Assembly: GCA_009778485.1 (NCBI GenBank)
Contig: WRJQ01000008.1
Location: 1-48,451, forward strand
Length of the DNA: 48,451 nt
Direction of reading: 5' to 3'
Source of the DNA: Oscillospiraceae bacterium
GTDB taxonomy: Bacteria > Bacillota > Clostridia > Oscillospirales > Oscillospiraceae
Positions within the stretch are counted from its first letter, which is position 1, and each line of letters starts with the position of its first letter. Positions 1 through 48,451 of the stretch are shown piece by piece. The position numbers were made by a program, and so were the translations under genes. Under the pieces are notes generated by a model that did not search any database, had not been told where the DNA came from, and worked only from the letters and a program-made list of their open reading frames with translations.

Positions 1-75
1 ATTAGATAAGTGCCGATTGTTTTCGCCTGTTTTGCAGGGTTTACGCTGAACAAGTTCAGCGGGGGCGAATACTTG

Positions 76-124
76 GTTGTATTTAACCGAAAAACGCGCA
101 AAACAGGTGGAAAGAGGCGGTGCA
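76..124 (+). repeat. Left copy of a 49-bp inverted repeat (partner 2291..2339)
   Basis: gttgtatttaaccgaaaaacgcgcaaaacaggtggaaagaggcggtgca matches the reverse complement of 2291..2339 with 2 mismatches by eye. Confidence 0.9.
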
Positions 125-142
125 AAGCCGGCTGCGCCGACT

Positions 143-403
143 CTAGATAATGGCGGGAGTTTTGTCCAAGGCTCCTAGAGCGGCGGCGAGCTGGTCGGGG
201 CAGGATGTGGGCTTTCTGCCGCACCTTATGCCTTTAAGCAGCTCTATTACCTTGCTTACCTCCATTCCTTCCACGAGCCTGGAGATACCCTGGAGGTTTC
301 CGTCGCAGCCGCCGATGAATTGGACGCTCTTCACGACGCCGTCCTCCGCATCAACTCTGATCTCCCTCGTGCACGTGCCTCGAGCCTCAAAAGTGGTTAT
401 CAT
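143..403 (-). CDS. TSCPD domain-containing protein (TIGR03905-like)
   Basis: 86 aa; MITTFEARGTCTREIRVDAEDGVVKSVQFIGGCDGNLQGISRLVEGM...IRCGRKPTSCPDQLAAAL carries the TSCPD signature. Confidence 0.9.
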   Translation of the reverse strand: MITTFEARGTCTREIRVDAEDGVVKSVQFIGGCDGNLQGISRLVEGMEVSKVIELLKGIRCGRKPTSCPDQLAAALGALDKTPAII

Positions 404-465
404 CGCTTACCTCACTTGTATCATTGTGCCATGCGCTATGGCCGCTGCAAAAATCGCATGGCGCG

Positions 466-2295
466 TTATTTAATCACTACATCCGTCCCGAGGATCTGCG
501 CGAGCTGCGCGACTCTGAAAGACGGCTCCCCATTTATCTCAAACCCTGAAAGGTAGAGTTTCACGCCATTCGCGTCGACGTCGTACTTATAAACAGCTCT
601 CAACTCGCCACCGTCTGCAGCAGGGGGGGCGGGTTTACTTTCGGGCCGGTTGCGCTCAACCAATATGCGGACACCCTGAATATCGGCTCTGAACTGGTAC
701 GGCGTCCCTTTCAGTTCATTTGACACTACTATCAGTGGCATGCGACCCTGATAGCTGTTCACGTGAATCTCTTGTGCGGAATCCCCCTTGCCCACGAGCA
801 GGGTCAGCAGCACCGGCTCAATCACAGGCGGCGCGTAGCTTGCGGGGTCAAATCCCTCCGGATAAGCGCTGACGAGTTTCTTCCCGTAATAATGGGCTGT
901 CGCGACATTGAACCAGGCGGTAGGGTCAGCGCTGTTGCGCGGCAAGTCGAAAATGCTCGTCTTCACCTCGTTATACGGTATCAGCGCGATATCCGCGCTG
1001 CCATCCATGAGGACTTCGTATTGGCGGTCGAAAGCTTCGGCTGACTTTTGCGGCAGCCCATCCCTCAGATCCGCTATGCTTATCCCCGAAGCGGTAGCTC
1101 CGAACGAGAAAACAGAGAGTATTATGAACGCAGCGGGCATGACTGCCGCTAACGCAGCGGGCGCTCTCACCAGGGTGTTGCGCCTATTGAGCAGCCCTGC
1201 GACGTACCCGCACAGGTAAAATATGTTTGCAAGCAATAAAAGCACAAATGAGTAATAGATGATGTTCGTTACCCGCCCCTCCCCGACCGCGCGCGACCCT
1301 GTCGCGAATATTACCGGAGCGTTTTGCGCGGCAAAGAGCAGGAAGGAGTAAACGGGTACAATAGCAGGCAGCGGGAACTTGAACCGCATCTTCCCTGCGG
1401 CGCGGAAGAACAGCGGTATCAGCGCGGCGGCGAGCAGGTACAGCTCGGGGCGGCTGAAGCTCGCGACGTCGTTTGCGGCTTGCTCCAGGGATAGGCGCAC
1501 CGTCTCGAACACAGGCGCGCCGCTATACTGCGCTTCCCTCACGGCGTTGCCGGGCGCAAGCGCGCTTACTAAGAGCCCGGCCAGCACAGCAAGCGAGAAT
1601 ACCGCCTGCGCCGCTTTGCGCCGCCTGCTCACATTGAATCGCGGCAGCAGCATCAGCGCGGAGGCGGTAATACAGACAAGCAGGTTCAGCAGCGCCGTCA
1701 CATAGTTCACGCCGCCCAGCAGGAAGCCGCTTACGCAGATAGCTGCGGCACGCGGTATGAATCCCCTGCTTTCGCTTTTCAGGCGTATCATCGCCGTGAA
1801 CATGAACAAAGACAGGCAAAACGAGCCTGTGTAGTATATCGCGCCGTTCCACCAGAAAAATGCATGCGGCACGAAAGGCGCCCACTGGATCGCTGCGTAT
1901 GCCGCAGCGGAAGCTATGATGATCCTCTCGCCCGTTGAAGCCGTCTGTCTCAGCGCGGCGAATACGAGCGCGAAAAGCGATGCCAGCAGCAATCCGATGA
2001 GTATGAAGCCTGTCGATCCGTAGGCTTGCGCTCCAAACACGGCCGCAGGCTGCAGCGACATCAGCAGAGTCCCGGTAAAGGAGCCCTGCCAGCTCCTGTA
2101 GTAGCTCGTCACTGTGTTCAGCAGGCCCCGGAGGCCGTCGTTGCGCAGGCCTTCCCCGAACGAGTAGTCGTCTGTCGACGGCCTTGCGTAGGGGGCCGCG
2201 AGCAGCAGCGGCACAAGCGAGAGCAGGAGCGCCGCAGCGACGGCTCCCGCTATTATCGACTTGGCTTTAGTGCTGCGTGTCACCAAAAAGTGCAC
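466..2295 (-). CDS. DUF6056-like multi-pass membrane protein
   Basis: 609 aa, many hydrophobic segments, N-terminal PSTDDYSFG motif followed by WQGSFTGTLLMSL; GTG start. Confidence 0.7.
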   Translation of the reverse strand: MHFLVTRSTKAKSIIAGAVAAALLLSLVPLLLAAPYARPSTDDYSFGEGLRNDGLRGLLNTVTSYYRSWQGSFTGTLLMSLQPAAVFGAQAYGSTGFILIGLLLASLFALVFAALRQTASTGERIIIASAAAYAAIQWAPFVPHAFFWWNGAIYYTGSFCLSLFMFTAMIRLKSESRGFIPRAAAICVSGFLLGGVNYVTALLNLLVCITASALMLLPRFNVSRRRKAAQAVFSLAVLAGLLVSALAPGNAVREAQYSGAPVFETVRLSLEQAANDVASFSRPELYLLAAALIPLFFRAAGKMRFKFPLPAIVPVYSFLLFAAQNAPVIFATGSRAVGEGRVTNIIYYSFVLLLLANIFYLCGYVAGLLNRRNTLVRAPAALAAVMPAAFIILSVFSFGATASGISIADLRDGLPQKSAEAFDRQYEVLMDGSADIALIPYNEVKTSIFDLPRNSADPTAWFNVATAHYYGKKLVSAYPEGFDPASYAPPVIEPVLLTLLVGKGDSAQEIHVNSYQGRMPLIVVSNELKGTPYQFRADIQGVRILVERNRPESKPAPPAADGGELRAVYKYDVDANGVKLYLSGFEINGEPSFRVAQLAQILGTDVVIK

Positions 2296-2339
2296 CGCCT
2301 CTTTCCACCTATTTTGCGCGTTTTTCGGTTAAATACAGC
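2291..2339 (-). repeat. Right copy of the 49-bp inverted repeat, overlapping the RBS/start of the DUF6056-like gene
   Basis: tgcaccgcctctttccacctattttgcgcgtttttcggttaaatacagc; see 76..124. Confidence 0.9.
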
Positions 2340-2353
2340 TAAGTAGAACAGTT

Positions 2354-2385
2354 AAAAAACTAAAAGAACCCGGGGGTTCTTTTAG
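2354..2385 (-). terminator. Rho-independent terminator of rpsI
   Basis: Minus strand reads CTAAAAGAACCCCCGGGTTCTTTTAG followed by a TTTTTT tract, just after the rpsI stop. Confidence 0.9.
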
Positions 2386-2392
2386 CGGATTG

Positions 2393-2800
2393 TTATCTCT
2401 TGGAGAATTGAGGCGCCCGCCTGGCGGCTTTCAGGCCGTATTTCTTTCGCTCTTTCATCCTCGGGTCTCTCGTAAGGAAGCCCGCGTCTTTAAGCGTTGC
2501 CCTGTAGCCGTCGTCAACCAGGAGCAAAGCGCGGGATATGCCGTGGCGCACCGCGCCGGCCTGCCCTGTCACTCCCCCGCCTTTGACCGTAGCTTCGATA
2601 TCGACTTTTGCCGTCGTATCGGTTGCGTTGAGGGGCTGGCGGACTATGTACTTTAGCGTTTCAAGCCCGAAGTAGTCGTCAATGTCGCGCCCGTTGATTG
2701 TGATCGCGCCGGTCCCGCCTTGATACAGGTAAACCCTGGCCACCGAGGACTTCCTTCTGCCTGTGCCGTACAGGTAAGGTTTCTTGCTTGTATACATCAA
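2393..2800 (-). CDS. rpsI: 30S ribosomal protein S9
   Basis: [15 protein letters not shown]...GISRALL...[27 protein letters not shown], canonical S9. Confidence 0.98.
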
Positions 2801-2809
2801 TACACCTCC

Positions 2810-3241
2810 TTACCCTTGCGCCCAGACTTCGGGCTTCTGCGCTTCATGCTTATGCTCAGAGCCGTTGAACACGCGCAGTCGCTTAAGCGCCCCGCGGTCG
2901 AGGATGTTCTTCGCCAGCATGCCGCGCACGGCGTGAGTCATTGCGAAATCAGGCTTTCTTTCCATGAGATGCCTGTATTTTGTCTCTTTGAGACCGCCTA
3001 CCCAGCCGCTGTGCCTGCGATAGTACTTCTGATCCAGCTTCTTGCCTGTCAGGACTGCGTCCGCCGCGTTGAGGATAATGACGAAATCCCCGCAGTCGAC
3101 ATTGGGCGTATAATCGGGTTTATGCTTGCCGCGCAGCAAGACGGCGGCCCGCGCCGCAGTGCGGCCAAGCGGTACGCCCGCAGCGTCCAGTATATACCAC
3201 TTGCGCGTGACTGTTTCCTTTTTTGCGAGTGTCGTTGACAT
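2810..3241 (-). CDS. rplM: 50S ribosomal protein L13
   Basis: MSTTLAKKETVTRKWYILDAAGVPLGRTAARAAVLLRGKHKPDYTPNVDCGDFVIILNA; start trimmed from the ORF track. Confidence 0.97.
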   Translation of the reverse strand: MSTTLAKKETVTRKWYILDAAGVPLGRTAARAAVLLRGKHKPDYTPNVDCGDFVIILNAADAVLTGKKLDQKYYRRHSGWVGGLKETKYRHLMERKPDFAMTHAVRGMLAKNILDRGALKRLRVFNGSEHKHEAQKPEVWAQG

Positions 3242-3344
3242 TCTTATGACCATTCCTTTAAAATAATAAATGATTTCAAGCCTTACAGATATACCACATG
3301 AAACAGCCTGTGTCAACACAATTTTTCAAGAAAGGTTTAGCTTT

Positions 3345-4064
3345 ATGAACAAGTTCACAGGCCTGGTCCGCCGGTGCGTGGACGATTACGGCATGATAAG
3401 CCGCGAAGAGACCGTCGCAGTAGGCGTATCCGGGGGCAAGGACTCGCTCGCGCTGCTATGCGCGCTTGCTAATCTGCGGCGCTTCCACCCGGCGCGATTT
3501 AAGCTGCGCGCTGTCTCGCTCGACATGGGTTTTGGCGGCGCGGATTACTCGCGCATCGAAAAACTGTGTAATGAACTCGATGTGCCGTATACTGTCGAAA
3601 AGCGTGATTTCGCGCGCGTTATCTTTCAGACGAGGAAGGAGAAGAATCCCTGCGCGCTGTGTTCAAAGATGAGGCGCGGCGCTCTGCATGACACGATCGC
3701 AGCGCTTGGCGTCAGGAAAATCGCCCTTGCCCATCATATGGACGACGCGATTGAGACTTTCCTGCTTTCTTTGATTTACGAGGGGCGCGTGTCGTGTTTC
3801 AGGCCTGTCACATACATGAGCAGGGCGGGGGTGACGCAGATACGCCCCCTGCTTTACGCGGGCGAGGCGGCGATTGCCGATGTGGCCCGCAGGTATAAGC
3901 TGCCCGTTATGGAGAACCCCTGCCCTATGAACGGGGCGAGCAAGCGTGAAGATATGAAGACGCTGCTGAAATCGCTCGGCGAGGCCTATCCCGGAGTCGC
4001 TGCGAGGATTTTCGGCGCAATGCGCAGGCTGCCGCTGGAAGGCTGGTCCGTCACAGGTCAATAG
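3345..4064 (+). CDS. PP-loop ATPase, TtcA-like tRNA 2-thiolation protein
   Basis: VGVSGGKDSLALLCAL PP-loop, CALCSKMRRG and HHMDDAIET motifs. Confidence 0.88.
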   Translation: MNKFTGLVRRCVDDYGMISREETVAVGVSGGKDSLALLCALANLRRFHPARFKLRAVSLDMGFGGADYSRIEKLCNELDVPYTVEKRDFARVIFQTRKEKNPCALCSKMRRGALHDTIAALGVRKIALAHHMDDAIETFLLSLIYEGRVSCFRPVTYMSRAGVTQIRPLLYAGEAAIADVARRYKLPVMENPCPMNGASKREDMKTLLKSLGEAYPGVAARIFGAMRRLPLEGWSVTGQ

Positions 4065-4066
4065 TG

Positions 4067-4090
4067 TTGTTCAGGTACCCCGTTCAGGCG
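4067..4090. repeat. GGTACC-palindrome family, degenerate half copy (A)
   Basis: ttgttcaggtaccccgttcaggcg; shares an arm with copies B-E. Confidence 0.7.
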
Positions 4091-4093
4091 ATG

Positions 4094-5203
4094 CTACTTC
4101 TCTCCGCCGATGACGACGATGTTCTTTAGCGCGCCGTGCTCGGCGTCGTAGAAAGCATCGTTGATTTGATCGAGGGAGAACCTATTCGTCAGCATGCAGT
4201 CGATATCGATGATACCCCTGCGGTAGAACTCGCTGTACTTCGCGATATCGCGGCGCAGCGTCACGGCGCCCATTACGCTGCCGGTGAACCTCTTACCCTG
4301 CAGGAAGTCCATTGCGCAAAACTCGTCCATCATCTCTTCTTCACGCCGCCCGTGCCCAATAATCACGGCTTCCCCCCACGGGGCGGTCATGTCCCATGCC
4401 TGGCGCTTGATGCCTTTGCCGGCTACCGCTATGAGCGTGTGGTCCGCTCCGTATTTGCAAATCTCCCTGACTGCCTTTACGGCGTCGACGCTCTTGGAGT
4501 CGACAGTGTGCGTCGCTCCGCATTTTTTTGCCAGTTCCAGTTTGCTTTCGACAATATCTATTGCGATTATCGGGCATGCACCCGAAACGCGCGCGCCCTG
4601 CACAGCCGACAGCCCTACGCCGCCGCTGCCGATAATGGCGACGCTCTCGCCCGGCTTGACCTGGCAGCGGTTGAGTATCGCGCCGAAACCGGTTATGAAC
4701 CCGCATGCCATCGCCGAGGCAACGGCGAACGGGATGTCGTCGTCTATTTTGCACAGGAACGATTCATGGCAGTTAGTGTACTCGGAAAATCCTGTCGCGC
4801 CGGCGTTGGTCTGTATCGGCACCTTGCCGTTTGCCCGCGTGTACGGCCCGGGCTGCCTGAACCCGAACGATGGCAGGTTCTCGCAGAACCACGATCTGCC
4901 CCGCATGCAGTTATCGCATACGCCGCATCCTGCTCTTACGACGCCGCACAACACTCTGTCGCCGGGCTTTACGTATGTCACGCCGCTCCCGACGGAGTCG
5001 ACTATCCCCGCGATTTCGTGGCCGGCGGTCGCGCAGCCTTCATAGGGGCCGTGTTCCCCCCTGACGCCGTGTATGTCGCTGTGGCAGATTGTGCATGTCA
5101 TAACTTTGAGGCGCACTTCTTGCGCTCCCGGTTCGGCCAGTTCGACTTCCTCGACGACAAAAGGGTCGCCCATTTTTTCCGCTATTGCTGTCCTGCATTT
5201 CAT
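4094..5203 (-). CDS. Zinc-dependent alcohol dehydrogenase family protein
   Basis: CTICHSDIHGVRGEHG, GHEIAGIVDSVG, structural-zinc cysteines CGVCDNCMRGRSWFC, Rossmann GSGGVGLSAVQGA. Confidence 0.93.
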   Translation of the reverse strand: MKCRTAIAEKMGDPFVVEEVELAEPGAQEVRLKVMTCTICHSDIHGVRGEHGPYEGCATAGHEIAGIVDSVGSGVTYVKPGDRVLCGVVRAGCGVCDNCMRGRSWFCENLPSFGFRQPGPYTRANGKVPIQTNAGATGFSEYTNCHESFLCKIDDDIPFAVASAMACGFITGFGAILNRCQVKPGESVAIIGSGGVGLSAVQGARVSGACPIIAIDIVESKLELAKKCGATHTVDSKSVDAVKAVREICKYGADHTLIAVAGKGIKRQAWDMTAPWGEAVIIGHGRREEEMMDEFCAMDFLQGKRFTGSVMGAVTLRRDIAKYSEFYRRGIIDIDCMLTNRFSLDQINDAFYDAEHGALKNIVVIGGEK

Positions 5204-5236
5204 GCTAAACTCATTCCTTTCTTATGAAATATGTGT

Positions 5237-5276
5237 CTGTTCAGGTACCCTCTACCTCCAGGGGGCACCTGAACAG
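5237..5276 (-). repeat. GGTACC-palindrome family copy B
   Basis: ctgttcaggtaccctctacctccagggggcacctgaacag. Confidence 0.85.
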
Positions 5277-5287
5277 TTTACCATGCG

Positions 5288-6091
5288 TTACCGGCCCATT
5301 CCCCCGCCGTTGTCGCAGAGCGTTTCGCCTGTCATAAACAGGTTCTCCTGCGCAAGGAACAGAATTATCCGCGCGATGTCTATCGGCTGGGCGACCCTTC
5401 TGAACAAGCTGCCCCTGGCCGCCATCTCAAAGTGCTCTTTCGGGGTCGTGGTGTGCATGGGCGTTTCCACCATTCCGGGCGCGACGCAGTTGACCGTTAT
5501 GCCATCCGGCCCGAACTTCCTGGCGAACGCCTTGGTTTGGACAATGCTGCCGGCCTTTGAGGCCACATACGCGGCGGTGCCTACCCCTCCGCTGAACGCT
5601 GTCACCGAGCTTACGTTGACGATCCGCCCGTACTTTTTCTCGACCATGTATGGGACGCATGCTTTCATTGTGTTGTAGTGCCCGATCAGGTTCGTGTCAA
5701 GCACCTTGTGGTACTGCTCGACGGGCGTCGTCATAAACATATCTCCGCCCATCTGCCCTTCTACCCTGTCCACTTCAATGCCGGCATTGTTGACAAGTAT
5801 GTCTATGCCGCCGAACGTATCCGCGACCTTCTTGACTGCAGCGTCTACAGCCGCTTCGGAACTGACGTCGCATTCAAGCGCGATGACTTCGCCCGAAAAG
5901 CTTTGAATCTCCTTCTCCGTTTCGCTGACTGTCGACAGCCTCCGCCCGAACAGCGCGACACGGGCTCCCATTTTCGCCAGTTGGATAGCTGTTTCTTTGC
6001 CGATACCGCTGCCGGCTCCGGTGACTATGGCTACTTTGCCGTCTATACCGTATTCAACTAATGACTTGCTCATGTTCCGGTCTCCTTTCAA
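5288..6091 (-). CDS. SDR family NAD(P)-dependent oxidoreductase
   Basis: VAIVTGAGSGIGKETA, NNAG, YVASKAG, and typical SDR C-terminus. Confidence 0.95.
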   Translation of the reverse strand: MKGDRNMSKSLVEYGIDGKVAIVTGAGSGIGKETAIQLAKMGARVALFGRRLSTVSETEKEIQSFSGEVIALECDVSSEAAVDAAVKKVADTFGGIDILVNNAGIEVDRVEGQMGGDMFMTTPVEQYHKVLDTNLIGHYNTMKACVPYMVEKKYGRIVNVSSVTAFSGGVGTAAYVASKAGSIVQTKAFARKFGPDGITVNCVAPGMVETPMHTTTPKEHFEMAARGSLFRRVAQPIDIARIILFLAQENLFMTGETLCDNGGGMGR

Positions 6092-6102
6092 ACTTTTTCA
6101 CC

Positions 6103-6131
6103 ATTGTAGATTAGACTGGAAAAAATGTCAA
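6103..6131 (-). promoter_or_regulatory. Putative sigma-A promoter for the SDR gene
   Basis: Minus strand TTGACA-17 bp-TACAAT. Confidence 0.6.
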
Positions 6132-6163
6132 TGAACGATAGTTAATCTACCACCAAATGTGTA

Positions 6164-6192
6164 TTGACGAGGCTCTTTTTTTGTTGTAGAAT
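6164..6192 (+). promoter_or_regulatory. Putative sigma-A promoter for the liv-type operon
   Basis: TTGACG-17 bp-TAGAAT upstream of 6266. Confidence 0.6.
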
Positions 6193-6265
6193 CACACCTA
6201 AAGGGCACCAAAGGAGCCTTGGCTTGGAGCCCGAAATACACATCTACCGGTAGGAGGAAAAATAA

Positions 6266-7693
6266 TTGAAGAAGAAATGGATCGCCCTGTTACTCGCATT
6301 AGTGCTGGCCTTTGCAATCTTCGCAGGTTGCGACAAGAAAGACGAAACGCCGAGCGCAAGCACCTCGGCAAGCTCCAGCGGAAGCCCCGCGGCGAGCCCC
6401 AGCGGCAGCGGGGACCTCGTGGAGAAAGGCTACCAGAAGGACATGCAGAAGGATGTCATCACAATCCGCGCCGTCAGGCCTCTGACGGGCGACGAGGCAA
6501 TCTTCGACCAGACTGCTTTCGGCCCGCAGTATCGCATGTGGGAAGACGAAATCAACAAGGACGGCGGACTCTACGTCAAGTCACTTGACCGCAAGGTAAA
6601 AGTCGAGATCAAAGTCTATGACGACGCCTCGAACATGGATCAGACGACAAGGCTCTTCGAGCAGATGGTTTCCAGCGAGAAACCCGACCTTATCCTCGGC
6701 CCCGAGGGGACGGCAAGGCTGTTCGCCTGCGCGCCCCTGGCTCAGAAGTACGGGTATCTCCTGCTCGCCGCTGAAGGCGGCGCGCTGGAACTCGCCGAGC
6801 AGTTCAACGACATGAGGAAGGACTACGGCAGCGTCAACACCTTCTCCATACTCAGCTACTCCGAGACCCAGGTTCCCGCCCTCGTCAAAATCCTCAAAGA
6901 GGAAGGCCTTACCTCCGTATACTGCGCCTACATCGACGACCTGCACGGCATTGAATACTGGAGCGCGACAGAAAGAGCGCTCAAGGACGTCGGCATCGAA
7001 GTCAAGGGCAGCGAGCCCGTCGACCCAAGCGACTTCATCGCGGACGCCATCATCAACAGGGCGAAGTCGAGCGGCGCGCAGGTATTCCTGAGCTACACCT
7101 ACCCGCAGCAGTCGATTCCGATCGCCGCCGCTGCGGTTCAGCTTGACTACAACCCCGATGTATACCTCGTAGGGCCGGGCGGCACATACGACTTCTTCGG
7201 GCTGTTCGCTTTCGGCGACCCGACGAACCTTGCTCTCGAAGGCCTGATTGGCTGGGGCGCCTGGAACGAGAAGAGCAGCGACCGCGCCAAGGCATACAGC
7301 GAGCATTTCCGCAAGTACTGGACGGATGAAGGCTCCTTCTGGAAGAACGCGGACGGCTCCTTCAACCCGGACGGCTCCGTGTACCAGGATTGGTGGGGGC
7401 ATATCTGCTACTACTCCGTGATGGAGATTCTCCAGCAGGCAGTCGAGAACGCGGGAGAGCTTGACGCGAACGGCATGATCAATAACGAGACGCTGGTCAA
7501 ATACGTGGAATCGGCGACTTTCGACACAGTCATGCACCCGCAGCTCAAGTTCAAGAACAACATCCTCACCGACGAGTACTATCTCGGCAACGTCGGCCAG
7601 TGGCAAAACGGCGTAGCGGAAGTCATCGACGCCGATGGCCGCAGGACTGCCGACCCGATCATTCCCAAGCCTCATTGGAACGCCGGCGGCTAA
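6266..7693 (+). CDS. ABC transporter substrate-binding lipoprotein (branched-chain amino acid type)
   Basis: Lipobox LAFAIFAGC, periplasmic-binding fold, followed directly by LivHMGF-type genes; TTG start after aggagg-like RBS. Confidence 0.9.
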   Translation: MKKKWIALLLALVLAFAIFAGCDKKDETPSASTSASSSGSPAASPSGSGDLVEKGYQKDMQKDVITIRAVRPLTGDEAIFDQTAFGPQYRMWEDEINKDGGLYVKSLDRKVKVEIKVYDDASNMDQTTRLFEQMVSSEKPDLILGPEGTARLFACAPLAQKYGYLLLAAEGGALELAEQFNDMRKDYGSVNTFSILSYSETQVPALVKILKEEGLTSVYCAYIDDLHGIEYWSATERALKDVGIEVKGSEPVDPSDFIADAIINRAKSSGAQVFLSYTYPQQSIPIAAAAVQLDYNPDVYLVGPGGTYDFFGLFAFGDPTNLALEGLIGWGAWNEKSSDRAKAYSEHFRKYWTDEGSFWKNADGSFNPDGSVYQDWWGHICYYSVMEILQQAVENAGELDANGMINNETLVKYVESATFDTVMHPQLKFKNNILTDEYYLGNVGQWQNGVAEVIDADGRRTADPIIPKPHWNAGG

Positions 7694-7809
7694 ACCTTGC
7701 AGCGACTCAATCTCCCGGGAACCTTTCGATGAGGTTCCCGGGAGCAGGCGGGGGTGGAGTTTGAATCCCACCCCCGGTTTTCAAACGACTACCATAAGGA
7801 ATTTGTACT

Positions 7810-8679
7810 ATGAACACATTTCTTTTGATCCTCATCAACGGATGCATACAGGGCAGCGCCTATGCGCTCATGGCAATGGGCATGAGCACGCAGTACGGCG
7901 TCGTGCGCATCCTCAACATCTCTCATGGCGAGTTCATCGTTATCGCCGCAGTCACAACATATATGCTGCAATCCAGGACGGGCTTGCATCCGCTGGCGGC
8001 GCTTGCGATCGCCTGCCCCATCGTATTCATCATATCTTACCTGCTCCATATCACCATATACCGGCGCGCGGGCAGGATGTCCCCCAACATGGGAGTTTTT
8101 GAGGGCAACGCTATCCTCATATCATTCGGAATCTATCTCATCGTCCAAAGCCTTATCCAGACAAACATCGGCTCAGCCCCGATGCGCTACCCCTTTATGA
8201 TGACAAGCGTCAACATCGGCGGCGTCGGCTTCGCGGCCGCCGGGTTGTTTGTCATGCTGATTGCGATTATCATCTGCGTTATATATACATTCTTCCTTTC
8301 GAGCACACGGCTCGGCAAGTCAATCCGCGCCGCAGCGCAGGATTCGCAGGCTGCGTCGCTGCACGGAGTCAAGATCAACCGGATCATGGCGCTGTGCTTC
8401 GCGATTGGCGGCGTGCTGGCGGCGTGCGCCGGCGTGCTTATGAGCATGAAGGATCAGTTTTCGAGCACATCGGGCCTTGGCTATACGACGATAGCGATAA
8501 TCATAGTGGTGCTTGGCGGGCTCGGCAGCGTCAAGGGAGCGATTCTGGGCGGCTTCATACTGGGCGTCGTCGGCTATGCCGTGAGCCACTTTATCGACTC
8601 CGTATTTATGATATCGGCTTTCTACCTGATTATACTACTGCTTCTGATCATCAGGCCAAAGGGCCTGCTGGGGAGGTGA
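7810..8679 (+). CDS. Branched-chain amino acid-type ABC transporter permease (LivH family)
   Basis: GVVRILNISHGEFIVIAA, AAAQDSQAASLHGV, IIVVLGGLGSVKGAILGG. Confidence 0.93.
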   Translation: MNTFLLILINGCIQGSAYALMAMGMSTQYGVVRILNISHGEFIVIAAVTTYMLQSRTGLHPLAALAIACPIVFIISYLLHITIYRRAGRMSPNMGVFEGNAILISFGIYLIVQSLIQTNIGSAPMRYPFMMTSVNIGGVGFAAAGLFVMLIAIIICVIYTFFLSSTRLGKSIRAAAQDSQAASLHGVKINRIMALCFAIGGVLAACAGVLMSMKDQFSSTSGLGYTTIAIIIVVLGGLGSVKGAILGGFILGVVGYAVSHFIDSVFMISAFYLIILLLLIIRPKGLLGR

Positions 8680-8683
8680 AGGC

Positions 8684-9688
8684 TTGAACTTAATCAAAAA
8701 AACATTCTGGGACGCCACCGGCTCAAAGGTGCAGTCCGGCTGCATAATAGCAGCGGCGCTGGCCTTGGCCTTTGTGCCGAAGGTCTCGTCGGACGTATAT
8801 ACGCCGCTCTTCCTGTCCTGGATTATGGCTTACTGCATTATGTCCCTCTCATGGTCGTTCTTTTCCGGCAAGGCCGGCTATGTCTCGCTGGCGACCGCCT
8901 CATTCTACGGCGTGGGGATGTACTTGCAGGCTATTTTGGGCAGGGAGCTTCCCTTATGGACGAACATGATTCTCGCAGCCGCATTCGCTTTTTGCGTCGG
9001 GATCGTCATCGGGATCGTCACGCTGAGGCTGCGCGGCATCTACTTCACCATCTTCACATTCGGGCTTACGCTGTTCCTCAACAAGTTCTTCCACTGGTAC
9101 GAGGGTACAGTTACGCGGACTAAGGGGCGCATGGTTAAGCCCTATGACAACATCACCGTTTTCTACTCCTTGCTGGTGCTGTTTGCCATAACAGTTATCG
9201 CGATGCTGCTCCTTAATAAATCGAAATTCGGGCTGTCGCTCAAATGCATAGGGCAAAACGAGGACAGCGCGCAGCATCTTGGAGTGAGCACGACAAAATC
9301 AAAAGTCCTGGCGTTCGCGCTGAGCGCAGCGCCTGTGGGAGCGGTTGGCGCGATAATGTGCACGAAAGCGGGATATATCGACCCGGATACTGCGTTCGGG
9401 CTGAACTACAGTTTCTTCCCGGTCTTGATGGCGATCTTCGGCGGCATGGCAAGCACATACGGGCCAATAGTAGGTTCTGTTATATTTTTCGTGCTTCAGG
9501 ATTACCTGCTGCGCAAACCGGACGAGATTATGATTTTCGGCCGGCAGATCGTCGTAGGGGACATGATTATCTTCGGAGCTGTGATGGTGATTGTCATTCT
9601 GGCTATGCCGAAAGGCCTGTTCGGCACAATAGAAACCCTCATCGCCAAGCGGCGAAAACGCGCTCAGGAGGTGCCGGAAGATGCCTGA
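8684..9688 (+). CDS. Branched-chain amino acid-type ABC transporter permease (LivM family)
   Basis: GKAGYVSLATASFYGVGMY, LRLRGIYFTIFTFG, AIFGGMASTYGPIVGSV. Confidence 0.92.
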   Translation: MNLIKKTFWDATGSKVQSGCIIAAALALAFVPKVSSDVYTPLFLSWIMAYCIMSLSWSFFSGKAGYVSLATASFYGVGMYLQAILGRELPLWTNMILAAAFAFCVGIVIGIVTLRLRGIYFTIFTFGLTLFLNKFFHWYEGTVTRTKGRMVKPYDNITVFYSLLVLFAITVIAMLLLNKSKFGLSLKCIGQNEDSAQHLGVSTTKSKVLAFALSAAPVGAVGAIMCTKAGYIDPDTAFGLNYSFFPVLMAIFGGMASTYGPIVGSVIFFVLQDYLLRKPDEIMIFGRQIVVGDMIIFGAVMVIVILAMPKGLFGTIETLIAKRRKRAQEVPEDA

Positions 9689-10415
9689 TTACGAGAGCGT
9701 TATCCAAGGTCGCGGCGTCACAAAGCGATTTGGCGGCATGACCGCCGTCAACAAAGTCGACTTCGATCTGCGCAAGGGCGAGATTCTCGGGCTAATCGGC
9801 CCGAACGGCGCCGGAAAGACTACTCTTTTCAACTGCATATCGGCCTACCACAAAACCGACGAGGGCGAGATAACACTCAACGGAAGGCAGATAAACAAGC
9901 TCAGCCCCGATCGCATCTGCAAACTGGGCCTTGCGCGCACTTTTCAAGCCGCGCAGAACTTCCCTGATTTCCCGGTCCGCGAGAATGTTCGTATGAGCGC
10001 GCTGTTTGGCAAGAAAGGCGTGAGCTACGCGGAAGCGGAGAGGATCACAGACGAGACCATGCGTTTTACCGGTATGGACAAGTTTGCGAATATTGCCGTC
10101 AACGACATGCCCCTGCCGCTCCAAAAGCGCCTGGAAGTTACACGGGCCCTCGCCACTCAACCGGAAGCGCTCATGCTCGACGAGCTAATGGCAGGGCTTG
10201 ACCCCGCGGAAGTAGACGAAACGATGTCGCTCGTCAGGGAGATCCGCGACAGCGGCGTGACCGTGCTCATGATTGAGCATGTGATGAAAGCGATAATGAC
10301 TATTTGCGACCGCATTATAGTGCTGCACCACGGCGAGCTAATCGCCGAAGGCGCGCCCGACGAGATATCCAAGAACCCCCAGGTAATAGAGGTGTATCTC
10401 GGGGAGGAAGTTTGA
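9681..10415 (+). CDS. ABC transporter ATP-binding protein (LivG family)
   Basis: Walker [37 protein letters not shown]. Confidence 0.94.
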
Positions 10416-10417
10416 TT

Positions 10418-11128
10418 ATGGCAACGCTTGAAGTAAAAGGCGTTAATGTCAGCTACGGCAAGATGCAGGTGCTCTGGGACGTCAACCTGTCTATAACCGA
10501 AGGCAGCATAGTGGCGCTGCTCGGCGCGAACGGGGCGGGTAAATCGACGCTTCTCAACACCATCACCGGCCTGCTCAAGCCTACGTCCGGAGAGATAGCC
10601 TTCAACGGCGAGCGCATCGATAACCTTTCCTCCGACAAGATCATCGAGAAAGGCATATCCTACCTGCCCGAAGGCGGGCGCTTGTACCCGGACATGACGA
10701 TCAAAGAGAACCTTGAGATGGGCGCCTACCACCGAAAGTTCTGGTCGAGCCGCAAAGAAGGCCTCGATCGCATGTACAAGCTTTTCCCGATTCTCGAAGA
10801 GCGCAAAAAGCAGCTTGCTAAAACGATGAGCGGCGGGGAGCGGCAGATGCTCGCAATGGGCCGCGCTCTCATGTCGAACCCGACGCTGTGCCTTTTCGAC
10901 GAGCTCTCATACGGCCTCTCCCCTGTTATGGCGCAAGCTGTATTTCAGGTCGTAAAGCAGCTCCACAGCGAAGGCATCACGGTGTTCCTCGTCGAGCAAA
11001 ACGTGCACCAGACGCTGGAAATAGCGGATTATGCCTATGTGATCGAAAACGGCAGGATAGTTAAAGAGGGGGAAGGCCACACCCTGCTCGAGGACGACTA
11101 TATCAGGCAGGCGTACCTCGGTATGTGA
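10418..11128 (+). CDS. ABC transporter ATP-binding protein (LivF family)
   Basis: GANGAGKSTLLNTITGL, YLPEGGRLYPDMTIKENLEMG, MSGGERQMLAMGRALM. Confidence 0.94.
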   Translation: MATLEVKGVNVSYGKMQVLWDVNLSITEGSIVALLGANGAGKSTLLNTITGLLKPTSGEIAFNGERIDNLSSDKIIEKGISYLPEGGRLYPDMTIKENLEMGAYHRKFWSSRKEGLDRMYKLFPILEERKKQLAKTMSGGERQMLAMGRALMSNPTLCLFDELSYGLSPVMAQAVFQVVKQLHSEGITVFLVEQNVHQTLEIADYAYVIENGRIVKEGEGHTLLEDDYIRQAYLGM

Positions 11129-11158
11129 GCAGCTCGAAAAAAATAAGACTGTTAGGGG

Positions 11159-11196
11159 CTGTTCAGGCGCCCCGTCCAGGGTACCTGAACAGACAC
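11159..11196 (+). repeat. GGTACC-palindrome family copy C
   Basis: ctgttcaggcgccccgtccagggtacctgaacagacac. Confidence 0.8.
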
Positions 11197-11210
11197 CGGA
11201 TAGGAATGAT

Positions 11211-11744
11211 ATGCAAAAAGACTGGGACGAAATACGAAAGCTCGCTGTCGAGTACGCGGCTGACAACATCAACAACCGGAGCATGAACTGCTCCGAGTCG
11301 GTTTTCGAAGCGCTGATCCGCAGCGGAGCCATAAGCGGGCAACTCGACCTCTCTGCAGTCTCTTACGCGACAGGCTTCGGAGGAGGCATTGGCGGCGCCG
11401 GCTTCACGTGCGGAGCGCTGGCCGCCGGTATACTCGCCAACGGCATCGCCCACGGCAGGAAAGCCCCCGCTTCCACGACAAACAGGATGGAACTCAAGGA
11501 AACCCTCTACAAAAGGTACCACAACCTGGCCAAGGATTTCGTGAAAGTCGCGGGCAGCGGCCTGTGCGGGGAGATCATCGACAAGTTCCCCGATGGATAC
11601 CACGACCCTCAAACGAGGCCAAACTGCATCCGCATCGTCACCGAGGCTGCGGGCATTGCCGTAGACTACATGAAGCTGAGCGCCGATGAATGCGCGGCTC
11701 TCGAATATGACCCGGGTACCGTCGGGATCAAAAACTGGATATAA
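11211..11744 (+). CDS. C_GCAxxG_C_C family (putative redox) protein
   Basis: NCSESVFEAL...GFGGGIGGAGFTCGALAAGILANG with spaced cysteines. Confidence 0.82.
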   Translation: MQKDWDEIRKLAVEYAADNINNRSMNCSESVFEALIRSGAISGQLDLSAVSYATGFGGGIGGAGFTCGALAAGILANGIAHGRKAPASTTNRMELKETLYKRYHNLAKDFVKVAGSGLCGEIIDKFPDGYHDPQTRPNCIRIVTEAAGIAVDYMKLSADECAALEYDPGTVGIKNWI

Positions 11745-11784
11745 TGGTTTGCCCGACAAACCAAATGATCGAGGAGGTTTAATC

Positions 11785-13746
11785 ATGCCGCTCAACAAGT
11801 TTCCGCATGTGTACCAGCCTATCCAGGTCGGCAACATGACACTTAAAAACCGGATCCAGTACTCCCCAATAGTGACAAACCACGCCGGATACAAATCCGG
11901 CGAAGTAACGCACCAACTGCTGGAATTCGTCAGCGGGCAAGCCAGGACAGGCGCGGCCCTCGTAACGATCGGATCTACTCCGGTCAACTTCAATGAAGCG
12001 CGCGACTTCTTCGGCTGCCTCTCGGCAACAAAGGACGAGGACGTGGCAGGCCTGACTATGATGGCCGAAGAACTGCACAGGTACGACTGCAAGCTGTCCG
12101 CAGAGCTGATCCACGGAGGACAGTGGGGCGCGCTGACTCTGCCCGAAGGCGAAATGGGCTGGGTCGCCTCCGTCGTCGAGCCGTATCACGACCCGAAAAG
12201 GCTCAGGGAAATCACCCGCCCGGAAATGCTTAAAGTCATAGACGACTTCGTAGCCGCGCTCAACCGCTGCGCGCGCTCCTTCTTCGACATGGCGATGATC
12301 CACTATGCGCACGGGAACCTCATGTCAGGTTTTCTCTCGACCTTGTGGAATCAGCGCGGCGATAAATACGGCGGGTCTGAAAAGAACCGCTGGCGCTTCC
12401 CGCTTGAGCTGCTCGAAGCCGCGCATGGCGCCGTAAACGGGCGTATGCCGCTGGAGATGCGCGTCGTCGGCAACGAGCACTTGCCCGGCGGCACCACCCT
12501 TGACGAGCGAATCCGCTTCCTTAAAGAAGCATCGAAATATATCGACATGATAGTCGTCTCTGCGGGCAACCTCATGTACGGAGAGGCATTCAGCTACAAC
12601 ATGCCCGGCTACTATATCCCCGAGGGTGTGAACGTGGAGTACGCCGCCGCTTTCAAGGAAGCTATACCTTCGCTCGCCGTCTCCGTCTGCGGGGGGATAT
12701 CGACGCTTGAACACGCCGAGGAGATAATAAAAACAGGCAAGGCAGACATCGTAGCCATGGCAAAAGCCCTCATGGCGGACGGCGATTACGTAAACAAAGG
12801 CGCGCGCGGGCTGGAAAAGGATATTCGCCCCTGCATGCGCTGCATGTACTGCCTCAGAGGGGTCAACAACGGGAACCACCTGGCAGGCTGCGCCGTCAAT
12901 CCCACGCTCGGGTGGGAGTACCGCAACCTTACGCCCGTCCCCGCGCTGAAGAAGAAAAAAGTCATGATAGTCGGGGCGGGACCCGGCGGCATGGCCGCCG
13001 CCCAGTACATAGCCGAAAGAGGCCATGAAGTCGTGCTCTACGAAAAAGGCGACAAGCTCGGCGGGCGTATGCACGAGGCCTCTTCCCTGAGCTTCAAGGC
13101 CGGCTTCCGCAGATACTTCGAGTATACGGTCCGCAAAACAATCGAAAGCGGAGCCAGGATAGTGACCGGAGTTGAAGTGAACGCAGATACCGTCAAGATA
13201 GAGTCCCCAGACGCGCTCGTGATTGCGGTTGGCGCGAAACCGGTCATGCCGGGTATTAAAGGTTCCGGCGGACCCGGGGTCGTGGACGTTTCCGCAGTCG
13301 ACAGGGGCGACGCAGCGACGGGGGGAAAAGTCGTCGTATGCGGCGCCGGGCTCTCCGGCACCGAGTGCGCGCTGCAGCTCGCCATGGAGGGCAAGGTTGT
13401 GACGCTCGTCGACATGCTGCCCGAGGAGAGGTTCTATGACGATCTCGTGCATTTCAGCAAGCCGACTCTCGCAAGGCTTTTGCAGGAGAACAAAGTAAAG
13501 CTAATGCCCGAATGCACGGTAGAGGAGTTCAAAGAGGGCGCAGTAATCGTGAAAAACGCAGCCGGAAAGAACGTCACTCTGAGCTGCGACACCGCTGTGG
13601 CCGCGTTCGGCGTAAGCCCGGACAAAGCCGCGATCGCGGCGCTTAGCGAGATCATCCCCGAGACATATATCATCGGGGACGCTGAAAAACCGGGAGTCAT
13701 CGGCGACGCTATCGCAAGCGCGTACTGGCTGACTCGAAGGGTATGA
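11785..13746 (+). CDS. Old-yellow-enzyme/2,4-dienoyl-CoA reductase family FAD/FMN/Fe-S oxidoreductase
   Basis: N-terminal TIM-barrel (PIQVGNMTLKNRIQYSPI), Cys cluster CMRCMYCLRGVNNGNHLAGCAVNP, C-terminal Rossmann folds VMIVGAGPGGMAAAQ and VVVCGAGLSGTECALQLA. Confidence 0.93.
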   Translation: MPLNKFPHVYQPIQVGNMTLKNRIQYSPIVTNHAGYKSGEVTHQLLEFVSGQARTGAALVTIGSTPVNFNEARDFFGCLSATKDEDVAGLTMMAEELHRYDCKLSAELIHGGQWGALTLPEGEMGWVASVVEPYHDPKRLREITRPEMLKVIDDFVAALNRCARSFFDMAMIHYAHGNLMSGFLSTLWNQRGDKYGGSEKNRWRFPLELLEAAHGAVNGRMPLEMRVVGNEHLPGGTTLDERIRFLKEASKYIDMIVVSAGNLMYGEAFSYNMPGYYIPEGVNVEYAAAFKEAIPSLAVSVCGGISTLEHAEEIIKTGKADIVAMAKALMADGDYVNKGARGLEKDIRPCMRCMYCLRGVNNGNHLAGCAVNPTLGWEYRNLTPVPALKKKKVMIVGAGPGGMAAAQYIAERGHEVVLYEKGDKLGGRMHEASSLSFKAGFRRYFEYTVRKTIESGARIVTGVEVNADTVKIESPDALVIAVGAKPVMPGIKGSGGPGVVDVSAVDRGDAATGGKVVVCGAGLSGTECALQLAMEGKVVTLVDMLPEERFYDDLVHFSKPTLARLLQENKVKLMPECTVEEFKEGAVIVKNAAGKNVTLSCDTAVAAFGVSPDKAAIAALSEIIPETYIIGDAEKPGVIGDAIASAYWLTRRV

Positions 13747-13753
13747 TTCAACT

Positions 13754-15139
13754 ATGCCGATAATTGGCGCCTATGCGCTCCCCCATCCGCCGCTCGCCAT
13801 ACCCGGCGTCGGGCGCGGCCAGGAGTCCGGGATTCAAAAAACGCTCGACTCTTTTGACGAAGCCGCGAAGGAGATAGCCGGCCTCGCGCCGGATACGATT
13901 GTCTTCATCACCCCGCACAACGTGATGTACGCGGACTATTTCCATATATCGCCGGGTTCGTCCGCTACCGGCGGTTTCGCCCGGTACAACGACAGCAAGA
14001 CTATCCTGGACGCCCGTTATGACGAGCTCCTTGCGGCCGAAATAATCCGCCTTGCAGCCGGCGAGGGCATCCCCGCCGGCCATGCAGGAGAACGGGACGC
14101 CTCCCTCGACCACGGGGTAACGGTGCCTATGTGGTTCATAAACCGCCGCTGCAACGATTATCTGACGGTTCGCATATCCCAGTCGGGCATGGAACCTGCC
14201 GCGCATTACAGGCTTGGCAAGGTAATAAGCGGCGCGGCGGACAGCACAGGCCGCAGAGTCGTCCTCATAGCTTCGAGCGACCTGTCGCACAAGCTCACAA
14301 GCGACGGGCCGTATGGTTACGCCGCGGAAGGCCCCGAGTTCGACGCTGCGGTCGCGGATGCGCTTTCGGGGGGGGACTTCCTCTCGTTGATGAACATACC
14401 CGACAGCTTGAGGGAACGGGCCGCAGAGTGCGGCTACAACTCGCTGATGACGCTTGCCGGGTGCTACGACCGAATGGCTGTAAAGGCCAGGCTGCTATCC
14501 TACGAAGGCCCGTTCGGCGTCGGCTATGCCATTGCTTCCGTCGCTCCTGCGGGAGCGGACGAGAGCCGTCGCTGCCTGGAGCAGTACGAAGCCGCCGCTC
14601 TCAAGGAAGCTGAAGAACGCAGGCAAGGCGAAGATGAGTACCGCGCCCTTGCGCGCAGCTCGCTTGAGTATAAAGTCACAACCGGAGGGACCCTCAAGAT
14701 GCCGGATGGCCTGCCGCGCGAGCTGCTGGACGACAAGGCGGGCGTGTTCGTGTCGCTGTACAAGAACGGCCGCCTGAGGGGCTGCATAGGGACAATCGCC
14801 CCCACCACAGCCGCCATAGCTCAGGAGATCATTCAAAACGCAGTCTCGGCAGGCCTTCACGATACGCGTTTTGACCCTGTCACCGCGGACGAACTGCCTC
14901 ACCTTACATATAAAGTTGACGTGCTGCTGCCCCCCGAAGCAGTGCACGGCCCGGAAGCGCTCGATGTGAAACGCTATGGCGTTATCGTCTCGCGGGGCAA
15001 CAGGCGAGGTCTTCTGCTGCCGAACCTTGACGGCGTCGACACGGTCGAAGACCAAATCTCCATCGCCAGAAGTAAAGCAGGCATCACCGGGGACTCCCCT
15101 GTAACCCTTGAGCGTTTTGAAGTGATCCGGCATGAATGA
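13754..15139 (+). CDS. AmmeMemoRadiSam protein: LigB/Memo-like extradiol dioxygenase domain fused to AMMECR1 domain
   Basis: N-terminal PHPPLAIPGVG...IASSDLSHKL; C-terminal VFVSLYKNGRLRGCIGTIAPTTAAIAQEIIQNAVSAGLHDTRFDPV. Confidence 0.9.
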   Translation: MPIIGAYALPHPPLAIPGVGRGQESGIQKTLDSFDEAAKEIAGLAPDTIVFITPHNVMYADYFHISPGSSATGGFARYNDSKTILDARYDELLAAEIIRLAAGEGIPAGHAGERDASLDHGVTVPMWFINRRCNDYLTVRISQSGMEPAAHYRLGKVISGAADSTGRRVVLIASSDLSHKLTSDGPYGYAAEGPEFDAAVADALSGGDFLSLMNIPDSLRERAAECGYNSLMTLAGCYDRMAVKARLLSYEGPFGVGYAIASVAPAGADESRRCLEQYEAAALKEAEERRQGEDEYRALARSSLEYKVTTGGTLKMPDGLPRELLDDKAGVFVSLYKNGRLRGCIGTIAPTTAAIAQEIIQNAVSAGLHDTRFDPVTADELPHLTYKVDVLLPPEAVHGPEALDVKRYGVIVSRGNRRGLLLPNLDGVDTVEDQISIARSKAGITGDSPVTLERFEVIRHE

Positions 15140-16007
15140 CAGTCACGAGGCGCTCTTCTGGCACACGGAGGCAAACGGAGCTGCACGCTGCGGACTATGC
15201 CCGCGCGAGTGCCTGATACAACATGACGCGAAAGGCTTTTGCGGGGTTCGCGAGAACCGGCACGGCTCCCTTATCGCCGCCGGTTACGGCGTAGTATCTT
15301 CCATAGCGCTCGACCCCATAGAGAAAAAGCCTCTATATATGTTCTGCCCCGGCTCCCGTATCCTCTCCCTGGGAGGTTTCGGCTGCAACCTGCGATGCCC
15401 TTTCTGCCAGAACTACGAAATCTCGATCGAATACGGAGATCCCGCCCGCGCGGGCAAAGCCATAACCCCGGACGAAGTCACGCGCCTGGCGGTGGAAGCG
15501 ATTCCGGAAGGAAACACCGGCGTCGCGTTCACATACAACGAACCCCTGATCGGCTACGAGTTCGTCCATGACTGCGCAAGGCTCGTGCATGAAGTCGGGC
15601 TGTATAACGTGCTCGTCACCAATGGCTTCATTAACCGCGAACCTCTTGAAGCAATCCTTCCGCTTATCGACGCAGTCAATATAGACCTGAAAGGATTCAC
15701 TAGCAGGTTCTACGCCGGCCTCGGCGACGGCAGAGCTCTGGAAACGGTCAAGGGATCGATTGAACTTTGCGCAAACCGCTGCCATGTCGAAGTGACGACC
15801 TTGGTAATACCGGGCGAAAATGAAGATGACGTCGGCGAGTTGTCAAGATGGCTGTCCAGCGTCGACCCTTCCATACCTCTCCACCTGACGCGATTCTTTC
15901 CACGTTACCGGTATGCCGATAAGCAGGCGACTCAGGCGGAGAGATTGTTTAAACTCCGGGAAGAAGCCCTGAGGCATCTGGAAAATGTTTTTGTGGGAAA
16001 TGTGTGA
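15132..16007 (+). CDS. amrS: AmmeMemoRadiSam system radical SAM enzyme
   Basis: CGLCPRECLI...CGVRENRHG...FGCNLRCPFCQNYEIS; 8-bp overlap with the AMMECR1 gene. Confidence 0.92.
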   Translation: MNDSHEALFWHTEANGAARCGLCPRECLIQHDAKGFCGVRENRHGSLIAAGYGVVSSIALDPIEKKPLYMFCPGSRILSLGGFGCNLRCPFCQNYEISIEYGDPARAGKAITPDEVTRLAVEAIPEGNTGVAFTYNEPLIGYEFVHDCARLVHEVGLYNVLVTNGFINREPLEAILPLIDAVNIDLKGFTSRFYAGLGDGRALETVKGSIELCANRCHVEVTTLVIPGENEDDVGELSRWLSSVDPSIPLHLTRFFPRYRYADKQATQAERLFKLREEALRHLENVFVGNV

Positions 16008-16025
16008 ACAAGATGAGTAGTGGCA

Positions 16026-16835
16026 ATGGATAAACGGCCGATCGGAGTCTTCGACTCGGGGCTCGGCGGACTGACGACAGTAAAGAAGCTCTCGGAACTC
16101 ATGCCGGGCGAAGACATCATCTACCTTGGCGATACAGGCAGAGTCCCCTACGGGTCCCGGTCAAAGGAAACGATAGTCAAATACTCCTGCCAGGCAGCGT
16201 CTTTCCTCGCCGGGCACGGCATCAAGGCAATGGTCATAGCCTGCAATACCGCCTCTTCCTCGGCTTATGATGTCCTGGCGGGCAGCTATGCCATGCCGGT
16301 TTATGAAGCAGTCAGCACACCGGCAAAAGCGGCAGCCTCGCAGACCGGGTGCGGCAGGATTGGCGTCATCGGCACAAAAGCGACGATTGGCAGCGGAGCG
16401 TACGAAAGCGCGTTAATGCGTATCTCACCGGACTTCACAGTTTTTTCGGCTCCATGCCCGCTGTTCGTGCCGCTCGTCGAGGATGGCGCGATTGAAGAAG
16501 ACGACGTAGCGGCGCTTGCCATAGCGGAGCGTTACTTGCGCAACCTGCGTTCGGCCGGCATCGATACACTTATTCTCGGATGCACGCACTACCCGCTCCT
16601 GCGTGGGGTGATTTCAAAAGTCATGGGGCCGCAGGTCGCGCTGATCGACTCGGGAGCGGAAACTGCTAAACTTGTGGCGGGCGACCTCTCCGCAAAGGAT
16701 ATGCTGTCCGGGCGGGACGAGGGCGGCTCGACCCGATACTATGTCACAGACGCTACGGACGGGTTTGAAGAACTCGCCTCCAGGTTCCTGGAATCGGACA
16801 TACGCGGCATGGTTCAACAGATTGCATTGGAATGA
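16026..16835 (+). CDS. murI: Glutamate racemase
   Basis: PIGVFDSGLGGLTTVKKL, IACNTASSSA, LGCTHYPLL. Confidence 0.96.
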   Translation: MDKRPIGVFDSGLGGLTTVKKLSELMPGEDIIYLGDTGRVPYGSRSKETIVKYSCQAASFLAGHGIKAMVIACNTASSSAYDVLAGSYAMPVYEAVSTPAKAAASQTGCGRIGVIGTKATIGSGAYESALMRISPDFTVFSAPCPLFVPLVEDGAIEEDDVAALAIAERYLRNLRSAGIDTLILGCTHYPLLRGVISKVMGPQVALIDSGAETAKLVAGDLSAKDMLSGRDEGGSTRYYVTDATDGFEELASRFLESDIRGMVQQIALE

Positions 16836-16878
16836 AGAAGAAACGGATAGATTGTGATTATGAGGAATAGACTTTATT

Positions 16879-17304
16879 ATGAAGAAAAATGTGACAATAT
16901 CAATAAAAGGTTCGCTGATATCCCTGGGCGACGAAAACCCGGGCGGCTTTGAACTGATGACGGACGGCATCTACACCAGGAGCAAAGGGTTGACTACGTT
17001 CAGTTATGAAGAGAGCGACCTGACCGGGATAAACGGCTTGTTCACCACGTTCAACATCGAGCCTGACCGCATCATTTTACGACGCGGGAGCAACACAAAC
17101 AGCGACATGGTCTTCTCGGAAGATCAAAAGCATCATTTCTTATATGAAACGCCGTACGGCTCAATCACTATGGGCATCGATACGCACAGCATCACAAAGA
17201 ACTTCCGCGACGACGGCGGCCATCTTGAAATCGTCTATGATATAGAGGTTGACAGCATCCCTGTGAGCAGCAACCTGTTCGAGATTGACATTATGGCGCA
17301 GTAG
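16879..17304 (+). CDS. DUF1934 domain-containing protein (YwiB-like)
   Basis: MKKNVTISIKGSL...SYEESDLTGINGLFTTFNIEPDRIILRRGSNTNSDMVFSEDQKHHFLYETPYGSITMGIDT. Confidence 0.85.
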   Translation: MKKNVTISIKGSLISLGDENPGGFELMTDGIYTRSKGLTTFSYEESDLTGINGLFTTFNIEPDRIILRRGSNTNSDMVFSEDQKHHFLYETPYGSITMGIDTHSITKNFRDDGGHLEIVYDIEVDSIPVSSNLFEIDIMAQ

Positions 17305-17334
17305 TTAGCGGCCTGTAGCAAGGCAAATACGCAA

Positions 17335-17587
17335 CTGTTCAGGTACCCCGTCCAGGCGCTATATTTCATTTCGTAAGCGCAACCTCGTCGCTGCGGATTA
17401 CACTAAGACTCGCGTTACAGCAAGCTGCAACGCTCGCTCGTTCCATCGCAGCTCCTCTTCGAATCGAAGCAGGCTTCGATTCGATATACAAGGTAATCAT
17501 GTGGAGCGCTCGCGAATTGACGCATGGACGCGTCATTGAGCGATAGAAATGAAATATAACGCCTGGAGGTAGTGGGTACCTGAACAG
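17335..17587 (+). repeat. GGTACC-palindrome family copy D, interrupted by a nested 199-bp element
   Basis: Left arm ctgttcaggtaccccgtccaggcg and right arm cgcctggaggtagtgggtacctgaacag, separated by 17360..17558. Confidence 0.8.
17360..17558. mobile_element. MITE-like nested element with perfect 13-bp terminal inverted repeats
   Basis: TATATTTCATTTC (17360..17372) and GAAATGAAATATA (17546..17558); internal hairpin tcgaatcgaag/cttcgattcga at 17459..17484. Confidence 0.55.
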
Positions 17588-17630
17588 ACACAGAATAACA
17601 AAAACTAACCGGTAAAGGGGCGTTACATTC

Positions 17631-18605
17631 ATGAAAAACAAGTACCTGATCCGCATGGAAGAACCGGAAGACTGCCTTATCGTCAACGACGGCAAAGACA
17701 TCTACTACAGGATGTTCCTCGACCCCGTGACGAAACTCCTCAAGAACGAAATGGACTGCATGCAGTTCCGCACGCCATCCTCGACCCCGATCGACTACCA
17801 CGAACACGACCAGGGCACGGAAACATTCCTCGTCAGCCAGGGGAAATTCCTCACGAACTGCATGGGCAGAACCTTCGTCATGGAAGCCGGAGACATACTC
17901 CACATCCAGCCGTGGATGGGCCACGGGTTCATCCCGGTCGAAGAAAACAGCCGACTGAACATCCTCTTCATGGGCATCGACCAGCAAGTCATCACGCAAA
18001 ACTGGCAGCGCCTGATACGCGACTACCCCGGCGTATACGAAGACCTCTCCTTCAAAGGCATGTTCCGCGAGTACAGCGGGCAAATCGCGTTCCGCAGCCT
18101 GCCCGCGCCAAACGACACGCCGCGCGAGCAGATCCAGCAACTCCGCCCGGCCGGATACGGCATCCGCGAACACGAGTTCGACGGCATAAAGATGCAGCTC
18201 AAAGTAGCTCGCTATGAGACGGAAGGCGTCAAAGAGATATGGGATCTGCGCATGAAACCCGGGTTCTACTGCAAATGGGAAGCCTTCCTCCCCGATTACC
18301 GCCTGTTCTACGTCAAGAGCGGTAAGCTGCGCTGCACCGTGAAGACCAAAAACGATGAGACAGTCGAGTTCGACGCCGTCGCGGAGAACCTGATAACAAT
18401 CCCGCCGTACACCCCATTCGGGTTCGAAGTCGTTGAAGAAGCGAGCATGTACGACCTGGATTGCGGGGCTCGGCTGCAAGACTTGTGCGAAGAGATAGAG
18501 TCGCTGAAACACACCGACGCCGGTAAACTCAGCGACGACGCAGCAAAAGCAAAACTATTCAAAACCTTCGGATTTAACTGCACGGACGTCGGGTTCAAAC
18601 CTTGA
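17631..18605 (+). CDS. Cupin (bicupin) domain-containing protein
   Basis: DYHEHDQGTETFLVSQGKF...FVMEAGDILHIQPWMGHGF and a second C-terminal jelly-roll-like repeat. Confidence 0.8.
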   Translation: MKNKYLIRMEEPEDCLIVNDGKDIYYRMFLDPVTKLLKNEMDCMQFRTPSSTPIDYHEHDQGTETFLVSQGKFLTNCMGRTFVMEAGDILHIQPWMGHGFIPVEENSRLNILFMGIDQQVITQNWQRLIRDYPGVYEDLSFKGMFREYSGQIAFRSLPAPNDTPREQIQQLRPAGYGIREHEFDGIKMQLKVARYETEGVKEIWDLRMKPGFYCKWEAFLPDYRLFYVKSGKLRCTVKTKNDETVEFDAVAENLITIPPYTPFGFEVVEEASMYDLDCGARLQDLCEEIESLKHTDAGKLSDDAAKAKLFKTFGFNCTDVGFKP

Positions 18606-19267
18606 CCTTCGGCGCGCCCGCGCGCCCCGGAGGCAGCGCGTTGACGCAAAGGCTCCTTGAACTCTCAGGCATAAGCAGCCTGAGGCCTGCCCGACGAGGC
18701 CCAACCCCCGACTGCCTGAGAACCGGAGCGCGCGTGCTGGACGTCGGCTGCGGGGATGGCGGAAGCGTCGACCTGCTCAACTCAGCCGGATACGCGGCGG
18801 ACGGCGTGGACGCCGATGAGCAGCTAGCCGAAATAGCGGCTTCCCGCAACCCGGGCGCGAGCATACTGCAAGCATCAGCGGAAAGCCTGCCCCACGCAGA
18901 CTCATCGTACGACGCGGTCATGTTCGAATGCTCGCTCTCTCTCACAGACAGCGCGCGATCCCTCGCGGAAGCCCGGCGCGTGCTTCGCCCGGGAGGCGCC
19001 CTGATGGTAGCCGACGTATTCTCCGGGACGAGCGGCGATGGGGGAACCATCCCGCACCTTGTGGAAGAGGACTTTCTCAAGAACCTCGCCGCGCTTGGAT
19101 ATATCGTCACAGGAACCGAAGACCATACGCAGTCCCTCAGGGACTACTACGCGCAAATGCTCATGGATTCCGGCACGGCTGCCGCGCCATGCTCAGCCGC
19201 TGAGCGGGAGGCAATCAAAAAAATAAACCCCCGATATCTCCTTTATACCGCTGGGAAGCCGGGGTGA
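18602..19267 (+). CDS. Class I SAM-dependent methyltransferase, probably DVU_1556/TrsM family
   Basis: ARVLDVGCGDGGSVDLL motif I, EARRVLRPGGALMVADVF; family assigned from sequence plus neighbours. Confidence 0.8.
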   Translation: MTFGAPARPGGSALTQRLLELSGISSLRPARRGPTPDCLRTGARVLDVGCGDGGSVDLLNSAGYAADGVDADEQLAEIAASRNPGASILQASAESLPHADSSYDAVMFECSLSLTDSARSLAEARRVLRPGGALMVADVFSGTSGDGGTIPHLVEEDFLKNLAALGYIVTGTEDHTQSLRDYYAQMLMDSGTAAAPCSAAEREAIKKINPRYLLYTAGKPG

Positions 19268-20583
19268 ACGCGATGGCGCGAGTTTTGTCCAAGGCTCCTA
19301 AACAAACACCCGGCATTGGAATAACGCCGCTTGACGAGTGGATCTCGGTAATCACAAAAGGCGACCTGCAAGAATACCAACTTGCAATGCTCAACGCGAC
19401 GCTTGAAACTGCTCAGAAAGGGCGATACTACGCGCAGCGCGGTTACCCCCGGGAGTTGCGGGAACTCTCGCAGCTCAGCAAACTCCCGACCATCGACGCG
19501 CAAACCATTCAAAGCATCGGAAGCGGGCTTATCTGCGCACCTCTGGGGGAAGTATCGCGGATAGTCACGCTCCGCACAAGCGGCTCGACAGGCAGCCCCA
19601 AGCGGCTCTTCTTCTCGGAAGAAGACCTCGAACTGACACTCGATTATTTCGCGAACGGACTCACGGCTGTAGCATGCCCCGGTGAAGCGATGATGATCCT
19701 GCTCCCCTGCGAGCGGCGCGGAGGAGTGGGCGACCTGATAGCGCGGGCGCTCGAAAGAATCCCTGTCAGACCGGTCCGCTTCGGCCCCATCGGCGACCTG
19801 CGGGAATGCGCCTCGGCCCTGAGCAAGGAAAGCGCCGCAGCGCTCGTAGGCGCGCCTGTGCAAATACTGGCGCTGGCGCGTTACTGCGAGGCGAAGAAGG
19901 TCGATACGAAAGTAAGAAGCGCGCTGCTTTGCACGGATAACGTCCCGGAAGCCGTGAAACACGAACTGGCAAGGATTTGGGACTGCGAAGTATACGAGCA
20001 TTACGGCTCTACTGAGATGGGACTCGGCGGCGCGATAGACTGCGACGCGCATTGCGGGCTGCACATCAGGGAGAACGACCTGCTCTTCGAGGTGGTGGAC
20101 GAGCAAGGAACGCCCGTGCCGGACGGCGTCTCCGGCGAGGTGGTATTCACGACGCTCACAAGGCGGGCTATGCCCCTCATCAGGTACAAGACAGGGGATG
20201 TATCCAGGATTGTCGAGGGCAGATGCGCGTGCGGCTCGGACCTCAAGCGGCTGGCTGCCACAGAAGGGCGGCTCGCAGGCACAGTGACAATGGCATGCGG
20301 CGCGCGCTTGAGCATAAGGGAGCTTGACGAAGCGCTGCTGGGCCTGAGAGCGGTTTGCGACTACGATATTACTACGGCGCCGGCGGACGACCATGTAGTC
20401 ATCGAAATCCACACGCAGCGCAGCATTGGAGATATACGCCCCGCGCCGGTAGCAGAGGCGCTCCGCAGCGCCTGCTTGCCGGAAAGTATAAAGGCAACCA
20501 TCAATGTGACCGTACTTCCCGACGCGCTCCCACGCCGCGAAGGGAAGAGGAAGATATTTTTACAGGAGGCGATTATATGCTGA
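19264..20583 (+). CDS. AMP-dependent CoA ligase/phenylacetate-CoA ligase-like, probably DVU_1553 family
   Basis: LRTSGSTGSPKRLFFSEEDL, YEHYGSTEMGLGGAIDC, RYKTGDVSRIV; possible internal start at 19273. Confidence 0.87.
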   Translation: MNAMARVLSKAPKQTPGIGITPLDEWISVITKGDLQEYQLAMLNATLETAQKGRYYAQRGYPRELRELSQLSKLPTIDAQTIQSIGSGLICAPLGEVSRIVTLRTSGSTGSPKRLFFSEEDLELTLDYFANGLTAVACPGEAMMILLPCERRGGVGDLIARALERIPVRPVRFGPIGDLRECASALSKESAAALVGAPVQILALARYCEAKKVDTKVRSALLCTDNVPEAVKHELARIWDCEVYEHYGSTEMGLGGAIDCDAHCGLHIRENDLLFEVVDEQGTPVPDGVSGEVVFTTLTRRAMPLIRYKTGDVSRIVEGRCACGSDLKRLAATEGRLAGTVTMACGARLSIRELDEALLGLRAVCDYDITTAPADDHVVIEIHTQRSIGDIRPAPVAEALRSACLPESIKATINVTVLPDALPRREGKRKIFLQEAIIC

Positions 20584-23411
20584 AAAGACTCATACTAACC
20601 TTGAACGGAGTCGAAAGGCCTGTCATCTGCGACCCGGAGAAAGACAGCCTCGCGACTGTAATCCGGAGAATGGGCCTAACAGGCACAAAAGTAGGCTGCG
20701 GCACCGGCGTGTGCGGAGCCTGCTCTCTCATTCTCAACGGAGACGTCATCCGTTCATGCACGCGCAGGATGAAAAACGTTCCCGAGTTCAGCGAGATCAC
20801 GACTATCGAAGGCATTGGCACACCGCAGAACCTGCACCCGCTGCAGCAGGCGTGGATAACCTACGGCGGCGTCCAGTGCGGATTCTGCACGCCGGGATTC
20901 ATCGTTTCGGCGTACGGCCTGCTCCAGAGCAACAGCAACCCTACGCGCGACGAAGTGCGCGACTGGTTCCAAAAGCACCGCAACGTCTGCCGCTGCACAG
21001 GGTACAAGCCTCTGGTCGACGCGGTGATGGCGGGCGCCAAGGTCATGCGCGGCGAAGCGACCATGGACGAAATCACATTTAAAGACCCGGAAACCGGCGA
21101 GTACTACGGCTCGGAGCTTCCGCGCCCGGCAGCGCTGGCCAAGGTCTGCGGCCTCGCGGACTACGGCGACGACATAAAGCACCAAATGCCGGAAGGCACG
21201 GCTCACCTCGCTGTCGTCCTGGCCGATGTGCATCACGCTAAAATAATCAGCATCGACACGTCAGAAGCGGAGAAAATGCCGGGCGTCATAAAGGTGATGA
21301 CGGCAAAAGACGTCAAGGGCACGAACAGCCTGCCCGTCCCGCAGATCATACCTCGCATGAAAGCAAACGGCATGCTGAACTTCCCCGTCATCTGCGGCGA
21401 CACGGTCAACCGCAGGGGCGACGTCGTAGCGCTCGTCGCTGCGGACTCGGAAGAGCACGCGCGCGCGGCCGCCAAAGCGGTCAAGAAGAACTTCGAGCTG
21501 CTGCCGGCGTACATGACCTTCCCGGAAGCCGTCGCGCCCAACGCCATCCAGTTGCAGGAGGAACTCCCGAACTTCTACATGGAACTCCCGCTGCTCAAAG
21601 GCGCCGACACCGAGGAGATATTCGACGACGCCGCGTTTGTCGTCGAAGGCAGCTTCCACTCGCAGCATGAACCGCACCTGCCGATTGAGCCCGACGTCGT
21701 CCAGGCATACTACGAGGAGGACGGGACTCTTACAATCCAGTGCAAAGCCCAGTCCCTGCACGATTCGCTGGGCGAGGTCTCCGCAGCCACAGGCGTCCCG
21801 GCCGACAAGCTGCGGCTGATACTCAATCCGGTTGGCGGCTCGTTCGGCTACTCGATAGCATCAAACACATACTCGCTCGCCGCGACAGCCGTGCAGAACC
21901 TCGGCGTCCCGTGCACGATGACGCTCAGCTACGACGAGTTCAGCCACACGACCGGCAAGCGCGGCGCGACCTTCTCGAACGGCCGCCTCGCCTGCGACGC
22001 CGAAGGCAAGATTGCCGGCATCGAGTATGACGTCGCGCTCGACCACGGCGCGTATACAGTCGTCGCGAGCATACTGCTGTCCAACCTCGTATCAGTCCCG
22101 TTTTACGGGTATAACGTCCCGAATATAAAAGCCCTGGCACGCGCCGGTATGTCGAACAACGGCTTCCAGGTCGCGTACAGAGGCTTCGGCGCTCCGCAAA
22201 TCTCGACGATGTCCGAAGCGCTCATCGACATGGCTGCGGAAAAGGCTGGGATCGACGCATGGGAGTTCCGTTACAACAACCTGGCGAAAACGGGCGAGAC
22301 GACTATCAACAGCAGGCCATATAAAGATTACAACGTCTACCCCGCGCTTATGCAAATGATTAAGCCACACTACGACAAGTTCAAAGCCGAAGCCGAAGCC
22401 GCGAAGAAAGAAGGGCGCAGCGTTGGCGTAGGCCTGAGCCTCGGCGGATTCCTTTGCACGACAGGCAAGTTCGACGTCGCAGAGGTCGAGCTCGAGCTGA
22501 ACCCCGACGGGACTGTCACCCACTACAACACCTGGCAGGACGTCGGGCAAGGCGGCGACATAGGCACCCTGACGCACACGCTGAAAGCCCTTGCGCCGCT
22601 GGGACTCACCCCGAAGCAGGTCAAGCTCGTGCGTGACGATACGGGAGTCGCCCCGAGGACCGGGCTCTCCGCAGCCAGCCGCTCGCACTACATGGCCGGC
22701 AACGCGACTATTGACGCCGCGAACAAACTGATGGACGCCATGCGCAAGCCGGACGGCAGCTTCAGGACTCATGCCGAGATGGTAAGCGAAGGCATTGCCA
22801 CAAGGTATCTCGGCCATTACGACCAGATGGGCCGCGAGGACGTCGACATGGGGCTCAACCCGAACACGGGCGAGGGTGAGCACATTGCCGAGTTCATGTA
22901 TGTGGTGAACCTCGCGCTGACGGAAGTTGACACGGCGACTGGCAAAGCGACTGTGCTCAAGTACAAAGCCGCGGCGGACGTCGGCGTCGTCGGAAACAAA
23001 CTTGCCGTCGACGGGCAGGCTTACGGCGGCTTGTCGCACAGCATCGGTTTCGCGCTCAGCGAGATTTACAACGCCGAAGATAAGCACGGCAACATCGCCG
23101 GCTGCGGTATCCCGACTATCGACATGATCCCGGACGACTTTGAGATCATGTACAACGAAACGCCGCGCGAACACGGCCCGCATGGCTCCTGCGGCTGCTC
23201 GGAAGACTTCCAGAGCTGCGGCCATGTCGCTGTCATCAACTCGATCAACAACGCTTGCGGCGTACGCGTATACGACCTTCCGGCGACCCCGGAGAAAATC
23301 AAAGCGGGGCTGGAGAAGGTGCAGCGCGGAGAGGATCAGACTCCCCCCAAGTACTACCTCGGCACAGACTTCGAGGACGAGCTGGAACTCATCAAGAACA
23401 ACCCGCTATAG
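20577..23411 (+). CDS. Molybdopterin-dependent aldehyde oxidoreductase (xanthine oxidase family) with N-terminal [2Fe-2S] domains
   Basis: CGTGVCGACSLILNG, CGFCTPGFIVSAYGLL, CRCTGYKPLV, and Moco domains; start trimmed to ATG 20577, overlapping the ligase stop. Confidence 0.94.
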   Translation: MLKRLILTLNGVERPVICDPEKDSLATVIRRMGLTGTKVGCGTGVCGACSLILNGDVIRSCTRRMKNVPEFSEITTIEGIGTPQNLHPLQQAWITYGGVQCGFCTPGFIVSAYGLLQSNSNPTRDEVRDWFQKHRNVCRCTGYKPLVDAVMAGAKVMRGEATMDEITFKDPETGEYYGSELPRPAALAKVCGLADYGDDIKHQMPEGTAHLAVVLADVHHAKIISIDTSEAEKMPGVIKVMTAKDVKGTNSLPVPQIIPRMKANGMLNFPVICGDTVNRRGDVVALVAADSEEHARAAAKAVKKNFELLPAYMTFPEAVAPNAIQLQEELPNFYMELPLLKGADTEEIFDDAAFVVEGSFHSQHEPHLPIEPDVVQAYYEEDGTLTIQCKAQSLHDSLGEVSAATGVPADKLRLILNPVGGSFGYSIASNTYSLAATAVQNLGVPCTMTLSYDEFSHTTGKRGATFSNGRLACDAEGKIAGIEYDVALDHGAYTVVASILLSNLVSVPFYGYNVPNIKALARAGMSNNGFQVAYRGFGAPQISTMSEALIDMAAEKAGIDAWEFRYNNLAKTGETTINSRPYKDYNVYPALMQMIKPHYDKFKAEAEAAKKEGRSVGVGLSLGGFLCTTGKFDVAEVELELNPDGTVTHYNTWQDVGQGGDIGTLTHTLKALAPLGLTPKQVKLVRDDTGVAPRTGLSAASRSHYMAGNATIDAANKLMDAMRKPDGSFRTHAEMVSEGIATRYLGHYDQMGREDVDMGLNPNTGEGEHIAEFMYVVNLALTEVDTATGKATVLKYKAAADVGVVGNKLAVDGQAYGGLSHSIGFALSEIYNAEDKHGNIAGCGIPTIDMIPDDFEIMYNETPREHGPHGSCGCSEDFQSCGHVAVINSINNACGVRVYDLPATPEKIKAGLEKVQRGEDQTPPKYYLGTDFEDELELIKNNPL

Positions 23412-23413
23412 AT

Positions 23414-23457
23414 AGTTAGTAGTTAGGAGTTAGTAGTTACTACAACTCCTAACTACT
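23414..23457. repeat. Heptamer-type (AACTCCT/AACTACT) inverted repeat
   Basis: agtagttaggagtt (23418..23431) and aactcctaactact (23444..23457) are a perfect 14-bp inverted repeat. Confidence 0.8.
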
Positions 23458-23475
23458 GCAAAGTTGGAGCGAACC

Positions 23476-25902
23476 ATGGAACTGGAAAACTTCACCGTAC
23501 TCACCGAAAAATGCCATAAGGGGAAACCTGCCTCATGCACATGGGCGTGCCCGTTCAACCTGGACGTGCGCGCCCTCGTTGAAAAGGCGGAAAAAGGGAA
23601 ATGGCAAGCAGCATATAAAGCATACCGCACCGCTGTTATGTTCCCCGCAATCGTATCCGCCCTGTGCAGCGAAAAGTGCAAAGAACACTGCCAACGAGCA
23701 CAGACCGGCGACGGCGCGATCGACGTCCGGCGCATCGAAGAAGCCTGCGTCGCAAACGCAAAAAACCGCAAACCCGACGCATACGCGCTCCCGCCGAAAA
23801 ACGAGAAAATCGCCATAATAGGAGCGGGAATCGCAGGCCTGTCATGCGCGCTCAGCCTCGCGCAAAAAAAGTACGAGGTAACTGTATTTGAGAAAGAAAG
23901 CGGCTGGGGAGGCGCGCTACGCGGCCATGAGAGCTTCGAGAGCTTCGACGAAGATATAGCTCTTCAGTTTTCTGCCGTTGAAGCACGATTCGAATTTGGC
24001 GCAGAGCTCGGCACGCCAAGCGAGCTGCGCATACCAAACGGATCCGGCACGCCAAGCGAGCTACACTCGCCAAGCGAGCACCGCTCGCTTTCCCTACCGC
24101 AAGGATTCGACGCCATATACATAGCAACCGGCGAAAACGGCGAAGACTTCGGGCTGCTCGAGACCTTCGATGAGAACCTGCTGACGACCGCCCATCCGGG
24201 GGTGTTCCTCGGCGGGGCGCTGACGGGTGCAAACGCTATGCAAGGCATTGTGCAAGGGATCAAAGCCTCGAAAATCATCGAAGCATACGTTCAAACCGGC
24301 AAACCTCTCGAAGAGTTCACAGAAAAAGAAGCATCCCCGCGATACCTTCAGCATAAAGATGCTGAACACGCTACGCCGATAGTACCGGCATCCGGAGACA
24401 GGTACACCGAGGAGGAAGCGAAGGCGGAAGCGGCAAGGTGCTTCAAATGCGACTGCAACGAATGCATGGAAGCCTGCGAAATGCTTGGCACGTTCCGCAA
24501 GACACCCGAAAAAATAGCGATCGAAGCCTACACGGACTTGAAAGCCACTCCGCCGTACTCCACGCACACTCTCACTCGCCAGGCTTACTCCTGCAATATG
24601 TGCGGGCGATGCAAAGCAGTCTGCCCGGAAGGGATCGACATAGGCGAGATACTAAGGATGTCGCGCGAAGCCAGGCTGGAGTCAGGCGCCTATCCGGAGG
24701 CTATGCACGATTTCTGGCTGCGCGAAATGGATATATCTACAGGAGAAGCTTCGTTTTACACCGCTCCGAACAGCAAGGCCGACTGCCGTTACGTCTTTTT
24801 CCCCGGGTGCAAGCTAGGCGCCTCGAATCCCGCCCACGTACTGCTGTCATACGACTTCTTGCTGGAGAAATATGACGCAGGTATATTTGCCCACTGCTGC
24901 GGCGCCCCTGCGTACTGGGCAGGCGATAAGGAAAGAGCCGAGAGAAACACAGCGGTGATAATCGAAACATGGAAAGCGCTCGGAGAACCAATATTCGTCT
25001 TTGCTTGCGCAGCCTGCATGAATGCCTTTGAAGCCTTGCAGCCCGAAATTTCGAGGATATCCCTCTACGAACTCATGGCAGCAGACGGAATCGACGCAAG
25101 CGAGACCGGCGCAGGCTGGACCGACGCAAGCGGGACCGGCGCAGACGAGACCGGCGCAAGCGGGACCGGCGCAGACGGGACCGACGAAAGCAGGATCAGC
25201 TCCGGCAGGACCGGCGCAGAACCGGCTGAGGGCGAGTACAATGTCTTCGCCCCTTGCAACTCACGCGGCAACGACGAGATGGAAACTGCCGTGCGGCGCC
25301 TCGCAGCCCGGGCAGGCGCGCGCGTCGTCGAACTCCCCGAAAAGAACCTGTGCTGCGGCAGCGGAGGGCACATGCGCGCCGCTAACCCCGGACTTTACGA
25401 CAAAATCACAGGGAAGCGGGCGGCGATGGGCGACCTGCCGTATATAGCCTACTGCGCTAACTGCAAAGAAGTGTTCGGTGCTCGGGGCAAAGAATGCACG
25501 CACATATTAGACATTGTATTCAACCTTCCGCAAAGTCGGGTTCCTGCGATACACGAGAAGAGGGAAAACGCAATATACGTCAAGAGGGAACTGATGAAAA
25601 AGATACAAGGAGCGGACTACGCTCCCGATCAACGCGAATGGGAAAGCATTGAAATCATCGCATCTGAAGACCTGCTCGCAGAAATCGACAGGAAGCTCAT
25701 CTCGCTTGACGACGTCAAGGAAGCGATATGGCTTGCCGAAACGACAGGCGACAAACTTGTCGACGAGGAAAGCGGCGCCTGCAGGTGCAGCATGGAAAAA
25801 CCGGTAATAACGTATTGGGTGAGCTATAAAGTGGCGGGCGGCGCGTATGAACTGATCGACGCGTACTACCACAGGATGAAGTTCAGCAGGGAAGGTGTTT
25901 GA
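23476..25902 (+). CDS. NAD(P)-binding / dicluster Fe-S / CCG-domain oxidoreductase of the aldehyde oxidoreductase cluster
   Basis: GltD-like N-terminus (CTWACPFNLDVRALV), Rossmann IAIIGAGIAGLSCALSLAQ, CNMCGRCKAVCPEGIDIGE, CCGAPAYWAGDKERAERN, LCCGSGGHMRAANPGLYDK. Alternative start 23464. Confidence 0.82.
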   Translation: MELENFTVLTEKCHKGKPASCTWACPFNLDVRALVEKAEKGKWQAAYKAYRTAVMFPAIVSALCSEKCKEHCQRAQTGDGAIDVRRIEEACVANAKNRKPDAYALPPKNEKIAIIGAGIAGLSCALSLAQKKYEVTVFEKESGWGGALRGHESFESFDEDIALQFSAVEARFEFGAELGTPSELRIPNGSGTPSELHSPSEHRSLSLPQGFDAIYIATGENGEDFGLLETFDENLLTTAHPGVFLGGALTGANAMQGIVQGIKASKIIEAYVQTGKPLEEFTEKEASPRYLQHKDAEHATPIVPASGDRYTEEEAKAEAARCFKCDCNECMEACEMLGTFRKTPEKIAIEAYTDLKATPPYSTHTLTRQAYSCNMCGRCKAVCPEGIDIGEILRMSREARLESGAYPEAMHDFWLREMDISTGEASFYTAPNSKADCRYVFFPGCKLGASNPAHVLLSYDFLLEKYDAGIFAHCCGAPAYWAGDKERAERNTAVIIETWKALGEPIFVFACAACMNAFEALQPEISRISLYELMAADGIDASETGAGWTDASGTGADETGASGTGADGTDESRISSGRTGAEPAEGEYNVFAPCNSRGNDEMETAVRRLAARAGARVVELPEKNLCCGSGGHMRAANPGLYDKITGKRAAMGDLPYIAYCANCKEVFGARGKECTHILDIVFNLPQSRVPAIHEKRENAIYVKRELMKKIQGADYAPDQREWESIEIIASEDLLAEIDRKLISLDDVKEAIWLAETTGDKLVDEESGACRCSMEKPVITYWVSYKVAGGAYELIDAYYHRMKFSREGV
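25090..25220 (+). repeat. In-frame imperfect tandem repeat inside the 23476 CDS
   Basis: Units around GACGCAAGCGGGACCGGCGCA encode DASETGAGWTDASGTGADETGASGTGADGTDESRISSGRTGA. Confidence 0.85.
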
Positions 25903-26087
25903 AAAATATGTGGAAGTGTAACGCCTGCAATGAACCGCTCGTCGTTATGAAAACGCAGTTTTCGTATATGGACCGCTCTTTCACCCACGAAGTCGAAAGA
26001 TGCCCGAAATGCGGCAAAGTGAACATACCGCTCGAACTGGCAGAGGGCAGGATGGCCGAAGTCGAAGAGCAGCTCGAGGACAAGTGA
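25899..26087 (+). CDS. Small two-CxxC redox/zinc-ribbon protein, DVU_1557-like
   Basis: WKCNACNEPLVVMKTQFSYMDRSFTHEVERCPKCGKVNIPLELAEGRMAEVEEQLEDK. Confidence 0.8.
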   Translation: MKNMWKCNACNEPLVVMKTQFSYMDRSFTHEVERCPKCGKVNIPLELAEGRMAEVEEQLEDK

Positions 26088-26102
26088 AGGTTCACATCGT
26101 CA

Positions 26103-27512
26103 TTGCGGCCTAGGATGCGGGGACCCGCAATCCCCCCCATAGAGGTAGAACAGCCGAAAATGAAAATAGCAGTGACGCCGCAACAGAAAGCGCAGCGCGT
26201 AAGAAAGACGCTGAGCGTCTGCCCGGTGTGCCTGAAGAGGATTGACGCCGAAGTAGTAAAACGCGGCGACGACTACTACATAGAAAAACGCTGCCCGGAC
26301 CATGGCAGGTTCCGGGCGGTAGTTTGGCGCGGAGACGCCCCCTCCTACGAAGAATGGGGAGCGGGCTACGCGCCCCCGGCAGCAGACAAGAACAGTTTGC
26401 CGGCCTGCCCCGATGGATGCGGGCTGTGCGAAGGACACCTTCAAAAAACCTGCTGCGCCCTTGTCGAAGTGACAACACGCTGCGACCTGGGCTGCCCCGT
26501 TTGCTTCGCGCAGAGCGGAAGCTGCGAAGAAGGCGGCGAAGACCCGACCATCACCGAACTGCGCGATATTTTCAACAGACTCGCAACTGCAGGCAATACG
26601 TTCGTCCAGCTTTCCGGCGGTGAGCCGACGATAAGAGACGACCTGCCGGAAATCATAGCAGCGGCTAAAGAAGCCGGCTGCGAAACGATACAACTCAACA
26701 CGAACGGCATACGCCTCGGCAGGGACCCGCAGTACGCCGGGGAGCTGCGCGAAGCGGGGCTGTCATTCGTGTTCATGCAGTTTGACGGCACTGAGGACGG
26801 CATATACGAAAAGCTGCGCGGAAGGCCGCTGCTGGACGTAAAGAAAGCAGCCATAGCCAACTGCTCCCGCGCACTGCTTGGAGTGACGCTCGTACCGACG
26901 CTCGTACCGGGGGTAAACAGCCATAACATCGGAGAAATCATCAGCTTCGCCATAGCCGGCTCGCCCGCTGTGAGGGGCGTGCATTTTCAGCCGATAAGCT
27001 ACTTCGGGCGATACCCGCGCAGCGAAGGGGAACCCGGGAGAATTACGCTGCCCGAGCTCCTACGCGACATTGAGTTCCAAACAAAAGGGAAACTGAAAGT
27101 CAAAGACTTCGCGCCGTCGAGCTGCGACCATCCATACTGCGGTTTCCACGGCGACTTCGCGATCCTGCCGAACGACATGATACTGAGACTGACGAAAAAA
27201 AACGCCTCCTGCTGCCCGCCGACAGGGGACGAGCACCTGAAGAACAGGCGCTTCGTCTCGCGCAGGTGGAACAGGGAAAGCGCAACCGAAGAGATTGGCG
27301 CAACCGGAGCGGAAAGCGAGCCCGACATGAATGACATGGGCGCATTCCTGAGCAGGATAAAGTCGCACGGGTTCACGATAACCGCGATGGCGTTCCAGGA
27401 CGCGTACACACTCGACATAGAAAGGCTGCGCAGATGCAGCCTGCATGTCATCAAAGACGGAAAAACGCTGCCATTTTGCTCCGCGTACCTGACAGCGCTG
27501 CCGTATAATTAG
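26103..27512 (+). CDS. Radical SAM protein, TrsS-like (Cys form)
   Basis: CPVCLKRIDAEVVKRGDDYYIEKRCPDHGRF, CDLGCPVCFAQSG radical SAM cluster motif, QLSGGEPTIRDDLPEII. Start uncertain (26103, 26115 or 26160). Confidence 0.83.
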   Translation: MRPRMRGPAIPPIEVEQPKMKIAVTPQQKAQRVRKTLSVCPVCLKRIDAEVVKRGDDYYIEKRCPDHGRFRAVVWRGDAPSYEEWGAGYAPPAADKNSLPACPDGCGLCEGHLQKTCCALVEVTTRCDLGCPVCFAQSGSCEEGGEDPTITELRDIFNRLATAGNTFVQLSGGEPTIRDDLPEIIAAAKEAGCETIQLNTNGIRLGRDPQYAGELREAGLSFVFMQFDGTEDGIYEKLRGRPLLDVKKAAIANCSRALLGVTLVPTLVPGVNSHNIGEIISFAIAGSPAVRGVHFQPISYFGRYPRSEGEPGRITLPELLRDIEFQTKGKLKVKDFAPSSCDHPYCGFHGDFAILPNDMILRLTKKNASCCPPTGDEHLKNRRFVSRRWNRESATEEIGATGAESEPDMNDMGAFLSRIKSHGFTITAMAFQDAYTLDIERLRRCSLHVIKDGKTLPFCSAYLTALPYN

Positions 27513-27523
27513 CAATTCAGCAA

Positions 27524-27563
27524 CTGTTCAGGTACCGCCTGGAGGTAGTGGGTACCTGAACAG
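27524..27563 (+). repeat. GGTACC-palindrome family copy E
   Basis: ctgttcaggtaccgcctggaggtagtgggtacctgaacag. Confidence 0.85.
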
Positions 27564-27572
27564 ACCCACAAT

Positions 27573-28694
27573 TCACTTCTTCCTGCGCCGCTTGCCGTTC
27601 CCGGCTGCGGGCTCCTCGCCCGTCAAAGCCGCATACTGGCGGAGCAGGTCTTTTTGCGCGTCGGACAACACCTTAGGCACCTCGACATTCACAGTGATAT
27701 ACTGATCGCCCCTGCCGCCGCCGCGCAGGTTTTGAATACCCTTACCGCGCAAGCGGAAGACAGTACCCGTCTGCGTACCGCCCGGAATGGTGTACTTGAC
27801 CTTGCCGTCCAGCGTGTCGACCTCGACCTCGTCGCCGAGAGCAGCCTGGACGAACGAAATCGGCATCTGCAGCAGCACCGCGTTACCCTCGCGCTCATAC
27901 TTCGCGTGGGGCAAGACAGAAACAGTAACAAAAAGATCGCCCGGCTCGCCGCCGTTGACGCCTGCGTTGCCTTGCCCGCGCATGGAAATAGTCTGCCCGT
28001 CGTCAATGCCGGCGGGTATGTTTACATTAATGGTCTTGTTGCGCCTCACAAGCCCAAGCCCGCGGCACTTCTCGCAAGGCTGATGGATGATCTTGCCCCG
28101 CCCGCCGCACTTGGGACAGTCGCTGGTGCTCTGCATGACTCCGAAAGGCGTGCGCTGCTGAGTCGTCACGGTACCCCTGCCGTTGCAGTCCGTGCACTTC
28201 TCCGCAGTCGTGCCCTCCTTGCAACCCGTGCCGGCGCAGTCCGCGCACATCTCCACGCGCGATACCGGGACTTCCTTGTCGCAGCCGAAAGCCGCCTCTT
28301 CAAAACTGACAGTCGCGGCCGCGCGCACGCGTTCGCCCTTCCTCGGGGCGTTCTTGTTCCGGCTCGCGCCACCGCCGCCACCGCCGCCGAATATCGAGCT
28401 GAAAATATCCCCGAGGTCGAAGTCCATGCCTCCGAAGCCCCCGAAGCCGCCGGGGTTGAAGTTCGGATCGACCCCCGCATGCCCGAACTGGTCGTACCGG
28501 GACTTCTTCTCGGGGTCGGACAGCACCTCGTAAGCCTCGTTGACTTCCTTAAAACGCGCTTCGGCGCCCTTATTGCCCGGATTGACGTCCGGGTGATACT
28601 TTTTCGCCTGCTGGCGGAACGCCTTTTTAATCTCGTCGTCCGAAGCGCTGTTACTGAGCCCCAGCGACTCGTAGTAATCTTTCTTGTCAGGCAT
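27573..28694 (-). CDS. dnaJ: Chaperone protein DnaJ
   Basis: J domain with [29 protein letters not shown] region, CxxCxGxG zinc fingers. Confidence 0.97.
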
Positions 28695-30540
28695 CTTTTT
28701 CGTCGTCGTCCTCAACTACTTCATAATCAGCGTCGTAGTATTCGCCCGCGCCGCCGTCTCCGCCCGGAGAACCCGCGTCGCCGTCACCGCCAGCCCCGTC
28801 CTGCGGGGCAGCCTGGCTGTAAATCTTCTCGCTCACAGCGTAAAACGCCTTTTCGAGCTCCTCAACGGACTGCTTGATCGCTTCCGTATCCGTGCCCGCC
28901 ATGGCGGTCTTTACTTTCGAGATAGCCTCCTCGATGGTTTGTTTATCCGCAGCTTCGATCTTGTCTCCCATTTCGTCGAGAGTCTTCTCGCTCTGGTAGA
29001 CCATGTTGTCGGCCTGGTTACGGGTGTCGGCCTCGTCGCGCTTCTTTGCGTCCTCTGCTGCGAACTGCTCCGCCTCCTTGACAGCCTTTTCAATATCCTC
29101 GTTGGAGAGGTTGGCGGAGGCCGTTATAGTGATATGCTGCTCCCTGCCCGTCCCCAGGTCTTTCGCCGAGACATTGACAATGCCGTTCGCGTCGATATCG
29201 AAAGTCACTTCAATCTGCGGGATACCCCTGCGCGCCGGGGCGATGCCGTCGAGGTGGAACCTCCCGAGAGATTTGTTGAACTGGGCCATTTCGCGCTCGC
29301 CCTGCAGCACGTTGACTTCGACTGAGGTCTGGTTGTCTGCGGCTGTAGAGAAGACCTGGCTTTTCTTGGTAGGAATTGTCGTGTTGCGCTCGATCAGCTT
29401 TGTGAAAACGCCGCCAAGGGTCTCGATGCCGAGCGAAAGAGGCGTGACGTCCAGGAGCAGGATGCCCTCGACGTCACCGCCGAGCACGCCGCCCTGGATG
29501 GCAGCGCCCGCCGCGACGCATTCATCCGGATTGATGCCCCGGAACGGGTCTTTTCCCGTGATGCGCTTGACAGCGTCCTGGACGGCGGGGATGCGCGTCG
29601 ATCCGCCTACGAGGAGCACTTTGGAAAGCTGCGAAGCGTTGAGACCGGAGTCCGACAAAGCCTGATTCACGGGGCCGAGCGTCTTCTCGATGAGATGCGC
29701 GGTCAGTTCGTTGAACTTCGCCCTCGTCAAAGTGCAGTCAAGGTGCTTGGGCCCTGTTGCGTCAGCGGTGATGTACGGCAGGTTGATGGTGGCCGTAGTG
29801 ACGCCGCTGAGGTCGGTCTTAGCCTTCTCCGCCGCTTCGCGCAGGCGCTGCAGCGCGATCTTGTCGGTGGAAAGGTCGATGCCGTTATCCTTCTTAAACT
29901 CCGCAAGCATGTAGTTGACGACGCACTCGTCGAAATCGTCGCCGCCCAGGCGGTTATTGCCCGCCGTAGCCAGCACTTCGATGACGCCGTCGCCGATCTC
30001 GAGGATGGAAACGTCGAACGTGCCGCCCCCGAGGTCGTAGACCATGATCTTCTGCTCGCTCTCCTTGTCGAGCCCGTACGCCAGAGCCGCTGCCGTCGGC
30101 TCGTTGATAATGCGCTTGACGTCGAGCCCCGCAATCTTGCCGGCATCCTTTGTCGCCTGCCTCTGCGCGTCGGTAAAGTAAGCTGGCACCGTTATGACGG
30201 CCTCCGTTACCTTTGCGCCCAGATAAGTCTCGGCGTCGGTCTTCAGCTTCTGCAGCACCATCGCGGATATCTCCTGCGGAGTGTACTGCTTGCTGTCGAT
30301 TGAGACCCTGTAGGCGCTGCCCATCTCTCGCTTTATCGAAGAGACGGTGCGGTCCGGATTCGTGATTGCCTGCCGTTTCGCGACATGCCCGACCATCCGC
30401 TCGCCGTCTGCGGAGAACGCGACGACGGAAGGCGTCGTGCGGCTTCCCTCCGCGTTGGCGATGATGACAGGCTCGCCGCCTTCAATGACCGACACGCACG
30501 AGTTAGTAGTCCCCAGGTCTATTCCTATGATTTTTCCCAT
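28687..30540 (-). CDS. dnaK: Chaperone protein DnaK
   Basis: [42 protein letters not shown], complete. Confidence 0.98.
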
Positions 30541-30674
30541 GTAAAAACACCTCCGTATTGTTGTTGGCTATAAGAATACCATGCATTTCTTGTCGTAGGG
30601 ATGCGCAGTATACTCAGTCACAAGTGTTCCGAGCTTGACTATCGTCTTCATCGAGCTGACAGCACATTTCAGCT

Positions 30675-31418
30675 TTACTGCCCCGGGTTCGCGACGACTA
30701 CCGTCGAAAACCGTATTACCTTATCCCCAAGCGTGAAGCCCTTTTGGAACTCCTCCGCAACGACGTTCTCTCCAAAATCAGGGTTCTCCACGGCCATGAC
30801 CGCATTGTGGCGGTTCGGATCGAAGACCTCGCCGACAGCCTGTATAGGCTTGACGCCGAACCCTTCGAGGATTTGCTCCATCTGCGCCATAATCATCTCG
30901 ACGCCTTTGTAGAAAGGCTCGTCGGAACAGTCGGTATTCAATGCGCGTTCTATGTTGTCGTACACAGGCAAAAGCCTGGTGATCGCATCTGCGCGCGCAT
31001 CGCTGTAAGCAGCCTGCATCTCTTTGGAACTGCGCTTGCGATAGTTGTCGTACTCCGCCGCGAGGCGCAAATACTTGTCGCGCTCAGCCGCGAGGTCGTC
31101 GGCCTGCGAAGACGAGCGCTCAGCATCGCCGTCGCCGCCATCGCCGCCATTGTCGCCGGTGACATAGTCGCCGTTTGCACGGTTGGCGGCATTATCGCCG
31201 TTTGCAGACTCCGCTCCGTCAGTGCCGCCCTTGCCGCCTGCGCCGCCTGCGTTTATCGCTGCAGCCTCGCTCGCATATTCCGTCGCGGACGCGCCGCCCT
31301 TCGACGCGCGGCCGGATTTTGCATGCTTCTTCTTAGCCGTGTCCGTGGCTTCATCCCGCTCAGCGGAAGAACCGCCGGAAACCATATCGTCAGTCGTCCT
31401 TGCCAATTTCGTCTTCAT
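30675..31418 (-). CDS. grpE: Nucleotide exchange factor GrpE
   Basis: AAEYDNYRKRSSKEM...PVYDNIERAL...MEQILEGFGVKPIQAVGEVFDPNRHNAVMAVE. Confidence 0.95.
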   Translation of the reverse strand: MKTKLARTTDDMVSGGSSAERDEATDTAKKKHAKSGRASKGGASATEYASEAAAINAGGAGGKGGTDGAESANGDNAANRANGDYVTGDNGGDGGDGDAERSSSQADDLAAERDKYLRLAAEYDNYRKRSSKEMQAAYSDARADAITRLLPVYDNIERALNTDCSDEPFYKGVEMIMAQMEQILEGFGVKPIQAVGEVFDPNRHNAVMAVENPDFGENVVAEEFQKGFTLGDKVIRFSTVVVANPGQ

Positions 31419-32484
31419 CTCCTATGCCGCTGTTCTTGTCCGCGCTGATGCTCTGAAGCTCGCTCGCAGAAAGGAGCCAGCTCAACCCCTGCGCGATATA
31501 TGAAAGGCGCGCCGCAACCTTGGAATAATCCATCCTCGTGGGGCCGACGACGCCGATGAGCCCCTGCATATCCCCGCCCGCGTCATACCTGACAGCCATC
31601 ACGCTGGAATCGCGCAACTCATCCGCGAGGTTTTCGGGTCCGATCGTAATCTTGATCTCCCCGGTGGCGTCCGGCGACGGCAGCCGCGCAATCTCGTTAT
31701 CGTCGGAGAGATACTTTATGAGCCGCCGCGCTTTCTCGACGTCGCGGTACTCGGGGTGGCTGAGAAGGTTCACAGCTCCTGACACCCGCGACTGGCCGGC
31801 CTTGGCCTCGATCAGGAGTTCTATCGTGAAACCCGCTGCCACCGCGACGATCCCTGTCGTATCGCCGACAGCCCGTTCCGAGGCGGTGATGAGCGCCGGC
31901 GTGATCCGCTCCTCCGCGAGGCCTGTGAAACTGGCGTTGAAAACCGACGACAGCTTTGTCAGAAACGCCGGCTCTGTCGGCAAAGTCAGATGCACAAGCT
32001 TGTTCTTCACGGAGTCATTGTTGAGAAGAGCGACGATAATGAACGTAAAAGAGTCCACAAAAATCATGTCGAACCGCGCAATGCTGATTCCCCCTGCCAT
32101 GGAGGACATGGCATACGCGGGGTAGGTGGTCATCCTGGAGACGAGGTCCCCGGCGTTGTCGAGCAGGTGGCCCTGCCCGGGAGCGCCGCTCCTGAGCGCG
32201 CTGCTGATCGCGATCTCATCGTCGTTTGAAAGCTTGTGCTCGCTCATCAGCTCGTTGACATATACGCGATAGCCCAGCGCCGACGGCACCCTGCCTGCGG
32301 AAGTGTGCGGCTGCTCGAGCAAGCCCAGCGACTCCAGCTCCGCCATCTCGTTGCGGATCGTTGCGGAAGATATCGCGGAGCCGAACACGGAGGCGACGGT
32401 CTTCGACCCGACCGGTTCGGCCGTCTTGACGTATTGCTCGATAACGGCGCGGAGGATTTCTTTTTTCCGGTCATTGAGTATCAT
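31390..32484 (-). CDS. hrcA: Heat-inducible transcription repressor HrcA
   Basis: LNDRKKEILRAVIEQYVKTAEPVGSKTVA...SSATIRNEMAELESLGLLEQPHTSAGRVPSALGYRVYV. Confidence 0.97.
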   Translation of the reverse strand: MILNDRKKEILRAVIEQYVKTAEPVGSKTVASVFGSAISSATIRNEMAELESLGLLEQPHTSAGRVPSALGYRVYVNELMSEHKLSNDDEIAISSALRSGAPGQGHLLDNAGDLVSRMTTYPAYAMSSMAGGISIARFDMIFVDSFTFIIVALLNNDSVKNKLVHLTLPTEPAFLTKLSSVFNASFTGLAEERITPALITASERAVGDTTGIVAVAAGFTIELLIEAKAGQSRVSGAVNLLSHPEYRDVEKARRLIKYLSDDNEIARLPSPDATGEIKITIGPENLADELRDSSVMAVRYDAGGDMQGLIGVVGPTRMDYSKVAARLSYIAQGLSWLLSASELQSISADKNSGIGDEDEIGKDD

Positions 32485-32505
32485 GAAAACCCGCCTCCCT
32501 AGCCG

Positions 32506-32532
32506 TTAGCACTCTCGGCCTTAGAGTGCTAA
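32506..32532 (-). promoter_or_regulatory. CIRCE operator
   Basis: TTAGCACTC-N9-GAGTGCTAA, perfect match to the CIRCE consensus. Confidence 0.98.
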
Positions 32533-32536
32533 ACAC

Positions 32537-32565
32537 AATTTAACACCGTACAAGGGCGTTGTCAA
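32537..32565 (-). promoter_or_regulatory. Sigma-A promoter of the hrcA operon
   Basis: Minus strand TTGACA-17 bp-TAAATT immediately upstream of CIRCE. Confidence 0.8.
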
Positions 32566-32620
32566 GAGCCAAAGCGCGTATGTTTTCATTTTGTTCATTT
32601 TGTCCTGTTGCTCGATATCC

Positions 32621-32710
32621 GAAGCTGCGCGGCATGGTTTTTGTTGTTTCGGTCAGTACCGGCCTTTTCACCGGTATTCCCTCAACAACAAAACCATACC
32701 ACGCAGCTTC
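32621..32710 (-). repeat. 90-bp long hairpin (possible structured RNA or MITE)
   Basis: gaagctgcgcggcatggtttttgttgtt...aacaacaaaaccataccacgcagcttc with internal accgg/ccggt stem. Confidence 0.75.
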
Positions 32711-32863
32711 AATAGGCAGCAGGCAACAGTAACCATTTTGTTAATATTTGTTGTTGCAATTGTTATTTGCGTACATTAGACTGGAAACCCACCCCAAGAA
32801 GACAGGAGTATGTGGCCGGATCAAGATTTCTCACAGACCTCGAGGAAAGGGGACTGAGATGCT

Positions 32864-33508
32864 ATGAAAAAGCTACCGCCCCGCGCGATACACCTGCTAG
32901 CCGCGCTTATAGCGGGCTTCATAATATCCGCAGCAGTCACAAAGCTGACAGGGTTTTCAATATTCGGCGCAGCCCGCGAAAAGCCCCTGTCAGCAAAGGA
33001 AGCAAGCAATGAAAAGCTGACGGCGCTGGCATTTGAAACCCTCGAAGTTATAAAAGCGGGCGATTACCGCGCCCTGTCGAAAATCGCCCACCCGGAAGAA
33101 GGCGTCGTCTTCTCGCCCTGCGCCACCGTCAACCCGGGCACGAACAAATGCTTCCTGCCGGACATGATTGCCGCATTCGGCAAAGACAAGAACGCATACG
33201 TCTGGGGCGTCGCAGCAGCCGGCGGAGAACCGATTGAGATGACAGCCCCCGAGTATTTTTCGATGTTCGTGTTCGACAGGGACTACACCGCCGCGTCTGT
33301 CGTAGGCATAAACCGCGTTGTCCGCAGCGGCAATGCCCTTGAAAACATCAGGGAAGTGTTCCCTGATGTCCTTTTTGTCGACTTCTTCTATCCGGGCGGG
33401 GAAAGGGATCCTGCCGACGAGCAGGACTGGAGCAGCCTGCGGCTCGGGTATGAGGAGTATGGCGGCGCGCTCAAGCTGAGGGTGATTCTCCGCAGCGACT
33501 GGAACTGA
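32864..33508 (+). CDS. Hypothetical protein with N-terminal membrane anchor
   Basis: 214 aa; hydrophobic LLAALIAGFIISAAVT; RBS-like ggaaaggggactgag upstream. Confidence 0.7.
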   Translation: MKKLPPRAIHLLAALIAGFIISAAVTKLTGFSIFGAAREKPLSAKEASNEKLTALAFETLEVIKAGDYRALSKIAHPEEGVVFSPCATVNPGTNKCFLPDMIAAFGKDKNAYVWGVAAAGGEPIEMTAPEYFSMFVFDRDYTAASVVGINRVVRSGNALENIREVFPDVLFVDFFYPGGERDPADEQDWSSLRLGYEEYGGALKLRVILRSDWN

Positions 33509-33527
33509 GACGAGAGGGCGGAGCGAA

Positions 33528-34598
33528 GTGGAGTTTGCGACGACGAACTTGGAAAGCTGCTACCATGAAAACATAAGCCTGAGTGCCGACGGGACAGCGG
33601 TCGTGATACTCGACCAGACGCTGCTCCCGAACGAGGAGCGCTTAATTGAACTGCGCGGCGCGGACGAACTGTACGAAGCCATATACTCACTTAGAATCAG
33701 AGGTGCGCCGGCAATCGGCATATTTGCCGCCTACGCGCTCTATATTTTTGCCCTCGGATTACCGCCCTGCGAACCCGCCGCGTTCCGCGAGCAGACGCTC
33801 GGCTTCAGCGCTCGCCTTTGCTCGGCGCGCCCCACCGCAGTCAACCTCGCGAGGCAACTGCAAAGGATGGAAACCATCGTGCGCAAGCATGGTAACGCCC
33901 CGCGCGCCGACCAGCTCGCTGCAATGAAAGGCGAAGCCGAAGCGATTCGGTGCGAAGACATCGAAATGTGCCGCGCAATCTCCGAACACGGCCTCACGCT
34001 GATTGGCGAAGGGCAGGGAGTCCTCACGCACTGCAACGCCGGGCCGCTCGCGACGTCGCGCTACGGGACCGGGCTGGGAGCCATCCTGCTCGCCCGGGAA
34101 CGCGGAATCAACCTGCGCGTTTACTGCGACGAGACCCGGCCGCTGCTGCAAGGCGCACGGCTGACAGTCTATGAACTCATGAAAGCCGGCGTAGACTGCA
34201 CGCTGATTTGCGACAACATGGCAAGCATCGTGATGAAAGAGGGGAAGATCGATGCAGTCTTCGTCGGCGCAGACCGCGTCGCGCGCAACGGCGACGCCGC
34301 GAACAAGATAGGCACGAGCGGCGTGGCGATACTAGCGAAGCACTACGGAATCCCGTTCTACGTTTTCTGCCCCTCGTCGACGATTGACCCGGACTGCGCG
34401 AGCGGCGGCGAAATTGTAATAGAGCAACGCCCGCCGCAAGAAATATCGCAGCTATACTTTGAAAAACCAATCGCGCCGGCGGGCGCCAAATGCTACAACC
34501 CGGCGTTCGACGTGACGGACAGCAGCCTCATATCGGCGATAGTCACGGAAGGCGGAGTGCACAGGGGGCCGTACGATTTTTCGGATAAGGAGCAGTAG
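33528..34598 (+). CDS. mtnA: S-methyl-5-thioribose-1-phosphate isomerase family protein
   Basis: RIRGAPAIGIFAAYAL, LTHCNAGPLATSRYGTGLGAI, DETRPLLQGARLTVYELMKAGVDCTLICDNMA, GADRVARNGDAANKIGT. Confidence 0.94.
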   Translation: MEFATTNLESCYHENISLSADGTAVVILDQTLLPNEERLIELRGADELYEAIYSLRIRGAPAIGIFAAYALYIFALGLPPCEPAAFREQTLGFSARLCSARPTAVNLARQLQRMETIVRKHGNAPRADQLAAMKGEAEAIRCEDIEMCRAISEHGLTLIGEGQGVLTHCNAGPLATSRYGTGLGAILLARERGINLRVYCDETRPLLQGARLTVYELMKAGVDCTLICDNMASIVMKEGKIDAVFVGADRVARNGDAANKIGTSGVAILAKHYGIPFYVFCPSSTIDPDCASGGEIVIEQRPPQEISQLYFEKPIAPAGAKCYNPAFDVTDSSLISAIVTEGGVHRGPYDFSDKEQ

Positions 34599-34604
34599 CT
34601 GCAC

Positions 34605-35282
34605 ATGAACAGAGCAGTTGACGAAGCAGCAGCCCGCCGCGACATAGTCGAAGCCGGCAGAAGAATGTACATTAGGGGATTCATCGCCGGGAACGACGGC
34701 AACATAAGCGCGCGCATATCGCAGGAAGAAATCATCGTGACGCCAAGCGGCGTATCCAAAGGCTTCCTTGACGAAAGCGCGCTGATAAAACTCGACCTCG
34801 GCGGAAACGTCGTGAGCGGGGAAGCAAAACCATCGTCCGAAGTCAAAATGCACCTCGCGATCTACAAGGCAAACCCCGCGATATCATCAGTCTGCCACGC
34901 GCACCCGCCCGTATCGGCCGCGTTCGCGGCAGCAGGAGTTGCTTTGGATAAAGCATACTTGCAGGAGACCGTCATGCTGCTCGGAGTCGTGCCCGTCGCG
35001 AAGTACGCGCAACCCGGCTCCGAGGAACTCGCGGCGGGGGCAGCATCCCTCTGCCGCGACTACCACGCCGCGCTGCTGGAGCAGCACGGAGCGGTTACCT
35101 GGGGCGACAGCGTCATGCAAGCGCTATACCGGATGGAGAGCGTCGAGTATACAGCGACAGTCGCTATGTACAGCAAAATGCTCGGCTTCACCCGCACGAT
35201 GGACCGGGATGCAATCGCGCAGCTGGTCAGCCAGCGACCGAACTGGGGAATAACCGCCGGCCTTGGAACGTTCTCGGAATGA
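34605..35282 (+). CDS. Class II aldolase/adducin family protein
   Basis: GNDGNISAR, TPSGVSKGFL, SEVKMHLAIY, CHAHPPVSAAFA, LLEQHGAVTWG. Confidence 0.92.
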   Translation: MNRAVDEAAARRDIVEAGRRMYIRGFIAGNDGNISARISQEEIIVTPSGVSKGFLDESALIKLDLGGNVVSGEAKPSSEVKMHLAIYKANPAISSVCHAHPPVSAAFAAAGVALDKAYLQETVMLLGVVPVAKYAQPGSEELAAGAASLCRDYHAALLEQHGAVTWGDSVMQALYRMESVEYTATVAMYSKMLGFTRTMDRDAIAQLVSQRPNWGITAGLGTFSE

Positions 35283-35333
35283 GTTGCACTACAATGCACC
35301 TGCCCAAATGTCCCGTCCGCGCAGTGGACACCT

Positions 35334-35368
35334 TAACTCCTAACTCCTAACTCCTAACTACTAACTAA
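35334..35368. repeat. TAACTCC heptamer tandem repeat
   Basis: taactcc x3 followed by taactac and taactaaa. Confidence 0.85.
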
Positions 35369-35370
35369 AC

Positions 35371-35420
35371 CCGCGCTCCGCAGAGCGCGGAAGGAAAGCG
35401 CTCCGCAGAGCGCGGAAGGA
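35371..35420 (+). repeat. Two tandem 25-bp hairpin-forming units
   Basis: [cc/aa]gcgctccgcagagcgcggaagga x2; last unit supplies the Shine-Dalgarno-like ggaaggag for the gene at 35429. Confidence 0.85.
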
Positions 35421-35428
35421 GAAAACAA

Positions 35429-36277
35429 ATGCAACTATGCTCAATCGAAATCGACGGACGCCCGCGCGTGGGCGCAAAAACGGAAAAAGGGGTAGCCGAT
35501 CTCACGGCGGCAGGATTCCCCTCAAGCATGAACGAAGTCATACTCGGCGGCGAGACCATGCTAAAACGCATTTCGGAAGCGATGCAAAAAAGCGACCTAC
35601 CGGCCTATGACGCGCAAAGCATAAAGTACCTGCCCGTGACGAAACCCGCGAAAATAATCTGCGAAGGGCTCAACTACACCAGCCACGCGGAAGAAACAGG
35701 CGGCGAAGCGCCCAAGTACCCTATATTCTTCAGCAAGTTCGAAGACTCGCTCAGCGCGCATAACCAGCCCGTAAAGCTGCCGCCCTGGCTGACGCGCTAC
35801 GACTACGAAGCCGAGCTCGTCGTAGTCATAGGGCGCCACGCATACAACATCCCGGCCGAAACAGCCGGCGAGTACATCTTTGGCTATGCCTGCGGCAACG
35901 ACCTGAGCGCGCGCGACAGCCAGTTCCTATCGACGCAGTGGCTGACAGGAAAAGCCCTGCCGGGCTTCGCGCCGGTCGGCCCGTTCATATTGACAAGCGA
36001 CAGCTTCGACCCGGAGAAAAGCAATGGGATATACTGCGAAGTCAACGGCGAGACCGTCCAGGCCGGCGACACGGCAGATATGATATTCACATGCCGCACC
36101 GCGCTGTATGAAGCCTCTAAGTATTTCCCACTCAGCCCCGGCGACCTCATCTTCACAGGTACGCCCGCCGGCGTCATACAAGGGCGCAAAAGGGAAGAGC
36201 GCGTCTGGCTGAAAGCCGGAGACATCGTCAAAGTCCGGATCGACGGAATAGGCGAACTGACGACGCCCCTGATTTAG
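35429..36277 (+). CDS. Fumarylacetoacetate hydrolase family protein
   Basis: NYTSHAEETGGEAPKYPIFFSKFEDSLSAHNQPVKLP, YDYEAELVVVIGRHAYN, GYACGNDLSARDSQF, DLIFTGTPAGVIQG. Confidence 0.94.
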   Translation: MQLCSIEIDGRPRVGAKTEKGVADLTAAGFPSSMNEVILGGETMLKRISEAMQKSDLPAYDAQSIKYLPVTKPAKIICEGLNYTSHAEETGGEAPKYPIFFSKFEDSLSAHNQPVKLPPWLTRYDYEAELVVVIGRHAYNIPAETAGEYIFGYACGNDLSARDSQFLSTQWLTGKALPGFAPVGPFILTSDSFDPEKSNGIYCEVNGETVQAGDTADMIFTCRTALYEASKYFPLSPGDLIFTGTPAGVIQGRKREERVWLKAGDIVKVRIDGIGELTTPLI

Positions 36278-36490
36278 GCTGTTCCTGATCACAGCTTACC
36301 ACCCGGCCCGGCGGCACTCCCATACGGTTGATATTCATTCAACAGGGTGTAGATATTTTTCATTGGTATGATTCGATGCAGCTGTATGATATGGACACGA
36401 CAACCGCTCATAATATCGTCAGTACAGCATATAGGAAGCAACTTGCAAATACCAATTAATTATATCTACACCCCATTCAACATTTGATTG

Positions 36491-36519
36491 TTGACAACAA
36501 GCGCGAAAATAACTATGAT
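36491..36519 (+). promoter_or_regulatory. Strong sigma-A-like promoter for the acyl-CoA dehydrogenase operon
   Basis: TTGACA-17 bp-TATGAT. Confidence 0.7.
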
Positions 36520-36571
36520 TGTACCGTGGGTCGCGAAACCCATAGACCCACAGTATAAGGAGTGAACAGAT

Positions 36572-37717
36572 ATGGATTTCAAACACCCGCCTGAAGACCA
36601 GGACATCATCGACATGGTCCGCGACTTCTGCCTGAAAGAAGTACAACCCATCGCGGCGCAGCTCGACGAGGAAGAACGCTTCCCGGCCGAATCGATAAAA
36701 AAGCTCGGAGAGATGGGCATAATGGGCCTCACATTCCCCGAAAAGTACGGCGGCTCCGGAGTCAGCTATGTCACATACATAGCGACAGTCGCCGAGATAG
36801 CCAGGCATTGCGCGAGCACCAGCATAACAGTATCGGCGCATTCCTCGCTATGCTGCGGCCCGATCTACTACTACGGCACGGAGGAACAAAGAGAAAGATA
36901 CCTCGTGCCGCTCGTAAAAGGCGAAAAACTCGGCGCATTCGGATTCACCGAACCGAGCGCAGGCACCGACGGTGCGAACCAAAAATCCAGAGCCGAAGAC
37001 AAAGGCGACCACTGGCTGATCAACGGCTCGAAAATCTTCATCACGAACGCGGGCTATGCGGACACCTTCGTCATCACAGCCGTGACCGACAAAGAAAAAG
37101 GGCACCGCGGCCTGTCTATGTTTGTCTTCGACAAAGATACCCCCGGCTTCAGCCTCGGAGCCAAAGAAAAGAAAATGGGAATACGCGCCTCATCTACCTG
37201 CGAGTTGCTGTTTGAAGATATGATCGTGCCCAAGGAGAACCTCCTGGGCGAACTCAACAGAGGCTACTACCAGGCCCTGTCTACATTTGACAGCGGGCGC
37301 ATCGGCATAGGCGCTCAGGCGCTCGGCATAGCGGAAAGCGCGATAGAAGAATGCACGAAATACGTCATGCAGCGCGTGCAGTTCGGCCAGCCGATCGGGC
37401 ATTTCCAGAACACGCAGTTCCAGCTTGCGGACATGACGACCCGCGTCGAAGCGGCGCGCCTGCTTATATGCCGCGCGGCGCAAGCCAGGCAGGATAAAGA
37501 ACCCTTCTCGCATTTAGCGGCGCAAGCCAAGCTCTTTGCGTCGGAAACAGCGACCGACGTGACGCGCAGGTGCCTGCAGCTCGTGGGCGGGTACGGGTAT
37601 ATGCGCGAGTACCCATTCGAGCGCTTCATGCGCGACGCGAAGATCACCGAGATATACGAAGGGACGAGCGAAGTCCAAAGGATGGTCATAGCGAACTACA
37701 TGGGCCTGAACAAATAG
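36572..37717 (+). CDS. Acyl-CoA dehydrogenase family protein
   Basis: GAFGFTEPSAGTDGANQKSRAE, FITNAGYADTFVITAVT, QLVGGYGYMREYPFERFMRDAKITEIYEGTSEVQRMVIA. Confidence 0.95.
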   Translation: MDFKHPPEDQDIIDMVRDFCLKEVQPIAAQLDEEERFPAESIKKLGEMGIMGLTFPEKYGGSGVSYVTYIATVAEIARHCASTSITVSAHSSLCCGPIYYYGTEEQRERYLVPLVKGEKLGAFGFTEPSAGTDGANQKSRAEDKGDHWLINGSKIFITNAGYADTFVITAVTDKEKGHRGLSMFVFDKDTPGFSLGAKEKKMGIRASSTCELLFEDMIVPKENLLGELNRGYYQALSTFDSGRIGIGAQALGIAESAIEECTKYVMQRVQFGQPIGHFQNTQFQLADMTTRVEAARLLICRAAQARQDKEPFSHLAAQAKLFASETATDVTRRCLQLVGGYGYMREYPFERFMRDAKITEIYEGTSEVQRMVIANYMGLNK

Positions 37718-37812
37718 GATCCAAGACTCCATAAACTCCCGGGCGCACGCCCGCATGGAACGCCCGGAGCTGCACAGGCTCCCGGATAACCGGGATAAAG
37801 ACAAGAGAGGAA

Positions 37813-38472
37813 GTGGGATTATTGAGCAAAGTCAAGACTCTGGACGAAATCACAGCCAAGTTCCATGACGGGCAGGTCATGATGATCGGCGGGTTCATGT
37901 CCGCAGGCACGCCCGAAACATTCATCGACGCGATAATCGAGAAAGGCATCACCAACCTGACAGTCATCGCCAACGACACAGGCTTCGTCGACACAGGCAT
38001 CGGCAAACTCATCGTAGCGAAGCGCATCAGCAAACTCATCGCGACCCACGTCGGGACGAACAAAGAAACCGGCCGCCAGATGAACGCCGGCGAGATAGAA
38101 TATGACCTTGTCCCCCAGGGAACGCTCGCCGAGCGGGTGCGCGCAGCGGGCGCGGGACTCGGCGGCTTCCTAACACCGACAGGCGTAGGGACCATTGTCG
38201 AGGAGGGCAAGCAGAAGATAACGGTCGACGGCAAGGAGTACCTGCTGGAACTGCCGATCCGGGCAGAAATAGCGTTGCTGCACGCATGGAAAGCCGACAC
38301 GTCCGGCAACCTCGTGTACAGGGTCGCTTCCAGGAACTTCAACCCGCTGATGGCGCTTGCCGCGGACTTCGTCGTCGTATCGGCGGAAGAAATAGTCGAA
38401 GTGGGCGAGCTTGACCCGGATATAATCGCGACGCCAGGCGCGCTTGTCGACATGCTTGTGAAGGGGAGGTAA
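37813..38472 (+). CDS. 3-oxoacid CoA-transferase family, subunit A
   Basis: DGQVMMIGGFMSAGTPETFIDAIIEKGITNLTVIAND...GRQMNAGEIEYDLVPQGTLAERVRAAGAGLGGFLTPTGVGT. Confidence 0.92.
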   Translation: MGLLSKVKTLDEITAKFHDGQVMMIGGFMSAGTPETFIDAIIEKGITNLTVIANDTGFVDTGIGKLIVAKRISKLIATHVGTNKETGRQMNAGEIEYDLVPQGTLAERVRAAGAGLGGFLTPTGVGTIVEEGKQKITVDGKEYLLELPIRAEIALLHAWKADTSGNLVYRVASRNFNPLMALAADFVVVSAEEIVEVGELDPDIIATPGALVDMLVKGR

Positions 38473-38480
38473 GGCTGAAG

Positions 38481-39137
38481 ATGGCTGATATACGTGATTT
38501 TATCGCGAAAAGAGCGGCGGACTTCTTTGAAGTAGGCGACCTCGGGAACCTTGGCATAGGGCTGCCGACGCTCGTGGCGAACTACCTCCCGCCGGAAAAG
38601 AACGTGCTTCTGCATTCGGAGAACGGCTTCATAGGGATAGGCCCGACCCCTGAAGAAGGCAAAGAAGATAAAGACATCGTCAACGCAGGCGGCATGCCCG
38701 TGACCTACGTACCCGGAGCCATGGCCTTCGACAGCGCGTTCAGCTTTGCGCTCGCCAGGGGCGGCCATGTGGACGTATCAGTTCTGGGAGCCCTCGAAGT
38801 CGACGAGCGGGGCGACCTTGCCAACTGGTTCGTCCCCGGCAAACTCGTGCCCGGCATGGGCGGGGCGATGGACCTCGTCGTCGGCGCGAAGAAAGTCATC
38901 ATAGCGATGGAACACACGCAAAGGGACGGCTCCCCGAAGATCCTGAAAAAGTGCAAACTGCCCCTCACGGCGGTCGGCGTAGTGAACTTCATCGTCACCG
39001 AACTCGGCGTAATGGAAGTAGCGAAAGAGGGCATAGTCCTGCGCGAACTAGCCCCCGGCGTGACAGTTGAAGATATTCAGGCAAAGACAGAGGCGACGCT
39101 GATCATACCCGAGAACGTCGGCGTCATGAACGGCTGA
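38481..39137 (+). CDS. 3-oxoacid CoA-transferase family, subunit B
   Basis: GNLGIGLPTLVANYLPPEKNVLLHSENGFIGIGP, FALARGGHVDVSVLGALEVDERGDLANW. Confidence 0.93.
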   Translation: MADIRDFIAKRAADFFEVGDLGNLGIGLPTLVANYLPPEKNVLLHSENGFIGIGPTPEEGKEDKDIVNAGGMPVTYVPGAMAFDSAFSFALARGGHVDVSVLGALEVDERGDLANWFVPGKLVPGMGGAMDLVVGAKKVIIAMEHTQRDGSPKILKKCKLPLTAVGVVNFIVTELGVMEVAKEGIVLRELAPGVTVEDIQAKTEATLIIPENVGVMNG

Positions 39138-39219
39138 GCCCACGAATAACGGCAACCTGCGAAGTGCGATCCCGGTAACAGTGCTCCGGCTAACAACGCA
39201 TAAGGGGACTCAGATTTTC

Positions 39220-39258
39220 GGCTGTGCGATTTGGTTGACAAAACCAAGTTGCACAGCC
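39220..39258 (+). repeat. 39-bp hairpin, probable terminator; inverted relative to 41744..41782
   Basis: ggctgtgcgatttggttgacaaaaccaagttgcacagcc followed by ttt. Confidence 0.8.
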
Positions 39259-39305
39259 TTTAGCGGTGCTCTGCTTCGAGTACGTGCCGATCCGCAATAT
39301 ATCCG

Positions 39306-39909
39306 TCACAACGACCGGAGGATATCGGCGAGCTCGGCTTTCATGAACACCTCAAAAGGGATCCCGTACTTTCCTACAAGCAGCAGCTTTGCGCCTGGAA
39401 ACCGCTCCGCGAATTTGCTCGCAGATTTCTCTGATATACCTTCATCGTTGCTCTTAACTTCTATGCCAATGACCTTGCTTCCGTAGGCGACTACATAGTC
39501 TACTTCCGCCGAATCTTCGCGCCAGTAGTAGACCGTGAGGTTCGCCATTCTCTTTGATTGATCTACCAGGTACGCGCCTACGGAACTCTCGACTATGCCA
39601 CCCCAATACGGCCTGTCAAGCAGCGCTTCTTCAAAAGACTTCTCGTTGCTCGCAGATATCAGAGCTGTATTATGTACCTGGAACTTTGGTATCGTACCTT
39701 GACTCCCAGGTTCGATCTATCCAGCCCGCGCTGGTTGAACTTGTGTCGTCTGCGCTGTGGTACTCAGCGTAATCGCAGGTTCCATCCCGCAATGCCAGAG
39801 CTATTGTCGTTTTCCCAACCTGCCTCGGGCCCGTGATCACCTGAATGAACCTGCGCGGTTCTTCAAGGCGCTTTAGCAGCGTGGTAAGCAGAGGTCTTTG
39901 ATACTCCAT
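39306..39909 (-). pseudogene. Decayed AAA_14/DUF4143-type ATPase
   Basis: N-terminal MEYQRPLLTTLLKRLEEPRRFIQVITGPRQVGKTTIALAL and, in another ORF, C-terminal YWREDSAEVDYVVAYGSKVIGIEVKSNDEG; the middle of the protein is absent and the frame is broken. Confidence 0.85.
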
Positions 39910-40018
39910 GAGCAAACTCCTCGTTGTTACAGTAAGCGCATTGCACAATATTTGCCAAACTAAATGAGCAAAAACGCTCAATTGATTGAGTGATTCTGCT
40001 CATTCTACTGATTAAACT

Positions 40019-41650
40019 TTATCTTGTCAATAGCCATGCGATGGCGCATTCTTTTATGTTATGGGCAATGCCGATGCACAGGCAGTCGCCGTCTAGGCCC
40101 TGGTGGTATTTCTTGTCGAGAATCTGCGCAAGAGCCTCCTCCTTGAGCGTGTCGACGTCCTCGCCCTGCTTGAACTCGATGACAATGTGCGGCCGCTCGG
40201 GAAACAGCGACTCCATCCTGATGTCGCTTCGCCCGTGGCCCGATTCGATGTTGCTCGTTATCTTGTACAAGTCGTTCAGCGATATGCACATGCCGAGGAA
40301 AAGCATGTGGTACGCGTTCTCCTTCGCGTCATAGTAGCTTGTGCAAGATAATACGATTCCCTTGTACACCTCGATGAAGTTGTCAATATCTCGCGCAAGA
40401 AGGAACTTGAACATCTTCTCCAGCTCCTTGCTCCCTACTCTAACCGATTCCGCTATGATCTTCGTGAACTCAGTCCTGACCTCCCCGTTCGGTATACGCA
40501 CGGTCATGGAAGTCGACGCCGGCTCTTTCTTGATCACCGTGATGTACCCGGAGTTCACCAGCAGACCCCACAAAGTGTCTTCGTTCCTGAGTTCGAGAAA
40601 AGAGCAGGTAAGGTCGGCGTCGATGCTCGCTGTACCTTCGGCAATCAGCTTGTCAAAGCTTTTGCGGAACAGGCTGCCCGCCTGCGAGATCGACTGCCTA
40701 ACGAGGAAATTCGTAGAGGTGTTGATCCAGTAGTTTTCAAGTATCCCTGTTTTGGCGTAGTTAAGTGCAGACCAAGGGTTGTACATCTCTTCCTCGCCGA
40801 ACAGGTAGCCGTCGTACTGCTGCTTCACTGCATCGTCGAGCGCGAGGCCGTAGTCGGACAGGAGCTTCTCAGCTTCGCTTTCGGTTAGCCCGAAGTACTG
40901 AGAGTATGGCATATCTGCGACCGTATACACGGTAATGTTGTTGAGCTGCGAGAAGATGCTCTCCTTCGCAATGCGCTGTATGCCAGTCAGCAGCGCCTGG
41001 TGGAGGCTCCCTTGCCCTTTGAGCGCCGCTCCGTAGAAGCCTGAAAAGAAGACCTTCAGTTCGTCGTGAAACCCGTACTCTACCGAACTCAGGATCGGCG
41101 TGTCGTACTCGTCAATCAGTACGATTGGCCTAATGCCGTAGTATTCGTGCACCGCCTGCATGAGGACGGAGATTGACAACTTGAGATTATCCTCGTCGAT
41201 GCTGCTGTCAAGAAGCATGCCGTATGTTCGGTAGAACATGTAAAAGCTGCGCTTTGTCCTGTCAACGCTGTCGTTAAAAACGAGACGGTACTTCTCATAC
41301 TCAGCGGCCACGACGTCGGCGAGCATAAACAGCAGCGACTCGGCGTTTCTAGCCTTACACTCCTTGAATGTGAAGTAGATCACAGGGCGCGAGTTGATTT
41401 CGGATGCGTACTCTGTGTCCATTATCGCGAGACCTTCGAAAATGCCCCTGCTGTCTGCCGTGATGTCGAAGAACTCCCTGATAGTGGTCATGTTGAGCGT
41501 CTTGCCGAACCTGCGTGGCCTGGTAATCAGGGCTACTTCATCGCCGTACTTTAAAAAGTCCCGGATTATTAGCGACTTGTCCACATAATACCGGCCTGTT
41601 TCGCGGATTTTCCTGAAATCGTCTATGCCAATCGGCAGTAACTGTTTCAT
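40019..41650 (-). CDS. AAA family ATPase with C-terminal PD-(D/E)XK nuclease-like domain (AAA-ATPase_like/DUF1703 type)
   Basis: LPIGIDDFRKIRETGRYYVDKSLIIRDFL, ITRPRRFGKTLNMTTIREFFD, VLIDEYDTPIL, HIVIEFKQGE. Confidence 0.92.
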   Translation of the reverse strand: MKQLLPIGIDDFRKIRETGRYYVDKSLIIRDFLKYGDEVALITRPRRFGKTLNMTTIREFFDITADSRGIFEGLAIMDTEYASEINSRPVIYFTFKECKARNAESLLFMLADVVAAEYEKYRLVFNDSVDRTKRSFYMFYRTYGMLLDSSIDEDNLKLSISVLMQAVHEYYGIRPIVLIDEYDTPILSSVEYGFHDELKVFFSGFYGAALKGQGSLHQALLTGIQRIAKESIFSQLNNITVYTVADMPYSQYFGLTESEAEKLLSDYGLALDDAVKQQYDGYLFGEEEMYNPWSALNYAKTGILENYWINTSTNFLVRQSISQAGSLFRKSFDKLIAEGTASIDADLTCSFLELRNEDTLWGLLVNSGYITVIKKEPASTSMTVRIPNGEVRTEFTKIIAESVRVGSKELEKMFKFLLARDIDNFIEVYKGIVLSCTSYYDAKENAYHMLFLGMCISLNDLYKITSNIESGHGRSDIRMESLFPERPHIVIEFKQGEDVDTLKEEALAQILDKKYHQGLDGDCLCIGIAHNIKECAIAWLLTR

Positions 41651-41743
41651 TCTCGCTCGCATCCTTTCGACCGAATGGGGCACAGGCTCCTAGTCACACA
41701 ATAGCACAAATGTGTTGCCATGACAAGCCCTGGTAACACAAAA

Positions 41744-41782
41744 GGCCGTGCAACTTGGTTTGGTAAACCAAATCGCACAGCC
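41744..41782 (-). repeat. 39-bp hairpin, inverted copy of 39220..39258
   Basis: ggccgtgcaacttggtttggtaaaccaaatcgcacagcc. Confidence 0.8.
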
Positions 41783-41926
41783 TAGAAATAAGTCGAAAAA
41801 AAGCCCACTTACCACATGGTCACATGACTCAGCAATGGGTGAGTTTCTTCTTTGTTAACTTAACTTGCTCAGGCTAATTATGTGAATGTGAAGTTCGGGA
41901 AGCGTACGTTGTGGCAGGCGGTACGC

Positions 41927-42379
41927 TCACTTTTTACGTTTGTTTCCAGAACTCGGAGGCTTTAGGTCATACGAGAACTTCGAGTATGTCCATACGCGGG
42001 TGCTTTCTTCATATCCGTGTTTGCCCAGTATATATGTCTGCGCTCTCTTGTGACTGGTAAGTCCATACAGGATAGTGAGCACCGCCGCAACCGCCAGCGC
42101 GTATGCGATCCAGCTAATCTGGAAATAGCTATAGCACGCCGTAATAACGAAAACTACAGTCAGGCAGAAGTATAATGCTGAGATGCGCTTATACTCTCTG
42201 CCTTTGTCGAAGTCCGCTTTCTCATCCTTGGAAAGCCCCAGATATATGCTGGACAGAAGTGGTCCTTTCCCTCTATACGCATTTACAGCGTAGAGGCATG
42301 AAGCAACTGCCAACGCAAGTGGCACGAAAACTCCAAAAAGCATTAAAGTATCATTCATCGATGCTCCGAGCCAATACAC
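41927..42379 (-). CDS. Small membrane protein, DUF3784-like
   Basis: 150 aa, about three hydrophobic segments, KGPLLSSIYLGLSKDEKADFDKGREYKRISALYFCL. Confidence 0.6.
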   Translation of the reverse strand: MYWLGASMNDTLMLFGVFVPLALAVASCLYAVNAYRGKGPLLSSIYLGLSKDEKADFDKGREYKRISALYFCLTVVFVITACYSYFQISWIAYALAVAAVLTILYGLTSHKRAQTYILGKHGYEESTRVWTYSKFSYDLKPPSSGNKRKK

Positions 42380-42639
42380 GGTCTCACCTCACTTCTCCAG
42401 ATACTTCCCTAAGCTCTTCACCATGCTTAAGTCAGGGTCTGCATTATCAACTCAACTGTTGTATTGCACATAACTTTGCAAGTAGACGGCGAAATCGTAA
42501 CCATACAGATTGCTTAGGAAAAACCCTCCTGAGCAATCTGCAAGGTGTTGCGCAGACCAATGAGCACAACTTCATCTCCCCCGAAAACCTGTCTTAAGCG
42601 AGAGGAAATACTAGTTAGCCTATTTACTCAGCTAACACA

Positions 42640-42873
42640 TTACTCCCAGCACCCAGCAGCAACCAGCGATACCATGACGCTGTCGTAGCCACACTTTGGT
42701 ACACTGCTTTCCGAAGACACCTCTACATAATAGCTGATAAAGGTTTGGTGCGCATTCTGCGCTGGGTCACCTCCGCATGTGTTGGCACAGTTGCCAGCAC
42801 AGGAACACGGAGTCATGGATTCAACCGTTGTCTTTTTGACCATGAAGTTCTTGAAAAGACTCTTTTCCGCCAT
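42640..42873 (-). CDS. Short Cys-rich peptide, candidate RiPP/bacteriocin precursor (paralogue of 45378..45560)
   Basis: MAEKSLFKNFMVKKTTVESMTPCSCAGNCANTCGGDPAQNAHQTFISYYVEVSSESSVPKCGYDSVMVSLVAAGCWE; aaggagg RBS before ATG 42873. Confidence 0.65.
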   Translation of the reverse strand: MAEKSLFKNFMVKKTTVESMTPCSCAGNCANTCGGDPAQNAHQTFISYYVEVSSESSVPKCGYDSVMVSLVAAGCWE

Positions 42874-42971
42874 ATCGTCATCCTCCTTGCTCAATAACGC
42901 TGTTAACACTCACGTTGCAGATTATTATGATTCTTCTGTGCAAGTGGCATAATCTTGCACTTGCAGGTTCA

Positions 42972-43000
42972 ATTATCTATTTCATGATTCTACTTGTCAA
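42972..43000 (-). promoter_or_regulatory. Putative sigma-A promoter of the Cys-rich peptide gene
   Basis: Minus strand TTGACA-17 bp-GATAAT. Confidence 0.65.
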
Positions 43001-43009
43001 TAGTTTTTG

Positions 43010-43042
43010 CGCAAGCGGTCGCTTTTACTACGCAAGCGGTCG
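43010..43042. promoter_or_regulatory. Two 12-bp direct repeats spaced 21 bp, upstream of the -35
   Basis: cgcaagcggtcg at 43010..43021 and 43031..43042. Confidence 0.55.
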
Positions 43043-43050
43043 TTTCGGAG

Positions 43051-43359
43051 CTAATTACTCGCGATAGCAGCACCCTTCGTCAGCCCGGGCGTGTATATCT
43101 GCATCTTCATGTCAGGCGTCTCCCATGGGCCGAGGGTCTCGTCTATGCCTACGATCTTGAACAGGGCCGGCTGGCCGCCCGCCCCTGCGGGCGTTATCTC
43201 GACTGTGTCGCCAATATATGCCCCTAAGGCTAACGGCACGCCTTTCCCGACTATGATCGCCCTGCCGAAGCGGTTCATCACTGAAGCGTCGGAAAACTCA
43301 GAGTACGTGATTGGCACGTAGCTGTCCGCGTAGCGGCCTATGTCGTTGGTCACCACCAT
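43051..43359 (-). CDS. Small ORF, possible truncated FtsX/MacB-type permease extracytoplasmic fragment
   Basis: MVVTNDIGRYADSYVPITYSEFSDASVMNRFGRAIIVGKGVPLALGAYIGDTVEI...; start overlaps the upstream stop as TGATG. Confidence 0.5.
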   Translation of the reverse strand: MVVTNDIGRYADSYVPITYSEFSDASVMNRFGRAIIVGKGVPLALGAYIGDTVEITPAGAGGQPALFKIVGIDETLGPWETPDMKMQIYTPGLTKGAAIASN

Positions 43360-45239
43360 CAGGCGGAGCCCTGGAGCAGCGACAGCGGGGGGCGGCTGCC
43401 CATCCTGCGCAAGGTTGCCAGCGCGAAAGCGATGGTAAAGAGAAGCTGCCCCAGGGACGCGCCTATAACTACAGCCATCGGCGCAGATGCGTCGACGGCG
43501 TACTCCTCCAGCAATAGGAGGGCGTTGTTCCTGGCTACAGTGTGCCGGGTATACAGTATGGAAGCAGTGCCGCCAATCAGCAGGGATACTACCGTCACCG
43601 CGATCAGCGGGTAAGCGAGGGCTCCACCGGCTTTCGCCTTCGGCGTGCCGAGCGCCCTCATGATAGCGTAGTCCTTGCGCCTGCGCCCGATGAAGAGGTA
43701 AGCTGCCAGCACGGTGGCCGCCGCGACGGCGAGGCTGAACAGCAGTATTTTTACCCTTGAAACCCATGCGGACTCCTCGAACCCGCTCTCTATTGCAAGC
43801 CAGCCCCTGTCGTAGAAAACAAGGGAAAGGCCAATGTCCGCCATGGCGGGCGTAGCTGCGTCAAGGAATGCCTGTATGTCCCGCACATCGTCGACCCTGA
43901 AGCTGAACTCGGAGGGCGTGAACTCGTGCGCACCGAGCGCGGCTTCGTCTGCCGGCAGCAGCGACCTTGGGACGAACACCGCGTTTATCGAGTAGCCCCA
44001 GTGCGGGTCCTTGCTCCGCTTGGCAAGGCCGTCCGTGTTGATGTATATGCCAACAATCTCCAGCTCGGCTTCTTTCTGCGGGGGTTCGTACCTGGCAGGA
44101 GTCCCCGCTATCGCGCCCAGGTTCAAGTACTGCTCGAACAGAACGGTCCCGAGCCCGAACGTCACTGTGTCGCCGATACCCAGCCCGTTCTCCGAGGCGA
44201 ACTCGTAGCTCACTACGCATGCCTGCACGTCATTCCGGCTGTCCTCCGGGGTCAGCATCCGCCCCTCCAGCAGTTCCATCCTGCCGTCCGCGAACCTCAT
44301 TATGGACTTCATGTCCTCGGTGTATACCATGTCGAACGTGCGGCTGTCCGCGTCGGTGATCTCTATGAGTTCCCTGAGCGGACTGAACTTCTCCAGCTCG
44401 AGGTAGTTTTCCGGCTCGCCGTCGAGCGGCCAGACCGCGTCGCACCAGGAGTCGGAGTACATGTCGCCTATGTGGTAGAAGTACTCGCCCGGCGCTATTC
44501 GCGGCGCTACGCGCAGCACGAATACGTACTTGTTTCCGACCGCAAGGTTGCTTATATGGTTTGCCCCATAATCTCCTGCAATCGTAGTATACCACCCCGC
44601 ACGGTTGGACTCGCCGTCGTGTCGATATGACCCGCCTAGCGGTCTGCTTAGCGATTTTGTTGTGCCGTTTAGGGCATGGGCGGAGTGCTTGCCGCCCGTC
44701 TCTATGGTTGGTTTGTCTCCATCTTGCGGCACATGGCCCGCCAACATTCTGGCATCGTCCACATAGAATAGTGAGGTGAAGCTGGAATAACCATATGGTT
44801 GGTGCACTCCTTCTGATATGACAGTCGCCTCCACGACGCAGCGCATATGGAATGGGTAGAAGTAGTCGCCGTCGTCCATGCGCCGGTATTTGTCCGATAT
44901 GCCCGCTGTCATGTACCGCACGTCGGTTGAGGAGATATACGGCAGATTCACCGCAGCGTCAATCTGCTCTTGAGTTAGATGCACATACCAGCCTATGGCT
45001 GTGCTGTCAAGAGCAAGGTGCTGTGGTATACCTGCTCTAGCTCCCGGCGGCGCATACGGTGGCTCGTCCTCGACTGACCCTACTCCGTAATACTGAGCTG
45101 CCGCATTGGCGACTTCACGCCGCGTGATGGCATACTCTTCCGCCTGCGACAACAGCGTGAAGGCAATTACGCCGAGCAGGACGATGGAGAGAATCGTCCT
45201 GACGGGAGAGCGGGCCAATGTTTTCATGGTTTGCGCCAT
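43359..45239 (-). CDS. FtsX-like ABC transporter permease
   Basis: N-terminal TM (SPVRTILSIVLLGVIAFTLLSQAEEYA), large extracytoplasmic domain, C-terminal FtsX segment FIGRRRKDYAIMRALGTPKAKAGGALAYPLIAVTVVSLLIG. Confidence 0.8.
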   Translation of the reverse strand: MAQTMKTLARSPVRTILSIVLLGVIAFTLLSQAEEYAITRREVANAAAQYYGVGSVEDEPPYAPPGARAGIPQHLALDSTAIGWYVHLTQEQIDAAVNLPYISSTDVRYMTAGISDKYRRMDDGDYFYPFHMRCVVEATVISEGVHQPYGYSSFTSLFYVDDARMLAGHVPQDGDKPTIETGGKHSAHALNGTTKSLSRPLGGSYRHDGESNRAGWYTTIAGDYGANHISNLAVGNKYVFVLRVAPRIAPGEYFYHIGDMYSDSWCDAVWPLDGEPENYLELEKFSPLRELIEITDADSRTFDMVYTEDMKSIMRFADGRMELLEGRMLTPEDSRNDVQACVVSYEFASENGLGIGDTVTFGLGTVLFEQYLNLGAIAGTPARYEPPQKEAELEIVGIYINTDGLAKRSKDPHWGYSINAVFVPRSLLPADEAALGAHEFTPSEFSFRVDDVRDIQAFLDAATPAMADIGLSLVFYDRGWLAIESGFEESAWVSRVKILLFSLAVAAATVLAAYLFIGRRRKDYAIMRALGTPKAKAGGALAYPLIAVTVVSLLIGGTASILYTRHTVARNNALLLLEEYAVDASAPMAVVIGASLGQLLFTIAFALATLRRMGSRPPLSLLQGSA

Positions 45240-45377
45240 TGCGGTATCCCCCAACGCCCTGATAGCGGCTTGATGCCGCTATCAGGGGTGATGCCATTTA
45301 TCGGCTCTCGAGCAGCCTGAAATTGTCCTGATGGACTACTGCTGAGTGTGGAGTTGCGCTGGAGCAGAGGCGAGGTT

Positions 45378-45560
45378 CTAACCCATTGCCTGAAGTTCAA
45401 GATACACCCAGCCGGTTACATCGCTATTCGGGTAGATATTGCAATTACAGATTCCGCCACATACTGAGAAGTTGCATGCTGCCTCCTGCATGGACTCCAC
45501 CGTCTCTCTGGCCGCGAGGAAGTTCTTGCTGAGTTCTGTTGCCTCATCAAATGTTTGCAT
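45378..45560 (-). CDS. Short Cys-rich peptide, candidate RiPP/bacteriocin precursor
   Basis: MQTFDEATELSKNFLAARETVESMQEAACNFSVCGGICNCNIYPNSDVTGWVYLELQAMG; gaggaggg RBS. Confidence 0.65.
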   Translation of the reverse strand: MQTFDEATELSKNFLAARETVESMQEAACNFSVCGGICNCNIYPNSDVTGWVYLELQAMG

Positions 45561-45655
45561 TTTTCGCCCTCCTCGTATAATAGATTTACGGTGTTTTTGA
45601 CAAGAACGCCGCATGAAAAACTTGTTATCCTGCGATGGATGTGGGAAAATAAGGC

Positions 45656-47232
45656 AGACTGTGTAAAAACACTTTACCATCAGCCCTAAAAGAGGTATAA
45701 TAAAAGCAGGAAAAGGGGCTGTTGGGATGAAACGGTATATGCAAGGCGAAGACAGGAATCAATTAAGTATAGAGCCGTTGAGTTTTGATGACCTGATAAG
45801 CGAAGAAAACCCGGTACGCGCCATTGAATTGATTGTTGAAAGCATGAAAATCAATACCCTTGGCTTCGCATACAGTGAAACAAAAGACACGGGACGTAAG
45901 CCGTATTCGCCGGAGGATATGTTCAAGCTATACGCATATAGCTACTATAACGGGATACGGTCATCGCGGAAGATAGAGCGGGAATGCCATCGGAATATAG
46001 AAGTTATGTGGCTGATTGGCGGTTTGAAGCCGGATCATAAAACGACAGCGAATTTTCGGAAAGACAATAAGAACGCAATCAAGGCGGCGTTTCGGCAGTT
46101 CAGTCTGATATGCGCGGAGCTTGGCTTGATAAGTAAAGAAGTGGTAGCGGTGGACGGGAGCAAGTTCCGGGCTTGTAACGGGCGGATGCGTTATCACAGC
46201 AAAGGGAAGATAGCGGAGAAATTACAGCATTACAGTGAAGCTGCTGAAAAATACATGAACCTTTTGGAGCAGAGCGACCGGAAAGAAAATGAAAATCCAC
46301 CGGGAAGCTTCAGTCGAAAAGAGCTAAAAGAGAAATTAGATAAGATACAAAAACGTGTAACGGAACTGGAAGCGATACAGGAGCAGGTGGAATCGGAAGG
46401 CACAATCTACTTGACCGACCCGGAAGCGCGGTTGATGAGAAGCCACAATGGCGGCGGCGACATCAGCCATAATGTTCAGACGGCAGTGGAGGCAAAGAAT
46501 CATTTTGTAGTAGCGGTTGATGTGACAAGCGAGGCGGTAGATTACGCCCAGCTTTATAACATAGCGAGTCAGGCGAAAGCGGAGTTAGGCGTGGAGAAAC
46601 TCACAGCCATAGCGGATAAAGGATATTATTCAGGCGAACAGTTTGCCCAATGCCATGAAGAAAACATTCATCCTATCGCGCCCCATCCCAACAAGGGAGG
46701 CTCACAGGAGCGCGGTTATACAAAAGGGCATTTCACTTATGAGGCAGAAACCGACGCTTACCGTTGCCCGCACGGGCAAATGTTGACGCAACCCATACAA
46801 AAGAGGGTCAACCGCAAAGGAGACAGATATTACAACCCCACTGCCTGCGCCAACTGTCCGGCAAAGGGGAAATGTTCCCCGTCCGCACCGTACCGAACTA
46901 TTGTCCGAGGTGAGTATGACCGATATTCTGACGAAGTGGACGCTTTCACCAAAGCAAACGCGAAACTGTTCGCCGAACGAAAATCTCTGTGTGAGCACCC
47001 GTTTGGCACGGTGAAAAGAGCGTTAGGGTTCTCATATTTTCTGACGAGAGGAACAGAAAATGTGCGAACGGAATCGCTTCTGCACTTTCTCGCATACAAC
47101 ATGAAACGGCTGGTAAACATCATGGGAACGGCAGGGCTACAGGTTGTTTTGCAGGGATAATCCTCAATAATTGCTCATTTTCCAAAATTCTGTGAATTTA
47201 TATCACTTGATAATTGCCTTTTTACACGGTCT
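45656..47232 (+). mobile_element. IS1182-family insertion sequence
   Basis: Imperfect terminal inverted repeats AGACTGTGTAAAAA (left) and AGACCGTGTAAAAA (right, reverse complement) bracket the transposase. Confidence 0.8.
45727..47160 (+). CDS. IS1182-family transposase
   Basis: YSPEDMFKLYAYSYYNGIRSSRKIERECHRNIEVMWLIGGLKPDHKTTANFRKDN...VAVDGSKFRA; DDE-type C-terminus. Confidence 0.93.
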   Translation: MKRYMQGEDRNQLSIEPLSFDDLISEENPVRAIELIVESMKINTLGFAYSETKDTGRKPYSPEDMFKLYAYSYYNGIRSSRKIERECHRNIEVMWLIGGLKPDHKTTANFRKDNKNAIKAAFRQFSLICAELGLISKEVVAVDGSKFRACNGRMRYHSKGKIAEKLQHYSEAAEKYMNLLEQSDRKENENPPGSFSRKELKEKLDKIQKRVTELEAIQEQVESEGTIYLTDPEARLMRSHNGGGDISHNVQTAVEAKNHFVVAVDVTSEAVDYAQLYNIASQAKAELGVEKLTAIADKGYYSGEQFAQCHEENIHPIAPHPNKGGSQERGYTKGHFTYEAETDAYRCPHGQMLTQPIQKRVNRKGDRYYNPTACANCPAKGKCSPSAPYRTIVRGEYDRYSDEVDAFTKANAKLFAERKSLCEHPFGTVKRALGFSYFLTRGTENVRTESLLHFLAYNMKRLVNIMGTAGLQVVLQG

Positions 47233-47243
47233 CAAGCGTAACA

Positions 47244-47435
47244 GACAGAGGGCGCAGTCTCCCTCCTTGGGGTTTAGCCTCGAACGAAAGAATTGCGCCT
47301 CTGTCCTTACGGTTAGATGCGAATGAGCTGGATAGCGACCCATCGCGGGATGCGCTGCATATCTAACGAGGTTGTGTTGCCGTAAGAATCAGAGGGGAAC
47401 CCTGTCTGTGAACACTGTCATGGGGAGGGTTATCA
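47244..47435 (+). ncRNA. Candidate IS110 bridge-RNA region (structured 5' noncoding end)
   Basis: Stem GACAGAGGGCGCA/TGCGCCTCTGTC, then CTTACGG/CCGTAAG enclosing GTTAGAT/ATCTAAC, directly upstream of an IS110-type transposase. Confidence 0.5.
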
Positions 47436-48451
47436 TTGTTCTACTGCGGGATTGACATCGCCAAGCGAAGCCACGAAGCATCGGTCATAGACGCCGAGGG
47501 GAAACCATTGCTGGACAGCATCCCTATTACGAACACACAGGATGGCTGTGAGAAGCTGTTTTCTCTGTTTGGGCGGCTGAACATCTCAAAGACCGACGTC
47601 ATCATCGGCATGGAGGCCACCGGTCACTATTGGCTGGCGGTCTACGAACATCTTACTGAACGAGGCTACGACGTTCGGGTAATCAATCCCATCCAGTCCG
47701 AAGCGTTCCGCAAGATGTACATACGCCAAACTAAGAATGACAGCAAGGACAGCTTTATCATCGCTCAGGTCATGCGGTTTGGGCAGTATTCCGAAACAAC
47801 CCTGTCGGATGAAAACATCGTAGCCATGCGGCAGTTGACCCGTTTCCGAATGGCGCTTGTGGATAGCTGCGGAGATTGTAAGCGTAGGATCATCGCTCTT
47901 TTGGATCAGGTGTTTCCAGAGTACGAGGGTTTGTTTTCCGACACCTTCGGCGTTACCTCTAAAGAATTGCTTTTGCAGTATCCAACGCCGGAGGATATGC
48001 TCGCTGTTTCAACTCGTAAGCTGACCAGTTTGCTAAACAAGGCCAGTCATGGCCGGTTCGGAGAGAACAAAGCGAAAGAGATTCGCACAGCGGCGGCCGG
48101 TTCATTTGGTGTCGGTTTTGCCAAGAATGCTTTTGCGTTTCAACTACGGCAACTCATTGAGCAACTTCTGTTTCTGGAAAATCAGATTGAAGAACTGGAT
48201 GAACAAATTTCTCAACTTCTCAAACAGACAAACCAAGTCATTACAACCATTCCGGGCATCGGCGGTACGTTGGGCGCTATCATCATCAGCGAGATTGGCG
48301 ACATACACCGTTTCGACGCGCCGGGCAAGCTGGTGGCCTTTGCCGGGTTGGACGTGAAAGTCACGCAGTCCGGCGAGTTTACCGGAACAAAGCAGAAGAT
48401 TTCCAAGCGAGGCTCACCGTATTTGCGGCGGGCGATTTGGCTTGCCCCCCA
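47436..48451 (+). CDS. IS110-family transposase (partial, runs off the window end)
   Basis: Own translation, not in the ORF track: MFYCGIDIAKRSHEASVIDAEGKPLLDSIPITNTQDGCEKLFSLF...GMEATGHYWLAVYEHL...RQTKNDSKDSFIIAQVMRFG...TIPGIGGTLGAIIISEIGDIHRFDAPGKLVAFAGLDV. Confidence 0.92.
   Translation, partial: MFYCGIDIAKRSHEASVIDAEGKPLLDSIPITNTQDGCEKLFSLFGRLNISKTDVIIGMEATGHYWLAVYEHLTERGYDVRVINPIQSEAFRKMYIRQTKNDSKDSFIIAQVMRFGQYSETTLSDENIVAMRQLTRFRMALVDSCGDCKRRIIALLDQVFPEYEGLFSDTFGVTSKELLLQYPTPEDMLAVSTRKLTSLLNKASHGRFGENKAKEIRTAAAGSFGVGFAKNAFAFQLRQLIEQLLFLENQIEELDEQISQLLKQTNQVITTIPGIGGTLGAIIISEIGDIHRFDAPGKLVAFAGLDVKVTQSGEFTGTKQKISKRGSPYLRRAIWLAP

Follow-up and report, generated by a model that had tools for sequence, protein, structure and literature searches.

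Probable divergent CLI_3235-type precursor peptides around an FtsX/MacB-type permease, most likely a relic set in an Oscillospiraceae genome

The stretch of DNA analyzed here (the window) is the whole of a 48,451-bp contig, C8, from an Oscillospiraceae assembly of 1.69 Mb in 82 contigs whose completeness is estimated at 64.5%. Three of its genes lie on the minus strand in the transcription order peptide 2 (45560..45378), FtsX/MacB-type permease (45254..43359), peptide 1 (42873..42640). As the preliminary description had reported, the two peptide ORFs flanking the permease are Cys rich and share the motif KNF-x5-TVESM. Each has a ribosome-binding site (RBS). Peptide 1 (77 aa) is a putative KNF-type, CLI_3235/CcpM-like RiPP precursor with a leader at about residues 1-20, SLFKNFMVKKTTVESM, followed by a Cys-rich core; its RBS, AAGGAGG, is 8 nt ahead of the ATG. 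Peptide 2 (60 aa), a paralogous putative precursor, has the leader TELSKNFLAARETVESM, again followed by a Cys-rich core, and an RBS, GAGGAGG, immediately ahead of its ATG. A consensus scan picked out a promoter-like minus-strand site, TTGACA-17-GATAAT (42972..43000), about 100 bp ahead of peptide 1, and a perfect 13-bp hairpin (45257..45287, minus strand) lies between peptide 2 and the permease.

The surroundings of these genes include mobile elements. An insertion sequence on the plus strand (45656..47232), bounded by terminal repeats at 45656-45669 and 47219-47232 and carrying a DUF772/DDE transposase (45727-47160), starts about 96 bp upstream of the start of peptide 2, and a transposase-like gene (47436-48449) occupies the contig end. 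The next ORF downstream of peptide 1 on the same strand (41927-42379) resembles a membrane protein and has a weak DUF3784 match (24.9 bits against a cut-off of 28.1); it is a possible immunity candidate. Further along, at 40019-41683, is an AAA-ATPase_like/PDDEXK_9 protein, assigned by family match only and with no evident tie to the peptides. An Rfam search of 40000-48451 gave no match.

The two peptides have L-x-KNF-x5-TVESM in common ahead of the Cys-rich segment and align to each other with E = 2e-5 in a single comparison. The preliminary description had seen in them the layout of RiPP precursors and a likeness to the CLI_3235 type. CLI_3235 precursors (TIGR04065) are found together with CcpM (TIGR04068), an enzyme of the radical SAM/SPASM type (PMC10731318, PMC7343975). 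Against TIGR04065, peptide 1 scored 15.4 bits, below the cut-off of 26, and an NCBIfam search with peptide 2 gave no match. The KNF-type precursors of genomes with genuine CcpM are likewise sub-threshold (10.7-21 bits), and because these also fail the cut-off, we conclude that it excludes the KNF subgroup. We built a profile of 24 precursors taken from CcpM loci of relatives, with the window sequences left out. Peptides 1 and 2 ranked first and second among the 493 ORFs of the window (E = 1e-4 and 1.7e-3; next best 0.17), a ranking that is slightly circular since most of the profile precursors had been chosen by a loose leader pattern. When the composition of each peptide was preserved and its order shuffled, 0 of 5000 shuffles per peptide reached the true profile score, the margin for peptide 1 being narrow (13.5 versus 13.3 for the best shuffle). 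A leader-only profile of the canonical KKLGKK type detected neither peptide; the case for a relation is therefore built on the leader and Cys core together, and on the KNF-type relatives described below. Taken as a unit, the leader and Cys-rich core proved homologous to CcpM-linked precursors by profile search, shuffles, alignment, and profile comparison. Peptides 1 and 2 are thus most likely a divergent pair of CLI_3235-type RiPP precursors, with fewer CxC motifs in their cores than is usual for the family. The likeness suggested at the outset is borne out by the sub-threshold TIGR04065 match, the CcpM-linked profile, and the KNF homologues, whereas the suggestion of an undescribed system does not hold: the peptides fall in the known CLI_3235/CcpM family, whose member SacP23 is reported to be antibacterial (PMC10731318).

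Searches that started from the two peptides alone were unproductive. A pattern scan of genome contigs gave 105 pattern matches, none of them confirmed; a two-row peptide profile run on 201 family genomes found only weak matches outside the window (best E 0.008); and a TIGR04065 match on contig C15 of the same assembly was rejected as chance (E 0.3, internal stop). Homologues of the motif adjoining maturation genes, which the preliminary description had proposed to look for, came to light through a search for the maturase. KNF...ExM precursors, KNFATTSETIEEM, KNFASSSKSIEEM, KNFYEERKTVEAM, and KNFQSTRETIESM, lie beside CcpM in three loci (L126, L128, and L130). They make up 4 of 90 distinct precursors and come from 3 of the 61 loci having both a maturase and a detected precursor; the three genomes were chosen by similarity of their maturase and not by the motif, and the profile that found their precursors included the window peptides. 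By comparison, 65 of the 90 distinct precursors have E or Q, then a small residue, then Y or F. Across the 16,316 ORFs in the full set of retrieved loci, KNF-x(4,6)-[TS][VI]E-x-M occurred only in peptides 1 and 2 and in precursors of one CcpM clade, and it was absent from the same number of shuffled ORFs. An alignment of seven KNF-type peptides (the window pair, these four, and the L221 precursor introduced below) left K, N, F, E, and M invariant in the leader, and a profile of this type matched one canonical precursor with 94% probability across 19 leader columns. Outside the host genome, one of 301 family genomes gave a strong KNF-type match (G952, with coordinates identical to those of Sporobacter termitidis), and a search of 285 genomes from the order gave just one other match at 1e-4, inside the G253 CcpM locus, which has canonical precursors. 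As judged from these sequences, the KNF leader type is rare within the CLI_3235/CcpM family.

The preliminary description had also noted the absence of a modifying enzyme, and we likewise found none within the window, CcpM included; instead, a deleted CcpM is present on contig C23 of the same assembly. This gene fragment matches TIGR04068 with 254.7 and 136.2 bits and, compared with the CcpM of S. termitidis, is without approximately residues 1-90 and 288-349. The TIGR04066 gene that follows it in this 64.5%-complete assembly matches over residues 1-59 only and continues directly as the 35 C-terminal residues of an FtsX permease of the S. termitidis type (74% identity); immediately upstream is a piece of a permease of the window type. 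These CcpM, TIGR04066, and permease fragments suggest that C23 is what deletions have left of a complete cluster with FtsX permeases. A scan of named genomes with the CcpM alignment placed nearest to the C23 enzyme those of the Oscillospiraceae MAG Th196P4bin59 (L126), a second Oscillospiraceae MAG (L127), and S. termitidis DSM 10068 (L130), the best segments being 60-65% identical, with a Lachnospiraceae genome (L128) next closest. In a FastTree analysis, C23 CcpM grouped with L126, L127, and L130 with a support of 97, and with 99 once L128 was added (five rows). The S. termitidis maturase scores 552.5 bits, above the TIGR04068 cut-off, and its TIGR04066 protein is above its own cut-off. The leader type of the window peptides thus matches that of precursors among the relatives of C23 CcpM, and it is through leader type, as read from sequence, and not through gene neighborhood that the peptides are tied to a C23-type CcpM. 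Another radical SAM gene of the assembly, on contig C41 (L009 9079-10437), was rejected as a CcpM; it reached only 110.6 and 36 bits against TIGR04068 and appears from its sequence to encode a SCIFF-like maturase.

The permease between the peptides had been described as an FtsX-type permease that might be linked to them. The gene is there (43359..45254; 631 aa; Pfam MacB_PCD and FtsX), but it encodes one half of a two-half permease. This N-half is apparently complete, with near full-length matches to the N-half genes of G093 and G931 (640 aa and 613 aa), whereas tblastn with intact relatives found of the second half only a fragment of about 70 residues in another frame (43153..43359, minus strand), the C-half residues on both sides of it being absent. 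No ATPase gene was found beside the permease in the window. The proposed link to the peptides gained from an independent source, since a 5.4-kb contig (L221) of the same MAG as L126 has the same arrangement: an ACP-like gene, a permease C-half of 420 aa, a KNF precursor, KNFKQNPQTIEAM, a hairpin whose arms measure 18 nt, and a permease N-half sharing 43% identity with that of the window. The order precursor, hairpin, permease N-half is therefore common to L221 and the window, where it is formed by peptide 2 and the 13-bp hairpin, and because of this shared order the permease is most likely part of the peptide cluster, in the KNF clade at any rate. The S. termitidis precursor also has a hairpin 3' of it, of 10 bp. 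Over the family as a whole such an association is uncommon, a permease-like match being present in only 5 of 78 CcpM loci. A further 18 family genomes had a permease match, and as no precursor adjoined the loci examined, the exception being G146, at the CcpM locus itself, permease homologues were rejected as a guide to the peptides. The assembly itself holds an intact two-half FtsX permease of the same family on contig C2 (1066 aa; L042 8331-11531), with no precursor adjoining, and a third short remnant, a permease N-terminus, on contig C15 (L043 6108-6317). Four other CcpM clusters (L055, L070, L074, and L154) have apparent sugar-type ABC permease pairs, MalF/MalG-like by eye.

One relative suggests how such a system may work. 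Antibacterial activity was obtained in Bacillus subtilis from the eight-gene SacP23 cluster of Paenibacillus polymyxa #23, which includes a precursor, CcpM, TIGR04066, TIGR04069, a subtilisin-like protease, and an ABC exporter (PMC10731318). By analogy with the SacP23 family, CcpM, together with the TIGR04066 protein and the ACP-like TIGR04069 protein, would recognize the leader, which would be KNF-x5-[TS][VI]E-x-M in the KNF clade and KKLGKK followed by [TS]hEAY (h = V, I, or L) in most others. The enzyme would then place cross-links on the core cysteines, a subtilisin-like protease would cut off the leader, and an ABC exporter would secrete the product. The split FtsX/MacB permease and its ATPase may expel the product or protect the producer, a role in export or self-protection suggested by the position of the gene.

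We conclude, with a probability of about 0.84, that the peptides are divergent CLI_3235-type radical-SAM RiPP precursors and, in their own genome, most likely a relic set. The maturase is deleted, only a fragment of the permease C-half remains, with no ATPase beside it, and an insertion sequence lies upstream, so the simplest reading of the sequence is that the system is being lost here. The alternative is that it still works: an intact CcpM set, located in the third of the genome that the assembly lacks, would mature the expressed precursors in trans, and the N-half would pair with another permease subunit. Both peptide ORFs and their RBSs are intact, a promoter-like site precedes peptide 1, the permease N-half is complete, and at 64.5% completeness an intact maturase could have escaped assembly; yet the sole CcpM found is a deletion fragment, the C-half is down to some 70 residues with no ATPase after it, and the insertion sequence sits just upstream of peptide 2, and we consider a working system unlikely. 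We regard as equally unlikely a more elaborate proposal, that KNF...ExM precursors interleaved with permease halves form a subtype in which a hairpin after each precursor would limit read-through and the permease would recognize the product, the precursors here still working with an unassembled maturase or one from another locus.

Considerably less probable is that these are unmodified Cys-rich peptides, such as disulfide-bonded bacteriocins or metal-binding peptides, that merely resemble CcpM substrates. A window with no modifying enzyme and family scores below threshold would suit such peptides, but their leader type is that of precursors adjoining CcpM in three genomes and of no other among the 90 precursors. 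That the motif match is due to chance, at least one of the two short ORFs not being a gene, can practically be dismissed, for although the two-sequence E-value is only 2e-5, each ORF has an RBS, the pair took the top two ranks of 493 with no shuffle in 5000 equaling either, the motif never arose in 16,316 shuffled ORFs, and the KNF-type homologues make coincidence very unlikely.

Read as relic CLI_3235-type precursors, the peptides can be set beside known systems. They share with the CLI_3235/CcpM family the short precursor, the basic leader ending in [TS][VI]E-x-[YM], and the Cys-rich core, and their relatives adjoin CcpM, TIGR04066, an ACP-like gene, an S8-type protease, and an ABC exporter. 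They differ in a leader of the KNF...ExM and not the KKLGKK...EAY type, in scores under the curated cut-off, and in a cluster that here is dispersed and deleted and has an added FtsX/MacB permease, a term absent from the SacP23 paper (PMC10731318). The CcpM cluster of S. termitidis DSM 10068 (L130/L220) has the same leader type, a maturase among those nearest to the C23 remnant, and a hairpin after the precursor, and it ends with two FtsX permeases and an ATPase; unlike the window genes it is complete, and its permeases share only about 22-26% identity with the window permease, a distant relationship. In MAG Th196P4bin59, KNF precursors adjoin CcpM at one locus (L126) and separate two window-type permease halves at another (L221), but there the halves are intact, and L126 and L221 are separate contigs. 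SCIFF/ranthipeptide and sactipeptide systems also use radical SAM/SPASM maturases on Cys-rich precursors, and the host genome has a SCIFF-like maturase of its own (C41), but their precursor leaders and maturase family are different.

Within the known CLI_3235/CcpM family, the peptides probably represent a divergent, rare leader type with a shared permease arrangement, present in this genome as what seem to be stranded remains. The peptides point to a subgroup of CLI_3235-type precursors that the curated model overlooks, with a leader type of its own tied to one maturase clade and a permease arrangement that recurs in a second genome. The pairing of leader and maturase is open to direct test in a cultured strain, S. 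termitidis, and the window probably shows a RiPP pathway in the course of being lost.
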